Positions 1-60,906 of a stretch of 60,906 nucleotides of DNA are shown piece by piece. Every line of letters begins with the position of its first letter. Within the stretch, counting starts at the first letter, position 1. The notes beneath the pieces are model-generated. The model saw nothing but the letters and a program-made list of their open reading frames with translations. It ran no database searches and was not told the origin of the DNA. Origin of the DNA: an uncultured Pelagibacteraceae bacterium (GTDB lineage Bacteria; Pseudomonadota; Alphaproteobacteria; Pelagibacterales; Pelagibacteraceae); the NCBI GenBank assembly GCA_902623975.1, contig CACNVR010000006.1, positions 1 through 60,906 on the forward strand, read 5' to 3'. Both the position numbers and the translations under genes were made by a program.

Positions 1-194
1 TTATAATTTTCTGTATATAAGATAGGTGCTAAAATTTTATTCTTAATCAAAATTTTATTAATCGCATCATAAACTAATAGATTTTTAATCTTTTCTTTTT
101 TTGAAAAAATAATAATTGAAGTGATATTTGTACTCTTTTTTCTGAAGAATTTTCTAGTAGAAGCATCTCCTTTCAATTGTTTCAAATTTTTCAT
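1..194 (-). CDS. Aminoglycoside-phosphotransferase-like kinase, AmgK type (3' part outside window)
   Basis: Only the first 64 or so codons lie in the window; the gene runs off the left edge. The ATG at 194 follows the tsaE stop by five bases. The N-terminus contains a GDAST-RKFFR stretch, which resembles the conserved GDAS-RRYFR opening of the COG3178 phosphotransferase family. In many alphaproteobacteria a member of this family follows tsaE and precedes a MurU-like nucleotidyltransferase. Family members phosphorylate MurNAc/GlcNAc at the anomeric position in peptidoglycan sugar salvage. The ATP-binding and catalytic loops are outside the window, so the assignment rests on a short motif plus gene order. 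Confidence 0.7.
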   Translation of the reverse strand, partial: MKNLKQLKGDASTRKFFRKKSTNITSIIIFSKKEKIKNLLVYDAINKILIKNKILAPILYTENY

Positions 195-199
195 GAAAA

Positions 200-655
200 T
201 TATAGATTTATACCTTTTACTTTTGCAGATCTTCTTTGGTGATCACTTTCATAATCTAAATTTATCTCTATTAAATTTTCAGGTCTTTTCTTTATCATTT
301 GTGGCCATTCTATGAGAGTAATCACATTCAGTTTATTATCAAATATATTTAGATTCTCTGCTTCATTCGGCGATTTTAATCTAAATAGATCATAATGATT
401 CAATTTAATTTTGCCAATTTGATATTCATTCAAAAGATTAAATGTTGGGCTTGTGATCTCAGTTATTTTTAACTTATTTCTTTTTTGAAATTCATTTATT
501 AAATATTTTATAAAAGTAGTTTTACCTACTCCAATTTCACCATATAAGAAAACTATATCGCCTAATTTGAGCTTTTTTGAAAATTTAATTGCTAAATTTT
601 GTGTTTTTTCTTCCGAAGATAAATCGATTTTATCACTTTTAGTAGCGATAAGCAT
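200..655 (-). CDS. tsaE: tRNA threonylcarbamoyladenosine biosynthesis ATPase TsaE
   Basis: The 151-residue product is the P-loop ATPase that works with TsaB and TsaD to install t6A37 on ANN-decoding tRNAs in the cytoplasm. The Walker A motif GEIGVGKTT lies at residues 39-47 and is followed by the family signature [10 protein letters not shown] near residue 90. Length is normal for the family (about 150). The start overlaps the last 17 bases of ahcY in another frame, so the two genes are translationally adjacent. The kinase fragment follows five bases after the stop. TsaB and TsaD are not in the window. Confidence 0.95.
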
Positions 656-1925
656 TAGGTTTAAAAGGTCCTTCTACTCCGACACTGATGTAGTCAGCTT
701 GTTCTTTTGAAAGCTTTGTTAATTTTGCACCAACTTTTTTTAAATGTAATGTTGCTACTTTTTCATCTAAGTGTTTTGGCAGAACATAAACCTTATTTTC
801 ATAATTTTTATAATTATTCCACAATTCTATTTGTGCTATAACTTGATTGGTAAAAGATGCACTCATCACAAAGCTTGGGTGTCCAGTTGCACATCCCAAA
901 TTAACCAATCTACCCTCTGCCAGAAGAATTATTCTTTTTTTACTTGGAAGTTCAATTTCATGAACCTGTGGTTTTACCTCAGTCCATTTGTAGTTTTTCA
1001 ACGCTTCAACTTGAATTTCATTATCAAAATGACCAATATTACATAATATTGCTCGGTCTTTCATATCTCGCATATGATCTGCTGTCACAATGTCTTTATT
1101 GCCAGTTGCAGTAACAACAATATCAGCTTTGCTTATAGCTTCGTCCATTAAAACAACCTCGTATCCTTCCATGGCAGCTTGTAATGCACAAATCGGATCA
1201 GCTTCAGTAATTAAAACTCTTGCACCACTTTGTCTTAAAGATGCAGCGCTTCCTTTCCCAACATCTCCAAATCCAGCAACAATAGCAATCTTTCCTGACA
1301 TCATAACATCAGTAGCTCTTCTGATTCCGTCAACTAAACTTTCTCTACATCCATAAAGATTATCAAACTTAGATTTTGTGACTGAGTCATTTACATTAAT
1401 AGCAGGTACTAATAATGAGTTATCTTTTTCCATTTTATTAAGTGCTTTAATACCAGTGGTTGTTTCTTCAGAAACGCCCTTTACTTCTTTTAGTAAGTCT
1501 TTGTATTCTTTATGCATGATCGCGGTAAGATCGCCACCATCATCTAAAAGCAAATTTGGTTTCCAATTTTTTTTCCCTATGATTGTTTGTTTAATGCACC
1601 AAATATATTCTTCTTCTGTCTCTCCCTTCCATGCATAAACAGGTATACCTGCTTTAGCTATTGCAGCGGCTGCATGGTCTTGTGTTGAAAAAATATTGCA
1701 AGAGGACCATCTGACTTCAGCACCCAAATCTACCAAAGTTTCAATCAATACCGCTGTTTGAATAGTCATATGTAAACACCCAATAATTTTCGCACCTTTT
1801 AAAGGTGTTTTACCTGAGTATTCTTCTCTTAAAGCCATTAATCCAGGCATTTCACTTTCGGCTATTGAAATTTCTTTACGTCCAAATTCTGCTTCTGAAA
1901 TATCTTTTACTTTGAAATCATTCAT
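639..1925 (-). CDS. ahcY: Adenosylhomocysteinase (SAH hydrolase)
   Basis: The enzyme reversibly splits S-adenosylhomocysteine into adenosine and homocysteine, clearing the inhibitory product of SAM-dependent methylation. It is a cytoplasmic NAD-dependent enzyme. At 428 residues it is slightly shorter than many bacterial members. The Rossmann motif GFGDVGKG lies in the middle of the protein, the [13 protein letters not shown] segment follows, and the C-terminus ends KPNAYRY, the conserved tail that closes the neighbouring subunit's cofactor site. It lies 45 bases downstream of the chvG stop, and that gap shows no convincing riboswitch. The chvI-chvG-ahcY-tsaE order is familiar from alphaproteobacteria. 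Here it supports the methionine/SAM cycle also served by metX and dmdA in this window. Confidence 0.97.
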
Positions 1926-1970
1926 GTTGAGTTTTCTAACAATAAAGGATTAATTAATCAATAGAACTCT

Positions 1971-3512
1971 TTATACTTTTGGAAATATAATTTCCATACT
2001 CGCACCTTTTTGATCAAGTCTATTTGATGCTTTAATGGTAGCGTTGTGTAAATCAACTAAATTTTTAACAATGTTTAAACCTAATCCAGAATGTTGGCCA
2101 AATTTATCTGGTCTATTACTGTAAAATCTTTTAAATATTTTATTTGTATCCTTTTCTTTAAAGCCTTGTCCCTCATCTAATATATTTACATTAATTTTGT
2201 CATTATCTAATTTGGATACTTTGACCTTAACAACACTATTATTTTCACTAAAAGAAATTGCGTTATCTAACAAGTTTGCAATTATTTGTTCGATTCTATT
2301 TTCAATTCCGTTAATAAAATATTTACTCTTTCCGTCATTCTCATATAAAATTTCGATACCACGTTTAAGCTTATAAACATTATTAAAATCATCTACTACA
2401 GATTTGATAATCGGTTCAACATCTAACCTCTTAATTTTCTCTTTACTTAAAGCAACCTCATCTTTTAACATTTGAGAATAATCAGTAATCAATCTTTCTA
2501 TTCGTTGAACATCATGACTTAATATATCGATAAGTTTGACTCGTTGCTCGATATCATTTGTATCATGAAGTATCTCTGATGCACTTTTTAAAGATGCCAA
2601 TGGATTTCTTATCTCATGAACGAGATCTGTAGAAAAATTTTCTGCTAATGTAATCCTTTTTTGTAATTCTAAAGTCATGTCTTCCAATGAATTTGAAAGA
2701 AGACCTAATTCATCATTTCTCAATTTTAAATCTGTAATGTTAGCTATCTTTAAATTTTTTTCTCGAATAGTTTTTGTATAACTAACTAAATTTTTTATAG
2801 GTTTAAGAAAATATCTATTTAAAACAAATGAAAAAATTAATATAACAATACCTACTGCAATCGCTGTACGTATTATGAAAGTTTTTCTCTCATTTATTGC
2901 TGCTTTAATATCATTTGCATTTTCAGTAATTGCTAAATAGCCGACATTTTTGCCATTTTTCATTACATTTTTAATTGTTGTTAATTTAAATTTATTAAAT
3001 TCCTCCTGAGTAAAAGTAAATGGTATCCCAAAATTTTTTGAACCAGCGTAGTTGAATAAAATATCTTTTAAAGAAACAACATTGTCATTTCCCATATCTA
3101 TATTTTTTTTTTCAACTATCTCTTTTGTTTTTTTTTCACTTAAAATTTCTAATTCAATTGTATCAAGTCTTTTTGTGAATGATCTTGGGTCAAGATCTAA
3201 TGTATCAGTATCACCCACTAAGTTAAGTTTATTGTCAAAAAAGATTACCCTATCTAAATTTTGGAATAGAAATCTAGTTGAAAATAAAAATCTTCTTATG
3301 TCTTCCTCAACGAATTTAACATCTAATCTTGTCAGATTATCAATTGTATTATTAATAACCTCTATATGATTTGAGGATTTTTTTTTAATTAAGTTTGGTT
3401 GGACATTTTTAAGATATAGGAATGTGAACAATCCTATAATTGTGAAAAATAAAAAATTAATGAACAAGAATTTTTTTAAAATAGATAAATTTTTTAAAAA
3501 ATTGTTCAACAT
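1971..3512 (-). CDS. chvG: Sensor histidine kinase, ChvG/ExoS-like
   Basis: This is a 513-residue membrane histidine kinase. Residues 15-33 form a first membrane helix, about 34-210 a periplasmic sensing region, and 212-231 a second helix. A HAMP segment follows (about 232-290). The H-box has DLVHEIRNPLASL with the phospho-acceptor His299, then an N-box NLLDNAISFSE and G-boxes GQGF and GLGLNIVKNL. It overlaps the chvI stop by one base, so the two are one cotranscribed pair. In alphaproteobacteria ChvG responds to acid or envelope stress and phosphorylates ChvI. The name rests on the strong ChvI match of its partner and the neighbouring ahcY. The signal sensed in this organism cannot be read from the sequence. 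Confidence 0.88.
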   Translation of the reverse strand: MLNNFLKNLSILKKFLFINFLFFTIIGLFTFLYLKNVQPNLIKKKSSNHIEVINNTIDNLTRLDVKFVEEDIRRFLFSTRFLFQNLDRVIFFDNKLNLVGDTDTLDLDPRSFTKRLDTIELEILSEKKTKEIVEKKNIDMGNDNVVSLKDILFNYAGSKNFGIPFTFTQEEFNKFKLTTIKNVMKNGKNVGYLAITENANDIKAAINERKTFIIRTAIAVGIVILIFSFVLNRYFLKPIKNLVSYTKTIREKNLKIANITDLKLRNDELGLLSNSLEDMTLELQKRITLAENFSTDLVHEIRNPLASLKSASEILHDTNDIEQRVKLIDILSHDVQRIERLITDYSQMLKDEVALSKEKIKRLDVEPIIKSVVDDFNNVYKLKRGIEILYENDGKSKYFINGIENRIEQIIANLLDNAISFSENNSVVKVKVSKLDNDKINVNILDEGQGFKEKDTNKIFKRFYSNRPDKFGQHSGLGLNIVKNLVDLHNATIKASNRLDQKGASMEIIFPKV

Positions 3513-4219
3513 TAGCTAACATTCCACCTATATCCACTTCCATATCTAGTTTCTATTGCTGAAAATTCAGGATCAACTTTTTTAAATTTTTTTCTTATTC
3601 TTTTAACATGACTATCTATAGTTCTATCTTCAATATCAGTGTCTTCTCTATAAGCAATATCCATTAATTGAGCCCTTTCTTTAATAATGCCTGGGCGTTT
3701 AGCCAACTCTTTAACTAATAAAAATTCTGTTGTTGTTAATTTATCTGGTAACTGTTTGCCATTCCATTCACATTCTAGTTGAGAAGGATCTAACTTAAGT
3801 CTTCCGTGAGATATAATACTTTTGTTTTCCTCTATTGTTTCCTTAGTATCTTTTTTTCTCAATTGAACTCTTATCCTTTCAATAAGGACTTTTATAGAAA
3901 AACCTCCAGATTTTTTAACAAAATCATCGGCTCCTAACTTTAAACCAAGTAGCTCATCAATTTCATCATCTTTTGAGGTCAAGAAAATCACTGGCAGGGA
4001 AGTTTTTTTTCTTAATTTTTTTAATAATTCCTCACCATCCATTTTTGGCATCTTAATATCTATAATTGCCAAATCAGGTGGGGTTCTTGTAAGACCAATT
4101 AAAGCACTTTCACCATCAATGTACGTTTGAACTTTAAATCCCTCTTTTTCTAATGCAATACTTAAACTTGTTAAGATATTTCTATCATCATCAATTAAAG
4201 CAATAGTTTGTTTATGCAT
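3512..4219 (-). CDS. chvI: OmpR-family response regulator, ChvI-like
   Basis: The 235-residue product has an N-terminal receiver (about 1-120) with acidic pocket DDD at 10-12, phospho-acceptor Asp54 in IIDIKMPKMDG, and Thr81 in FLTSKDDEIDELLGLK, a wording typical of ChvI. The C-terminal winged helix (about 135-235) contains TTEFLLVKELAKRPG and ends RYGSGYRW, an OmpR/PhoB-type DNA-binding domain. One oddity is in the receiver. The usual Lys-Pro-Phe after the last strand is replaced by KKSGGFS (residues 102-108), losing the conserved proline and apparently gaining two residues. It is the first gene of the pair, with polA starting its own unit upstream. Confidence 0.92.
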   Translation of the reverse strand: MHKQTIALIDDDRNILTSLSIALEKEGFKVQTYIDGESALIGLTRTPPDLAIIDIKMPKMDGEELLKKLRKKTSLPVIFLTSKDDEIDELLGLKLGADDFVKKSGGFSIKVLIERIRVQLRKKDTKETIEENKSIISHGRLKLDPSQLECEWNGKQLPDKLTTTEFLLVKELAKRPGIIKERAQLMDIAYREDTDIEDRTIDSHVKRIRKKFKKVDPEFSAIETRYGSGYRWNVS

Positions 4220-4270
4220 ACTTAAACTATAAAAATACTAAATTGTTCTAATTTGGGCAATATCATTAAA

Positions 4271-7045
4271 TTAATGTAGCCCCCCCCAATTATCGCCTAT
4301 ATTAATATCCACTGTCAGAGGTATTGAAAAGGAGTGGATGTCACTATCTGTAACGCTAGACATTTCATCAATTATAACTTTGCTGATTCTTTTTGCTTCA
4401 ACTTTTGAGGTTTCAAAGATTAACTCATCATGAATTTGTAATAACATCTTAGTTTTCTTAAAATTTTCTTCATTAAATCTTTTTGATAATCTTATCATTG
4501 CTAGCCTCATAATTTCTGATGCAGAACCTTGAATTGGAGCATTTATTGCAGCACGTTCTTGAAAATTTCTTATATTATAGTTCTTGTCATTAATATTTAT
4601 AAAATGAGATCTTCTTCCAAAAATATTATTTACATAACCACTTTTTCTACAAAATTTTATTGTCCGATCCATATAAACTTTTATTTCTGGAAACCTTGCA
4701 AAATATGCATTTAGAAATTCCTCAGCCTCATGATTAGTAACATTAATTTGCTTTGCCAAACCATATTGTGATATTCCATAAATAATTCCAAAATTAATTG
4801 CTTTTGCTTTTCTTCTTTGATCTTCATTTACTTTTTTAATGTCAACATTGAATATTTGGCTAGCTGTCAACGAATGAATATCCTCTTTATTTTTAAAGGC
4901 TTTTTTAAGCTCCTTTACATCTGCTAAATCTGCTAAAATTCTCATTTCAATTTGATTATAATCAGCAGAAATTAGTACCGAGCCTTTGTCTGTGATAAAA
5001 GCTTTTCTTATATCTTTTCCATCTTCAGATTTAATTGGAATATTTTGTAAATTTGGATCACTAGATGCTAACCTACCAGTAGTAGTGGCTGCTAGTAAAA
5101 AAGACGTATGAACTCGCTTCGTTTTGGGATTTATATGTTCGGGTAATGTATCAGAATATGTATTTTTTAATTTAGATAATTGTCTCCAATCTAAAACTAA
5201 TTGAGGAAATTTGTGTCCTTTAAATGCTAAATCTTCCAAAACAGATGCGCTAGTCGCAAAACTTCCTTTTTTAGTTTTTTTAAGATTTGCTATTTTTAAG
5301 TCGTTATAAATTATTTCACCCAACTGTTTAGGTGAAGCAATATTAAATTCTTTCTTTGAAATTTTGAAAACTTCATTTTGAATTTTCTTTATTTTTTTTT
5401 CAAACTTTAATGATAAGGTTTTGAGAAATTTACTATCAATCATAATTCCTTCTATCTCCATTAGGGCTAAAATCTTGATCATTGGTTTTTCAAATGTTTC
5501 ATATAAATTTGTCATTTTTTCTGTTTTCAAGCTCTTTTTGAATTTTTGATACAATCTTAATGTGATATCAGCATCTTCTGCTGCATAATCTTTTGCTTTT
5601 TCTATGTCAACTTCACTAAAGTTAATTTCCTTTTTTCCTGTACCTACCAAATCTTTAAATGCTATAGTTTTATGACCCAAGTGAATTTCTGCGAGTGTAT
5701 CCATATTATGTCGATTTTTTCCAGCATCCAATACATAGGACATTAACATCGTATCCTCCATTGATGTGATTTCAATTCCTTGTTTAAAAAATACAATAAA
5801 ATCAAATTTAATATTTTGCCCTATTTTTTGAATACTAGGGTCCTCTAATAAAGGTTTTAATTTTTCCAAAACTAAATTTTTATCCATATTTTTTTTCGAT
5901 TTATGACCAATTGGTATATAACAAGCCTTACCAATCTTTGTACTTAATGAAATCCCAATTAAATCAGCTTGATGTGGATCAAGAGAATTGGTTTCAGTAT
6001 CAACTGCTATCTCACCAATTTCTTCTGCTTCTTTAATCCAATTGTCAATTTCATTAATATCTTTAATCAAATAATAATTTTTTTTATCAATTGGATCTTC
6101 TCTATTTTTAATAATTGCATTATCTTTAGTAGTTGAAAAATTTGGCTCTCCGTATGCTGAAATAGCTGAACTTAATAATCTATTAAATTCCATTTCCCTT
6201 AAGAATTTGTAAAGTTTTTCTTTATCAATCTCTTTTAGAGATAATTGGTCTAATTTTATATTTGTTGGAACATCGTTTTTAAGTGTAACTAATTTTTTAC
6301 TTATCAAAGCTTTATCCTTATTTTCAATAAGAGTTTCTCTTCTTTTATTTTGTTTAATTTCATGAGCTGACTTAAGGAGTTTTTCTAGTGTTCCATATTT
6401 ATTTATTAGTTCTGCAGCTGTTTTCACTCCAATTCCAGGAACCCCAGGAACATTATCACTACTATCCCCTGCAAGGGCTTGTACATCAATAACTTTATTT
6501 GAGTCTACTCCGAATTTTTTTTTAACATCCTCCTCTGTAATAAATTTATTCTTCATTGGATCATATATTCGAACGTCTTTTCTGTATAATTGCATTAAAT
6601 CTTTATCAGAGGATACAATGGTTACTTGTGCACCTTTTTTTAATATTTCTTCAACATAAGTTGCTATTAGATCATCAGCCTCATAATTAAGTAATTCAAT
6701 AGAAGGTAAATTAAATGCTAATACAGATTTTCTAATATATTCAAACTGTGGCGCTAGGTCATCAGGGGCTTCGGCTCGATTAGCCTTATAATCACTGTAA
6801 ATTTCATTTCTGAATGTTTTTCTTGCTGAGTCAAAAATAACTGCAAAATGAGTTGGTTTCTGGAGATTTTTATCTGACTTCGAGTCTTCAAGAAGTTTAA
6901 ACAACATGCTACAAAAACCACTTACTGCCCCGGTTGGTAATCCATCACTTTTTCTAGTCAGAGGTGGTAATGCATAATAGGCTCTAAAAATATAACCAGA
7001 TCCATCAATAAGATAAAAATGATCAGTTTTTTGAATTTTACTCAT
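4271..7045 (-). CDS. polA: DNA polymerase I
   Basis: The 924-residue product repairs DNA and removes Okazaki primers. All three domains are present. The 5' nuclease (about 1-300) has LIDGSGYIFRAYYA and GDSSDNVPGVPGIG. The 3'-5' exonuclease (about 320-510) has intact Exo I DTETNSLD, Exo II GQNIKFD and Exo III YAAEDAD, so proofreading should be active. The polymerase domain (about 560-924) has motif A SADYNQIEMRIL, motif B RRKAKAINFGIIYG and motif C QIHDELIFE. The gene ends in an eight-G run encoding the final Trp-Gly-Gly before Leu-His-stop. It is divergent from bioY across a 46-base gap. Confidence 0.98.
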   Translation of the reverse strand: MSKIQKTDHFYLIDGSGYIFRAYYALPPLTRKSDGLPTGAVSGFCSMLFKLLEDSKSDKNLQKPTHFAVIFDSARKTFRNEIYSDYKANRAEAPDDLAPQFEYIRKSVLAFNLPSIELLNYEADDLIATYVEEILKKGAQVTIVSSDKDLMQLYRKDVRIYDPMKNKFITEEDVKKKFGVDSNKVIDVQALAGDSSDNVPGVPGIGVKTAAELINKYGTLEKLLKSAHEIKQNKRRETLIENKDKALISKKLVTLKNDVPTNIKLDQLSLKEIDKEKLYKFLREMEFNRLLSSAISAYGEPNFSTTKDNAIIKNREDPIDKKNYYLIKDINEIDNWIKEAEEIGEIAVDTETNSLDPHQADLIGISLSTKIGKACYIPIGHKSKKNMDKNLVLEKLKPLLEDPSIQKIGQNIKFDFIVFFKQGIEITSMEDTMLMSYVLDAGKNRHNMDTLAEIHLGHKTIAFKDLVGTGKKEINFSEVDIEKAKDYAAEDADITLRLYQKFKKSLKTEKMTNLYETFEKPMIKILALMEIEGIMIDSKFLKTLSLKFEKKIKKIQNEVFKISKKEFNIASPKQLGEIIYNDLKIANLKKTKKGSFATSASVLEDLAFKGHKFPQLVLDWRQLSKLKNTYSDTLPEHINPKTKRVHTSFLLAATTTGRLASSDPNLQNIPIKSEDGKDIRKAFITDKGSVLISADYNQIEMRILADLADVKELKKAFKNKEDIHSLTASQIFNVDIKKVNEDQRRKAKAINFGIIYGISQYGLAKQINVTNHEAEEFLNAYFARFPEIKVYMDRTIKFCRKSGYVNNIFGRRSHFININDKNYNIRNFQERAAINAPIQGSASEIMRLAMIRLSKRFNEENFKKTKMLLQIHDELIFETSKVEAKRISKVIIDEMSSVTDSDIHSFSIPLTVDINIGDNWGGLH

Positions 7046-7091
7046 TATAAATTAATATAGATTATTAAAAAAATAAGAGTATTATTATTTT

Positions 7092-7643
7092 ATGGATCTT
7101 GCCAAAAACTCTATTAATATTTCAAAAATAATTAAATCTGTTATATTTGCATTAGTTGGGTCAGCTTTACTTGCTATTTCGTCTAAAATACAAACTCCTT
7201 TCACTCTTGTGCCTGCCACGATGCAAACTTTTGTAGTAATGTTTCTGGGTATTGTTTTAGGATATAAATTAGCAACATTATCAGTTATTTTATATTTAAT
7301 TGAAGGGTCATTGGGTTTACCAGTTTTTGCAAAAGGTGGTGGAGTTGGATATCTCTTGGGACCTACAGGGGGTTACTTAATTGGTTTTATTTTCACAGCA
7401 TTTTTTGCAGGTCATATAGATAATAAAAAAGACCCCATACTCATATTTTTATATTTATTATTTTCGGTGAGTATAATCTATTTTCTTGGATTAGGTGGAT
7501 TATGGAATTATATGGGGTTAGAAAAAAACTTTAATGAAGTCTTTTTAATTGGAGCAAAACCATTTTTACTAATTGAGATATATAAAATATTAATACTTAC
7601 AGTATTATCAAGGCAGCTTTTTAAATTTAGAAAATTTATTTAG
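7092..7643 (+). CDS. bioY: Biotin transporter BioY (ECF substrate-binding membrane protein)
   Basis: The 183-residue, highly hydrophobic protein of about six membrane helices matches BioY. The conserved QTPFTLVPATMQTFVV segment sits near residues 29-45 and GLPVFAKGGGVGYLLGPTGG near 76-95. BioY is the S-component that captures biotin and normally pairs with an ECF energising module (BioMN or a shared EcfAAT). None of those partners is in this window, though some BioY proteins work alone. It stands as a single plus-strand gene, divergent from polA and overlapping the 3' end of regA by eight bases. Its presence suggests dependence on external biotin. Confidence 0.92.
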   Translation: MDLAKNSINISKIIKSVIFALVGSALLAISSKIQTPFTLVPATMQTFVVMFLGIVLGYKLATLSVILYLIEGSLGLPVFAKGGGVGYLLGPTGGYLIGFIFTAFFAGHIDNKKDPILIFLYLLFSVSIIYFLGLGGLWNYMGLEKNFNEVFLIGAKPFLLIEIYKILILTVLSRQLFKFRKFI

Positions 7644-8226
7644 GAGATCTTTTAGATAAGATTCTTTGAAGGGTTCTTCTGTGCATTTTCAATCTTCTCG
7701 CAGTCTCAGATACATTTCTATTACATAGCTCAAATACTCTATGTATATGTTCCCACTTAACTCTATCCGCTGACATCGGATTTTCTGGTGGTGCTGCTTT
7801 TTTTGAGGGATCAGCTAATAAAGCTTTTTCTACATCATCTGCATCAGCAGGTTTGGCAAGGTAATCAATAGCTCCCTCTTTAATTGCTGCAACTGCAGTG
7901 GGAATATTACCATAACCTGTTAACATTATTATTCTACTTTTGGAGTTAGAGGATTGAATTTCTTTAACAACCTCAAGTCCATTTCCATCACCCAATCTTA
8001 AATCAACTACAGCGAATCCAGGTTTTTTTGCTTTTACTGAATCTATGCCTTTTTGTACACCCTCAGCTTGAATAACCTCAAAACCCTTCTTTTCCATGGC
8101 TCTAGCTAATCTCTCTCTAAAAGGATTGTCGTCATCCACTATTAACAAGGATTTATTATCAAAATCGCTTAAATTTTGTAATGTAGGCTCGTTTTTCATA
8201 GTTCCAATATGGACATTTTTTTCCAC
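7636..8226 (-). CDS. regA: Redox-type response regulator RegA/ActR/PrrA
   Basis: The receiver domain has acidic pocket DDD at about 31-33, phospho-acceptor Asp75 in VVDLRLGDGNGLEVV, and LTGYGNIPTAVAAIKEGA followed by YLAKPAD. After a linker the C-terminal Fis-type helix-turn-helix reads NVSETARRLKMHRRTLQRIL, near-diagnostic for the RegA/ActR family that controls respiration and redox genes in alphaproteobacteria. With the GTG start at 8226 the product is 196 residues. An in-frame ATG at 8199 would give 187, closer to the usual length of about 184. The partner kinase RegB is not nearby. The gene converges on bioY with an eight-base 3' overlap and is divergent from the polyamine operon. Confidence 0.93.
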   Translation of the reverse strand: MEKNVHIGTMKNEPTLQNLSDFDNKSLLIVDDDNPFRERLARAMEKKGFEVIQAEGVQKGIDSVKAKKPGFAVVDLRLGDGNGLEVVKEIQSSNSKSRIIMLTGYGNIPTAVAAIKEGAIDYLAKPADADDVEKALLADPSKKAAPPENPMSADRVKWEHIHRVFELCNRNVSETARRLKMHRRTLQRILSKRSPK

Positions 8227-8271
8227 AATTCAATAGGTCATTATTTGCTTTACATTAAATTGATATTGAAT

Positions 8272-8286
8272 TAATTGCTGCAATTA
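8272..8286. promoter_or_regulatory. 15-bp palindrome in the regA/decarboxylase divergent region
   Basis: The sequence TAATTGC-T-GCAATTA is a perfect inverted repeat with seven-base arms and a one-base centre. It sits mid-way in the 122-base gap between divergent regA and the polyamine operon. Its placement suits an operator for one or both promoters. The regulator is unknown, and AT-rich palindromes do arise by chance, but this one includes a GC step in each arm. Confidence 0.4.
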
Positions 8287-8334
8287 CTAAAGTTTTTTAA
8301 ATAATTAAAAGACTTTTTTTTGTTAAATTTTTTT

Positions 8335-8340
8335 GGGGGG
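8335..8340 (+). promoter_or_regulatory. Six-G ribosome binding site of the decarboxylase gene
   Basis: A run of six G, unusual in this AT-rich DNA, lies eight bases before the ATG at 8349 and is the only Shine-Dalgarno-like sequence there. It supports that ATG as the start. Confidence 0.55.
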
Positions 8341-8348
8341 CATTTTAA

Positions 8349-9533
8349 ATGCAAAAATTTAAGTCAGTTGAAAATCTAGTAAATCAACTGAAACCAGATA
8401 GGCCGATATATTGTATTAGAAAGAATTCTATTCTTTCCGCATCCAAATTTTTTCAAAAAAAATTTCCTGGTAGCATTTTATACGCAGTGAAAACAAATCC
8501 TCATCCTGAGGTAATCAAGACTCTTATAAAAAGTGGAATAAATCAATTTGATGTTGCCTCAATTGAAGAAATTAAGGTTATCAAAAAATTTAGTCAAACT
8601 GCTAAATGTTCTTATATGCATACTGTTAAAAGTAGAGAAAGTATTAGTGAAGCTTATTTTAAATTTGGTGTGAAGACATTTGCATTAGATACTAAAGATG
8701 AATTAATCAAGATTATTGAAAGTACGAGCAATGCTAAAGATCTTGAACTATTTGTGAGAGTAGCTGTTTCAAATGAACATGCTGAAATTGACTTATCTAA
8801 AAAATTTGGCGCTTTAAATTCTGAAGCATCAGGACTTCTTAGATTGGTTAAACAACATTCAAAAAAAGTTGGTTTAAGTTTTCATGTAGGCTCTCAATGT
8901 ATGCATCCAATATCATATGCAAAAGGTATTACTGAAATAGGAAATATAATTAAAAAAACAAAAATTATTCCAGATTACATTAATGTAGGTGGTGGATTTC
9001 CAACAATTTACCCTGATCTTGTTCCACAGTCTTTAAATGATTATTTTGAAGAGATCAAAAAAGGTTTGGATAATTTAAAGATTGAAAATTTACCAGAAAT
9101 TATTTGTGAACCCGGAAGAGCCTTGGTTGCTGAAAGTGGTTCAACAGTTGTAAGAGTTAATTTAAGAAAAAAACAAAAGCTTTATATAAATGATGGGACA
9201 TATGGAACTCTTTTTGATGCAGGAACACCGAATATAGTTTTCCCAACTAAAATGATTAAAGATAATTCAAATAAAATTGTCTCTAAAAAATTGACCGCTT
9301 TTGATTTTTATGGTCCGACTTGTGATAGTATGGATTATATGAAAGGACCTTTCCTTCTTCCTAACAATATAAAAGAGAATGACTATATTGAACTTGGGCA
9401 ACTAGGAGCCTATGGGTTGACATTTAGGACTCAATTTAATGGTTTCTACTCTAACGAAATTTATGAAGTTGAAGATAATCCTATAATGAGCCTTTACAAT
9501 AAAGACAGCAACAAAGATATTTTAGTTGCTTAA
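8349..9533 (+). CDS. PLP-dependent ornithine/lysine decarboxylase family enzyme (fold III)
   Basis: The 394-residue protein is a eukaryotic-ODC/DAP-decarboxylase-like fold III enzyme. The PLP lysine is Lys48 in YAVKTNPHPEVI. HVGSQ, GGGFPTIYPDL and EPGRALVAESG follow in the expected order, and the substrate/cysteine loop is GPTCDSMDYM near residue 320, with INDGTYGTLF before it. This pattern fits ornithine or lysine decarboxylase better than DAP decarboxylase, giving putrescine or cadaverine. The gene starts an operon: its stop overlaps the start of the DHS-like gene by one base and the ureohydrolase follows. Substrate choice between ornithine and lysine cannot be fixed by eye. Confidence 0.88.
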   Translation: MQKFKSVENLVNQLKPDRPIYCIRKNSILSASKFFQKKFPGSILYAVKTNPHPEVIKTLIKSGINQFDVASIEEIKVIKKFSQTAKCSYMHTVKSRESISEAYFKFGVKTFALDTKDELIKIIESTSNAKDLELFVRVAVSNEHAEIDLSKKFGALNSEASGLLRLVKQHSKKVGLSFHVGSQCMHPISYAKGITEIGNIIKKTKIIPDYINVGGGFPTIYPDLVPQSLNDYFEEIKKGLDNLKIENLPEIICEPGRALVAESGSTVVRVNLRKKQKLYINDGTYGTLFDAGTPNIVFPTKMIKDNSNKIVSKKLTAFDFYGPTCDSMDYMKGPFLLPNNIKENDYIELGQLGAYGLTFRTQFNGFYSNEIYEVEDNPIMSLYNKDSNKDILVA

Positions 9534-10576
9534 TGTCAAAAAATAAAATTTTAGGTCACAACAGTAAAAAAGATTTTCTTAAAAAACCTGTAGAGCACAT
9601 TGATATCACATCTTTTGACTCGAGGAAAATTATTTCCTCTATGGAAAAAATGTCTTTTGTTTCTCGAGAAACTGCAAATGCTGCGAATATTTATAACCAA
9701 ATGTTAAAAGATAAAGATTGTACAATTTTTCTTACTTTAGCTGGATCAACTTCTGCTGCTGGTTGTATGAATATTTATAAAGATTTAGTTAAATATAATA
9801 TGGTTGATGCAATTGTTGCAACTGGTGCATCTATAATTGATATGGATTTTTTTGAAGCTTTGGGATTTAAACATTATCAAGGCTCTCAATTTCAAGATGA
9901 TACTGAACTGAGAAAAAATTATATTGATAGAATATATGATACATACATAGACGAAGATGAACTTCAAATTTGCGATAAAAAAATTTGTGAAATAGCTGAC
10001 AGCCTAGAGCCTAAAAGTTATACATCAAGAGAGTTTATTAATGAAATGGGGAAATATTTGAAAAAAAACTCTGTAAAAAAAGACTCTTTGATTGAAACTG
10101 CTTTTAATCATAATGTGCCAATATTTTGTCCAGCATTCACAGACTCTAGTGCTGGTTTTGGTTTGGTAATTCATCAAGAAAAAAATCCCAAAGCACATAT
10201 CACAATAGACTCTATCAGAGAATTTAGAGAGTTAACTGAAATAAAAATTCAATCAAGTGGTTCGGGTTTATTTATGATAGGTGGTGGAGTACCGAAAAAC
10301 TTTATTCAAGATACTGTTATATGCGCTGAACTTTTAGGTAAAGAGGTTGACATGCACAAATATGCCGTCCAAATCACTGTCGCAGACTCGAGAGATGGAG
10401 CTTGTAGCAGTTCAACCTTAAAAGAAGCAAGCTCATGGGGCAAAGTTGATATCACTAAAGAACAAATGGTTTTTGCTGAAGCAACAAGTGTATTACCATT
10501 AATAGCTAGTGATGCTTACCATAAAGGTGAATGGAAAAATAGAGAAAGAAAAAACTTTACAAAAATTTTTGGATAA
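9533..10576 (+). CDS. Deoxyhypusine-synthase-like protein (probable polyamine aminobutyltransferase)
   Basis: The 347-residue product belongs to the deoxyhypusine synthase family. FLTLAGSTSAAGCMNIYKDL near residue 65, the VATGASIIDMDF segment, GSGLFMIGGGVPKNF and ADSRDGACSSST are in family order. The catalytic lysine, which in true DHS forms the aminobutyl enzyme intermediate, is present as Lys304 in SSWGK. Bacteria lack eIF5A, so modification of that protein is unlikely. DHS chemistry (NAD-dependent transfer of a 4-aminobutyl group) onto a free amine would give homospermidine or a related polyamine. Its position between the decarboxylase (one-base overlap) and an agmatinase-family gene supports a polyamine role. 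The exact product is inference. Confidence 0.85.
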   Translation: MSKNKILGHNSKKDFLKKPVEHIDITSFDSRKIISSMEKMSFVSRETANAANIYNQMLKDKDCTIFLTLAGSTSAAGCMNIYKDLVKYNMVDAIVATGASIIDMDFFEALGFKHYQGSQFQDDTELRKNYIDRIYDTYIDEDELQICDKKICEIADSLEPKSYTSREFINEMGKYLKKNSVKKDSLIETAFNHNVPIFCPAFTDSSAGFGLVIHQEKNPKAHITIDSIREFRELTEIKIQSSGSGLFMIGGGVPKNFIQDTVICAELLGKEVDMHKYAVQITVADSRDGACSSSTLKEASSWGKVDITKEQMVFAEATSVLPLIASDAYHKGEWKNRERKNFTKIFG

Positions 10577-10580
10577 AACA

Positions 10581-11456
10581 TTGCAATATCTTTCAAATAA
10601 AAAAGGATTTCTAGGAATAGATAATAAATTTAATATTAAAGAAAAAGTAGTAATTATTCCTTTTGGTCTGGAAAAAACTGTGAGTTATGGTGGTGGGACT
10701 AGAAATGGTCCAAAAGAAATAATCAAAGCTTCTCATCAAGTAGAATTATACGACGAAGAGTTAAATTGTGAACCATATAAAAAAATAGGAATAAAAACCT
10801 TAAAACCTTTTAAGATTAATAGAAACATCAAAAAAGCACTTAAAAAAATAGCTGAGGTAAATAAAGAAGTTTTAGATAATAAACTTTTTCCAATGACTTT
10901 TGGTGGTGAACATTCAATTACTCCTGGATGTATTATGCCGTTTGTCAAAAAGCATAAAAAGATATATCTTTTACACTTTGATGCCCACGCAGATTTAAGA
11001 GAAAGTTATAATGGTGAAAAATTTTCTCATGCATCGGCAATTAGAAGGTGTTTAGATCACAAAAATGTATCTGTAATTTCATTTGGAATAAGAAATATTT
11101 CAAAAAGTGAAATGCCTTTTTTAAAAAAAAATAAATCAAGAATTAATATTTTTTGGGCAAAAGATAAAGCAAAATGGGATTTAAAAAAATTTCAAAAACT
11201 TATTAAAAATAAAACTGTATATCTTACTTTTGATGTTGATGGTTTAGACTCAAGTATTATGCCGGCGACTGGAACACCAGAACCTGGTGGTTTATTATGG
11301 GATGAAACTTTAAATATAATCAAAATTGCCTCTAAAAATTCAAATATTGTTGGTGCAGATATTAATGAACTTGCACCAATCAAAGGTTTTAATTCATACA
11401 ATTTTTTAGTGGCTAAGTTAGCTTATAAAATTTTGTCTTACAAATATTTATACTAG
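10581..11456 (+). CDS. speB: Agmatinase/arginase-family ureohydrolase
   Basis: This binuclear-manganese ureohydrolase has its metal ligands in GGEHSIT, HFDAHADLRE and TFDVDGLDSSIMPATGTPEPGG. The last wording is closer to agmatinase (SpeB) than to arginase. The open frame extends back to 10509 inside the DHS-like gene, but homology begins near LQYLSNKKGFLG. A TTG at 10581, four bases after the upstream stop, gives 291 residues and avoids a 68-base overlap, so I prefer it. The enzyme would hydrolyse agmatine or another guanidino compound to the amine plus urea. No arginine decarboxylase is seen here. The gene converges on the queuosine-precursor transporter with two bases between. Confidence 0.85.
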   Translation: MQYLSNKKGFLGIDNKFNIKEKVVIIPFGLEKTVSYGGGTRNGPKEIIKASHQVELYDEELNCEPYKKIGIKTLKPFKINRNIKKALKKIAEVNKEVLDNKLFPMTFGGEHSITPGCIMPFVKKHKKIYLLHFDAHADLRESYNGEKFSHASAIRRCLDHKNVSVISFGIRNISKSEMPFLKKNKSRINIFWAKDKAKWDLKKFQKLIKNKTVYLTFDVDGLDSSIMPATGTPEPGGLLWDETLNIIKIASKNSNIVGADINELAPIKGFNSYNFLVAKLAYKILSYKYLY

Positions 11457-11458
11457 AT

Positions 11459-12007
11459 TTAAATTGGTTTTAATGTTTTCAATAATAATCTAAATGGAAT
11501 TAACATTACCAGTGCTACAAAAATCTTAACACTTAAATCTCCTAGTGATAGCGTAATCCACGGAATACCAGTTCCATAAAAAGATATTGAAAAAAATATG
11601 AATGTGTCAACTGCTGATCCTACCATTGATGATGTTAAAGGTGCAATAAACCATTCTTTTTTTCTAAGCTTATCAAAAATTTGAACATCTAATAACTGAG
11701 CAATCAAAAAAGCAACACCTGAACCAATGGCAATTCTTATAGAAATTAGATCAGTAAAGTTTGTCGAAAATAAAAGAGTAAAACTTATTCCAATCGCAAA
11801 GCCAATATAAACAATCTTTCTAGCAACTATCTTTCCGAAAGATCTATTAGCTAGATCTGTTATCAAAAATGCAATTGGATAGCTAAATGCACCATAAGTT
11901 AAAATCTCCTCTAAACCGTAATATTGTATAGGAAACTGCACTAAGTAATTAGAGGCTAAAACAACTGCTCCCATTAATAATGAGAGTGTCAAAAAAATTT
12001 TATTCAT
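11459..12007 (-). CDS. Queuosine precursor transporter, YhhQ/VUT family
   Basis: The 182-residue membrane protein has about six helices and the VUT-family core: ASNYLVQFPIQYYG near residue 18, YPIAFLITDLANRSFG near 43-58 with the charged TDL motif, and SSMVGSAVDTFIFFSISFYG near 125-145. Family members import queuosine precursors such as preQ0 or preQ1 for tRNA modification. Its start codon overlaps the rpmB stop by one base, so it is expressed from the rpmB promoter. Convergent speB ends two bases away. The substrate is inferred from the family only. Confidence 0.85.
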   Translation of the reverse strand: MNKIFLTLSLLMGAVVLASNYLVQFPIQYYGLEEILTYGAFSYPIAFLITDLANRSFGKIVARKIVYIGFAIGISFTLLFSTNFTDLISIRIAIGSGVAFLIAQLLDVQIFDKLRKKEWFIAPLTSSMVGSAVDTFIFFSISFYGTGIPWITLSLGDLSVKIFVALVMLIPFRLLLKTLKPI

Positions 12008-12321
12008 TAAATAGTCTTGGATTGAACTTGTTTTTTTTGAAATGGTGACTTAATTAGTAAACTCTTTTTAAGTTTTTTTAATCTTGGAGACAAATTCTTA
12101 TTTTTAACGGTTTTTAAAAATTCGTCAAAACTTCCCTTTTTATCTACAGATCTCAAGCCTGCATTACTAACGTTAAGCTTCAAACTTCTTTTTAAGAGCT
12201 CGCTCGTAAATTTTACCTTTTTTAGATTAGGTAAAAATCTTCTTTTTGTCTTGTTGTTAGCATGGCTAACATTATGACCCTTCATTGGAATTTTACCGGT
12301 AAGTTCACATTTTTTTGACAT
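12007..12321 (-). CDS. rpmB: 50S ribosomal protein L28
   Basis: The 104-residue protein starts [23 protein letters not shown], the invariant L28 opening (first 20 residues carry the CELTGK and VSHANNKT signatures), followed by RRFLPNLKK. The open frame extends 34 codons further upstream, but that part overlaps a strong promoter and the pyrD 3' end and has no L28 homology, so the ATG at 12321 is the start. It is followed directly by the queuosine-precursor transporter gene. The length matches alphaproteobacterial L28 (about 95-105), longer than the E. coli protein. Confidence 0.97.
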
Positions 12322-12333
12322 AATAACATCGAC

Positions 12334-12362
12334 TATATAGTGTGTGATAATGATTGCGTCAA
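12334..12362 (-). promoter_or_regulatory. Sigma-70-type promoter of rpmB
   Basis: On the minus strand a -35 box TTGACG (12362-12357) and a -10 box TATATA (12339-12334) are separated by 17 bases. They lie in the 52-base gap between pyrD and rpmB. Transcription would begin near 12327, only about six bases before the rpmB ATG, giving a very short leader. Confidence 0.65.
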
Positions 12363-12373
12363 GTTTATATAAT

Positions 12374-13426
12374 TTAGGAAATAGTTTTTTTCCCAATGAT
12401 TTCACTATAATGTTTAACTCCATCTTTTAATAGCAATTCTTTAAGCTCTTTTTTAATGAGGTTTACAATATTTGGACCTCTATATACCATTCCGGTATAA
12501 AGTTGAACATAACTTGCTCCAGCCAAAAACTTTTTATACGCACTTATTCCCGAGTCCACTCCACCCACACCAATGATTTTTATTTCATCTCCAATAATTT
12601 TATAGAATTGATTAATCAGTTTTGTAGATTTATCCTCAATTGGTTTTCCTGATAAACCACCTTTTTGATGTTTTTGAATATCATTCAATTTATCCCTGGT
12701 AGAGTCAGAGGTATTTGATAAAATTACTGCTTCTATATTGCTTTTTAAAAGAACTTCAGAAATTTTACTTATTTCTTCATCTTTAATATCTGGTGAAACC
12801 TTAACGACAATCGGAATCTTTGAACCTAAATTTTTTTTTTCATTATTAATATTTTTCAATAGATCTTCTAATTTATTTTTATCATGAAAACTTCTAAGTT
12901 CCTCTGTATTGGGTGAAGAAATATTTATTGTAATATAATCAGCAACTTTATGAAAAATTCTTAAGCATTCAATGTAATCATTGAGCCTATTGTTTGAATC
13001 TTTGTTTGGGCCAATATTAATTCCTAATAAACCACTCTGTTTATTTGAGGAAATTCTGTCAAAAATATTTCTTGCTCCCAAATTATTAAAGCCCAATCTA
13101 TTAATAAGAGCTTCATCTTCAACTAATCTGAAAACTCTAGGTTTTGGATTCCCATATTGCCTAAAAGGTGTAACTGTACCTACCTCTACAAAACCAAATC
13201 CAAGCTTAAACAGTGAATTATAAACCTCTGCATTTTTATCAAATCCAGCAGCCATACCAATAGGATTTTCAAGTTCATTATCAAATAATTTAGTTTTAAA
13301 AAAAGAACTATCTTTCTTCTTATCTAAAACATTTGGAACAAAATTAAATTTCAAAGACTTTATTGCTAAATCATGAGCTGTCTCTGGATCTAATTTAAAA
13401 ATTAAGGATCTTAAATTTGAAAACAT
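12374..13426 (-). CDS. pyrD: Dihydroorotate dehydrogenase (quinone), class 2
   Basis: The enzyme oxidises dihydroorotate to orotate in pyrimidine synthesis, passing electrons to membrane quinone. The 350-residue product has the class 2 N-terminal membrane-associating helix ([19 protein letters not shown]) and [15 protein letters not shown] near residue 55. The catalytic-serine region is [16 protein letters not shown] near 170, and the FMN-binding stretch is [20 protein letters not shown] near 290. Class 1 enzymes use a cysteine there. The start overlaps the lysS stop by one base, so it is coupled to lysS. Confidence 0.96.
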
Positions 13427-14988
13427 TATTTAATTTTATTTATTATAAGATCTTTTGTTTCTTTAACACCAAAAAAACTTATAAAAAAACCCATTCGAGG
13501 ACCATTTTCATCTCCAAATACAACTTCATAAATTAATTTAAACCAATCTCTTAAGTTTTCTGAATATCCATTATCTTTTCCAGTTGAATAAATTAACGTT
13601 TGAATATCCTCTGGGGACATTTTGTCATTACATGAACCTAAAGTCTTAATTAACGCCTCTAATGCTTTTTTTTCTTGTTGATTAGGAGTCTTGTATTTTT
13701 TTTTAGTTTTTATAACATCGTTAAAATATTTGATAGCATACCCCACCAAACTATCAAAAATAGGGTGTTCTTTCTCAATAATATTATCTTTATATTTTTT
13801 TACAAACTTCCACAGAAGTTCTTTGTTTTCAGCGTTACTTGTTTCAACAAGATTTAATAACATAGAAAATGACATAATTAATTTTTCTTTAGGCACATTT
13901 CCATTATGGACATGCCATGTCGGATTCATCAATAATTGAAGTTCATCTTGGTTTTTGGCTTTTTCGATAAATTCCAAGTATTCATCAACAGCTTTTGGAA
14001 CTATTTCATTATATAGTTTTTTTGCTCTTTTTGGATTCTGATACATATATAACGATAAACTCTCTGGGGAGGCATAATCTAACCATTGTTCTATTGTTAT
14101 TCCATTTCCTTTCGATTTAGAAATCTTTTCACCTTTTTCATCTAAAAAGAGCTCATAAGCAAAACCAGCTGGATTTCTTTTTCCAATTAATTTAATGATC
14201 TTTGTTGATAGTATTGCACTTTCTATTAAGTCTTTTCCATACATTTCAAAATCAACATCAAGAGCATACCATCTCATAGCCCAGTCTACTTTCCACTGCA
14301 ATTTACAATGGCCGTCAAGAATACTAGTCTCAAGCTCCTTACCATTATTATCAAAAATTATTGAAGACTTTGAATTATCAATTTCTTTTACTGGAATTTC
14401 TAAGACATGTCCTGTTTTAGGACAAATAGGTAAGAATGGGCTATAAGTTTTTTGTCTTTCTTTACCAAGGGTAGGTAAAATAATATTCATTATTCCATCA
14501 TAATTTTCTAAGATAATTTTGAGAGTTGAATTAAAAAAACCTGATTTATAAAGTTGAGTTGAACTTTTAAAATTATAATTAAAATTAAAATTATCTAAAA
14601 AATTTTTTAATTTTTCATTATTATGTTCTCCAAAGCTATTATATTTTTCAAAAGGATCTGGAACTTGAGTCAAAGGCTTGTGCAAATTTTTTTCTAATAA
14701 TTCTTTATTAGGTACGTTATCCGGTACTTTTCTAAGACCATCCATATCATCTGAAAATGTAATAATTTCTGTTGGAATATCGGTCAAATGTTTTAATGCA
14801 TTTGCTATCATTGTCGTTCTTGCAACTTCTCCAAAAGTTCCGATATGAGGAAGACCACTTGGACCATACCCTGTCTGTAATGTTATCTTGCCTTTTTTTT
14901 CTAAAATAGACTTTCTTTCTCTTAGCATTTTTTTCGCCTCAACGATCGGCCAAGAGCTTGTTTTTTCTAAGTTTTCATTTTTAATCAT
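13426..14988 (-). CDS. lysS: Lysyl-tRNA synthetase, class I (LysRS1)
   Basis: This 520-residue synthetase charges tRNA-Lys but belongs to the archaeal-type class I family, unlike the class II enzyme of most bacteria. The HIGH-like motif is PSGLPHIGTFGE near residue 45 and the KMSKS loop is KISKSKGNG near 290. The FSDDMDGLRKVPDN stretch between them is typical of LysRS1. Class I LysRS is usual in alphaproteobacteria, so recent transfer is not implied. The gene is divergent from the potassium transporter gene across an 87-base gap and heads a unit with pyrD. Confidence 0.96.
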   Translation of the reverse strand: MIKNENLEKTSSWPIVEAKKMLRERKSILEKKGKITLQTGYGPSGLPHIGTFGEVARTTMIANALKHLTDIPTEIITFSDDMDGLRKVPDNVPNKELLEKNLHKPLTQVPDPFEKYNSFGEHNNEKLKNFLDNFNFNYNFKSSTQLYKSGFFNSTLKIILENYDGIMNIILPTLGKERQKTYSPFLPICPKTGHVLEIPVKEIDNSKSSIIFDNNGKELETSILDGHCKLQWKVDWAMRWYALDVDFEMYGKDLIESAILSTKIIKLIGKRNPAGFAYELFLDEKGEKISKSKGNGITIEQWLDYASPESLSLYMYQNPKRAKKLYNEIVPKAVDEYLEFIEKAKNQDELQLLMNPTWHVHNGNVPKEKLIMSFSMLLNLVETSNAENKELLWKFVKKYKDNIIEKEHPIFDSLVGYAIKYFNDVIKTKKKYKTPNQQEKKALEALIKTLGSCNDKMSPEDIQTLIYSTGKDNGYSENLRDWFKLIYEVVFGDENGPRMGFFISFFGVKETKDLIINKIK

Positions 14989-15075
14989 GAATAATTCAAA
15001 AAAATCCTTAATATTAGATTTACTTAATTCTTATAGAGTTGAAATTTATTTACCATAAAATAATGTTCTTTCAAA

Positions 15076-16515
15076 ATGTCTAATTACAAAACAGTTTTTT
15101 TTACTCTTGGTATACTACAAGTAATTTTAGGGGTATTTATGCTTATTCCAATTATTGCACAATTCATTTACCAAGAAATAGACTCCTCATTTTTTGGTGC
15201 ATCAATTATTACAATTATTTTTGGGTCATTGTTTTTTTTATCAAATTTAGATCACAGTAAAAAACTTAATCTTCAACAAGCATTCTTATTAACTGCACTA
15301 TCTTGGATAAGTATAGCAATTTTTGGATCGCTCCCATTTTGGTTATCCAACGTTGAGTTCTCTTTCGTGAACGCTTTTTTTGAGAGTATGTCAGGAATAA
15401 CTACCACAGGATCTACTATAATATCTAATTTAGAGACTATGCCAAAAGGTATTTTATTGTGGCGAGCCTTACTACAGTGGTTGGGTGGGATTGGTATAAT
15501 TGTTATGGCCATAACATTGATGCCAATTATGAATGTTGGTGGTATGCAATTATTTAAGATTTCAAATAATGACTCCTCAGAAAAAATTCTGCCTAAGTCA
15601 AAAGAAATAGCCTTAAGGTTGATTTACATTTATTCTCTATTAACTATAATATGTGGGGTTACATATTATTCATTTGGAATGGGTGCTTTTGATAGTGTAA
15701 CTCATTCTATGACAACCATATCTACTGGCGGATTTTCAAATTATAATCAATCATTGGGTTTTTTTAATAATATTCAAATTGAAATCTCTGCTATGCTATT
15801 CATTATCCTAGGCAGTTTACCGTTCATCGCATATATAAAATTTTTAAGTGGAGATAAAAAAATATTTTTTTCAGATGTTCAAATCACCTCGTTTATAAAA
15901 ATTATTTTTATTAGTATAATAATTTTGTCTCTTTATATTAGTTTTAATAACAATATTAAATTAGATCTTAGATCTATTTCCTTTAATGTCATTTCTATTT
16001 TAACAGGAACTGGCTATGTAAATGCCCAATTTGATAATTGGGGTAACTTTCCATTGGTGATATTTTTGTTACTTATGTTTATTGGTGGATGTGCAGGTTC
16101 AACTACTTGCGGTATTAAGATATTTAGAATTCAAATTTTATACAAATTTGTGGCAAATCAAATTAAAAAAATTATTTACCCAAAAGGAATTTTTATTTTA
16201 AAATATGATAAAAATCCTGTAGATAATAAATTTGTAGCTTCTATAATTTCTTTTATATACTTGTACTTAGTAATTTTTTTTATCATTACAGCATTGCTCT
16301 CCTTAACGGGACTAAATTTTATTACTTCAATTTCAGGTGCTGCTACATCAATTTCAAATGTTGGACCTGGTCTTGGTTCAATAATTGGACCAAATGGTGA
16401 CTTTTCATCACTTCCAGATATTTCTAAAATAATTTTAACATTGGGTATGATACTGGGAAGATTAGAATTATTTGCAATTTTAGTTTTATTTTTACCATCA
16501 TTTTGGCGTAACTAA
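15076..16515 (+). CDS. trkH: Potassium uptake transporter, TrkH/KtrB family
   Basis: The 479-residue integral membrane protein contains the four pore repeats of the Trk/Ktr/HKT superfamily. Selectivity-filter segments are SGITTTGSTI (about 115), TISTGGFSNY (about 215), LTGTGYVNAQ (about 310) and SNVGPGLGS (about 430), each with its filter glycine. These proteins import K+ driven by ion gradients and normally need a cytosolic TrkA/KtrA regulator, which is not nearby. It starts a plus-strand run with ampG (seven bases later) and the C40 peptidase. Confidence 0.93.
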   Translation: MSNYKTVFFTLGILQVILGVFMLIPIIAQFIYQEIDSSFFGASIITIIFGSLFFLSNLDHSKKLNLQQAFLLTALSWISIAIFGSLPFWLSNVEFSFVNAFFESMSGITTTGSTIISNLETMPKGILLWRALLQWLGGIGIIVMAITLMPIMNVGGMQLFKISNNDSSEKILPKSKEIALRLIYIYSLLTIICGVTYYSFGMGAFDSVTHSMTTISTGGFSNYNQSLGFFNNIQIEISAMLFIILGSLPFIAYIKFLSGDKKIFFSDVQITSFIKIIFISIIILSLYISFNNNIKLDLRSISFNVISILTGTGYVNAQFDNWGNFPLVIFLLLMFIGGCAGSTTCGIKIFRIQILYKFVANQIKKIIYPKGIFILKYDKNPVDNKFVASIISFIYLYLVIFFIITALLSLTGLNFITSISGAATSISNVGPGLGSIIGPNGDFSSLPDISKIILTLGMILGRLELFAILVLFLPSFWRN

Positions 16516-16522
16516 TTTAACT

Positions 16523-17983
16523 ATGAAAAATAATAATATTTTCTTTCAAAAAAAACCCCTTAAAATGCTTTGTTTAGGCTTCTCCTCTGGACTTCCTATT
16601 TTATTAGTTTTTTCAACACTTTCTGTTTGGTTAGTAAAAGCAGGTGTTGATAGAAGTACGGTAACTTTATTTAGTTGGGCCGGTTTTGCTTATGCTTTTA
16701 AATATTTATGGTCTCCTTTAGTAGATAATTACAGATTACCAATTTTAAAAAAACTGGGACATAGAAGAAGTTGGCTTCTGTTTACACAAATTTCAATAAT
16801 CTTATGTTTAGTATTCACTGCATTGACTGATCCACAAAATAATTTGTTCTTTACAGCACTTTTTATTACTCTTTTAGCTTTCTTTAGTTCTACTCAAGAT
16901 ATTTTAGTTGATGCTTTTAGAATAGAGTCTGTTCCTCAATCATACCAGGGACCAATGTCATCGATGTATATAGCAGGTTATAGAGTTGCTATGCTTGTAG
17001 CAGGTGCAGGGAGTTTATGGTTAGCTGCTTTTTTTGGTACAGAGCTTTACAATCAAAATGTATGGCAAAAAGTATATATTATAATGTCAATTTTCATGCT
17101 AATCGGAATTTTTGCAACATTATCGTCAAGTGAACCTAAGATTAAAAAGAAATTAACAACTGACAATCATATAAATTTTTTGATCACAATACTTTTCTCT
17201 GTAATAAGTTTTATATCAATTTATTCTCTTTTAGATAATCCTTTTGAAAAAGAGCAAGTTTTTTTAAGTTTTATTTTTTCTTTTTCAAGAATGGTAATTT
17301 GTTTTATATCTGCTTTTTTAATATTTAATTTATTTATCTTAATTGGCTTTACTTCAAAAAAAAAAATTACAAAAAGCTATCTTTCACCAATTTTTAATTT
17401 CCTTGATAGATATGGAAAATTTGCTTTTTTAATACTAATGTTAATCTCTTTGTACCGGATAGCTGACGTAGTAATGGGTGTGATGGCAAATATTTTTTAT
17501 CTAGAAAAAGGTTATAGGATTTCTGAAATTGCTACTTTCTCAAAATTTTTTGGAGTTTTTGCAACAATACTTGGTGGTTTTATTGGTGGATATAGTTCAT
17601 ATAAATTCGGAACGATGAAAGCTTTATTTTTTGGAGCATTGATTGCTGCAGCAAGTAATTTATTGTTTGCTTGGCTTGCTGTTTCGCCAATAAGCATAAA
17701 TTTTTTGATCGCTGTAATTACTGCAGATAATATTTCAAGTGGTTTTGCAGGTGCAGCATTTGTGATTTATTTATCCGGTCTAACATCATTAAAATTCACA
17801 GCTACACAATATGCATTATTTAGTTCAATAATGCTTTTTATTCCAAAATTAATTGCAGGCTATGCTGGAAGTTGGGTTGATGTAATGGGATACTCATATT
17901 TTTTCTCTTTAACTGCTTTACTAGGATTACCAGTTCTAGGTTTAATAATATGGATTAGTAAAGTTGCTCCAATAAGGAATTGA
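16523..17983 (+). CDS. ampG: AmpG-type muropeptide MFS permease
   Basis: The 486-residue major facilitator protein has the AmpG pattern: GFSSGLPILLVFSTLSVWL at the first helix, FKYLWSPLVDNY at the first cytosolic loop, GHRRSWLL after it, and SSTQDILVDAFRIE around residue 125. AmpG imports GlcNAc-anhydroMurNAc-peptides from the periplasm for peptidoglycan recycling. It sits directly before a NlpC/P60 peptidase without a signal peptide, which could trim imported muropeptides. Acetyl-CoA transporters of eukaryotes share the fold, but the bacterial context favours AmpG. Confidence 0.88.
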   Translation: MKNNNIFFQKKPLKMLCLGFSSGLPILLVFSTLSVWLVKAGVDRSTVTLFSWAGFAYAFKYLWSPLVDNYRLPILKKLGHRRSWLLFTQISIILCLVFTALTDPQNNLFFTALFITLLAFFSSTQDILVDAFRIESVPQSYQGPMSSMYIAGYRVAMLVAGAGSLWLAAFFGTELYNQNVWQKVYIIMSIFMLIGIFATLSSSEPKIKKKLTTDNHINFLITILFSVISFISIYSLLDNPFEKEQVFLSFIFSFSRMVICFISAFLIFNLFILIGFTSKKKITKSYLSPIFNFLDRYGKFAFLILMLISLYRIADVVMGVMANIFYLEKGYRISEIATFSKFFGVFATILGGFIGGYSSYKFGTMKALFFGALIAAASNLLFAWLAVSPISINFLIAVITADNISSGFAGAAFVIYLSGLTSLKFTATQYALFSSIMLFIPKLIAGYAGSWVDVMGYSYFFSLTALLGLPVLGLIIWISKVAPIRN

Positions 17984-17984
17984 A

Positions 17985-18737
17985 ATGAAAAAATATTATT
18001 TTAATAATTTTGTTGGAAATATCTATTCTAAACCCTCAATTAAATCTGAGTTAAGCTCGCAAATTTTATATGGTGAAAAATTTGAAATTATTTCAAAAAA
18101 AAATAATTGGATTAAAATTAAAACAAATTTTGATAATTATAAGGGTTTTATAAAGAAAGATAAATTTTACGAAAAACTTTCGCCAACACATAAAGTATAT
18201 AATTCAAAAGCCAGAGTTTTTCAAAAAATAAAAAAAAAATTTATACCCATGAATAAGTTTTTATATTTTGCATCTGGTATTTCTATAATTAATGAAAATG
18301 GAGACTTCATAGAATTTAAAAAAAATATGTGGGTTAAAAAAAAAGATTTAAAAATAATTTCACATAAAGAGCGAGATTTTAAAAAAATCCTAAAACTATT
18401 TCTTAACTCTAAATACCTTTGGGGTGGAAAAACGATAAAGGGAATTGATTGTTCTGCATTGATACAAATTTATTTTTTTTACAACAGATTTTTTTTTCCT
18501 AGAGACTCCAAAGATCAAATTAAATATTGCAAAAAAAAGAAAAGTAAGAAATTTTCCAAAGGTGATATTATTTTTTGGAAAGGTCATGTCGGAATATGTC
18601 TCGATAATTCTAAATTTATTCATGCTTATGGACCCAAAAAAAAAGTATTAATAATGCCAACAAAGTTCACAATTAAACTTATCCACCAAACTGCAGGTCT
18701 TACTATTAAAAAGATTAGTAATATAAAAGAATATTAG
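17985..18737 (+). CDS. NlpC/P60 (C40) cysteine peptidase with N-terminal SH3-like domain
   Basis: The 250-residue protein has an SH3-like region (about 1-120) and a C-terminal C40 domain. The nucleophile cysteine lies in GIDCSALIQIYF near residue 155, preceded by YLWGGKT. A histidine follows in KGHVGICLDNS and a third polar residue in FIHAYGP. Such enzymes cut gamma-D-Glu-diamino-acid bonds in peptidoglycan peptides. No signal peptide is visible, so it is probably cytosolic. It begins one base after ampG and overlaps tyrA tail-to-tail by four bases. The protein is very lysine-rich. Confidence 0.87.
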   Translation: MKKYYFNNFVGNIYSKPSIKSELSSQILYGEKFEIISKKNNWIKIKTNFDNYKGFIKKDKFYEKLSPTHKVYNSKARVFQKIKKKFIPMNKFLYFASGISIINENGDFIEFKKNMWVKKKDLKIISHKERDFKKILKLFLNSKYLWGGKTIKGIDCSALIQIYFFYNRFFFPRDSKDQIKYCKKKKSKKFSKGDIIFWKGHVGICLDNSKFIHAYGPKKKVLIMPTKFTIKLIHQTAGLTIKKISNIKEY

Positions 18738-19630
18738 TTTCTTCCAAAATCGGGTTTGTTTGTATCTTGTCTCAACTTGATGATTTTTGATCTAACTTTT
18801 TTAGTTTGAATTAATTTTTTTAGAATCGACTTATTTTGCCTTAAATTTATATCTTTTTTGAAAGCAATTAAATTTTTAACAAATAAATCAATAGCTTTAG
18901 AAACATTCTTTCTATTATCGAAAAAAATATCTCTCCACATGATTTCGTTTGAGGCTGCTATTCTTGAAAAATCTCTTAAGCCGCCTGCACTATATTTAAC
19001 TAAATCATATTTTTGCTTTTTTTCAAAATCTTGAGCTGATTTTACCAAATTGTAAGCAATCAAATGTGGTAAGTGGCTGGTGATTGAAAATATCTTATCA
19101 TGCTTCTCTGAGTTCATAATTACCGTTTTCGAGCCCATTTTTTTCCAAAAAGAATTTAGAAATTTTAAGTGTCTTAAATTAGTTTTTTTATCTTTAATCA
19201 ATACACACCATTTATTTTCAAATAGATTTGCCTTCCCATATTCTGGACCACTTACTTCTGACCCAGCAACTGGATGACTTGATGTCCAAGAAACTTTTTT
19301 AATTAGATTTTTTTTTATTATTTCTGCAGATTTTAATTTTGACGATCCAACATCTGTAATAATTTGTTTTGGGTCTAAATATTTATTAATTCTTAAAATT
19401 ATTTTTTTATATTCACTCATCGGAGTACAAAAGATAATTAAATCTGATATTGGGACTGCATATTCAAGTTTTTTTACTTGTATTCCCGGCAATTTAAGTT
19501 TTTTTATTTTAGTTACATTTTTTTTTGATTTTTCATAAATTAAAATGTTCTTTGTTATCTTTTTTTGTGAAATTTTTCTCAATAAAGAAGATCCCAGTAA
19601 GCCGCAACCTATTATCAATATATTTTTCAT
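18734..19630 (-). CDS. tyrA: Prephenate/arogenate dehydrogenase
   Basis: The enzyme performs the NAD(P)-dependent oxidative decarboxylation in tyrosine synthesis. The 298-residue product begins with a Rossmann motif IIGCGLLGSSLLRKI (about 5-19). It has IFCTPMSEYKKI near 70 and the active-site stretch SSHPVAGSEVSGPEYGK near 117-133. There is no chorismate mutase or ACT domain. Its start overlaps the hisC stop by four bases, forming the hisC-tyrA pair found in other alphaproteobacteria, so arogenate and prephenate are both possible substrates. The 3' end overlaps the convergent C40 peptidase gene. Confidence 0.94.
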   Translation of the reverse strand: MKNILIIGCGLLGSSLLRKISQKKITKNILIYEKSKKNVTKIKKLKLPGIQVKKLEYAVPISDLIIFCTPMSEYKKIILRINKYLDPKQIITDVGSSKLKSAEIIKKNLIKKVSWTSSHPVAGSEVSGPEYGKANLFENKWCVLIKDKKTNLRHLKFLNSFWKKMGSKTVIMNSEKHDKIFSITSHLPHLIAYNLVKSAQDFEKKQKYDLVKYSAGGLRDFSRIAASNEIMWRDIFFDNRKNVSKAIDLFVKNLIAFKKDINLRQNKSILKKLIQTKKVRSKIIKLRQDTNKPDFGRN

Positions 19631-20712
19631 TTGCCAAATATACCTTTTACTGACTTAATAAATCTTAAATTATCTGATTTTGAGCCTATAGTTAAACGCA
19701 ACATATTTTTCATTCTATAACCATCCTCAGTCGATCTAAGAATAATTCCTTTCTTTTTAAGTTTTTCATAAAAAATTTTTGCTTTTATTTTACATTTCTT
19801 AAAGTCTAATAATAAAAAATTTGCAGAAACTTTATTTGAACTAATATCATAATTATCTAAAAAATTTTTCAATTTTGTTGCATAAATAACATTGTGTTTA
19901 ATCGATCTCTTTAAAAATTTAGTATCCTTGAGTGTTTCTTGAGCTGCTTTTTGTGCAACTTCATTTACATTAAATGGTGGTTTAATGATATTAAGGGCTT
20001 TAATAATTTTCTTTGATCCATAACCCCATCCAACTCTTAATGAAGACAATCCATAAATTTTTGAAAATGTTCTTAATATAAAGACATTATCTTTATTTTT
20101 AAATAAATCTAAACCAGATTTATAATCACTATCTAACATATATTCTGCATAAGCGTCGTCTATAACAAGTAAAATATTTTTTCGTAATTTTTTTCTTAAC
20201 TCAACTAACTCTGATTTAGTTAAATATGTCCCTGTTGGATTATTTGGATTAGCTAAAAAAACAATTTTAGTATTTTTTGTTACTTTTTTAATAATTTCTA
20301 AAATCGAGATTCTAAACTTGATTTCTTTTGCAAACACAACTTTAGCACCAACTATTTTTGTGTAAATTCTGTACATTAAAAAACTAAATTGAGGAACAAT
20401 TACCTCATCTCTCGATTTTAAAAATAATTGACATAACATTTGAATAACTTCATCAGAGCCTGCACCACAAATAATTTTATCTTTGTCACAATCAAATTTT
20501 TTTGAAATTTGACTTCTTAATGCAATTGACTTCCCATCTGGGTACCTAAAAAAATTTAATTTTGATTTAGAAATAATCTTTTTTACTCTTGGACTCATTC
20601 CTAAAGCTGACTCATTTGCAGAAAGCTTAACAATCTTTTTAATTTTATTGATACTTGATTTACCAGGTTTGTATGGATCTATTCTAAATTTTTTAAATTT
20701 AATGCCAGTCAT
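19627..20712 (-). CDS. hisC: Histidinol-phosphate/aromatic aminotransferase
   Basis: This fold I PLP aminotransferase has KLSANESALGMSP near residue 30, NPNNPTGTYLTK near 165, and the PLP lysine in TFSKIYGLSSLRVGW near 225. The frame remains open 21 codons upstream, but homology starts at MTGIKFKKFRIDPYKPGKS, so the ATG at 20712 (361 residues) is chosen. Paired with tyrA, it may transaminate prephenate or 4-hydroxyphenylpyruvate as well as, or instead of, histidinol phosphate. It is divergent from metX across a 193-base region holding the SAM riboswitch. Confidence 0.93.
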   Translation of the reverse strand: MTGIKFKKFRIDPYKPGKSSINKIKKIVKLSANESALGMSPRVKKIISKSKLNFFRYPDGKSIALRSQISKKFDCDKDKIICGAGSDEVIQMLCQLFLKSRDEVIVPQFSFLMYRIYTKIVGAKVVFAKEIKFRISILEIIKKVTKNTKIVFLANPNNPTGTYLTKSELVELRKKLRKNILLVIDDAYAEYMLDSDYKSGLDLFKNKDNVFILRTFSKIYGLSSLRVGWGYGSKKIIKALNIIKPPFNVNEVAQKAAQETLKDTKFLKRSIKHNVIYATKLKNFLDNYDISSNKVSANFLLLDFKKCKIKAKIFYEKLKKKGIILRSTEDGYRMKNMLRLTIGSKSDNLRFIKSVKGIFGK

Positions 20713-20788
20713 TTTTTTTCTAAATTTAAGCCCTTTATAAATAAAATAACATTTTTTTATACACTTTAAGTGCAAATATTTTTTAAAA

Positions 20789-20817
20789 TTGACATACCAA
20801 ATAACTTCTTGTACAAA
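20789..20817 (+). promoter_or_regulatory. Sigma-70-type promoter of metX
   Basis: A perfect -35 box TTGACA (20789-20794) is followed after 17 bases by TACAAA (20812-20817), a moderate -10 box. Transcription would begin near 20823, exactly at the 5' edge of the SAM-II aptamer, which supports both calls. Confidence 0.7.
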
Positions 20818-20823
20818 ATTTAT

Positions 20824-20871
20824 GCGCTGATTTACCTGAATTGCGAGCGCTTTAAAAAAACCGCTAAAAAA
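20824..20871 (+). ncRNA. SAM-II riboswitch (metA motif) in the metX leader
   Basis: The stretch begins GCGCTGATTTACCTGAATTG, continues CGAGCGC, and ends CCGCTAAAAAAG. This follows the SAM-II consensus GCGCUGAUUUA...AUUGC.AGCGC...GCUAAAAA almost base for base. P1 pairs GCGCT (20824-20828) with AGCGC (20846-20850). The GCG of the loop (20843-20845) can pair with CGC at 20862-20864 to form the pseudoknot. SAM-II elements repress methionine genes when SAM is high, typically by hiding the ribosome site. Here the distance from the aptamer to the ATG at 20906 is unusually long (34 bases) and a seven-T run follows the element, so the output mechanism is open. Confidence 0.88.
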
Positions 20872-20905
20872 GTTTTTTTCTCACAATTCAATTTTGGCAC
20901 TCATT

Positions 20906-22024
20906 ATGAATATTAAAGAGAATATAAAAACACTAATTATTAAAAAACCTCTTAAGTTGGATTGTGGTCAAACAATAAGTGATTTTCCTCTAGCATATGA
21001 AACATACGGAAAACTCAATGAAAATAAAGATAATGCAATTTTAGTCTTTCATGCTTTAACTGGAGACCAATTTGTTACTGGACTAAATCCAGTAACTAAA
21101 AAAGATGGATGGTGGTCTTATGCTGTTGGTCCAAACAAGTCAATTGACACAAATAAATATTTTGTAATGTGCGCGAATGTAATTGGTGGATGTATGGGAT
21201 CATTTGGTCCAAGTCATGAAAACCCCAAAACAAAAAAAATGTATGGTACTGATTTTCCAGTAATCACAATTAATGATATGGTCAATGCGCAAATTAATTT
21301 ATTAGACTTTTTTGGTATAAAAAAACTTTTTTCAGTTGTAGGTGGTTCTATGGGTGGGATGCAAGTTTTACAATTCATTAGTAATTTTCCAGATAAGTCT
21401 AAAACCGTAATACCTATTGCATGTACTTCAAGTCACTCGGCACAAAATATTGCCTTTAATGAACTTGGTAGACAAGCTATTACAGCAGATCATAATTGGA
21501 AAGATGGAAAATATATTTTACAAAACACAGTACCAGATAAAGGATTAGCAGTTGCAAGGATGGCGGCACATATTACTTATTTGTCCAAGAAAGGACTTCA
21601 GGAAAAGTTTGGAAGAAAACTACAAGAAAGAGATGACCTTAAATTTGGTTTTGATGCTGACTTTCAAATAGAAAGTTATCTACGTTATCAAGGATCTGTA
21701 TTTGTAGATCGATTTGATGCAAACAGCTACTTGTATATCACAAGAGCAATGGATTACTTTGACCTAGTTAAACAACATAATGGTAATCTATCTAATGCGT
21801 TCAAGAACACACAGGCTAAATTTTTTGTTATATCTTTTACTTCTGATTGGCTTTACCCAACTCAAGAAAATAAAGATATTGTCATTGCCTTAAATGCAAT
21901 TGGTGCAAATGTAGGATTTGTGGAAATTAAATCAGACAAAGGACATGATTCATTTTTACTAGATGTGCCAGATTTTTTAAAAGCTCTTAAAAACTTTTTA
22001 GACAAATCTTATTTAGAGGAATAA
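20906..22024 (+). CDS. metX: Homoserine O-acyltransferase MetX
   Basis: The alpha/beta-hydrolase-fold enzyme acylates homoserine (acetyl- or succinyl-) to start methionine synthesis. The 372-residue product has LVFHALTGDQFVTG near residue 50, the nucleophile serine in VVGGSMGGMQVLQF near 150, and the catalytic Asp and His in FTSDWLYPTQEN and DKGHDSFLLD near the C-terminus. A TTG at 20894 is in frame, but the ATG at 20906 begins the conserved protein. It is preceded by a promoter and SAM-II riboswitch and followed two bases later by metW. Acyl-donor specificity cannot be read by eye. The O-acylhomoserine could accept sulfide or DMSP-derived methanethiol. Confidence 0.95.
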   Translation: MNIKENIKTLIIKKPLKLDCGQTISDFPLAYETYGKLNENKDNAILVFHALTGDQFVTGLNPVTKKDGWWSYAVGPNKSIDTNKYFVMCANVIGGCMGSFGPSHENPKTKKMYGTDFPVITINDMVNAQINLLDFFGIKKLFSVVGGSMGGMQVLQFISNFPDKSKTVIPIACTSSHSAQNIAFNELGRQAITADHNWKDGKYILQNTVPDKGLAVARMAAHITYLSKKGLQEKFGRKLQERDDLKFGFDADFQIESYLRYQGSVFVDRFDANSYLYITRAMDYFDLVKQHNGNLSNAFKNTQAKFFVISFTSDWLYPTQENKDIVIALNAIGANVGFVEIKSDKGHDSFLLDVPDFLKALKNFLDKSYLEE

Positions 22025-22026
22025 AT

Positions 22027-22623
22027 TTGAAACCAGAATTTAAAGTTATATCTGATTTAATAAATAGAAATTCTCATGTGCTTGATGTTGGTTGTGGGGA
22101 TGGTATGTTAATGGAATTACTAGCGAAAGAGAAAAATGTTAATATAAGAGGAATAGAAATTTCAAAGATTAAAGTTCAAAATTGTATTGCTAAAGGATTA
22201 ACAATAATTGAAGGTAATGCTGAAGAGGATCTTAAACAATTTCCAGATAAATCTTTTGATTACGTTGTTTTAAGCCAAACCCTTCAGGCATTTCTGAAAC
22301 CAGAAAAAGTTATTGATGAACTCTTAAGAATTGGTAAACAAGCTATTGTAACAATACCAAATTTTGGTTATTGGAAAATAAGGTTACATCTTTTATTGAA
22401 AGGCACAATGCCTGTAACAAGAACATTGCCTGATGAATGGTACAATACTCCTAATATTCACCTTTGTACTATAAAAGATTTTGTTTATTTCAGTAAATCA
22501 AAGAATTTTAGGTTGTCAAAATCTATTGCCCTTAAAAATAACCAACCATCGTATATCAAAAATTATAATTTAAATTTTAAAAATTTGAGTTCAAATCTTG
22601 GAATTTTTTTAATAGAAAGATAA
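22027..22623 (+). CDS. metW: Methionine biosynthesis protein MetW
   Basis: This is a 198-residue class I methyltransferase-fold protein with the SAM motif VLDVGCGDGMLMELL near residue 18-32 and the MetW-typical VLSQTLQAFLKPEKVIDEL near 80-98. MetW accompanies MetX in alpha- and betaproteobacteria and is needed for its activity; its own chemistry is unsettled. The start is TTG at 22027, decided by a strong AGAGGA ribosome site (22015-22020) six bases upstream, overlapping the end of metX. It is under the same SAM-II control as metX. Confidence 0.94.
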   Translation: MKPEFKVISDLINRNSHVLDVGCGDGMLMELLAKEKNVNIRGIEISKIKVQNCIAKGLTIIEGNAEEDLKQFPDKSFDYVVLSQTLQAFLKPEKVIDELLRIGKQAIVTIPNFGYWKIRLHLLLKGTMPVTRTLPDEWYNTPNIHLCTIKDFVYFSKSKNFRLSKSIALKNNQPSYIKNYNLNFKNLSSNLGIFLIER

Positions 22624-22625
22624 AA

Positions 22626-23345
22626 ATGGAAGTAAAAATAATCCCATGTCTCAATGATAATTATTCATATTTAATATTAGATAAAAACAAAAAAAATGCA
22701 TGTGTGATAGATCCGAGTGAGTCCATGCCAATTATTGAAATTATTGAAAAAAATAAACTCAATTTGAAGTATATCTTAAATACTCATCATCATTATGATC
22801 ATGTGGGTGGAAATAAAGAATTAAAAAAAAAATATGGCTCAAAAGTAGTAGGTTTCAACAACGATAAAGATCGAATTCCTGAAATTGATATCTTGGTAAA
22901 AAATAATCAAATTTGGAAAGATGAAAATTTTGAAGCAAAAATTTATCATATCCCTGGACATACACTGGGTCATATAGCTTTTCATTTTTTTAAGGAAAAA
23001 AAGATTTTTACTGGAGACACATTATTTTCTTTGGGATGTGGCAGAATTTTTGAAGGAACTTATGAGCAAATGTTTAATTCATTAAATAAGATTAAAAAGC
23101 TCCCAAAAGATACTGAGATTTATTGTGGTCATGAATATACTCTACAAAATGCAAATTTTTGTTTAGCAAATGACTCAGATAATTCAAAACTGAAAGAAAA
23201 AATTATAAAATTAAAAAAAATATTAAATAATAACTTGCCAAGTGTTCCGACTATTTTAGCTGATGAAATTGAATGTAATGTATTTCTAAAAGCAAAAGAT
23301 TTGGAAAGCTTCACAAAACTAAGAGATTTAAAGGATAATTTTTAG
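22626..23345 (+). CDS. gloB: Hydroxyacylglutathione hydrolase (glyoxalase II)
   Basis: The 239-residue metallo-beta-lactamase-fold enzyme hydrolyses S-lactoylglutathione to lactate and glutathione in methylglyoxal detoxification. The metal site THHHYDHVGGNK lies near residue 56-67, with further ligands in HIPGHTLGHIAF, FTGDTLFSLGCGR and CGHEYTLQN. It follows metW by two bases and shares that operon, a common alphaproteobacterial neighbour. The length is slightly short of the usual 250-255. Confidence 0.94.
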   Translation: MEVKIIPCLNDNYSYLILDKNKKNACVIDPSESMPIIEIIEKNKLNLKYILNTHHHYDHVGGNKELKKKYGSKVVGFNNDKDRIPEIDILVKNNQIWKDENFEAKIYHIPGHTLGHIAFHFFKEKKIFTGDTLFSLGCGRIFEGTYEQMFNSLNKIKKLPKDTEIYCGHEYTLQNANFCLANDSDNSKLKEKIIKLKKILNNNLPSVPTILADEIECNVFLKAKDLESFTKLRDLKDNF

Positions 23346-23355
23346 CTTATTGACC

Positions 23356-23383
23356 TTGACTATGGTGTCACTCGAACTATATT
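23356..23383 (+). promoter_or_regulatory. Sigma-70-type promoter of rplU-rpmA
   Basis: A -35 box TTGACT (23356-23361) and a -10 box TATATT (23378-23383) are separated by 16 bases, in the 62-base gap between gloB and rplU. The predicted start near 23390 leaves a leader of under 20 bases. I see no separate L21 leader structure. Confidence 0.65.
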
Positions 23384-23407
23384 GCGATAATTAAATTACA
23401 GAGAAAT

Positions 23408-23809
23408 ATGTCCTACGCAGTCATACAAACAGGTGGAAAGCAATATAAAGTAAGATCAGGTGAGATTTTGAAAATCGAAAGATTACCAAATTCAAAAGCT
23501 GATACAAAAGTAGAGTTTAGTGAAATATTAGCCTACGGAGATGACAAAATTATTGAGGTAGGAGCGCCTACAGTTCAAGGAGCAAAAGTGGAAGCTAACT
23601 TAATTAAAAATAGCAAAAATAAAACTGTTTTAATTTTTAAAAAAAGAAGAAGACAAAACTCAAGAAGAAAAAATGGCCACAGACAACAATATTCTATGAT
23701 AAAAATTAACAAGATTTTTTCAAAGGATGGTAAAATTTTATCTGAGGCTGAAAAAATTACGAAGCCTTCTAAAAAAAAAGAAGAACCTAAAAAGGAAGCA
23801 AAAAAATAA
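23408..23809 (+). CDS. rplU: 50S ribosomal protein L21 with basic/acidic C-terminal tail
   Basis: The protein opens MSYAVIQTGGKQYKVRSGE and contains FKKRRRQNSRRKNGHRQQYS near residue 78-97, both L21 signatures. The core is about 103 residues. Here 133 are present, the last 20 or so being a Lys/Glu/Pro-rich tail (KKKEEPKKEAKK). It is transcribed from its own promoter together with rpmA, 13 bases downstream, the usual L21-L27-Obg order. Confidence 0.97.
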   Translation: MSYAVIQTGGKQYKVRSGEILKIERLPNSKADTKVEFSEILAYGDDKIIEVGAPTVQGAKVEANLIKNSKNKTVLIFKKRRRQNSRRKNGHRQQYSMIKINKIFSKDGKILSEAEKITKPSKKKEEPKKEAKK

Positions 23810-23822
23810 TTGGTAAATAGTT

Positions 23823-24077
23823 ATGGCAACAAAAAAAGCAGGTGGTTCATCTAGAAACGGACGTGACAGTGCTGGACGAAGACTTGGTGTCAAAAAATAT
23901 GGTGGTGAGACTGTAATACCTGGAAATATTATTGTTAGACAAAGAGGCACTAAAATCTTTCCTGGTGAAAACGTAGGTATGGGTAAGGATCACTCAATTT
24001 TCTCAGTAATTAAAGGTAAAGTAGTTTTTAAAAAAACTAAATCAGATAGAACTTTTGTTTCAGTAAAACCCAATTAA
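23823..24077 (+). CDS. rpmA: 50S ribosomal protein L27
   Basis: The 84-residue protein begins [20 protein letters not shown], with the conserved glycine-rich N-terminal arm that reaches the peptidyl transferase centre. It also has [19 protein letters not shown]. Length and sequence are ordinary, and there is no cleavable N-terminal extension of the Firmicute type. It sits between rplU and obgE. Confidence 0.98.
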
Positions 24078-24096
24078 TAGTACAACTAAAAAGTAG

Positions 24097-26181
<2,085 letters not shown>

Positions 26182-26182
<1 letters not shown>

Positions 26183-27432
26183 TGAAAAGTTTATTGTTTA
26201 GAATAGGTAAAAAATCGAAAAAAGCATTTTATTATGAAATAGATGAAAAGAAAAAAAACAAAGTATTAAAAGATTATTACCAGCTTATAAAAAAAAATAA
26301 AAAAATCATAATTAAGGAGAATAAAAAAGATATTAAAAATGCATATAATAAGAAAATTAAAGAAAATCTGATTAATAGACTTATTTTAAATGATAGAAAA
26401 ATTTTAGATATAATTAATTCAGTAAAAAAAATAATAAAGTTAAAAGACCCAACTAATAAGATATTAGAAAAATGGAAAAGACCAAATGGTTTAAATATTT
26501 CTAAAATTACAATACCTATAGGCGTTATTGGGGTTATCTATGAAAGTAGGCCCAATGTTACATCAGATGTAGCATCGTTATGCTTTAAGTCAGGAAATGC
26601 AGTAATTTTAAAGGGTGGATCTGAAGCGTTTCACTCGAACCTTATACTTTCAAAATTATTTAGAAAATCCCTAAAAAAAAATAATATTAACGAAGATTTT
26701 GTTCAATTCATAAATATTAAAAAAAGACAAATAGTTGATCTTATGTTAACGAAAATGAATAAATATATTGATGTAATAATACCTAGAGGAGGAAAAAATT
26801 TAGTTAGAAAAGTCCAAGATTTATCATCAATACCAACAATTGGTCATTTAGAGGGCATATGTCATTCATATGTTGATAAAGATGCAAATCCCAGTATCGC
26901 AAAAAAAGTTATTCTAAATGCAAAATTAAGAAATACAGCTATCTGCGGAGCAACAGAAACGATTTTATTACACCAAAAAATATTAAAAAAGCTTGGAGTA
27001 CAAATCTTAAAAGACCTTGCGGAGAGTGGGTGTAAAATTATTGGGGATAATAAAGTTAGAAAATTTTATAAGGGCAAAATACAAAAGGCCACTAATAAAG
27101 ATTGGTCAAAGGAATACTTATCATCAACAATATCTGCTAAATCTGTCAAAAGTGTTAAGGAGGCTATTCTCCATATAAATAAATATGGAACTATGCATAC
27201 AGACTGTATCATCACACAAAATAAAAAGTCTGCAGAAAAATTTTTGAAGGGTGTAAAAAGTTCGATTGCAATGCATAATACATCAACACAATTTGCTGAT
27301 GGAGGTGAATTTGGTTTTGGTGGCGAAGTTGGGATTTCAACTAGCAAGTTGCCTCCACGAGGTCCTGTAGGTTTAAAACAACTGGTCTCATATAAATATC
27401 AAGTGATTAGTAAAGGGAAAATAAGGAAATAG
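26182..27432 (+). CDS. proA: Gamma-glutamyl phosphate reductase
   Basis: The 416-residue aldehyde-dehydrogenase-fold enzyme reduces glutamyl phosphate to glutamate semialdehyde. Recognisable elements are GVIGVIYESRPNVTSDV near residue 112, VILKGGSEAFHSN, the catalytic cysteine in NTAICGATET near 255, and FGFGGEVGISTSKLPPRGPV near the C-terminus. It forms a coupled pair with proB. The N-terminal hundred residues are exceptionally lysine-rich, reflecting AT pressure. Confidence 0.96.
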
Positions 27433-27433
27433 T

Positions 27434-27955
27434 TTGAATTTAAAAAAAATTAAAATTGGAATTCTTGGAGGTTCATTTGATCCAGCCCACAACGGGCATT
27501 TAAAAATTTCAAAAGAAGCTATAAAACAATTGAAACTTAAAAAAGTTATTTGGGCAATAACCAAAAAAAATCCATTTAAAAAAAAAAGCAAAACAAGCCT
27601 TTCTCAAAGAATTAATTATTGCAAAAGAATTATTGGAAAAACAAATTCAATTTCAGTAAAATTTTATGAAGATAAGATAAAGTCACATAAAACTATCACC
27701 TTGATAAATCATGTTTTAAAAAATAATAAATATGAAATTTATTTTTTAATGGGAGCCGATAATTTGATTAATTTTCACAAATGGCATAAATGGAAAATAA
27801 TTTCAGAAAAATGTAAAATAATCGTGTTTGATCGAACTGGGTATAAAAAAAAATCACTAAATTCTGTGGCATTTAAAAGAATAGCTAGGGAAAATTTGAC
27901 ATTTATTAAATTTGATAAAGTCAATATTTCATCTTCTAAATTAAGAAATATTTGA
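27434..27955 (+). CDS. nadD: Nicotinate-nucleotide adenylyltransferase, C-terminally short
   Basis: The enzyme adenylylates nicotinate mononucleotide in NAD synthesis. The nucleotidyltransferase motif GGSFDPAHNGHLKIS is near residues 13-27, and MGADNLINFHKWHKW and ISSSKLRNI follow. The start is TTG at 27434, one base after proA. At 173 residues it is short. Homologues usually continue 15-25 residues past the ISST-IR motif with a segment ending in a Tyr-rich helix; here the stop comes immediately after it. The catalytic motifs are intact. The order proA-nadD-rsfS is normal for alphaproteobacteria. Confidence 0.92.
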   Translation: MNLKKIKIGILGGSFDPAHNGHLKISKEAIKQLKLKKVIWAITKKNPFKKKSKTSLSQRINYCKRIIGKTNSISVKFYEDKIKSHKTITLINHVLKNNKYEIYFLMGADNLINFHKWHKWKIISEKCKIIVFDRTGYKKKSLNSVAFKRIARENLTFIKFDKVNISSSKLRNI

Positions 27956-27972
27956 TAGTCTAAACTTATTTA

Positions 27973-28323
27973 ATGGAAAAAACTTCAGACTTAACAAAAA
28001 TTGTTATTAAAACTCTCGACCAAAATAAAGCCCAAGATATTGTCAGTATTGATCTCAAAGACAAAAGTTCCATGGCTGATTTTATGATTATTGCTAGTGG
28101 AACATCTTCAAGACATATTCAGTCTTTATCTGAACAAGTTTTGGAAAAATTAAAAGATTATGGTTTAAAAAACTCAAAAATTGAAGGTAAAGATAGCAAT
28201 GAATGGAAATTAGTCGATGGTATCGATTTAATAGTTCACATTTTTCATCCAGAAAAAAGAAAATTTTATGAACTAGAAAAAATGTGGTCCGAGTTAATAC
28301 CAAAAGAAAAGTTGATAATATAA
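27973..28323 (+). CDS. rsfS: Ribosomal silencing factor RsfS
   Basis: The 116-residue protein binds L14 and blocks subunit joining when nutrients are scarce. Family features are IVSIDLKDKSSMADFMIIASGTS (start of the domain, about 21-43), the HI-SL-EQV helix, and WKLVDGIDLIVHIFHPEKR near 78-96. It usually precedes rlmH; here the ctpA ATG overlaps its stop codon by one base, and no rlmH lies between them. Confidence 0.95.
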   Translation: MEKTSDLTKIVIKTLDQNKAQDIVSIDLKDKSSMADFMIIASGTSSRHIQSLSEQVLEKLKDYGLKNSKIEGKDSNEWKLVDGIDLIVHIFHPEKRKFYELEKMWSELIPKEKLII

Positions 28324-29456
28324 TGAAAAAAAATTTAGTAATAATTTTTCTATTTTTTATTTTTTTTATACAAAAAAGCTATTCTCTAGAAAATAATATC
28401 TATAAAAAAATTGATTTATTTGGAGAGGTTTTAGAAAAAATAAATAAAGAATATGTTGATGAGATAGACCAATCAGAAAGTATGGATTCTGCTATCAACG
28501 GTCTACTTCAATCTTTAGATCCATATTCTGCTTACATGTCACCAGAAATTTATAATGAGATGCAAACAGAAACTAGTGGAGAATTCGGTGGATTAGGAAT
28601 TGAGGTAAGTATGGAGTCAGGAGTAGTTAAAGTAATATCTCCAATAGATGATACACCAGCATCTAGGGCGGGAATTAAAGCAGGGGATTACATTGTAAAA
28701 ATTAATGAAGTTCAAGTTCAAGGAAAATCTTTAAGTGAAGCTGTGGATTTAATGAGAGGTCCAGTTGGATCTGGGATAGAACTTACTATAAGACGAAGAG
28801 GTGAAAAAAAAGCACTTAAGTTAAATATAATCAGGGAAATTATTCAAATTCAATCAGTAAAATCTGATATTTTAGAAAAAAATATTGGGTATATAAGATT
28901 AACTTCATTTAATGATAACAGTGGTAAACAAATTGAAAAAGAAATTAAAAAATTAGAAAAAAATAAAGATATTAAATCTTATATTTTAGATCTTAGAAAT
29001 AATCCAGGTGGATTACTGTCTCAAGCAATTAAAATTTCTGATTTTTTTCTAGAAAATGGTGAAATAGTCTCTACAAAAAGTAGAAAATCTTCCGAAAATC
29101 GTAAATGGTTTGCTAAAAAAGGTGACTTAACTAATGGAAAAACTTTAGTTGTTTTAATTAATTATGGATCTGCATCCGCTTCTGAAATAGTGGCTGGGGC
29201 TTTAAAAGATCATAAAAGGGCAATATTGCTAGGTGAGAATAGTTTTGGGAAAGGCTCAGTGCAATCAATAATTCCATTGAAAAACGATGGTGCAATCAGA
29301 CTTACAGTCGCTAAATATTATCTTCCATCAGGAAAATCTATCTCAGAAGTAGGTGTATCGCCTGATATTGAAATAGATGAAGACTCAGATGACTTTGTAA
29401 TAAAAACAGAAACCGACAATCAATTAAATTACGCTATTAAACTACTTAAAGGATAG
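28323..29456 (+). CDS. ctpA: Carboxyl-terminal processing protease (S41)
   Basis: This periplasmic PDZ serine protease has a signal peptide at residues 1-20 (charged start, then IIFLFFIFF). A PDZ domain (about 80-160; EFGGLGIEVSMESG, AGIKAGDYIVKINEV) and the S41 catalytic domain follow. The nucleophile serine is in NYGSASASEIVAGALKDH and the general-base lysine in SFGKGSVQS. The frame opens 13 codons earlier inside rsfS, but the signal peptide fixes the ATG at 28323, giving 377 residues. Family members process or degrade envelope proteins by their C-termini. The rppH ATG follows directly. Confidence 0.95.
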   Translation: MKKNLVIIFLFFIFFIQKSYSLENNIYKKIDLFGEVLEKINKEYVDEIDQSESMDSAINGLLQSLDPYSAYMSPEIYNEMQTETSGEFGGLGIEVSMESGVVKVISPIDDTPASRAGIKAGDYIVKINEVQVQGKSLSEAVDLMRGPVGSGIELTIRRRGEKKALKLNIIREIIQIQSVKSDILEKNIGYIRLTSFNDNSGKQIEKEIKKLEKNKDIKSYILDLRNNPGGLLSQAIKISDFFLENGEIVSTKSRKSSENRKWFAKKGDLTNGKTLVVLINYGSASASEIVAGALKDHKRAILLGENSFGKGSVQSIIPLKNDGAIRLTVAKYYLPSGKSISEVGVSPDIEIDEDSDDFVIKTETDNQLNYAIKLLKG

Positions 29457-29933
29457 ATGGAAGAAAAATTTAAAAACCTTCCATTTAGAAATGGTGTGGG
29501 TATTATCTTATTGAATAATGATAATAAAGTTTTTGTAGCCAAAAGAATCGATAATCCTAAAAATTTTTGGCAAATGCCACAGGGAGGTGTAGATAATAAT
29601 GAAAATTTTTTGTCAGCTGCTTATAGAGAACTCGAAGAGGAAACAAGCATTAAAAAAGTAGAACTTATTAAAGAAATAGATGGAATAACAACTTATGAGC
29701 TACCTGAACATTTATTGGGTATAATTTGGAAAGGTAAATATAAAGGCCAAAAACAAAAATGGTTTTTAATGCGATATTTAGGAAATAATGATGAAATTAA
29801 CATTAAAACTGATAATCCAGAATTTTTAGATTGGAAATGGATAGATCTTGAAATGATTACTGAAGTGGTAGTGGGCTTTAAACTTAAAGTCTATGAAGAG
29901 ATAAAAGAAAAAGTAAAAAAAATAATCAATTAA
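29457..29933 (+). CDS. rppH: RNA pyrophosphohydrolase (Nudix)
   Basis: The 158-residue enzyme removes pyrophosphate from mRNA 5' ends to trigger decay. The N-terminal FRNGVGIILLN and FWQMPQGGVDNNE are RppH-specific. The Nudix box GX5EX7REUXEEXGU is present as GGVDNNE...RELEEETSI with serine replacing its final glycine; the metal-binding glutamates are intact. WFLMRYLGN and DWKWIDLEM follow as in RppH. It ends tail-to-tail with atpC, overlapping by eight bases. Confidence 0.95.
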   Translation: MEEKFKNLPFRNGVGIILLNNDNKVFVAKRIDNPKNFWQMPQGGVDNNENFLSAAYRELEEETSIKKVELIKEIDGITTYELPEHLLGIIWKGKYKGQKQKWFLMRYLGNNDEINIKTDNPEFLDWKWIDLEMITEVVVGFKLKVYEEIKEKVKKIIN

Positions 29934-30318
29934 TAGATTTTAAAGTTTGAATTTTCTGGTCTACTAGGTATTTTGTTTGATCATTTATCTCAGTTTTATT
30001 TGCTTCCTCCTCAGCGATTTTTAATAATTCCTCTAGTTTGGCTTTTTCGAGTTTATTCAAGTTAAAAATAGAACTAGTTAAAACTGACAAATTATTATTC
30101 TTAAATTCGATTATTCCATCTTCCACATAAAATTTTTCCTCCTCAGATTTTGAGCGAATAGTAATTATACCTGGTTTTAAAAATGAAATGATTGAAATAT
30201 GATCTTTTAAAATTCCCATCTCGCCTTCAAAAGCTGGTACAACAACCTCAGTTACATCATCTTTTGAGAGGAAAGATTGTTCCGGGTTTACAATGTCAAT
30301 TTTAAATTCCTCACTCAT
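29926..30318 (-). CDS. atpC: ATP synthase F1 subunit epsilon
   Basis: The 130-residue protein is the rotor's regulatory subunit. It has the N-terminal beta-sandwich (ILKDHISIISFLKPG near residue 35, YVEDGIIEFKNNNLSVL near 65) and a C-terminal helical hairpin. It is the last gene of atpHAGDC, starting right at the atpD stop. Its 3' end overlaps convergent rppH by eight bases, leaving no space for a terminator hairpin. Confidence 0.95.
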   Translation of the reverse strand: MSEEFKIDIVNPEQSFLSKDDVTEVVVPAFEGEMGILKDHISIISFLKPGIITIRSKSEEEKFYVEDGIIEFKNNNLSVLTSSIFNLNKLEKAKLEELLKIAEEEANKTEINDQTKYLVDQKIQTLKSIN

Positions 30319-32615
<2,297 letters not shown>

Positions 32616-32620
32616 AAATA

Positions 32621-34156
32621 TTAGGTTTTAAAAGCTTTCTTAAGATTTGTGATGACTTCAATTAAACTTTTTTCAGAGTCATCCTCTAATTTACCTGAGC
32701 CTAAAATAGACTCAATTATCTCTGGCTTATCTGATTTACATCTTTCAATTATTTTATTTTCAAAATCAGCAATATCTTTTAAATCAATATCATCCAGATA
32801 ACCTTTTACACCACAAAATACTGAAATGACTTGCTCAGCTACTGTCATTGGAGAATATTGTTTTTGTTTTAAAAGTTCAGTCAACTTTGAACCTCTATTT
32901 AAAAGTTGCTGAGTTGATACATCTAAATCAGAGCCGAATTGCGCAAACGCTGCCATTTCTCTATATTGAGCTAATTCAAGTTTCATTGAGCCCGATACTT
33001 TTTTCATTGCTTTAGTTTGAGCAGCAGACCCAACACGAGAAACTGATAATCCAACATTAATTGCCGGTCTAATACCCTGATTAAATAGCTCAGTTTCTAA
33101 AAAGATTTGCCCATCTGTAATTGATATTACGTTTGTAGGTATATAAGCAGAAACATCTCCACCTTGTGTCTCAATAATTGGAAGTGCTGTCAAAGAACCT
33201 CCTCCATGCTCATCGCTTAATTTAGCTGCTCTCTCTAGTAATCTACTATGTAAATAAAAAACATCTCCTGGATATGCCTCTCTTCCTGGAGGTCTTCTTA
33301 ATATCAAAGACATTTGTCTGTATGCGACTGCTTGTTTTGACAAATCATCATAAATTATCAATGCATGCATTCCATTATCTCTAAAATGTTCACCCATCGC
33401 GCAACCAGTATACGGTGCTAAAAATTGTAAAGGAGCTGAGTCTGATGCGGTCGCAGCAACTATAGTTGTGTACTCCATCGCTCCTGCTTCTTCTAAAGTT
33501 TTTTGAATTTGTCTAACAGTCGATCTTTTTTGTCCAACAGCCACATAAATACAATAAAGTTTTTGCTTTTCATCACCAGTTTCATTTATCTTTTTTTGAT
33601 TTATAATTGTATCAATGGCAACAGCTGTTTTGCCTGTCTGTCTATCTCCAATAATTAACTCTCTCTGTCCTCTTCCTATTGGAACAAGACTATCAATAGA
33701 TTTTAAACCTGTTTGCATTGGTTCACTCACAGACTGTCTTGGGATTATCCCTGGTGCTTTTACTTCTACTCTACTTTTTTTAACTCCTTTGTCTAAAGGA
33801 CCTTTTCCATCAATTGGATTTCCTAATCCATCAACTACTCTTCCTAATAATTCTTTACCAACTGGAGTATCAACGATACTACCTGTTCTTTTTACAACGT
33901 CACCTTCTTTAATATTCCTATCATCTCCAAAAATTACAACCCCAACATTTTCACTCTCTAAATTTAAGGCCATTCCTTTAGAGCCATCTGAAAACTCAAC
34001 CATTTCTCCAGCTTGAACATTATCCAACCCATAAATTCTGGCTATACCATCACCTACTGATAAAACTTGTCCTACCTCAGAAACTTCCGCTTTCTCTCCG
34101 AAATTTTTAATTTGCTCTTTTAAAATTTTTGTTACCTCTGAAGGGTTTATTTCCAT
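32621..34156 (-). CDS. atpA: ATP synthase F1 subunit alpha
   Basis: The 511-residue non-catalytic nucleotide-binding subunit has Walker [16 protein letters not shown] near 169-183, Walker [18 protein letters not shown], and [18 protein letters not shown] near 365. It begins two bases after the atpH stop. A long reading frame exists antisense to it (33615-34016), but it carries no recognisable protein and is a shadow. Confidence 0.99.
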
Positions 34157-34157
34157 T

Positions 34158-34715
34158 CTATACCTCTATCATTCCATTTTCTATTTGTTGTAATTTGTTT
34201 TTTATAGAAGTATCAATCATTGTACTTCCTACTTGCACAACCAAACCTCCTATTAAACTTTTATCATGTGTATAATCTAATCTTATTTTTGATTTAAAAT
34301 TCATCGAAAGTTCGTCTTTAATCTTATTAATTTCCTCAGGGGATAACTCTTTTGCTGAAGTTATTTTTGCTTTCAGCTCACCTCTTTTATCTGAACATAT
34401 TTCGATGAAAGTTTTAAGAATTTGCTCTACATAAAAAAATCTTCTTTTTAAAACTAGAAAATTTAAAAAATTTTTAAACAAAATTTCCAGATTAAAATTT
34501 TTAGATATTTTATTAATCACATTATTTAATGTATCCTGGTTTTGCGTAGGATCTTTAATCAAATTTTTAAATTCATTATTATTTAAAATCAATTTCAACA
34601 AACCATTAGAATTTGCCTCTACCTTTGATATCACATCAGTCTCACTGGCTAATTCGTACAAAGCTAAAGAATATCTGTTGGCTGAAGTATCAGAAAACCC
34701 CTTATTATTACTCAA
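34158..34715 (-). CDS. atpH: ATP synthase F1 subunit delta
   Basis: The 185-residue peripheral-stalk protein has the OSCP/delta opening [13 protein letters not shown] near residue 11 and the C-terminal [20 protein letters not shown]. The start is TTG, fixed by an AGAGG ribosome site (34727-34723) seven bases upstream. It is the first gene of the F1 operon and follows a candidate promoter in the 108-base gap after priA. Confidence 0.95.
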
Positions 34716-34722
34716 TTTATTA

Positions 34723-34727
34723 CCTCT
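34723..34727 (-). promoter_or_regulatory. Ribosome binding site deciding the atpH TTG start
   Basis: AGAGG on the minus strand lies seven bases before the TTG at 34715 and is within a longer AGAGGTAA match. No ATG nearby is in frame with the conserved N-terminus. Confidence 0.65.
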
Positions 34728-34759
34728 AAATGTGTATGATTTATTTTAAAACCACGATT

Positions 34760-34788
34760 TAATTAACATATGCAAATATAGTGTTCAA
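34760..34788 (-). promoter_or_regulatory. Candidate promoter of the atpHAGDC operon
   Basis: On the minus strand TTGAAC (34788-34783) and TAATTA (34765-34760) are spaced by 17 bases, in the largest gap of the right-hand block (34716-34823). The -10 box is weak, so this is plausible rather than certain. Confidence 0.45.
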
Positions 34789-34823
34789 GTAACACATTAA
34801 CTAAAAACTGTTTTTTTTGGGCT

Positions 34824-36779
34824 TTAATTGAAGTTAATTGGATCAACATCAACTGAAAGTTTTATTCCTGATAAAAACTTAAATTTTGGAATTACTATAG
34901 CTAAGGAATTCTGCATTTTAAGTGTTTTGGGTCCCCTAATAAGTAATCTAATACGATATTTCTTTCTAAGCTTAAAAATTGGTGCGCTCACAGGACCTAG
35001 GATTTTTCCGTAAATTTTGTTTTTAATGAATGATTTGAATCTTAAGGCTTCTTTCTGTAATTTATTTTCATTTTCACCTGTCAAAATTAAAGCAATGAAT
35101 CTTTGAAAGGGTGGAAGATTATTTTGTTTTCTAATTTCTATTTCTTTATCTAGAAATATATTTGGATTTGTATTTGTAATATCTGAAATCATCTTGGAAT
35201 TAGTATTGTATGTCTGGAAATAAACAGTCGATGGTTTTCCTGCTCGTCCAGCTCTTCCAGATAATTGGTGGTACAATTGTAAATTTTTTTCTGCAATTCT
35301 TAAATCGTGACCTTGTGATGATAAGTCAATATCTACAACCACTATACAATTTAAATCAGGAAAATGAAAACCTTTAGAAATAAGTTGTGTTCCAACTAAA
35401 ATTTGAGTTTCATTTTTTATTATCCTATCCAGTTTATACTTTGAATCTTTTTTATTCATTGTATCACTTGAAAAAATTTCAATTTTTTTTGATGGAAATT
35501 TTTTTTTAACTTCCTCTGAGATTCTTTCAACTCCTGGCCCACTAAATATAAAATTACATTTCTCATCCTTTATACAATTTCTACTGAGTGATGTTTTAAA
35601 ACCACAATAATGACATAATAAATTATCTTTATTTTTATGATAAACTAGATTTATAGAGCAATCAGGACATGAAAATGTATTGAGACATTTTTTACAAAAA
35701 ACATTTGGTGAAAATCCTCTTCTATTTAAAAAAAATAATACCTGATTTTTGTTTTCTAAATGAGTATTAACTTTTTGTATCACTTCATTTGAAATCCATG
35801 ATTGTTTTTCTAATTTAACTTTATTTAAATCAATTATTTCATAATTTGGGAAAGAAGCATCCTGATATCTTTTCTCAAGTTTTGAAATTTTATATTTCTT
35901 TTTTCTTATATTTTCATAAGTTTCCAACGATGGTACTGCTGTAATCAAATTAATAGGAATATTCTCAAATGATGCTCTGGATATTGCCATGTCTCTAGCG
36001 TTAAACGTGACTCCTTCATCTTGCTTGAATGATTGATCATGTTCCTCATCAACAATAATAAGTCCTAATTTTTTAAATGGCAAAAATAAAGCAGATCTTG
36101 CACCTATTACTATCTTAATTTTTTCTGAAATTATTCCGCTCCAAATAATTTCTTTATTCTTTTTTGTAATACCTGAATGCCAAATTGCTGGTCTAAAACC
36201 AAAAAACTCAATAAATTTTTTTTCAAATTGACTTGTAAGTCCAATTTCAGGAAGAAGAATTAAACCTTGTTTACCCTTCTCCAAAATTTTTTTTAGAACT
36301 TCAAAGTAGACCATAGTTTTACCTGATCCAGTAGTTCCTTGTAAAACATGTACGTTAAATTTATTGTGAGATAAATTTATTTGATCAAAAGCTTTTTTTT
36401 GTTCTGTTGTTAATTTGATTGAGTTTTCTTTTATATCAAAATTAAAATTTTGATAAAATTTCTCTTCAAATATTTTAGTAGGCTTTCCACTCAATAAAAC
36501 CATCTTTAAAGCCATTCCTTTTGGCACAATATTATACTCAGCAAACCAATTCAAAAATTCTAGTGTGCTTTTTTTTAAACTTGGAATATCTAATTTGTTA
36601 ATTATTTTTTTAGTTTTAAATTTTTTTAAACTATTCTTTTCGAATTCATTCCAAACTACTCCTGTTATTTTTGACTTTCCAAAAGGAACTTCAACAAAGT
36701 CACCGATTTTTAATTTTAAATTACTTTCATAAGTGAATGGATAGTCAAATATATTTGGTAAAAGAATCGGAAATTTCAT
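34824..36779 (-). CDS. priA: Primosomal replication-restart helicase PriA
   Basis: The 651-residue SF2 helicase restarts stalled forks. It has an N-terminal DNA-binding region and Walker A QGTTGSGKTMVYFEVL near residue 145. The DEEHD box is followed by SFKQDEGVTFNARD, and eight zinc-binding cysteines lie in CKKC, CPDC, CHYC and a final C-x5-C pair. QLSGRAGRAGKPSTVYFQT is motif VI. It is shorter than the E. coli protein (732). priA upstream of atpH is a conserved alphaproteobacterial order. It begins 22 bases after lpdA. Confidence 0.97.
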   Translation of the reverse strand: MKFPILLPNIFDYPFTYESNLKLKIGDFVEVPFGKSKITGVVWNEFEKNSLKKFKTKKIINKLDIPSLKKSTLEFLNWFAEYNIVPKGMALKMVLLSGKPTKIFEEKFYQNFNFDIKENSIKLTTEQKKAFDQINLSHNKFNVHVLQGTTGSGKTMVYFEVLKKILEKGKQGLILLPEIGLTSQFEKKFIEFFGFRPAIWHSGITKKNKEIIWSGIISEKIKIVIGARSALFLPFKKLGLIIVDEEHDQSFKQDEGVTFNARDMAISRASFENIPINLITAVPSLETYENIRKKKYKISKLEKRYQDASFPNYEIIDLNKVKLEKQSWISNEVIQKVNTHLENKNQVLFFLNRRGFSPNVFCKKCLNTFSCPDCSINLVYHKNKDNLLCHYCGFKTSLSRNCIKDEKCNFIFSGPGVERISEEVKKKFPSKKIEIFSSDTMNKKDSKYKLDRIIKNETQILVGTQLISKGFHFPDLNCIVVVDIDLSSQGHDLRIAEKNLQLYHQLSGRAGRAGKPSTVYFQTYNTNSKMISDITNTNPNIFLDKEIEIRKQNNLPPFQRFIALILTGENENKLQKEALRFKSFIKNKIYGKILGPVSAPIFKLRKKYRIRLLIRGPKTLKMQNSLAIVIPKFKFLSGIKLSVDVDPINFN

Positions 36780-36801
36780 TTATAGATAATATGAAAAATT
36801 C

Positions 36802-38202
36802 TTAAGAGTGTATTGCTCTTTTATCAACAGATAAGGCTGCTTCTTTAACTGCTTCTGAAAAAGTCGGGTGTGCATGACAGGTTCTCGCAATATCTTCAGA
36901 ACTTGCTCCAAATTCCATCGCAACACCAATTTCTGCTATTAGTTCTCCAGCATGAGGACCTATTAGATGTGCTCCTAAAACTTTATCAGTTTTTTCATCT
37001 GCTAAGATTTTTACAAAACCTTCAGCATCATCAATCGCTTTTGCCCTAGAATTTGCCATAAATGAAAATTTTCCAATTTTATATTTTACATTTTTTTCTT
37101 TTAATTGTTCCTCTGTTTTTCCAATAGAAGCAACTTCGGGCGTGGTGTAAACAACTCCTGGAATAGTGTCATAATTTACATGACCTGATTGACCTGCAAT
37201 ATTTTCTGCAACAGCTATACCTTCATCCTCAGCCTTATGTGCAAGCATTGGTCCTGATATTACATCACCAATGGCATAAATGTTTTCTAGGTTTGTCTTA
37301 AAATCTTTATTAGTTTTAACTCTATTTTTTTCATCAAGCTCAATACCAATTTTTTCCAAGTTCAAGCCGCTAGTGTTTGGTTTTCTCCCAACTGATATCA
37401 GGACAACATCACACTCAAAATCCTTTTTATTTCCAACTTTATCAGAAGTTGAAACAATTGCTCCTGATTTAATTTTTTCAACTTTTTCAACTTTATGCTG
37501 TAAATGAAAATTAATCCCTTGTTTTTTTAGAATTTTCATAAATTCATTTGAAATTTCTTTATCCATTCCTGGAGTTATGTGATCTAAAAACTCAACCACA
37601 TGTACTTCTGCACCAAGTCTAGACCAAACAGATCCCATCTCTAAACCAATATATCCACCACCCACAACAACCATTTTTTTTGGCACTTTATCTAGATCCA
37701 AAGCTCCTGTTGATGAAACTATTATCTTCTCATCAAATTTAATATTTGGCAAAGATACTGGAACAGACCCAGTAGCAATTACGATTTTTTCTGCTTGAAT
37801 TATTGTTTCTTCATTTTTATCGTTCTTAATTGAAACCTCATTTTTCGATTTAAAACTTCCAGTGCCTTTAAGATAGGTTACTTTATTTTTCTTTAATAAA
37901 AATTCTACACCTTTTGTGAGCACTGTGACTGCTTTCTGTTTGCTCTTCATCATTTTTGATAAATTTAATTTTACCTCACCTACTTCAATACCTTTATTGG
38001 ATAAATTTTTAACTTTGTGAAACTCCTCTGATAAGTTAAGCAAACTTTTTGATGGAATACACCCTATATTTAAACAAGTTCCTCCAAGTGAACCTCTAGA
38101 TTCTATACATGCGGTTTTAAGACCTAATTGAGCTAATCTAATCGCACAAACGTATCCTCCAGGTCCCCCACCAATTACTACAGCTTGAAATTTATCTGAC
38201 AT
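36802..38202 (-). CDS. lpdA: Dihydrolipoyl dehydrogenase (E3)
   Basis: The 466-residue flavoprotein reoxidises dihydrolipoamide of 2-oxoacid dehydrogenase complexes. FAD motif GGGPGGYVCAIRLAQLG is near residue 11-27, the redox disulfide is in GGTCLNIGCIPSKSLL near 40-55, the NAD motif is VVGGGYIGLEMGSVW near 180, and the catalytic HAHPTFSEAVKEAAL is at the C-terminus. It directly follows sucB, so it most likely serves 2-oxoglutarate dehydrogenase and possibly other complexes. Confidence 0.98.
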   Translation of the reverse strand: MSDKFQAVVIGGGPGGYVCAIRLAQLGLKTACIESRGSLGGTCLNIGCIPSKSLLNLSEEFHKVKNLSNKGIEVGEVKLNLSKMMKSKQKAVTVLTKGVEFLLKKNKVTYLKGTGSFKSKNEVSIKNDKNEETIIQAEKIVIATGSVPVSLPNIKFDEKIIVSSTGALDLDKVPKKMVVVGGGYIGLEMGSVWSRLGAEVHVVEFLDHITPGMDKEISNEFMKILKKQGINFHLQHKVEKVEKIKSGAIVSTSDKVGNKKDFECDVVLISVGRKPNTSGLNLEKIGIELDEKNRVKTNKDFKTNLENIYAIGDVISGPMLAHKAEDEGIAVAENIAGQSGHVNYDTIPGVVYTTPEVASIGKTEEQLKEKNVKYKIGKFSFMANSRAKAIDDAEGFVKILADEKTDKVLGAHLIGPHAGELIAEIGVAMEFGASSEDIARTCHAHPTFSEAVKEAALSVDKRAIHS

Positions 38203-39492
38203 CTATATATCTAAAAATAGCCTTCTTGGATCTTCTAAATTTTCTTTTATCATTTTTAAAAATGAAACAGACTCTTTGCCATCTATAATTCTATGATCAT
38301 ACGACAGAGCTAAAAACATAATTGGTCTTATCTTAATTTCACCATCTATAACTGTCGGTCTATCTACAATATTATGCATACCTAACACGCCAGATTGAGG
38401 CAAATTAAGAATCGGTGTTGAAAGCATAGATCCATAAACCCCGCCATTACTGATTGTAAAAGTTCCACCCTGAAGATCTTCAATAGTTAGCTTGCCATCT
38501 TTAGCCTTTTCGGAAATTTCTTTAATGTTTTTCTCAATATCTGCAAAAGACAATTCATCTGCATTTTTTAGAACTGGAACCACAAGTCCTTTATCAGTTC
38601 CTACAGCAAAACTTACATTATAATAATTTTTATATACAATAGTATCATTTTCAATTTCAGCATTAACAGCTGGAAAGTTTTTTAATGCAACAACGCATGC
38701 TTTTACAAAGAAAGACATAAAACCTAATTTTACTCCATAACGACTTTGAAAGTCCTCTTGATTTTCCTTTCTCATCTCTATGATATTTGTCATATCTACT
38801 TCGTTAAATGTAGTAAGTAATGCTGCATTCTCTTGAGCTTGTTTAAGTCTTTTAGCAATAGTCTGTCTTAGTCTAGTCATTTTAATTCTTTCCTCTTGAC
38901 CATACTTAATTTTTCTCTCTGAAGGAGGTGGATTAATACCCATCAAATTTATTAAATCACTTTTTAATATTCTTCCATCCTTTCCAGATCCTTTTACTTT
39001 ATCAATATCAATTTTATTTTCTGCAACAATTTTTCTTACTGCAGGAGACAAGACTTGGTTATCAGTTTTAAGTTGTTCGTTTTCAACTTCATTGGTCAGA
39101 ATAAGCGGTTCCTCCACGTCAGTTTTTTTTTCTATTTTTTCCTCAAAAATTTTTGGTTCAATTTTTTCGTCTTTTTCATTAAGTTTAATTACATTATTCT
39201 CATAATTTTTTGGCTTAAACTTTTCAATTTTTTTTGGTTCTTTTAAATTTTCAGCAGTCTCTACAACTGAGCCCAATAAAGCTCCGACTTCGACTACGGA
39301 ACCATCTTTTGAATTAATATTTTTAAGCACACCTGATACTGGAGAGGGAACTTCCAGGTTTACTTTGTCTGTTTCTAATTCAACAATTGGCTCATCAGCT
39401 TCAACATTATCTCCCTCATTTTTTAACCATTTTGAAACAGTGGCTTCTGTAATGCTTTCACCAAGTACTGGAACTAAAATTTTTTCACTCAT
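38203..39492 (-). CDS. sucB: Dihydrolipoyllysine succinyltransferase (E2 of OGDH)
   Basis: The 429-residue core enzyme of the 2-oxoglutarate dehydrogenase complex has one lipoyl domain, with the lipoylated lysine in [14 protein letters not shown] near residue 42. A Lys/Glu-rich linker follows (about 90-140). The E3-binding domain ([14 protein letters not shown] with [13 protein letters not shown]) is near 148-185 and the catalytic domain has the active-site histidine in [16 protein letters not shown]. It is preceded six bases upstream by sucA and followed by lpdA. Confidence 0.98.
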
Positions 39493-39498
39493 TAATAA

Positions 39499-42372
39499 TT
39501 ATTCAAAAACTTTCTTTATAATTTCTTGTTGTTGTGAAATATGTCTCTTAGCATATCCTGTTGCAGGTGATGCATCTGGACTTCTTCCAATATAAGAAAT
39601 ATTGTTATTATTAGCCTTAATACTATCTAATGTCCATTGGATATAATCTCTTACTGAAAACCAAGCACCCATATTTTTTGGCTCTTCTTGACACCAATAA
39701 AATTTAGCATTTTTAGCATAAGGTTTAAGTTCATTAACAAGTGCTTTGGCAGGAAAAGGGTAAAGTTGCTCAATTCTATAAAACACAACGTCATCCTTTT
39801 TAAATTTTTCTCTTGCTTCAATTAGATCAAAATATATTTTGCCTGAACACATAACAACTTTTTTGATTTTTTTAGGTTTTTTTAATTTAATAAATCCTTT
39901 TATTTTTGGGTCAATTGCATGATCCCATAAGACTCTATGAAATGAATTTTTTTTGCTAAAATCCTCTAAATTAGAAATGCAATTTTTATGTCTTAATAAA
40001 GATTTTGGTGTCATTATCACCAGAGGTTTTCTAAAATCTCGATGCATTTGTCTTCTTAAAGCATGAAAGTAATTGGCTGGAGTAGTGCAATTCATTACTT
40101 GCATATTGTCATTTGAGCATAATTGCAAAAACCTCTCAAGTCTGGCTGAGGAGTGTTCTGGTCCCTGTCCTTCATATCCATGTGGTAATAACATTACTAT
40201 ACCTGAGGCTCTTGACCATTTACGTTCTCCCGAAGCTATAAATTGATCAATTACTACTTGGGCGCCATTTGCAAAATCACCAAATTGTGCCTCCCAGATA
40301 GTAAGTGTGTTAGGTTCAACTAAACTATAACCATACTCAAAACCTAAAACAGCTAATTCTGATAAAAAACTATCTACTATCTCAAAATTTTTTTGATTTT
40401 TTGAGATATTGTTAAGGGGTATATAGCGTGAATTATCTATTTGATTTCTTAAAACTGAATGCCTTTGGCTAAATGTTCCTCTGCCAGAGTCCTGACCAAC
40501 TAATCTAACAGGGTATCCTTCTTCTAATAAAGATCCAAAAGCTAATGCTTCCGCTGTTGACCAATCAATACCTTTTTGGTTTATAACTGAAATTTTTCTA
40601 TTTTCTAAAATTTTCGTAATTGTTTTATGAATATTTATTTCTTTTGGAACGGTATTTATTCTATTTGAAATTTCAATTAATTTATTAAGTTCTGCACCTG
40701 TAACACCTCTTTTATCTTTTCCTTTTTCTGGCTTATATCTTGACCATGTACCTTCAAACCACTCGATCTTTGGTTTATAGTTTTTTGCATTTTTAAATTG
40801 CTCATCTAACAAATCTTTAAATCTCGTGATTTCAGAATTCAAATAATCTCTAGAAATTGATTTATTATCAATTAACTTTTCCCCATAAACTTTTACCGGT
40901 GATGGATGCGAACGTATTTTTTTATACATAAGAGGTTGTGTGAAAGAAGGCTCATCTCCTTCATTATGTCCAAATCTTCTATAGCAGATTAAATCTATTA
41001 CAACATCTCTATTAAATTTTAATCGAAAATCAGTTGCAATTCTCGCAGCAAAGACAACGGCTTCTGGATCATCCCCATTAACATGAATAATTGGTGCTTC
41101 AACCATTTTTGCAACATCAGATGGGTAAGGTGAAGATCTTGCAAATCTTGGGCTTGTTGTAAAACCTATTTGATTATTTACTATAATATGAATAGTTCCA
41201 CCTGTATTATGACCTGGCAAACCAGACATTGCAAAACACTCCGCCACAACACCTTGCCCAGCAAATGCAGCATCTCCATGAATTAAAATCGGTATAACTT
41301 TTTTTCTTTCCTTATCTTTGTGAAAAAATTGTTTAGCCCTAGTTTGTCCTAAAACAACAGGATTTACAGCTTCTAAATGAGATGGATTATCTGTTAAACT
41401 TACATGAACTGAATTTCCGTCAAATTCTCTATTTGATGAGGCTCCTAAATGATATTTTACATCTCCAGTATCATCTTTTGATTTTGAACTTATTTCACCA
41501 GCAAATTCATTAAATATTTTTTTATAAGATTTTTGCAAAACATTGGCTAAAACATTTAGTCTGCCTCTGTGAGACATCCCAATTTTAATTTCTTTTATTT
41601 TTGCTTGACCGCCTATCTTTATAATTTGTTCAAGAGCAGGTATTAAACTTTCTCCCCCATCTAAGCCAAATCTTTTTGTTCCAACATACTTAGTATGAAG
41701 AAATTTTTCAAATCCTTCAGCTTGAATTAGTTTATTTAATATTGCTTCTTTACCATTTTGAGTAAATTTAAAATCATCTGTTTTTTCCACACGGTCTCTA
41801 AACCATTTTCGTTCAGAGGGATTTGATATATGCATATACTCATATCCTAATGAACCACAATATTTTTTTCTTAAAAAATTTAAAATCTCTTTAATATTTG
41901 AATATTGTTTATTAATTACTCCATCTAAAAATATTTTTTTTTGATAATCTTCTTTTCTAAATCCATAAGACTCAGGATGTAACTCCTCTAAATAAGCAGA
42001 TTTTAGTAACCCTAAGGGATCTAGCTTAGCAATTAGATGTCCTCTTTGTCTGTAAGATCTTATCATAGCAACAGCTTTAATCGAGTTTGCATTGGATTTG
42101 ATTGTCTCTAATTCGCTTGATTTTTCATCTCCATTATTTTGTTTTTGAATTTTATTAATTGAAATCTTTTTGGATGGGCTCCATGAGGGACCATTTATTT
42201 CATTAATGATATCTTCAAATTCATCACCAATTTCATCAAAATAATTTTTCCACCCATCAGGCAAAGTAGGATCATTGTTTATAAATTTTAAGTACATTTC
42301 CTCTATAAATGCACTGTTAGCTTTATTTAAAAATGCTGTTTTTTTATACTCAAGATTTTTTGAAGATGACAT
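39499..42372 (-). CDS. sucA: 2-oxoglutarate dehydrogenase E1
   Basis: The 957-residue thiamine-diphosphate enzyme decarboxylates 2-oxoglutarate. The N-terminal arm has FINNDPTLPDGWKNYF. The core has GMSHRGRLNVLANVLQK near residue 255, FHKDKERKKVIPILIHGDAA, the ThDP motif with NNQIGFTTSPRFARSS, and RRFGHNEGDEPSFTQPLMY. EAQFGDFANGAQVVIDQFI and LPHGYEGQGPEHSSAR lie in the C-terminal half. Length and all landmarks are normal. It lies 37 bases after sucD, the only clear gap within this suc cluster. Confidence 0.98.
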   Translation of the reverse strand: MSSSKNLEYKKTAFLNKANSAFIEEMYLKFINNDPTLPDGWKNYFDEIGDEFEDIINEINGPSWSPSKKISINKIQKQNNGDEKSSELETIKSNANSIKAVAMIRSYRQRGHLIAKLDPLGLLKSAYLEELHPESYGFRKEDYQKKIFLDGVINKQYSNIKEILNFLRKKYCGSLGYEYMHISNPSERKWFRDRVEKTDDFKFTQNGKEAILNKLIQAEGFEKFLHTKYVGTKRFGLDGGESLIPALEQIIKIGGQAKIKEIKIGMSHRGRLNVLANVLQKSYKKIFNEFAGEISSKSKDDTGDVKYHLGASSNREFDGNSVHVSLTDNPSHLEAVNPVVLGQTRAKQFFHKDKERKKVIPILIHGDAAFAGQGVVAECFAMSGLPGHNTGGTIHIIVNNQIGFTTSPRFARSSPYPSDVAKMVEAPIIHVNGDDPEAVVFAARIATDFRLKFNRDVVIDLICYRRFGHNEGDEPSFTQPLMYKKIRSHPSPVKVYGEKLIDNKSISRDYLNSEITRFKDLLDEQFKNAKNYKPKIEWFEGTWSRYKPEKGKDKRGVTGAELNKLIEISNRINTVPKEINIHKTITKILENRKISVINQKGIDWSTAEALAFGSLLEEGYPVRLVGQDSGRGTFSQRHSVLRNQIDNSRYIPLNNISKNQKNFEIVDSFLSELAVLGFEYGYSLVEPNTLTIWEAQFGDFANGAQVVIDQFIASGERKWSRASGIVMLLPHGYEGQGPEHSSARLERFLQLCSNDNMQVMNCTTPANYFHALRRQMHRDFRKPLVIMTPKSLLRHKNCISNLEDFSKKNSFHRVLWDHAIDPKIKGFIKLKKPKKIKKVVMCSGKIYFDLIEAREKFKKDDVVFYRIEQLYPFPAKALVNELKPYAKNAKFYWCQEEPKNMGAWFSVRDYIQWTLDSIKANNNNISYIGRSPDASPATGYAKRHISQQQEIIKKVFE

Positions 42373-42409
42373 TATTTATCTTAACAATATAAACCTACAA
42401 AAAAATTTT

Positions 42410-43285
42410 TCAATTAGACAATTTATTAAAAAGAGTTTTTCCAATTTTTGATGGTGAGTTTGCGATAGTTATGCCACAATCCTCCATTTTTTTTATCTTA
42501 TCTTTAGCACCACCTTTGCCTCCAGAGATAATAGCTCCAGCATGTCCCATTCTTCTACCAGGGGGAGCTGTTACACCTGCAATAAATCCCACTATTGGTT
42601 TTTTAATTTTATGATTTCTTATAAAATCTGCTGCCTCTTCCTCTGCAGTACCTCCAATTTCACCAATCATTAAAATTGACTGAGTTTCGTCATCATTTAA
42701 AAACAAATCTAAACAATCTATAAAATTTGTTCCATTGATTGGGTCGCCACCAATTCCAATACAAGTTGATTGTCCTAAACCATTTTCTGTTGTCTGTGCA
42801 ACCGCTTCATAGGTTAAAGTGCCTGATCTTGAAACTATTCCTACACTTCCTTTTTTGTGGATGTTGCCTGGCATAATACCTATTTTACACTCATCGGGTG
42901 TTATGATGCCGGGGCAATTCGGTCCTATTAATCTACAATTAGACATTGATAGCTTTTGTTTTACTTTAAGCATATCTTGAATTGGGATTCCCTCAGTTAT
43001 ACAAACAATTAGATCAATTGATGCCTCTATTGCCTCAATAATTGCAGCAGCTGCAAATTTTGCAGGAACATATATCATTGTTGCATTGGCGCCCTCAGAA
43101 TCTTTGGCTTGTTTAACGGTGTTAAAAACTGGTAAACCTAAATGTTTTTGACCACCTTTTTTTGGTGTAACACCACCAACCAGTTTTGTTCCGTATTTAA
43201 GGGCCTGCTCAGAATGAAAAGTTCCATGTGAGCCAGTAAAACCCTGACAAATCAATCTGGTATTCTTATTTACTAGAACTGACAT
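42410..43285 (-). CDS. sucD: Succinyl-CoA synthetase alpha subunit
   Basis: The 291-residue subunit binds CoA and carries the phosphohistidine. It has [19 protein letters not shown] near residue 12, [20 protein letters not shown] near 122-141, and the active-site histidine in [18 protein letters not shown] near 246. With SucC it makes ATP or GTP from succinyl-CoA in the TCA cycle. It begins immediately after the sucC stop. Confidence 0.98.
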
Positions 43286-44445
43286 TTATTTAATCGCTTC
43301 TACAATTTTTTTTGCTGCATCATCAAGGTTTTCAGCAGAAATTAATTTTAAGCCTGAATTGTCTAATATCTTTTTTCCTTCCTTAAAATTTGTGCCAGCC
43401 AATCTTACTACGATTGGCACATTAATGTTTATTTCTTTTGCAGCATCAACCACACCTTGAGCAAGAACATCACACCTCATAATTCCACCAAAAATGTTTA
43501 TTAAAATTCCTTTTACATTTTTATCTGATAAGATTATTTTAAAGGCAGCTGAAACTTTTTCTTTTGAAGCCCCTCCACCAACGTCTAAAAAATTTGCTGG
43601 TTCTTCACCGTATAATTTAATTATATCCATTGTTGCCATAGCTAAACCAGCACCATTTACCATACATCCAATGTTTCCATCTAACTTAATATAAGCTAAG
43701 TCGTGTTTGCTTGCTTCTATTTCTGCGGGATCTTCTTCATTTAAATCTCGAAGTTCCAAAATTTCTGGATGTCTAAATAAAGCATTACTATCAAAATTTA
43801 CTTTTGCATCTAAACAAATAATCTTTTCTTCTTTTGTTAATATTAAAGGATTTATTTCAACCATATTTGCGTCAGTTTTTATGAACATATTGTAAATTGA
43901 TTTTATCAACGAAGTAGCTTCAAATTTTGAATTTCCATCTAATTTAAATATTTTGATAATTTTTTCAGACTCTTCATCTGAAATTTCATTTTTGAATTCA
44001 ACTTTGGTTGTTGAAATTTTATTTGGAGATTTAGCTGCCACCTCTTCAATATCCATACCTCCTTGATCGCTTGTGATAAATGCAATTTTTGAAGAGGCTC
44101 TATCTACTAAACAAGATAAATAAAACTCTTGTTCAATATTTGAGGATACCTCTACATAAAGCCTTTTAACCTCTTTTCCCTCTGGTCCTGTTTGATGAGT
44201 GATCAATTTTTTTCCAAGAAGCTCTTTTGCTGATTTTTCAAGTTCTTGAAGATTATCTAAAATTTTAACTCCACCAGCTTTACCTCTGCCGCCTGCATGA
44301 ATTTGGGCTTTTAAAACATATTTATCTGTTTTTAGTAATTTACATTTTTCCAATAGCTCCTTAACTGTGAAACCAAAAACTCCTTCAGGAACTGCAGCAC
44401 CAAATTGTTTTAAAATTTGTTTAGCTTGGTGTTCGTGTATATTCA

Positions 44446-44446
<1 letters not shown>
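43286..44446 (-). CDS. sucC: Succinyl-CoA synthetase beta subunit
   Basis: The 386-residue ATP-grasp subunit begins MNIHEHQAKQILKQFGAAVP and has LKAQIHAGGRGKAGGVKI near 44-61, EINPLIL near 198, and GGIMRCDVLAQGVVDAAK near 318-335. Its start overlaps the mdh stop by one base. Length is as in E. coli (388). Confidence 0.98.
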
Positions 44447-45408
<962 letters not shown>

Positions 45409-45420
45409 TTATATTACTCC

Positions 45421-46914
45421 TTATTTCATTGTTGGCATTACGAACTCAGCATTTGATCTAATTCCAGAAGGCCATCTTGAAGTTATTGTTTTAAGTTTTG
45501 TATAAAATTTTATTCCTTCCATACCATGCATTGCACTGTCTCCAAATAAGGATCTTTTCCAACCTCCAAAGCTGTGAAAAGCCATCGGAACAGGTATAGG
45601 AACATTTATACCAACCATCCCAACTTGTATCTTGCTTGCAAAGGTTCTTCCTGCATCTCCATCTCTAGTGTAAATACTTACTCCATTTCCATATTCATGA
45701 TCATTAATAAGTTTTGCAGCTTCTTCAAAAGTTTTCACTCTTACTACAGATAAAACTGGTCCAAATATCTCTTCTTTATATATCCTCATCTCTTTTTTTA
45801 CATGGTCAAATAAACAACCTCCGATAAAGAAACCATTTTCATAACCTTGTAATTTCAAATCTCTGCCATCCACAATAAGCTTAGCACCTTCCTTTACACC
45901 TAAATCGACATATCCTTTTACTTTTTCTAGATGCTCTTTAGTAACCAAAGGCCCCATCTCAGAATTTTTATCCATTCCAGGACCAACTTTTAATGCCTCT
46001 GCTTTTTTTGATAGTCTTGATACAAGCTCATCACCTATATTTCCAACAGCTACTGCAACTGATTGAGCCATACATCTTTCACCTGCAGAACCATATGCTG
46101 CTCCCATTAAACCATTAACCGCACCGTCTAAATCACAATCTGGCATAACTACTAAATGATTTTTTGCGCCTCCAAGTGCTTGAACTCTTTTTTCATTTTT
46201 TGCAGAATTTTCATAAATATATTTCGCTATTGGTGTTGAACCTACGAAACTTACCGCTTTAATATTTTTATTTGTAAGAATTGCATCCACTGCATCCTTG
46301 TCTCCATTTATAACATTAAACACTCCATCTGGTAGACCAGCTTCTTTTAGTAATTCTGCTAACTTAATTGCACAAGATGGATCTTTTTCTGAAGGTTTTA
46401 ATATAAAAGTATTTCCACATGCAATTGCGATGGGAAACATCCACATTGGTACCATAGCTGGAAAATTAAAAGGAGTGATGCCTGCTACTACGCCCAATGG
46501 TTGTCGCATAGACCAACTATCAACATTAGTTCCAACATTTTCTGAAAATTCACCTTTAAGTAGATGAGGTATACCGCAAGCGAATTCGACAACCTCTAAA
46601 CCCCTTGTTAGAGATCCCTTAGCATCTTCATAGACTTTTCCATGTTCTGCAACAATTAATTTTGTAAGTTCCTCCGAATTTTTTTCTATTAGTTCCTTAA
46701 ATTTAAACATAATTCTTGCTCTGACAAGTGGTGGTTTTAATGACCATTCTTCAAAAGCTTTTTGTGCAACTGCAACTGCTTGATCTAGATCTTCTTTTGA
46801 AGCAAGTTTAACCTCTTTTTCCTGTTCACCAGTTGCTGGATTAAAAACTTTACCTTTTTTATTTGATTTACCAGGAATTATTTTTCCACCTACAAAATGT
46901 TCAATAAGATTCAT
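45421..46914 (-). CDS. mmsA: Methylmalonate-semialdehyde dehydrogenase (CoA-acylating)
   Basis: The 497-residue aldehyde dehydrogenase has the MMSDH-specific set: VAGITPFNFPAMVPMWMFPI near 140, SFVGSTPIAKYIYE, LGGAKNHLVVMPDCD, and the catalytic cysteine in GSAGERCMAQSVAVAVG near 280. NVPIPVPMAFHSFGGWK is near the C-terminus. It converts malonate or methylmalonate semialdehyde to acetyl- or propionyl-CoA. The substrate could come from valine, beta-alanine, myo-inositol or 3-hydroxypropionate. An AAAGG ribosome site precedes the ATG. It sits between sdhB and mdh, an uncommon place for this gene. Confidence 0.93.
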   Translation of the reverse strand: MNLIEHFVGGKIIPGKSNKKGKVFNPATGEQEKEVKLASKEDLDQAVAVAQKAFEEWSLKPPLVRARIMFKFKELIEKNSEELTKLIVAEHGKVYEDAKGSLTRGLEVVEFACGIPHLLKGEFSENVGTNVDSWSMRQPLGVVAGITPFNFPAMVPMWMFPIAIACGNTFILKPSEKDPSCAIKLAELLKEAGLPDGVFNVINGDKDAVDAILTNKNIKAVSFVGSTPIAKYIYENSAKNEKRVQALGGAKNHLVVMPDCDLDGAVNGLMGAAYGSAGERCMAQSVAVAVGNIGDELVSRLSKKAEALKVGPGMDKNSEMGPLVTKEHLEKVKGYVDLGVKEGAKLIVDGRDLKLQGYENGFFIGGCLFDHVKKEMRIYKEEIFGPVLSVVRVKTFEEAAKLINDHEYGNGVSIYTRDGDAGRTFASKIQVGMVGINVPIPVPMAFHSFGGWKRSLFGDSAMHGMEGIKFYTKLKTITSRWPSGIRSNAEFVMPTMK

Positions 46915-46956
46915 GAATACGACCTTTTAGATTAAAAACACTTAATAGTCTATTGT

Positions 46957-47736
46957 TTAAATATTGGCGGTTGCTAGCATTTTTTTTATTTCAGCTATAG
47001 CTTTTGCTGGATTTAATCCTTTAGGGCATGCACTTGTACAGTTCATAATTGTATGACATCTATAGAGCTTCAGTTCATCTGCAACTTTTTTTAATCGCGC
47101 TTGCCTCTCATTATCTCTACTATCTATAATCCATCTATATGCTTGCAAAAGCACAGCTGGACCTAAATATTTATCACCATTCCACCAATAACTTGGACAA
47201 GATGTTGAGCAACAAGCACACATAATACACTCATAAGCTCCATCTAATTTTGCTCTTTCTTCCTTAGACTGAATAATCTCTTTCGTTTCTGATTTAGAAT
47301 TAGACTTTAACCATGGTTCTATTGACTGATACTGTTTGTATAATCCATCTAAATCACCAATTAAATCTTTTTTGACTTTTAAATGTGGTAATGGATAAAT
47401 ATTTATGTCACCATTTATTTCTTCATGTGGTGTCGTGCATGCCAAACCATTTTTTCCATCCATATTCATTGCACAAGAACCACATACACCATGGGCACAA
47501 GACCTTCTATAAGCTAATGTTGGATCTATTTCATTTTTAATTTTATTTAAAATATCTAAAACTTTTGATGGACAGTTATCCATATCAACTTCATAAGTAT
47601 CGATTCTTGGATTTTCCCCGCTAGATGGGTCCCATCTGTAAATATTAACCTTTTTTAAATTTTTAGAACCAGTTTTATCCTTAAAATATTTACCCTTTTG
47701 GATCCGAGAATTCTCAGGTAAATTAATTTGCACCAT
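46957..47736 (-). CDS. sdhB: Succinate dehydrogenase iron-sulfur subunit
   Basis: The 259-residue electron-transfer subunit of complex II carries three clusters. The [2Fe-2S] ligands are in [18 protein letters not shown] with a later CTT, the [4Fe-4S] site is [16 protein letters not shown] near 160-175, and the third cluster lies in [20 protein letters not shown]. The ATG at 47736 overlaps the sdhA stop (TGATG), which I prefer to an in-frame TTG one codon earlier. All cluster cysteines look intact, unlike the heme ligands of the membrane subunits. Confidence 0.98.
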
Positions 47737-49511
47737 CAATACACTCTTTCTTGTGGTGGAAAATATTGTACATCATTCGTAAGTGTAGATTTATGAACCT
47801 CTCTATAACTAATTTTTGTGTTTTTTCCATCACACCAAGCAAGTGTATGTTGCATAAATTTTTCGTCGTCTCTTTTTGGATAATCTTCTCTTGCGTGCGC
47901 TCCCCGGCTCTCTTTTCTATTATAAGCAGAGTCGACTGTAACAACAGCTTGTCTAATTAAGTTGTCAAATTCCAAAGTTTCTACTAAATCAGTGTTAAAT
48001 ACTAACGATTTATCTTTAACGGATATAGAATTTAAACCCTCATAGGTTTTTCTAATTTCATCTACACCTTCCTTAAGAGTTTTTTCAGTTCTAAATACTG
48101 CGCATTTAGATTGCATAGTTTTTTGCATTGCCAATCTTAATTCAGCTGTTCCAATATCTCCATCTGCATTTCTAATTTTATCGAAACGATCTAAACATTT
48201 TTGAGTTTCCATCTCATTTATTTCTTCATGAGGTGTTCCTGGTTTTATTAATTCCGCAGCTCTTTTTGCAGCTGCCCTTCCGAAAACAACTAAATCAATT
48301 AATGAGTTTGAACCAAGTCTATTTGCACCATGAACTGAAACACACGCTGCTTCACCTATCGCCATTAAGCCAGGAACAGTTTTTTCTGAGCCATTAAGAG
48401 TTAAAACTTCAGCTTTATAATTTGTAGGAATTCCACCCATGTTATAATGAACAGTAGGAACTACCGGAATTGGTTCTTTAGTGACATCTACATTTGCAAA
48501 TAGTCTTGCAGCATCAGTTATACCTGGCAATCTACTCTCAATTATGTCCTTGTCTAAATGACTTAAATTTAAATGAACATGGTCTTGATCTTTACCAACA
48601 CCTCTTCCTTCATTAATTTCAATAGACATTGATCTGCTAACAACATCTCTTGATGCTAAATCTTTTGCTTTCGGTGCATATCTCTCCATAAATCTTTCAC
48701 CTTTAGAATTTGTAAGATATCCTCCTTCTCCTCTTGCACCCTCAGTTATTAAAGTGCCATGACCATAAATTCCTGTTGGATGAAATTGCACAAATTCCAT
48801 ATCCTGCAACGGTAAACCAGCTCTTAAAACCATTGCATTACCATCTCCCGTACAAGTATGAGCCGAAGTTGCTGAATAGTAAACTTTACCATAACCACCT
48901 GTTGCAATGATAACAGTGTGAGCTCTAAATCTATGAATGGTTCCATCATTTAAATTCCAAGCAATTAACCCTTTGCATGCTCCATCTTTCATCAACAAAT
49001 CTAACGCAAAGTATTCAATAAAAAATTCTGTTTTATGTTTGAGTGCTTGTCCATACAATGTATGTAAGATTGCATGGCCTGTTCTATCAGCAGCCGCACA
49101 AGTTCTTTGTACAATTCCATTTCCATAATTTTTTGTCATTCCACCAAATGGCCTTTGATAAATTTTACCATCCTCAGTTCTACTAAAAGGAACACCATAT
49201 TTTTCTAATTCAATCACTGCCTTTGGAGCTTCTTTACAGAGATATTCAATACTATCTTGATCACCTAACCAATCGGCACCTTTTACAGTATCATACATAT
49301 GCCAACGCCAATCATCCTCACCCATATTACCAAGAGCAGCAGAAATACCTCCTTGTGCAGCAGAAGTATGACTTCTGGTAGGAAAAACTTTTGAAATACA
49401 GGCAGTTTTTAATCCCGCTTCACTTAAACCAACTGCAGCTCTTAAACCTGAGCCACCGGCTCCTAAAACTACCACATCGTATTCATGATCAATTATTTTA
49501 TATGAATTCAT
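47736..49511 (-). CDS. sdhA: Succinate dehydrogenase flavoprotein subunit
   Basis: The 591-residue FAD subunit oxidises succinate. The dinucleotide motif is [20 protein letters not shown] near 15-34, and the covalent-FAD histidine lies in [17 protein letters not shown] near 46-62. [20 protein letters not shown] lies near 240-260 and [11 protein letters not shown] near 350. Its start overlaps sdhD by four bases (ATGA) and its stop overlaps sdhB. Confidence 0.99.
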
Positions 49512-49831
49512 AATCTAGATATTAATATAATTGTAATTAATGGAATTACCACTCCTGAGGCATATAAAATCTTGTTTGCGACACTTTTGATTTTATAATT
49601 TTTGATATAATCCTCAAAAACCTCACTAATACTCAAGGCAGAAAAGAAATATGCATTAATAATAAAAAGACTAAATAGAAATTTGGATAACGGGTTAGAA
49701 AAAAAATTCACTAATACAGAATAATTTTGATTATAAATTTCTATAAAATTTACTATAAACCACAACATAAATGGAATCAGAGTTGCTCCACTAATTTTGA
49801 GAAATAACCATTTTTTAGTTGCACTAATCAT
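49508..49831 (-). CDS. sdhD: Succinate dehydrogenase membrane anchor SdhD, without histidine
   Basis: The 107-residue protein has three membrane helices and is placed between sdhC and sdhA. The family landmark Glu-Asp-Tyr of the quinone site is present in [14 protein letters not shown] near residue 72, with the Tyr matching E. coli SdhD Tyr83. The heme b axial ligand, expected 11 residues before that Asp, is phenylalanine. The whole protein contains no histidine at all. Length is slightly short (usually 115-130). The call as SdhD rests on position, topology and the EDY motif. Confidence 0.88.
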
Positions 49832-50215
49832 CTAAAAAAAACTTCCTCCAAATAAATAAAAAATTACTGTCAAAATTATTGAACCAAATATGACTATAAA
49901 ACCAGTTATCCTCGAAGTCTTCAGTTCAAATCCATATCCTAAATCCATAATCAAGTGCCTAATCTCACTTAGAATTTGGAAAGAGAAGGACCAAGTAAGT
50001 CCTAGTATAATGAATTTACCTATTTGTGAGCTTAAAAATAATTCAATAACTTTATAATTATTTTCACCGAGAACAAGTAGTGAAGCTAATAAACAAACAA
50101 GTGTTATTGCAATTATATTAATTATACCTGTAATCCTATGTGAAATAGACACCAAAGATGATATGTGCCATTTATAAATTTGAATATGAGGGGATAACGG
50201 CGCTTTATTTTCCAT
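49832..50215 (-). CDS. sdhC: Succinate dehydrogenase cytochrome b556 subunit SdhC
   Basis: The 127-residue anchor has three membrane helices. PLSPHIQIYKWHISSLVSIS and HRITGIINII give the quinone-site Ser and Arg (HRxxG, residues 26-30). The third landmark aligns without gaps to E. coli: FIILGLTWSFSFQILSEIRH matches the segment containing heme ligand His84 and His91. Here His84 is Gln80, Gly88 is Glu84, and only the second histidine (His87) remains, followed by LIMDLGYG. It overlaps asd by 11 bases and starts the sdhCDAB set. Confidence 0.93.
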   Translation of the reverse strand: MENKAPLSPHIQIYKWHISSLVSISHRITGIINIIAITLVCLLASLLVLGENNYKVIELFLSSQIGKFIILGLTWSFSFQILSEIRHLIMDLGYGFELKTSRITGFIVIFGSIILTVIFYLFGGSFF

Positions 50216-51212
50216 AAAATTTATTTTTAATTAATCTTTCTGCTATTTCTACTGCATTTAAAGCTGCACCTCTTAAAAGATTGTCTGAAACAATCCATAA
50301 ATTTAATCCATTTTCAACTGTTTTATCTTCTCTTATTCTTGAAATGAAAGTTTCATCTTTTCCCTCAGCCTCTAAAGGAGTTGAATATCCACCATCACAT
50401 CTTTCATCAATTACTTTACAACCCTCAAAACTATTTAGTGCATTTCTCACTTTTTCAAGAGAAAAAGGTTTTTCAAATTGCAGATTAACTGATTCTGAAT
50501 GAGAAACAGAAATTGGCAATCTTACACATGTTGCTGTTAAATCAATTTTATCATCTAAGATTTTTTTTGTTTCATTGCTCATTTTTAATTCTTCTTTGGT
50601 GTAACCATCATCTGAAAATATATCAATATGTGGAATAGCATTAAAAGCTATTTGTTTAGTAAAATTTTTAGATTTTACTTTTTTACCATTCAAAACCAAT
50701 TGTGTTTGTTCAATTAATTCATCCATAGGTGCTTTACCAGCGCCCGAGACTGATTGGTAAGTAGAGACAACCACTCTTTTTATAATGAATAAATCATGAA
50801 GAGGTTTAAGGGCAATTACTAATTGTGCTGTCGAGCAATTTGGATTGGCTATTATATTCTTTTTTATTTTATTTAAGTGATTTGAATTTACCTGTGGTAC
50901 AATTAAAGGCACTTCTGGATCCATTCTAAAAAAACTTGAATTATCAATAACTAAACAATGTTTTGCGGCTTTCTCAGCAAATTTTTCTGAAATTTTTCCT
51001 CCTGCAGCAAAAAAAGCAATTTTTACTTTTGAAAAATCAAAATTTTCTAAATTATAAACTTCATAATCTTTGTTCTTGAATCTGATCTTTTTACCGGAAC
51101 TTTTTGATGAAGCAACTAAATATAAGTTATTTATAGCTAGTTCTTTTTTTTCAAGAACCTCTAAAGTTTTACGTCCAACATTCCCTGTTGCTCCTACAAT
51201 TGCAATATTCAT
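50205..51212 (-). CDS. asd: Aspartate-semialdehyde dehydrogenase
   Basis: The 335-residue enzyme makes aspartate semialdehyde for lysine, threonine and methionine. It has AIVGATGNVGRKTLEVL at the N-terminus and the catalytic cysteine in ANPNCSTAQLVIALKPL near residue 130. TYQSVSGAGKAPMDEL is near 157 and the substrate stretch CVRLPISVSHSESVNLQF is near 238. In most alphaproteobacteria asd follows leuB; here the dmd genes separate them. It begins 15 bases after dmdA and its 3' end overlaps sdhC. Confidence 0.97.
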   Translation of the reverse strand: MNIAIVGATGNVGRKTLEVLEKKELAINNLYLVASSKSSGKKIRFKNKDYEVYNLENFDFSKVKIAFFAAGGKISEKFAEKAAKHCLVIDNSSFFRMDPEVPLIVPQVNSNHLNKIKKNIIANPNCSTAQLVIALKPLHDLFIIKRVVVSTYQSVSGAGKAPMDELIEQTQLVLNGKKVKSKNFTKQIAFNAIPHIDIFSDDGYTKEELKMSNETKKILDDKIDLTATCVRLPISVSHSESVNLQFEKPFSLEKVRNALNSFEGCKVIDERCDGGYSTPLEAEGKDETFISRIREDKTVENGLNLWIVSDNLLRGAALNAVEIAERLIKNKFYGK

Positions 51213-51227
51213 GATGTAAGTTTTATA

Positions 51228-52337
51228 CTAGATGAAAGGCAAATCGCAAACTTTTAGGGTTAAAGAATTTCCCTGAATTTCTAACAATCCCGTCATAGAC
51301 GCTTTACAATAAGGCTCATTTATCATGGCTATACCTATAACTTTTTTAAAATGTGGTGAATAACAAGCTGATCTTAAATCACCAATAAAATTTCCCTTTT
51401 CGTCTTTAATATCCAGTGATTTTGTTAAATTAATTTTGTCAGTATCAATCTGAACTCCCATTAATTTTCTTTTTATGCCTTCTTTTTTAATTTTCTTTAA
51501 TTTTTCCTTTCCTAAAAAGAATACTTCAGAGTCTAAATTTACATATTTTTCAAAACCGCATTCAAAAGGATTGTCATTGTTATCAAAATCATTTCCATAA
51601 GATAAAAGACCACTCTCAATTCTTTCAATAAGATTTGGACATCCTGGTTTTAAATTAAATTCTTCTCCAATTTCAAAAAAATAATCATAAAGATCTAAAC
51701 CAGATTGAGTATTTTCAACATATATTTCAAATCCTCCTTGTTTAGACCAACCAGATCTTGCAATTAAATGTTTCACGCTCCTAAATTCGTAAAAATCAAA
51801 ACCAAAAAATTTTAATTCTTTAATTTTTTTTCCAAAAACTTTTTCCATTAGGCCAAATGATTTTGGCCCTTGTATTGCAATTATATCAACATTAGGTTCA
51901 AAAATTTTAACTTTGAAATTATTTCCAGATGCAAGACCTTTTGCAAAAAATATTACATCTGAGTCAGCAATTGAAATCCACCATCTATCTTCTGCTAATT
52001 TCAAAATTACTGGATCGTTTACCAAGTTCCCATTATCATCAATAATTGGACAATAATAACATCTCCCTACTTTTGACTTTGATAAGTCTCTACAAGTCAT
52101 AAGCTGAACAAGTTTTGCTGCATCTTTTCCAAAAATTTCTACTTGTCTCTCAGCTGCCACATCCCAAACTTGAACTTCTTTTTTGAGGTGGTGACATGAA
52201 TCTTCTATAGATCCAAACGCAGCAGGTAGTAACATGTGATTATAAACTGTATATGCTGTAACACCTTGTTTTTCTATTCTTGAAGTATAAGGCGTACTTC
52301 TTATTCTTCTTGATTTTGCGATTGAATAATTTTTCAT
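51228..52337 (-). CDS. dmdA: DMSP demethylase DmdA
   Basis: The enzyme transfers a methyl group from dimethylsulfoniopropionate to tetrahydrofolate, giving 5-methyl-THF and methylmercaptopropionate. The 369-residue protein has a GcvT-like fold: [18 protein letters not shown] at the N-terminus, [20 protein letters not shown] near 35-54, [17 protein letters not shown], and the C-terminal [20 protein letters not shown]. Length and these N-terminal features fit pelagic DmdA rather than glycine-cleavage T protein, and no gcvH or gcvP is nearby. Adjacent dmdB and dmdC strongly support the call. The ATG overlaps the alpha/beta hydrolase stop by four bases. Confidence 0.93.
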
Positions 52338-53110
52338 GAATTTAAAAATTTAAGGATCTTTTCACGCATTTCAAAAGCTTTTTCAATCATAATCATATGT
52401 CCACATCCATTAATTACATGTGTCTCAGAATTTTCTAATAAGGTAGAAAATTTTTTTCCTACTTTTAAGTTAATCATTTTATCTAATTCTCCTAAAATTA
52501 ATAATGTAGGCCTATTTATTGTTTTTGCAGCCTCAGAACCATTAGAATAATTATTACAAGCATTTAAATCTACTGCTAATATTTCGCTAATATCTCTTGG
52601 TGACTGAATTATTTTTTCCACCGGATTTCCACCTATAAATTTTTTTGAACCTTCATAACCCCATTTCATCATTAACTTAACAGCATCTGAATCTCCATTT
52701 TGTGCTAGATCTATTAAATCAGGATGAACGGGCATTTTGTTTGACCCTCCAACAAAAACTATTTTCTTAAATCTATCTTTATATTTGAAAGCATATTCAA
52801 GTATCTCTAAACAACCTTGGGAATGACCAATCAAAATTAGGTTTTTTAAATTTAATTTTTTGAATACTTCTTCTAACCAATCAGCAATTTTTTCAATACT
52901 ATCTAAACAAGGTCCATCTGAATTTCCATGTCCAGGTAAATCTACTGATAATACATTAAAATTCTTATTTGAAAAAAATTGTTCAGTGAGAGACCAAACT
53001 ATATGTGAAAGTCCACTGCCGTGTAAAAATACAATTGTCTCTTTTGATGAGTCTATTCCTCGACCTGCATCAGATGCATGGATGTTTTTATTTTCTATTT
53101 GGAATATCAA
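52334..53110 (-). CDS. Alpha/beta hydrolase inside the DMSP cluster
   Basis: The 258-residue protein has the oxyanion-hole [10 protein letters not shown] near residue 30, the nucleophile elbow [10 protein letters not shown] near 97 (Ser in GHSQG), a catalytic acid in LGELDKMI, and the catalytic His in [10 protein letters not shown]. All three triad members are therefore present. No lid or signal peptide is visible. It lies between dmdB and dmdA, eight bases after one and overlapping the other, so it is surely coexpressed. The substrate is unknown. A thioesterase or ester hydrolase acting on MMPA/methylthioacryloyl-CoA-derived compounds is only a guess from position. Confidence 0.85.
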
Positions 53111-53118
53111 TTATTTAC

Positions 53119-54735
53119 CTAAAATTTTTTTCTAAGCTCAAACTTTTGAATTTTACCAGTCGAAGTTTTTGGTAAATCACAAAAAACTACCTGTTTCGGC
53201 ACCTTAAATCCAGCGAGTGTCTCTTTGCAAAAATTGATAAGCTCTTTTTCTGTTATAGGTTTGTCTTTAACCATTTCGATAAAAGCACAAGGCACTTCAC
53301 CCCATTTTTCATCTGGCTTAGCCACCACTGCTGCTATAGATACTGAAGGGTGTTTTGCTAAAGTATTCTCTATTTCAATCGAAGATATATTTTCACCTCC
53401 TGAAATTATGATATCTTTAGACCTGTCTTGAATCTTAACATATCCATCGGGATGCATTACAGCTAAATCTCCTGAATGAAACCAACCTCCATTCATAGCT
53501 TTGGATGTTGCATCTTTATCTTTAAAATATCCTTTCATTACAATATTGCCTTTAATCATAATTTCACCAATTGTTTTTCCATCTTTAGGCACTTCGGCCA
53601 TAGTTTCTGGATTCATAACTGCTATACCTTCAGTGTTTGGATATCTTACCCCTTGTCGTGCTTTAATCTCATTTTGCTTCTCCTCATCAAATTCATTCCA
53701 AGCATCATTCCAAGCACATTGAGTAACGTGTCCATAGGTTTCTGTTAATCCATAAACATGCATCACTTCGAAGCCTAACTCATTCATTTTTTTAAATATA
53801 ATACTTGGAGGTGGAGCCCCAGCAGTGAGCACATAAACTTTGTGTTTTAATTTTTTTCTATCAGTTTCAGGTGCACCAGTAATCATATTCAGCACTATGG
53901 GTGCTCCACCAAAATGAGTTACATCGTACTTATCAATTAATTCAAATATTTTTTTAATATCGATATTTCTTAAACATATAGTCCTTCCATTTAACATGGG
54001 TATAGTCCAGGGATAGCCCCAACCATTGCAATGAAACATTGGAACAATTGTTAAAAAATTTAATCTATTTGGCATATTCCAGGCTACTGCACTTCCAGTA
54101 GACATTAAGTATGATCCTCTATGATGATAAACAACACCTTTTGGATTTCCTGTAGTCCCAGATGTATAACTTAATGATATAGCTTGCCATTCATCCTCTG
54201 GCATTTTCCAATCATAATCTTCATCACCAGTATTTAAAAAACTTTCATATTCTAATTCACCAATTTTTTCACACTTAGATTGATCTGCAAATTTATCGTT
54301 AATATCAATTATTATAATTTTTTTTTTTAAAGAACTTAAAGCCTTTTTCACTTCCACATGAAGTTGTCTATCAACAACTAATACTTTTGCTTCACTGTGA
54401 TCTAAAATATAAGCTATTGTTTTAGCATCTAATCTTATATTGATAGTATTCAATACTGCTCCTGTCATTGGCACAGAATAATGGCCTTCAAAAATTTCTG
54501 GGGTATTAAAAGCTAAAAAAGAGACTGTATCACCTTTTCCAACACCAATTTTATTAAGTGCACTAGCAAATTTAACTGTCCTTTTATAAACTTGATTCCA
54601 AGTATATTTACGGTCCTCATAAATAACTGCTTCATAATTTGGGTAAATATCCCTAGCTCTTTTTAGGAAAGTTAAAGGAGTTAATGGGACATAATTTGCA
54701 TTATTTTTATCCAAATTAGTATCGTAATGACTCAT
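53119..54735 (-). CDS. dmdB: MMPA-CoA ligase DmdB (acyl-CoA synthetase)
   Basis: The 538-residue ANL-family ligase activates 3-methylmercaptopropionate with ATP and CoA. The phosphate loop is SYTSGTTGNPKGVVYHHRG near 190-208, the A5 motif is VYGLTETYGHVTQ near 340, GGWFHSGDLAVMHPDGYVK is near 420, and the catalytic lysine is in PKTSTGKIQKFELR at the C-terminus. The family also includes medium-chain acyl-CoA ligases. DmdB is assigned from dmdC upstream (one base apart) and dmdA downstream. Confidence 0.88.
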   Translation of the reverse strand: MSHYDTNLDKNNANYVPLTPLTFLKRARDIYPNYEAVIYEDRKYTWNQVYKRTVKFASALNKIGVGKGDTVSFLAFNTPEIFEGHYSVPMTGAVLNTINIRLDAKTIAYILDHSEAKVLVVDRQLHVEVKKALSSLKKKIIIIDINDKFADQSKCEKIGELEYESFLNTGDEDYDWKMPEDEWQAISLSYTSGTTGNPKGVVYHHRGSYLMSTGSAVAWNMPNRLNFLTIVPMFHCNGWGYPWTIPMLNGRTICLRNIDIKKIFELIDKYDVTHFGGAPIVLNMITGAPETDRKKLKHKVYVLTAGAPPPSIIFKKMNELGFEVMHVYGLTETYGHVTQCAWNDAWNEFDEEKQNEIKARQGVRYPNTEGIAVMNPETMAEVPKDGKTIGEIMIKGNIVMKGYFKDKDATSKAMNGGWFHSGDLAVMHPDGYVKIQDRSKDIIISGGENISSIEIENTLAKHPSVSIAAVVAKPDEKWGEVPCAFIEMVKDKPITEKELINFCKETLAGFKVPKQVVFCDLPKTSTGKIQKFELRKKF

Positions 54736-54736
54736 T

Positions 54737-56500
54737 TTAATTAAATTTGAAATTCATCAAGTTTGAACTACCAGAAGTACCTGATTTGTAATGTTGTTCA
54801 ACCCTTGGTAATACTTTATCAAAGTAAAATCTTGCAGTATCTATTTTATCATCATAAAAACTCTTATTTTCATTATAATCTTCGAAACTTACCTCTAAAA
54901 CCTTAATCCATGCATACGCAATAGACACGTAACCTAAAGTTTTCAAATAATCATTTGCAGCTGCACTTACATCATCTTTTTCTGTTTTTGCTCTATCCAT
55001 CATCCAATCACTAAATTTTTTCAACATACTGAGATGATTATTAAATTCTGATATAAATGGTTTAATTTTTTCATTATTAGATTTACATTCAGATTTTACC
55101 TGGTCTAAAAATTTATTGATTATACTTCCATTTTTATTTGATAATTTTCTAAAAACCAGATCAGCAGCTTGAACTGAATTGGTTCCCTCATATATGGGTG
55201 TAATTCTATTGTCTCTATATAACTGTTCAATTCCTTGATCTTTTGTATACCCATAGCCCCCATGAATTTGCATTGCATCACTAGTTATTTCCATAGCTAG
55301 ATCAGTAAATAGTGATTTAACAACAGGAGTCATCAGAGAAACATAATCAGATGCTTCTTGACGAACTTTTTCGTCTGGATGATACAAACTAACTTCGGTC
55401 TGCTGAGATAGCCAGAAACATAAAGCTCTTTCACCCTCAATAATTGATTTCATATTTAATAGCGTTCTTCTAATATCTGCATGTTCAATAATAAAATCCG
55501 CTCCATTTTTTGATTTTGACTTATTTGTTTTTCCTTGTTTTCTCTCTTTTGCATAAGACAGAGAGTTTTGATAAGCAATTTCTGAGATACCCAAACCTTG
55601 AATACCAACAACTATTCTTTCAAGATTCATCATCGTAAACATAGCGCTCAGACCTTTTTCTTTAGCACCAATCATGTATCCAACTGCGTCATCAAAATTT
55701 AAAACGCAAGTAGCTGAACCTTTTATACCCATCTTGGTTTCAATCGATCCTGTTGATATCCCATTTCTAGGTCCTATAGTCCCATCATCTTTAACAATAA
55801 ATTTTGGCACTAAAAATAAACTTATTCCTTTGGTTCCTGCAGGAGAGTCATCAGCTCTTGCTAAAACTAAATGAATAATATTTTCAGTCAGATCATGATC
55901 ACCAGAGGTAATGAAGATTTTTTGTCCAGTTAATTTAAAAGTTCCATCAGGTTGTTTTTTTGCTTTAGTTTTAAGTAAACCTAGGTCAGTTCCACACACT
56001 GGCTCTGTTAAGCACATAGTACCGCTCCATTTGCCTTCAACTATTTTTGGTAAATATTTATTCTTAATATCATCTGTAGCATGATGATTTATACAATTAT
56101 AAGCACCAATGCTCAGTTCACTATAAAGTTTAAATGAAAGACTAGCTGAAGATAACATTTCATCAAAAAAAGCACTTACAGTTTTTGGCATACCTTGTCC
56201 TCCATATTTTGGATCACAAGACAATGATGTCCATCCATCCTCAATATATTTTGTATATGCTTCTTTATAACCAGGAGGAGTTCGTACAACCCCATTTTCT
56301 AAAACTGCTGGATTTTCGTCTCCAGCTTTTGCAAGTGGTAATATAAGATTTTGATTTATCTTTGCCGCCTCTTGTAAGATATCTTTTACAAGGTCAGGGC
56401 TTACATCTTTATATTTTTCTAATTCATTATAATTCTTGTTGTTTCTCAATTTTTCAAAAAGAAACATCATATCTTCTACTGGTGCAGTGTAGCTTGGCAT
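54737..56500 (-). CDS. dmdC: MMPA-CoA dehydrogenase DmdC (acyl-CoA dehydrogenase)
   Basis: The 587-residue flavoenzyme oxidises MMPA-CoA to methylthioacryloyl-CoA. It is of the long acyl-CoA dehydrogenase type that DmdC belongs to: an N-terminal extension (YTAPVEDMMFLFEKL), FAD/substrate stretch CLTEPVCGTDLGLLKTKA near 160, GIKGSATCVLNFDDAVGYMI, and MQIHGGYGYTKDQGIEQLYR. The catalytic glutamate is in PIYEGTNSVQAADLV near 435. It is the first dmd gene, 26 bases after leuB. No DmdD hydratase is encoded in the window, so the last step needs AcuH or another hydratase elsewhere. Confidence 0.89.
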   Translation of the reverse strand: MPSYTAPVEDMMFLFEKLRNNKNYNELEKYKDVSPDLVKDILQEAAKINQNLILPLAKAGDENPAVLENGVVRTPPGYKEAYTKYIEDGWTSLSCDPKYGGQGMPKTVSAFFDEMLSSASLSFKLYSELSIGAYNCINHHATDDIKNKYLPKIVEGKWSGTMCLTEPVCGTDLGLLKTKAKKQPDGTFKLTGQKIFITSGDHDLTENIIHLVLARADDSPAGTKGISLFLVPKFIVKDDGTIGPRNGISTGSIETKMGIKGSATCVLNFDDAVGYMIGAKEKGLSAMFTMMNLERIVVGIQGLGISEIAYQNSLSYAKERKQGKTNKSKSKNGADFIIEHADIRRTLLNMKSIIEGERALCFWLSQQTEVSLYHPDEKVRQEASDYVSLMTPVVKSLFTDLAMEITSDAMQIHGGYGYTKDQGIEQLYRDNRITPIYEGTNSVQAADLVFRKLSNKNGSIINKFLDQVKSECKSNNEKIKPFISEFNNHLSMLKKFSDWMMDRAKTEKDDVSAAANDYLKTLGYVSIAYAWIKVLEVSFEDYNENKSFYDDKIDTARFYFDKVLPRVEQHYKSGTSGSSNLMNFKFN

Positions 56501-56526
56501 AAAATTAGTTTAAAATAATTAATTGA

Positions 56527-57633
56527 TTATTGCAATTTTGAAATTATCGCATCACCCATTTGGGATGTGGAAACTTCCTTCGTTCCATTGGATAAAATAT
56601 CTTTTGTCCTCAATCCATCATTTAGCACGTCTTGCACTGCTTTTTCTAGTGCTTCGGCCTCTTTATCTAAATCTAAAGAATACCTTAAAGCCATAGCAAA
56701 ACTCAATATTGTTGCAATAGGATTTGCTATACCTTTCCCGGCGATATCTGGCGCAGATCCATGGATAGGTTCATACATGGCTCTCATTTCGCCATCTTTA
56801 TTTTTAGCTCCCAATGATGCAGAAGGTAAAAGACCTAATGAGCCTGTCAACATAGATGCTTGATCTGATAACATATCTCCAAATAAATTATCTGTTACAA
56901 TCACATCGAATTGTTTTGGATTTCTAAGTAATTGCATTGCACAGTTATCGGCAAGCATATGACTTAATTCTACATCTTTATATTCTTTATCATGTAGAGC
57001 TTGTACTTCTTCTTTCCAAAGTTGACCCGCTTCCATCACATTTGATTTTTCACATGAAGTAACTTTATTAGATCTTTTTTTTGCTAAATCAAAAGCAATT
57101 CTTGCTACTCTAATTATTTCGCTAGTTGTATAGGTGTGAGTATTAATTCCTTTTCTTTCACCATTTTCTATAGGTTTGATCCCCCTTGGTTCTCCAAAAT
57201 ATATTCCTCCTGTTAATTCTCTTACGATCATAATATCTAAACCAGAAACGATTTCTGGTTTTAAAGTTGATGCATCAACTAACTGTTTAAAACATATTGC
57301 TGGCCTTAAATTTGCAAAAAGCTTTAATTCTTTTCTTAACTTTAAAAGTGCTCTCTCAGGTTTTTTTGAAAACTCAACATTATCCCATTTAGGTCCACCC
57401 ACAGCGCCCAACATAACTACTGCACTCTCTAATGCTTTATAGAAAACTTCATCAGTAATTGGAGTACCATGTTTATCGTAAGAACACCCACCTGCTAAAT
57501 CCTCATCTATTTCAAAATCTAAAGATTTTTTATCATTAAACCAATTAATTATCTTTTTAACTTCATTAATAACTTCAGGTCCTATTCCATCTCCAGGAAG
57601 TAATAATATTTTTCTTTTTTTAACTTTAATCAT
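56527..57633 (-). CDS. leuB: 3-isopropylmalate dehydrogenase
   Basis: The 368-residue enzyme catalyses the third step of leucine synthesis. It has [17 protein letters not shown] near residue 9, [20 protein letters not shown] near 76, [14 protein letters not shown] near 136, the [20 protein letters not shown] segment near 250, and [18 protein letters not shown] near 288. It overlaps leuD by eight bases. Downstream comes dmdC, not asd as in relatives. Confidence 0.98.
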
Positions 57634-58231
57634 TAATAATCCAAGGTTTTTGATTTTTTAAATTTTTTTCAAAGTTCTCAATTTTATCAGATTTTTTTAA
57701 AGATAAGGCTATATCATCTAAACCTTCTAGAAGGCACTTTTTCTTAAATTTATCAACCTCAAATGTGACTTCATTATTTCCATAAATTATTTTTTCTTCA
57801 TTTAAATCTACAGAAATTTCTTCTTTTCTATTTGCATATTCTGATAACTCCTTAATTTTATCTTCAGCAAGAATGATCGGTAAAATACCATTTTTAAAAC
57901 AATTGTTAAAAAATATATCGGCAAAACTTGAGCTGATTACACATGTAATACCAAAATCCAATAATGCCCATGGAGCATGTTCTCTAGATGACCCACAACC
58001 AAAATTTTTTCCTGCTATTAATATTTTTGAGTTACTAAAAGGATTTTGATTTAAAATAAAATCACTCATAACTTTTCCTTTTTCATCATATCTCATTTCA
58101 TAAAATAAATTTTTACCAAGACCTGTTCTTTTAATTGTTTTTAGAAATTGCTTTGGAATAATCATATCTGTATCAATATTTACTATTGGTAAATATGCAG
58201 GAATACTTTTTAATGTTGTAAATTTTTGCAT
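57626..58231 (-). CDS. leuD: 3-isopropylmalate dehydratase small subunit
   Basis: The 201-residue swivel-domain subunit has [17 protein letters not shown] near residue 18 and [20 protein letters not shown] near 72-91, the substrate-recognition loop of LeuD. It pairs with LeuC, whose stop overlaps its start by one base. Confidence 0.97.
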
Positions 58232-59634
58232 TAGTTTTGATATTTTCTTACATCATCTAAGTTTCCTGAAATCGCAGCTGCGGCTGCCATTCCTGGACTT
58301 ACAAGATGAGTTCTTCCACCTCTGCCTTGTCTTCCTTCGAAGTTTCTATTTGAGGTTGAGGCACATCTTTCTCCTGGTTTTAATTTATCTGCATTCATTG
58401 CTAGACACATTGAACAACCTGGTTCTCTCCATTCAAATCCAGAATTAACAAATATTCTATCTAAACCTTCCTGTTCAGCCTGCTCTTTAACTAATCCAGA
58501 TCCTGGCACCACCATTGCATTTACATGTGACGCAATTTTTTTATCTTTTAAAATTTTTGCTGCTTCTCTTAAATCCTCTATTCTTCCATTAGTACAGCTA
58601 CCAATAAAAACTTTATCTATTTTTATGTCTTTAGCTGCCATATCTGGCTTAAGACCCATATATTTTAAAGCTCTTTCTATTGAATTCTTTTTATCTTCAT
58701 CTTTCTCAGAATTTGGATTTGGAACTTTGCTATCAATTGTAATAACATCTTGAGGCGAAGTTCCCCAAGTTATCATTGGCAAAATTTCTTTAGCTTCTAA
58801 ACTGATTTCTTTATCAAATTTTGCATTACCGTCTGATTTTAAATTTTTCCAATATTCAAGAGCTTTGTCCCATTTTTCACCTTTTGGTGACATTGGTTTT
58901 CCATCTAAATATTTAAAAATTTTTTCATCTGGTGCAATTAATCCTGCTCGAGCTCCACCTTCAATAGTCATGTTACATATAGTCATTCTTTGCTCAACAC
59001 TTAGTGATCTAATTAAATCACCAGCATATTCAACGACACATCCAGTACCACCAGCAGTTCCTATTTTTCCAATTATTTGTAAAATTACATCTTTTGAAGT
59101 AACACCTAATGGAAGTTTTCCATTAACATTTATTCTAAAATTTTTTGCTTTTTTTTGAACTAATGTTTGTGTTGCCAAAACATGCTCTACCTCAGATGTT
59201 CCAATTCCAAAAGCTAAGGCTCCAAATGCACCGTGAGTAGCTGTATGACTATCTCCACAAACAATTACAGTACCTGGTTGTGTAAATCCTTGTTCAGGAC
59301 CAATAATATGAACAATCCCTTGTCTCTTGTCATCCATACCAAAAAGTTGAATTCCAAATTCCTTACAATTACTTTCTAAAGTATCAACTTGAATTTTAGA
59401 CTCCTGATCAGCAATTCCATTTGTTCTTTCTGTTGTTGGGACATTATGATCTGCTACTGCCAAAGTTAGTTTTGGATGTCTTACTTTTCGATTAGAATTT
59501 CTCAAACCTTCAAATGCTTGAGGGCTAGTAACTTCATGAACAAGATGTCTATCTACAAAAAGTAAAGCTGTCCCATCTGATTGCTGGTCAACTAAGTGGT
59601 CATTCCAAATTTTGTCGTATAATGTATTAGGCAT
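58231..59634 (-). CDS. leuC: 3-isopropylmalate dehydratase large subunit
   Basis: The 467-residue aconitase-family protein holds the [4Fe-4S] cluster. Its cysteines are in [13 protein letters not shown] near 345 and [15 protein letters not shown] near 405. It begins with [12 protein letters not shown] and has [20 protein letters not shown] near 126-145. It follows rplS by 11 bases, the normal alphaproteobacterial trmD-rplS-leuC order. Confidence 0.98.
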
Positions 59635-59645
59635 TGAAAAAAAAA

Positions 59646-60215
59646 TTATTTTTTTTCCGGTGAGCTTTCTGTTTTATTTCCAGCTTCTTCCTTCTTAATA
59701 TCTGCTTTAGGAGTTTCTTCTTTTTTAGTTTCTGCCGCTGGTGTAGCCTCTACTTTAGAAACTTCTTCTTTTTTATTATCTGGTTCTGGAGCAACTGGTG
59801 CTAAGTTTTCTTCGGTTACTGTCTCTGGTTTAACATCAATATCGATACCAATTTTTTTTCTTATTTTTTCTGCAATTCTAGCTGATTTACCAGTTCTATC
59901 TCTTAGGTAATATAATTTAGCTCTTCTAACTTTTCCTGAACGAATAACTTTTATTGAATCTATTACGGTTCCAAATAATGGAAATGTTCTCTCTACACCT
60001 TCTCCAAAAGAAATTTTTCTAACTGTAAATGAAGAATTTAAATCTCTATTTTTTTTTGCGATACATACACCTTCGAAATATTGAATTCTCTCTTTTTTTC
60101 CCTCAGTAATTCTTACACCAACTTTTACCACATCACCTGGAAAGAACTCTGGTAGTTTCTTTTCGGAAAGAATTTTTTTAACGTTGTGTTGGTTTATTTC
60201 CTCTATTGTTTTCAT
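59646..60215 (-). CDS. rplS: 50S ribosomal protein L19 with long charged tail
   Basis: Residues 1-115 are L19: [54 protein letters not shown] and [19 protein letters not shown] further 70 or so residues form a low-complexity Glu/Lys/Ala/Pro/Thr tail ending SSPEKK, far longer than the usual L19 end. The start is the ATG at 60215. The frame also opens at a TTG five codons earlier (60230), but homology begins at [11 protein letters not shown]. It sits 16 bases after trmD. Confidence 0.96.
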
Positions 60216-60231
60216 TTTAATATTTAGCAAC

Positions 60232-60906
60232 TTAATCTTTCTTATATTTTTGCCATAAATCTGGTCTTCGGACGCGTGTTATAGCCTCAGATTGAGATAA
60301 ACGCCAGTCTTTAATTTTATTGTGATCTCCTGATAATAATACATCTGGAACTGATTTTTCCTCCCAAATCTGTGGTTTTGTGTATTGAGGATACTCTAAA
60401 AGACCATTTTCAAAAGTTTCATCAGAAGCTGATTTATCATTTCCCAAAACACCTGGCAAAAGTCTCAAAACACTATCAAGAACTACAAGAGCTGCTATTT
60501 CTCCACCTGATAACACATAATCCCCTATACTTATTTCTTCGATATTTCTTGTAGATAAAATCCTTTCATCAACTCCTTCAAAATGTCCACAGATCAAAGA
60601 AAATGATTTTTCTTTTGATAAATCTTGAGCAAGCATTTGATCAAATTTTTTTCCCTTCGGTGAGAGATAAAAAATCCTTTCTCCCTTCTTAACATTTTGA
60701 TCAATGGAGTTTGCCAACACATCAGGCTTAAGTAACATTCCTGAACCGCCACCATATGGAGTGTCATCTACTGTCTTATGTTTATCTTTTGCAGCATCTC
60801 TAATATTTATCACATTAAGGCTCCACAAATTTTTAGCTAATGCTTTACCGTATAGACCTTTGTTTAAAGGACCAGGAAAAACTTCTGGATAAAGTGTAAA
60901 TAATTG
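60232..60906 (-). CDS. trmD: tRNA (guanine37-N1)-methyltransferase (5' end outside window)
   Basis: The enzyme methylates G37 to prevent frameshifting. The frame is open to the window edge and the first visible residues, [16 protein letters not shown], are the normal TrmD N-terminus, so only a few codons are missing. It has [16 protein letters not shown], the trefoil-knot SAM site [12 protein letters not shown], and [24 protein letters not shown] at 60828 is only internal. It heads the minus-strand run, with rimM expected just outside. Confidence 0.97.

Follow-up and report, generated by a model that had tools for sequence, protein, structure and literature searches.

A complex II of marine Pelagibacteraceae with both heme b ligands replaced and a probable heme-free state

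Introduction

In the complex II family, electrons travel from FAD through three iron-sulfur clusters and directly to ubiquinone. The type C enzyme has in addition a heme b in its membrane domain, with one axial ligand provided by each of the two anchor subunits, SdhC and SdhD. In Escherichia coli this heme lies off the direct electron path, and the [3Fe-4S] cluster can reduce ubiquinone directly (excerpts of PMC3290573). The distal heme propionate is held by SdhD Arg20, SdhC His91 and SdhB His207 and the proximal one by SdhC Arg31 and SdhD Gln78, such that R20 and R31, and likewise H91 and Q78, form pseudo-two-fold pairs (excerpts of PMC3290573). Heme stabilises the isolated enzyme, and a heme-free variant supports growth on succinate, but with slower turnover (excerpts of PMC3290573).

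Heme-free members of the family also occur naturally. Complex II of Saccharomyces cerevisiae is hemeless as judged by cryo-EM and by its spectrum; the histidine of the SdhC-type subunit is kept and that of the SdhD-type subunit is a tyrosine (excerpts of PMC13066397). Four residues past the lost ligand, a glycine has given way to Sdh4 Glu112, whose contact with Sdh3 Arg97 takes the place of a propionate's (excerpts of PMC13066397). Tetrahymena and Perkinsus likewise have a membrane domain without heme, within divergent eukaryotic architectures (excerpts of PMC13066397), and the fumarate reductase of E. coli, FrdABCD, has two hemeless anchor subunits (excerpts of PMC3290573).

SAR11 bacteria rank with the ocean's most abundant cells, and few forms of complex II on Earth are as numerous as that of marine Pelagibacter. 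A literature search by titles and abstract openings, a weak instrument, found no publication describing a SAR11 complex II that has lost its heme b, and the available portions of PMC12636525, PMC5069961, PMC4013037, PMC4771312 and PMC10030771 do not mention it. Nor did the literature yield a spectrum, a heme assay or a structure of any SAR11 complex II. Here, we describe the sdhCDAB operon in a 60,906-nucleotide stretch of DNA from an uncultured Pelagibacteraceae bacterium (the window), in which both ligand positions carry other residues.

Materials and methods

Residues were mapped onto SdhC, SdhD, SdhA and SdhB of E. coli K-12, whose numbers are used for alignment columns. The residues at SdhC 84 and 88 and at SdhD 71, 75 and 20 were tabulated in 304 rows with both subunits: 136 from Pelagibacterales, 98 from a survey of the class, 69 from a survey of the phylum, which include some Alphaproteobacteria, and the row of E. 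coli itself. Left out before counting were G118, in which no SdhC was found, and L215 and L240, in which no SdhD was found. The class survey gave matches in 197 of 241 genomes, with 100 loci taken, and the phylum survey in 157 of 199, with 69 loci taken. Surveyed loci were the best-scoring ones together with others selected manually because their genome was small, their score was low or they widened the spread of families; the draw is therefore non-random. Within the order, g1 denotes the genus of the window, g5 to g14 other genera, and f2 a sister family. A further set of named loci consisted of the best 80 of 421 relatives. Pairwise dN/dS was calculated for the two commonest lengths of each gene from pairs with 0.1 < dS < 1.5.

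Results and discussion

The four genes lie in the E. coli order on the reverse strand of the window. sdhC (49832-50215) encodes a cytochrome b556-type anchor of 127 residues, with 119.4 bits against TIGR02970 (cut-off 52.3), 93.1 bits against PF01127 (cut-off 25.8) and a phmmer match to E. coli SdhC (1nek_C) at E=3.4e-10. Its TAG stop codon directly adjoins the ATG of sdhD (49508-49831), which encodes the second hydrophobic anchor, of 107 residues; this scores 47.7 bits against TIGR02968 (cut-off 41.8) and lies just under the PF01127 cut-off (24.8 versus 25.8 bits). Next come the flavoprotein gene sdhA (47736-49511; TIGR01816, 958 bits versus 727), which overlaps sdhD by four bases, and the iron-sulfur subunit gene sdhB (46957-47739; PRK05950, 359 bits versus 228). 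By reading of the translations, asd (50205-51212) precedes the operon on the same strand, and beyond sdhB lie a gene for an aldehyde dehydrogenase, mdh and sucC.

With both anchors above the curated cut-offs of equivalog models, the complex belongs to the SdhCDAB succinate dehydrogenase lineage. Its anchors differ from those of the FrdC/FrdD kind in their SdhC and SdhD family matches and in the heme ligands that close relatives keep. Among the Frd anchor families (Fumarate_red_C and Fumarate_red_D), the sole match was a sub-threshold one of SdhC to PF02313 (22.6 bits, cut-off 25), and SdhD matched neither at E<=0.001. A search of the organism's own genome (85% complete) with PF01127 for a second set of anchors returned the two known matches only.

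The heme ligand positions are altered in both anchors. SdhC aligns to E. coli without gaps over the ligand helix and has Gln80 (49976-49978) at the position of His84 and Glu84 (49964-49966) at the position of the conserved Gly88, four residues past the ligand (+4). SdhD has Phe63 (49643-49645) at the position of His71 and Ser67 at that of Gly75, and contains no histidine. Thus, neither subunit retains the axial ligand that defines a type C enzyme. Of the neighbouring positions in SdhC, His30 and Asp95 are conserved as His26 and Asp91, and E. coli His91, a non-ligand that hydrogen-bonds a propionate (excerpts of PMC3290573), is conserved as His87 (49955-49957). In SdhD, Gln78 is replaced by Glu70 and Arg20, which binds the distal propionate in E. 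coli, by Lys12 (49796-49798). A search of the anchors for another pair of His, Met or Cys ligands revealed no obvious one: the candidates in SdhC are His10, His17, His26 and His87 (its only histidines), Cys41 and Met90, and SdhD has neither His nor Cys, just Met1 and Met22.

The remainder of the enzyme is well preserved. The quinone site, which we take to comprise SdhC Ser27 and Arg31, SdhD Asp82 and Tyr83, and SdhB Pro160, Trp164 and His207, is retained in full, with the anchor residues at SdhC Ser23 and Arg27 and at SdhD Asp74 and Tyr75 (49607-49609); the tyrosine is present in all aligned rows. SdhC Arg27 (50135-50137) is also the counterpart of a proximal propionate residue (excerpts of PMC3290573). 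All 11 cysteines of E. coli SdhB are unchanged, and SdhA residues H45, H242, R286, H354 and R399, including the FAD-linked histidine and the catalytic residues, are identical. An earlier note on this DNA, made from the letters alone, had described the two ligand substitutions, the glutamate at the glycine position, the lack of histidine in SdhD and the intact quinone, cluster and flavin sites, and the alignment to E. coli agrees with it on each. With E. coli SdhCDAB the complex has in common its subunits and their gene order, FAD and the three Fe-S clusters, and the quinone-site residues. The E. coli enzyme differs in having both heme ligands, glycine at SdhC 88 and SdhD 75, and arginine at SdhD 20.

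The register of the SdhD alignment is its weaker point, as a sequence search of the PDB matched no SDH chain. It is supported by the TIGR02968 score above cut-off, by relatives with histidine in that column and by structure, over 105 aligned residues. For the structural comparison, a model of SdhC and SdhD joined in one chain was used. Residues 131-235 of the model align with E. coli SdhD 11-115, the equal lengths implying no net gap, and model residue 191 (SdhD Phe63) superposes on His71; the match has Z 9.1 and rmsd 2.3, a range of Z that can mean a common helical arrangement. The model is modest (mean pLDDT 68.4, pTM 0.63, with residues 93-117 and 119-129 below 50), and the ends joined in the fusion sit on opposite membrane faces. 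Because of this topological conflict and the modest confidence, the model was used for the register of SdhD alone; that of SdhC comes from sequence, E. coli SdhC chains having aligned to the SdhD part of the fusion. Foldseek returned no match at E<=0.001 for the fused model; E. coli SdhD came top, at E 0.36. In the structural alignment, single-chain diheme anchors, which the artificial fusion resembles, ranked first; for that of Wolinella fumarate reductase, Z was 13.8 over 201 residues.

The substitutions are characteristic of the whole genus. In g1, SdhC has Gln84 and Glu88 in 66/66 rows, and SdhD position 71 is Phe in 53, Tyr in 11 and His in two (G174 and G221). The alignment of SAR11 and other alphaproteobacterial anchors suggested in the earlier note thus gives loss of the SdhC ligand throughout the genus and of both ligands in 64 of 66 rows. 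Among the best 80 of 421 relatives, the 67 distinct SdhC sequences all have the Gln and Glu (65 by pattern, two by eye) and the 68 distinct SdhD sequences all have Phe, SdhD having been recovered from 77 of these loci. An error of sequencing or assembly is ruled out by these distinct sequences, by the 66 concordant rows and by the low dN/dS medians given below.

Other genera of the order show the full range of states. Both histidines and Gly88 are present in all 25 rows from g6 (6), g8 (6), g11 (1), g12 (6) and g14 (6). g7 is intermediate, with His84, Glu88 and Phe71 together in 16 of 17 rows (His84 in 16, Glu88 and Phe71 in all 17). In g5, Gln84 is found in 13/16 rows, Glu88 in 15/16 and SdhD Phe in 15/16, and one genome, G152, retains both ligands. 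In the sister family f2, the two rows of g3 retain both ligands (His84, Gly88, His71), whereas in g2 (8) and g4 (2) SdhC 84 is Tyr and the SdhD histidine is kept in 10/10 rows. Judged from these residues, the ligand lost first or alone appears to be that of SdhD in Pelagibacteraceae and that of SdhC in f2. Position 20 of SdhD is Lys in 64/66 rows of g1, 17/17 of g7 and 15/16 of g5 and Arg in the 25 rows of g6, g8, g11, g12 and g14; Lys also occurs with both ligands in the two g3 rows and in six rows of the class survey. Position 75 of SdhD is Ser in the ligand-keeping genera g6 (5/6) and g11, and loss of the SdhD glycine is therefore not tied to loss of heme.

Outside Pelagibacterales, 162 of the 168 chosen rows retain both ligands, and SdhC 88 is Gly in 68/69 rows of the phylum survey and 94/100 of the class survey. 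What heme b does in complex II has long been debated: it lies off the direct electron path, yet these rows keep both its ligands. The six rows with losses are L234, L235, L239 and L241 (SdhC Tyr, SdhD His), L242 (SdhC Tyr, SdhD Val) and L488 (SdhD Tyr, without any acid at +4). In all five that lost the SdhC ligand, SdhD 75 is Glu, the position of yeast Glu112, and L239 and L241, which belong to the same genus, carry a second Glu at SdhC 88. The only keeper with an acid at +4 among the 162 is L247 (G267), with Asp at SdhC 88. The acid is thus found in 5/6 losers and 1/162 keepers (Fisher p 3e-8, a value that ignores kinship and the choice of rows), in SdhD 75 in the five rows outside the order as opposed to SdhC 88 in g1, g5 and g7. 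Ten losers in f2 (g2 and g4) lost the SdhC ligand without an acid at +4. Taken together, these alignments suggest that ligand loss tends to go with a Gly-to-acid change four residues past the ligand, an association that is new here.

The reading that we favour, at a probability of about 0.8, is that the window encodes a working succinate:ubiquinone oxidoreductase which belongs to the type C lineage but has ceased to bind heme b; we infer both the absence of heme and the catalytic competence. It is supported by loss of the ligands in 64 of 66 rows, the low dN/dS values given below, the lack of an obvious other ligand pair and the retained quinone residues, and also by a glutamate where yeast-like enzymes replace a propionate. 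That yeast complex II is heme-free with one ligand lost lends it further support. Ligand loss and a Gly-to-Glu change at +4, the combination expected of a heme-free offshoot, occur together in the window, the Glu being in SdhC and not in the SdhD-type subunit. The working complex II without heme b proposed in the earlier note therefore stands as an inference, apart from the motive attached to it, to which we return below.

In structural terms, the slot between SdhC and SdhD would probably be closed by two aromatic residues, SdhD Phe62 and Phe63, and by the carboxylate of SdhC Glu84. By analogy with the pseudo-two-fold symmetry of the E. coli site, Glu84 may take over the contact of the distal propionate with the Arg20 position of SdhD, here Lys12, in mirror image of the yeast contact between Sdh4 Glu112 and Sdh3 Arg97. 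A replacement of this kind is suggested by the yeast structure (excerpts of PMC13066397). With S. cerevisiae the complex shares type C architecture, replacement of His by an aromatic residue, a +4 Gly-to-Glu change and a kept quinone site (excerpts of PMC13066397), and presumably the absence of heme. It differs in that both ligands are lost and the Glu is in SdhC, whereas yeast keeps the SdhC-type histidine and has the Glu in the SdhD-type subunit. On its residues, the window complex is a bacterial mirror-image variant of the state known in yeast and some protists.

Other heme-free systems are less close. The engineered E. coli enzyme, for which we know of no compensating Glu, is a slower laboratory mutant. 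Absence of heme with partial activity (Tran 2007, via excerpts of PMC3290573) would be common to it and the Pelagibacter enzyme. A heme-free membrane domain would likewise be shared with Tetrahymena and Perkinsus, and two hemeless anchors with FrdABCD, from which the Pelagibacter anchors differ by belonging to the SdhC and SdhD families and by having close relatives that retain ligands.

A wider reading, which we consider probable but hold with less assurance, is that marine Pelagibacter complex II is heme-free and that the route is a repeatable one, in which the +4 Gly-to-Glu change stands in for a propionate. The subunit that took the change would then be SdhC in Pelagibacteraceae, and SdhD both in yeast and in no fewer than four further genera of Alphaproteobacteria. 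Against it, and against the reading favoured above, stand L247, with an acid and both ligands, and L488 and the ten f2 losers, without an acid. If true, the +4 change, seen in several lineages and with opposite subunit polarity in yeast, could serve as a simple, though imperfect and non-obligatory, sequence marker of heme-free complex II. Because the loss is natural and genus-wide and close cultured relatives have both ligands, the role of heme b becomes directly testable; SAR11 strains in culture, with and without the change, would provide a natural test of its function. For models of SAR11 iron quotas and proteomes, one heme b per complex II should not be assumed.

The cause of the loss is a separate matter. 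The earlier note had proposed a saving of heme and iron in an iron-poor ocean, a motive that is not established. Such adaptive saving, as opposed to relaxed selection or drift, would be compatible with a heme-free enzyme, and we regard it as possible but doubtful. Habitat speaks for it in part: the keeper g8 is putatively the freshwater LD12, the keepers g12 and g14 look like subclade IIIa, described as brackish-adapted (excerpts of PMC10030771), and the putative HTCC1062, HTCC7211 and HIMB5, all losers, are marine. Surveyed SAR11 genomes were without heme and siderophore uptake (excerpts of PMC4771312). However, HIMB114 and IMCC9063, putative members of the keepers g12 and g14, were isolated from marine coasts, relatives with equally small genomes retain both ligands, and ligand losses extend to yeast and to five further genera of Alphaproteobacteria, whose habitat is not known; moreover, the habitat contrast is confounded with one or two events in the tree. 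The usual complex II has nine iron atoms in clusters and one in heme, so that about one Fe in 10 would be saved per complex. Ferrochelatase is present, and the cell most likely still makes heme.

An alternative to the heme-free state itself is that heme b is still bound, through SdhC His87 or His26 or else through an atypical ligand, for instance Gln80, and may be five-coordinate. His87 and His26 are both retained near the pocket, and axial-ligand mutants of E. coli reportedly keep their heme (Maklashina 2001, cited in PMC13066397); the half-lost complexes of g7, f2, G174 and G221 may therefore still bind it. For the window complex we consider this unlikely. His87, which the earlier note had named as a residue that might coordinate heme, corresponds to E. 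coli His91, whose bond is to the distal propionate (excerpts of PMC3290573), and SdhD offers no histidine or cysteine as a partner. Furthermore, the +4 glycine is Glu in every g1 row, and the yeast counterpart of this residue does the job of the propionate in a hemeless enzyme (excerpts of PMC13066397).

Both anchor genes are under purifying selection. Median dN/dS was 0.115 and 0.089 for sdhC and 0.146 and 0.160 for sdhD in the two length classes of each, with one sdhC pair reaching 1.89, and among genomes that include many drafts, SdhD was matched in 130/148 of the family and SdhC in 107/118 of the order. Decay of the anchors, or a complex with hardly any quinone reductase function, is thus very improbable in view of these medians (0.09-0.16), this distribution and the retained quinone-site Ser, Arg and Asp-Tyr and SdhB His, Trp and Pro, even though cofactor ligands have been lost, the anchors are divergent, SdhD falls under the Pfam cut-off and was unmatched to SDH chains in the PDB sequence search, and the E. 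coli enzyme without heme turns over more slowly and has lower stability (excerpts of PMC3290573).

The states within the order fit a stepwise loss, in which SdhC Gly88Glu and loss of SdhD His71 would be common to g1, g5 and g7; SdhC His84Gln is fixed in g1 and found in most of g5. A tree of RpoB and GyrA gave a firm group of keepers, (g8,(g12,g14)), followed by an unresolved fork of g11, g6, g1 and (g5,g7), and a single clade of g1, g5 and g7 was not rejected (AU p=0.52). In a quick SdhA tree, by comparison, the keepers g6 and g11 were nested among losers, and in the light of the two trees we claim no single origin of the loss. Within g1, the SdhD histidine of G174 and G221 may represent either reversion from Tyr or retention.

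Discussion

Replacement of heme b axial ligands (SdhC His84 and SdhD His71, E. coli numbering) is also seen in alphaproteobacteria outside SAR11. In five sdh loci (L234, L235, L239, L241 and L242 of genomes G316, G365, G341, G438 and G296, respectively; genome sizes 1.2–2.0 Mb), SdhC His84 is replaced by Tyr and SdhD Gly75 by Glu, and in L242 both ligands are gone. The SdhD Glu75 of these loci occupies the position of Glu112 in the heme-free complex II of yeast (PMC13066397). The ligand state of yeast itself recurs in another alphaproteobacterium (L488, G543; 1.5-Mb genome), where SdhD His71 is replaced by Tyr and the SdhC His is retained, but a +4 Glu is absent.

In the sister family f2, the SdhC ligand has been lost independently in genera g2 and g4 (L135–L144), with Tyr in its place, Cys or Ser at position 88, and the SdhD His retained. 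All 136 Pelagibacterales rows, whether heme-competent or not, have Glu at SdhD position 78 (Glu70 in the window), where E. coli instead has Gln78, which binds the proximal propionate. This Glu may be a predisposition of the order to heme loss.

Two loci of the window genus (L147, G174; L151, G221) combine SdhD His71 with SdhC Gln84, the His representing either reversion or retention. The draft genomes G096 (L041, genus g6) and G152 (L059, g5) have similar SdhD sequences, each differing from its own genus, possibly through contamination or transfer. Neither SdhA above the family cut-off (0/5) nor an SdhD match was found in G066 and G077 (g9), G070 (g13), G075 (g7; 98% complete) and G198 (window genus g1; 95% complete); these are possibly SDH-less SAR11 lineages, or contigs are missing.

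Finally, the window SdhB (46957–47739) has 260 aa compared to 238 in E. coli, with approximately 25 additional aa at the N-terminus, and the TTG listed as its start is probably not the true start.
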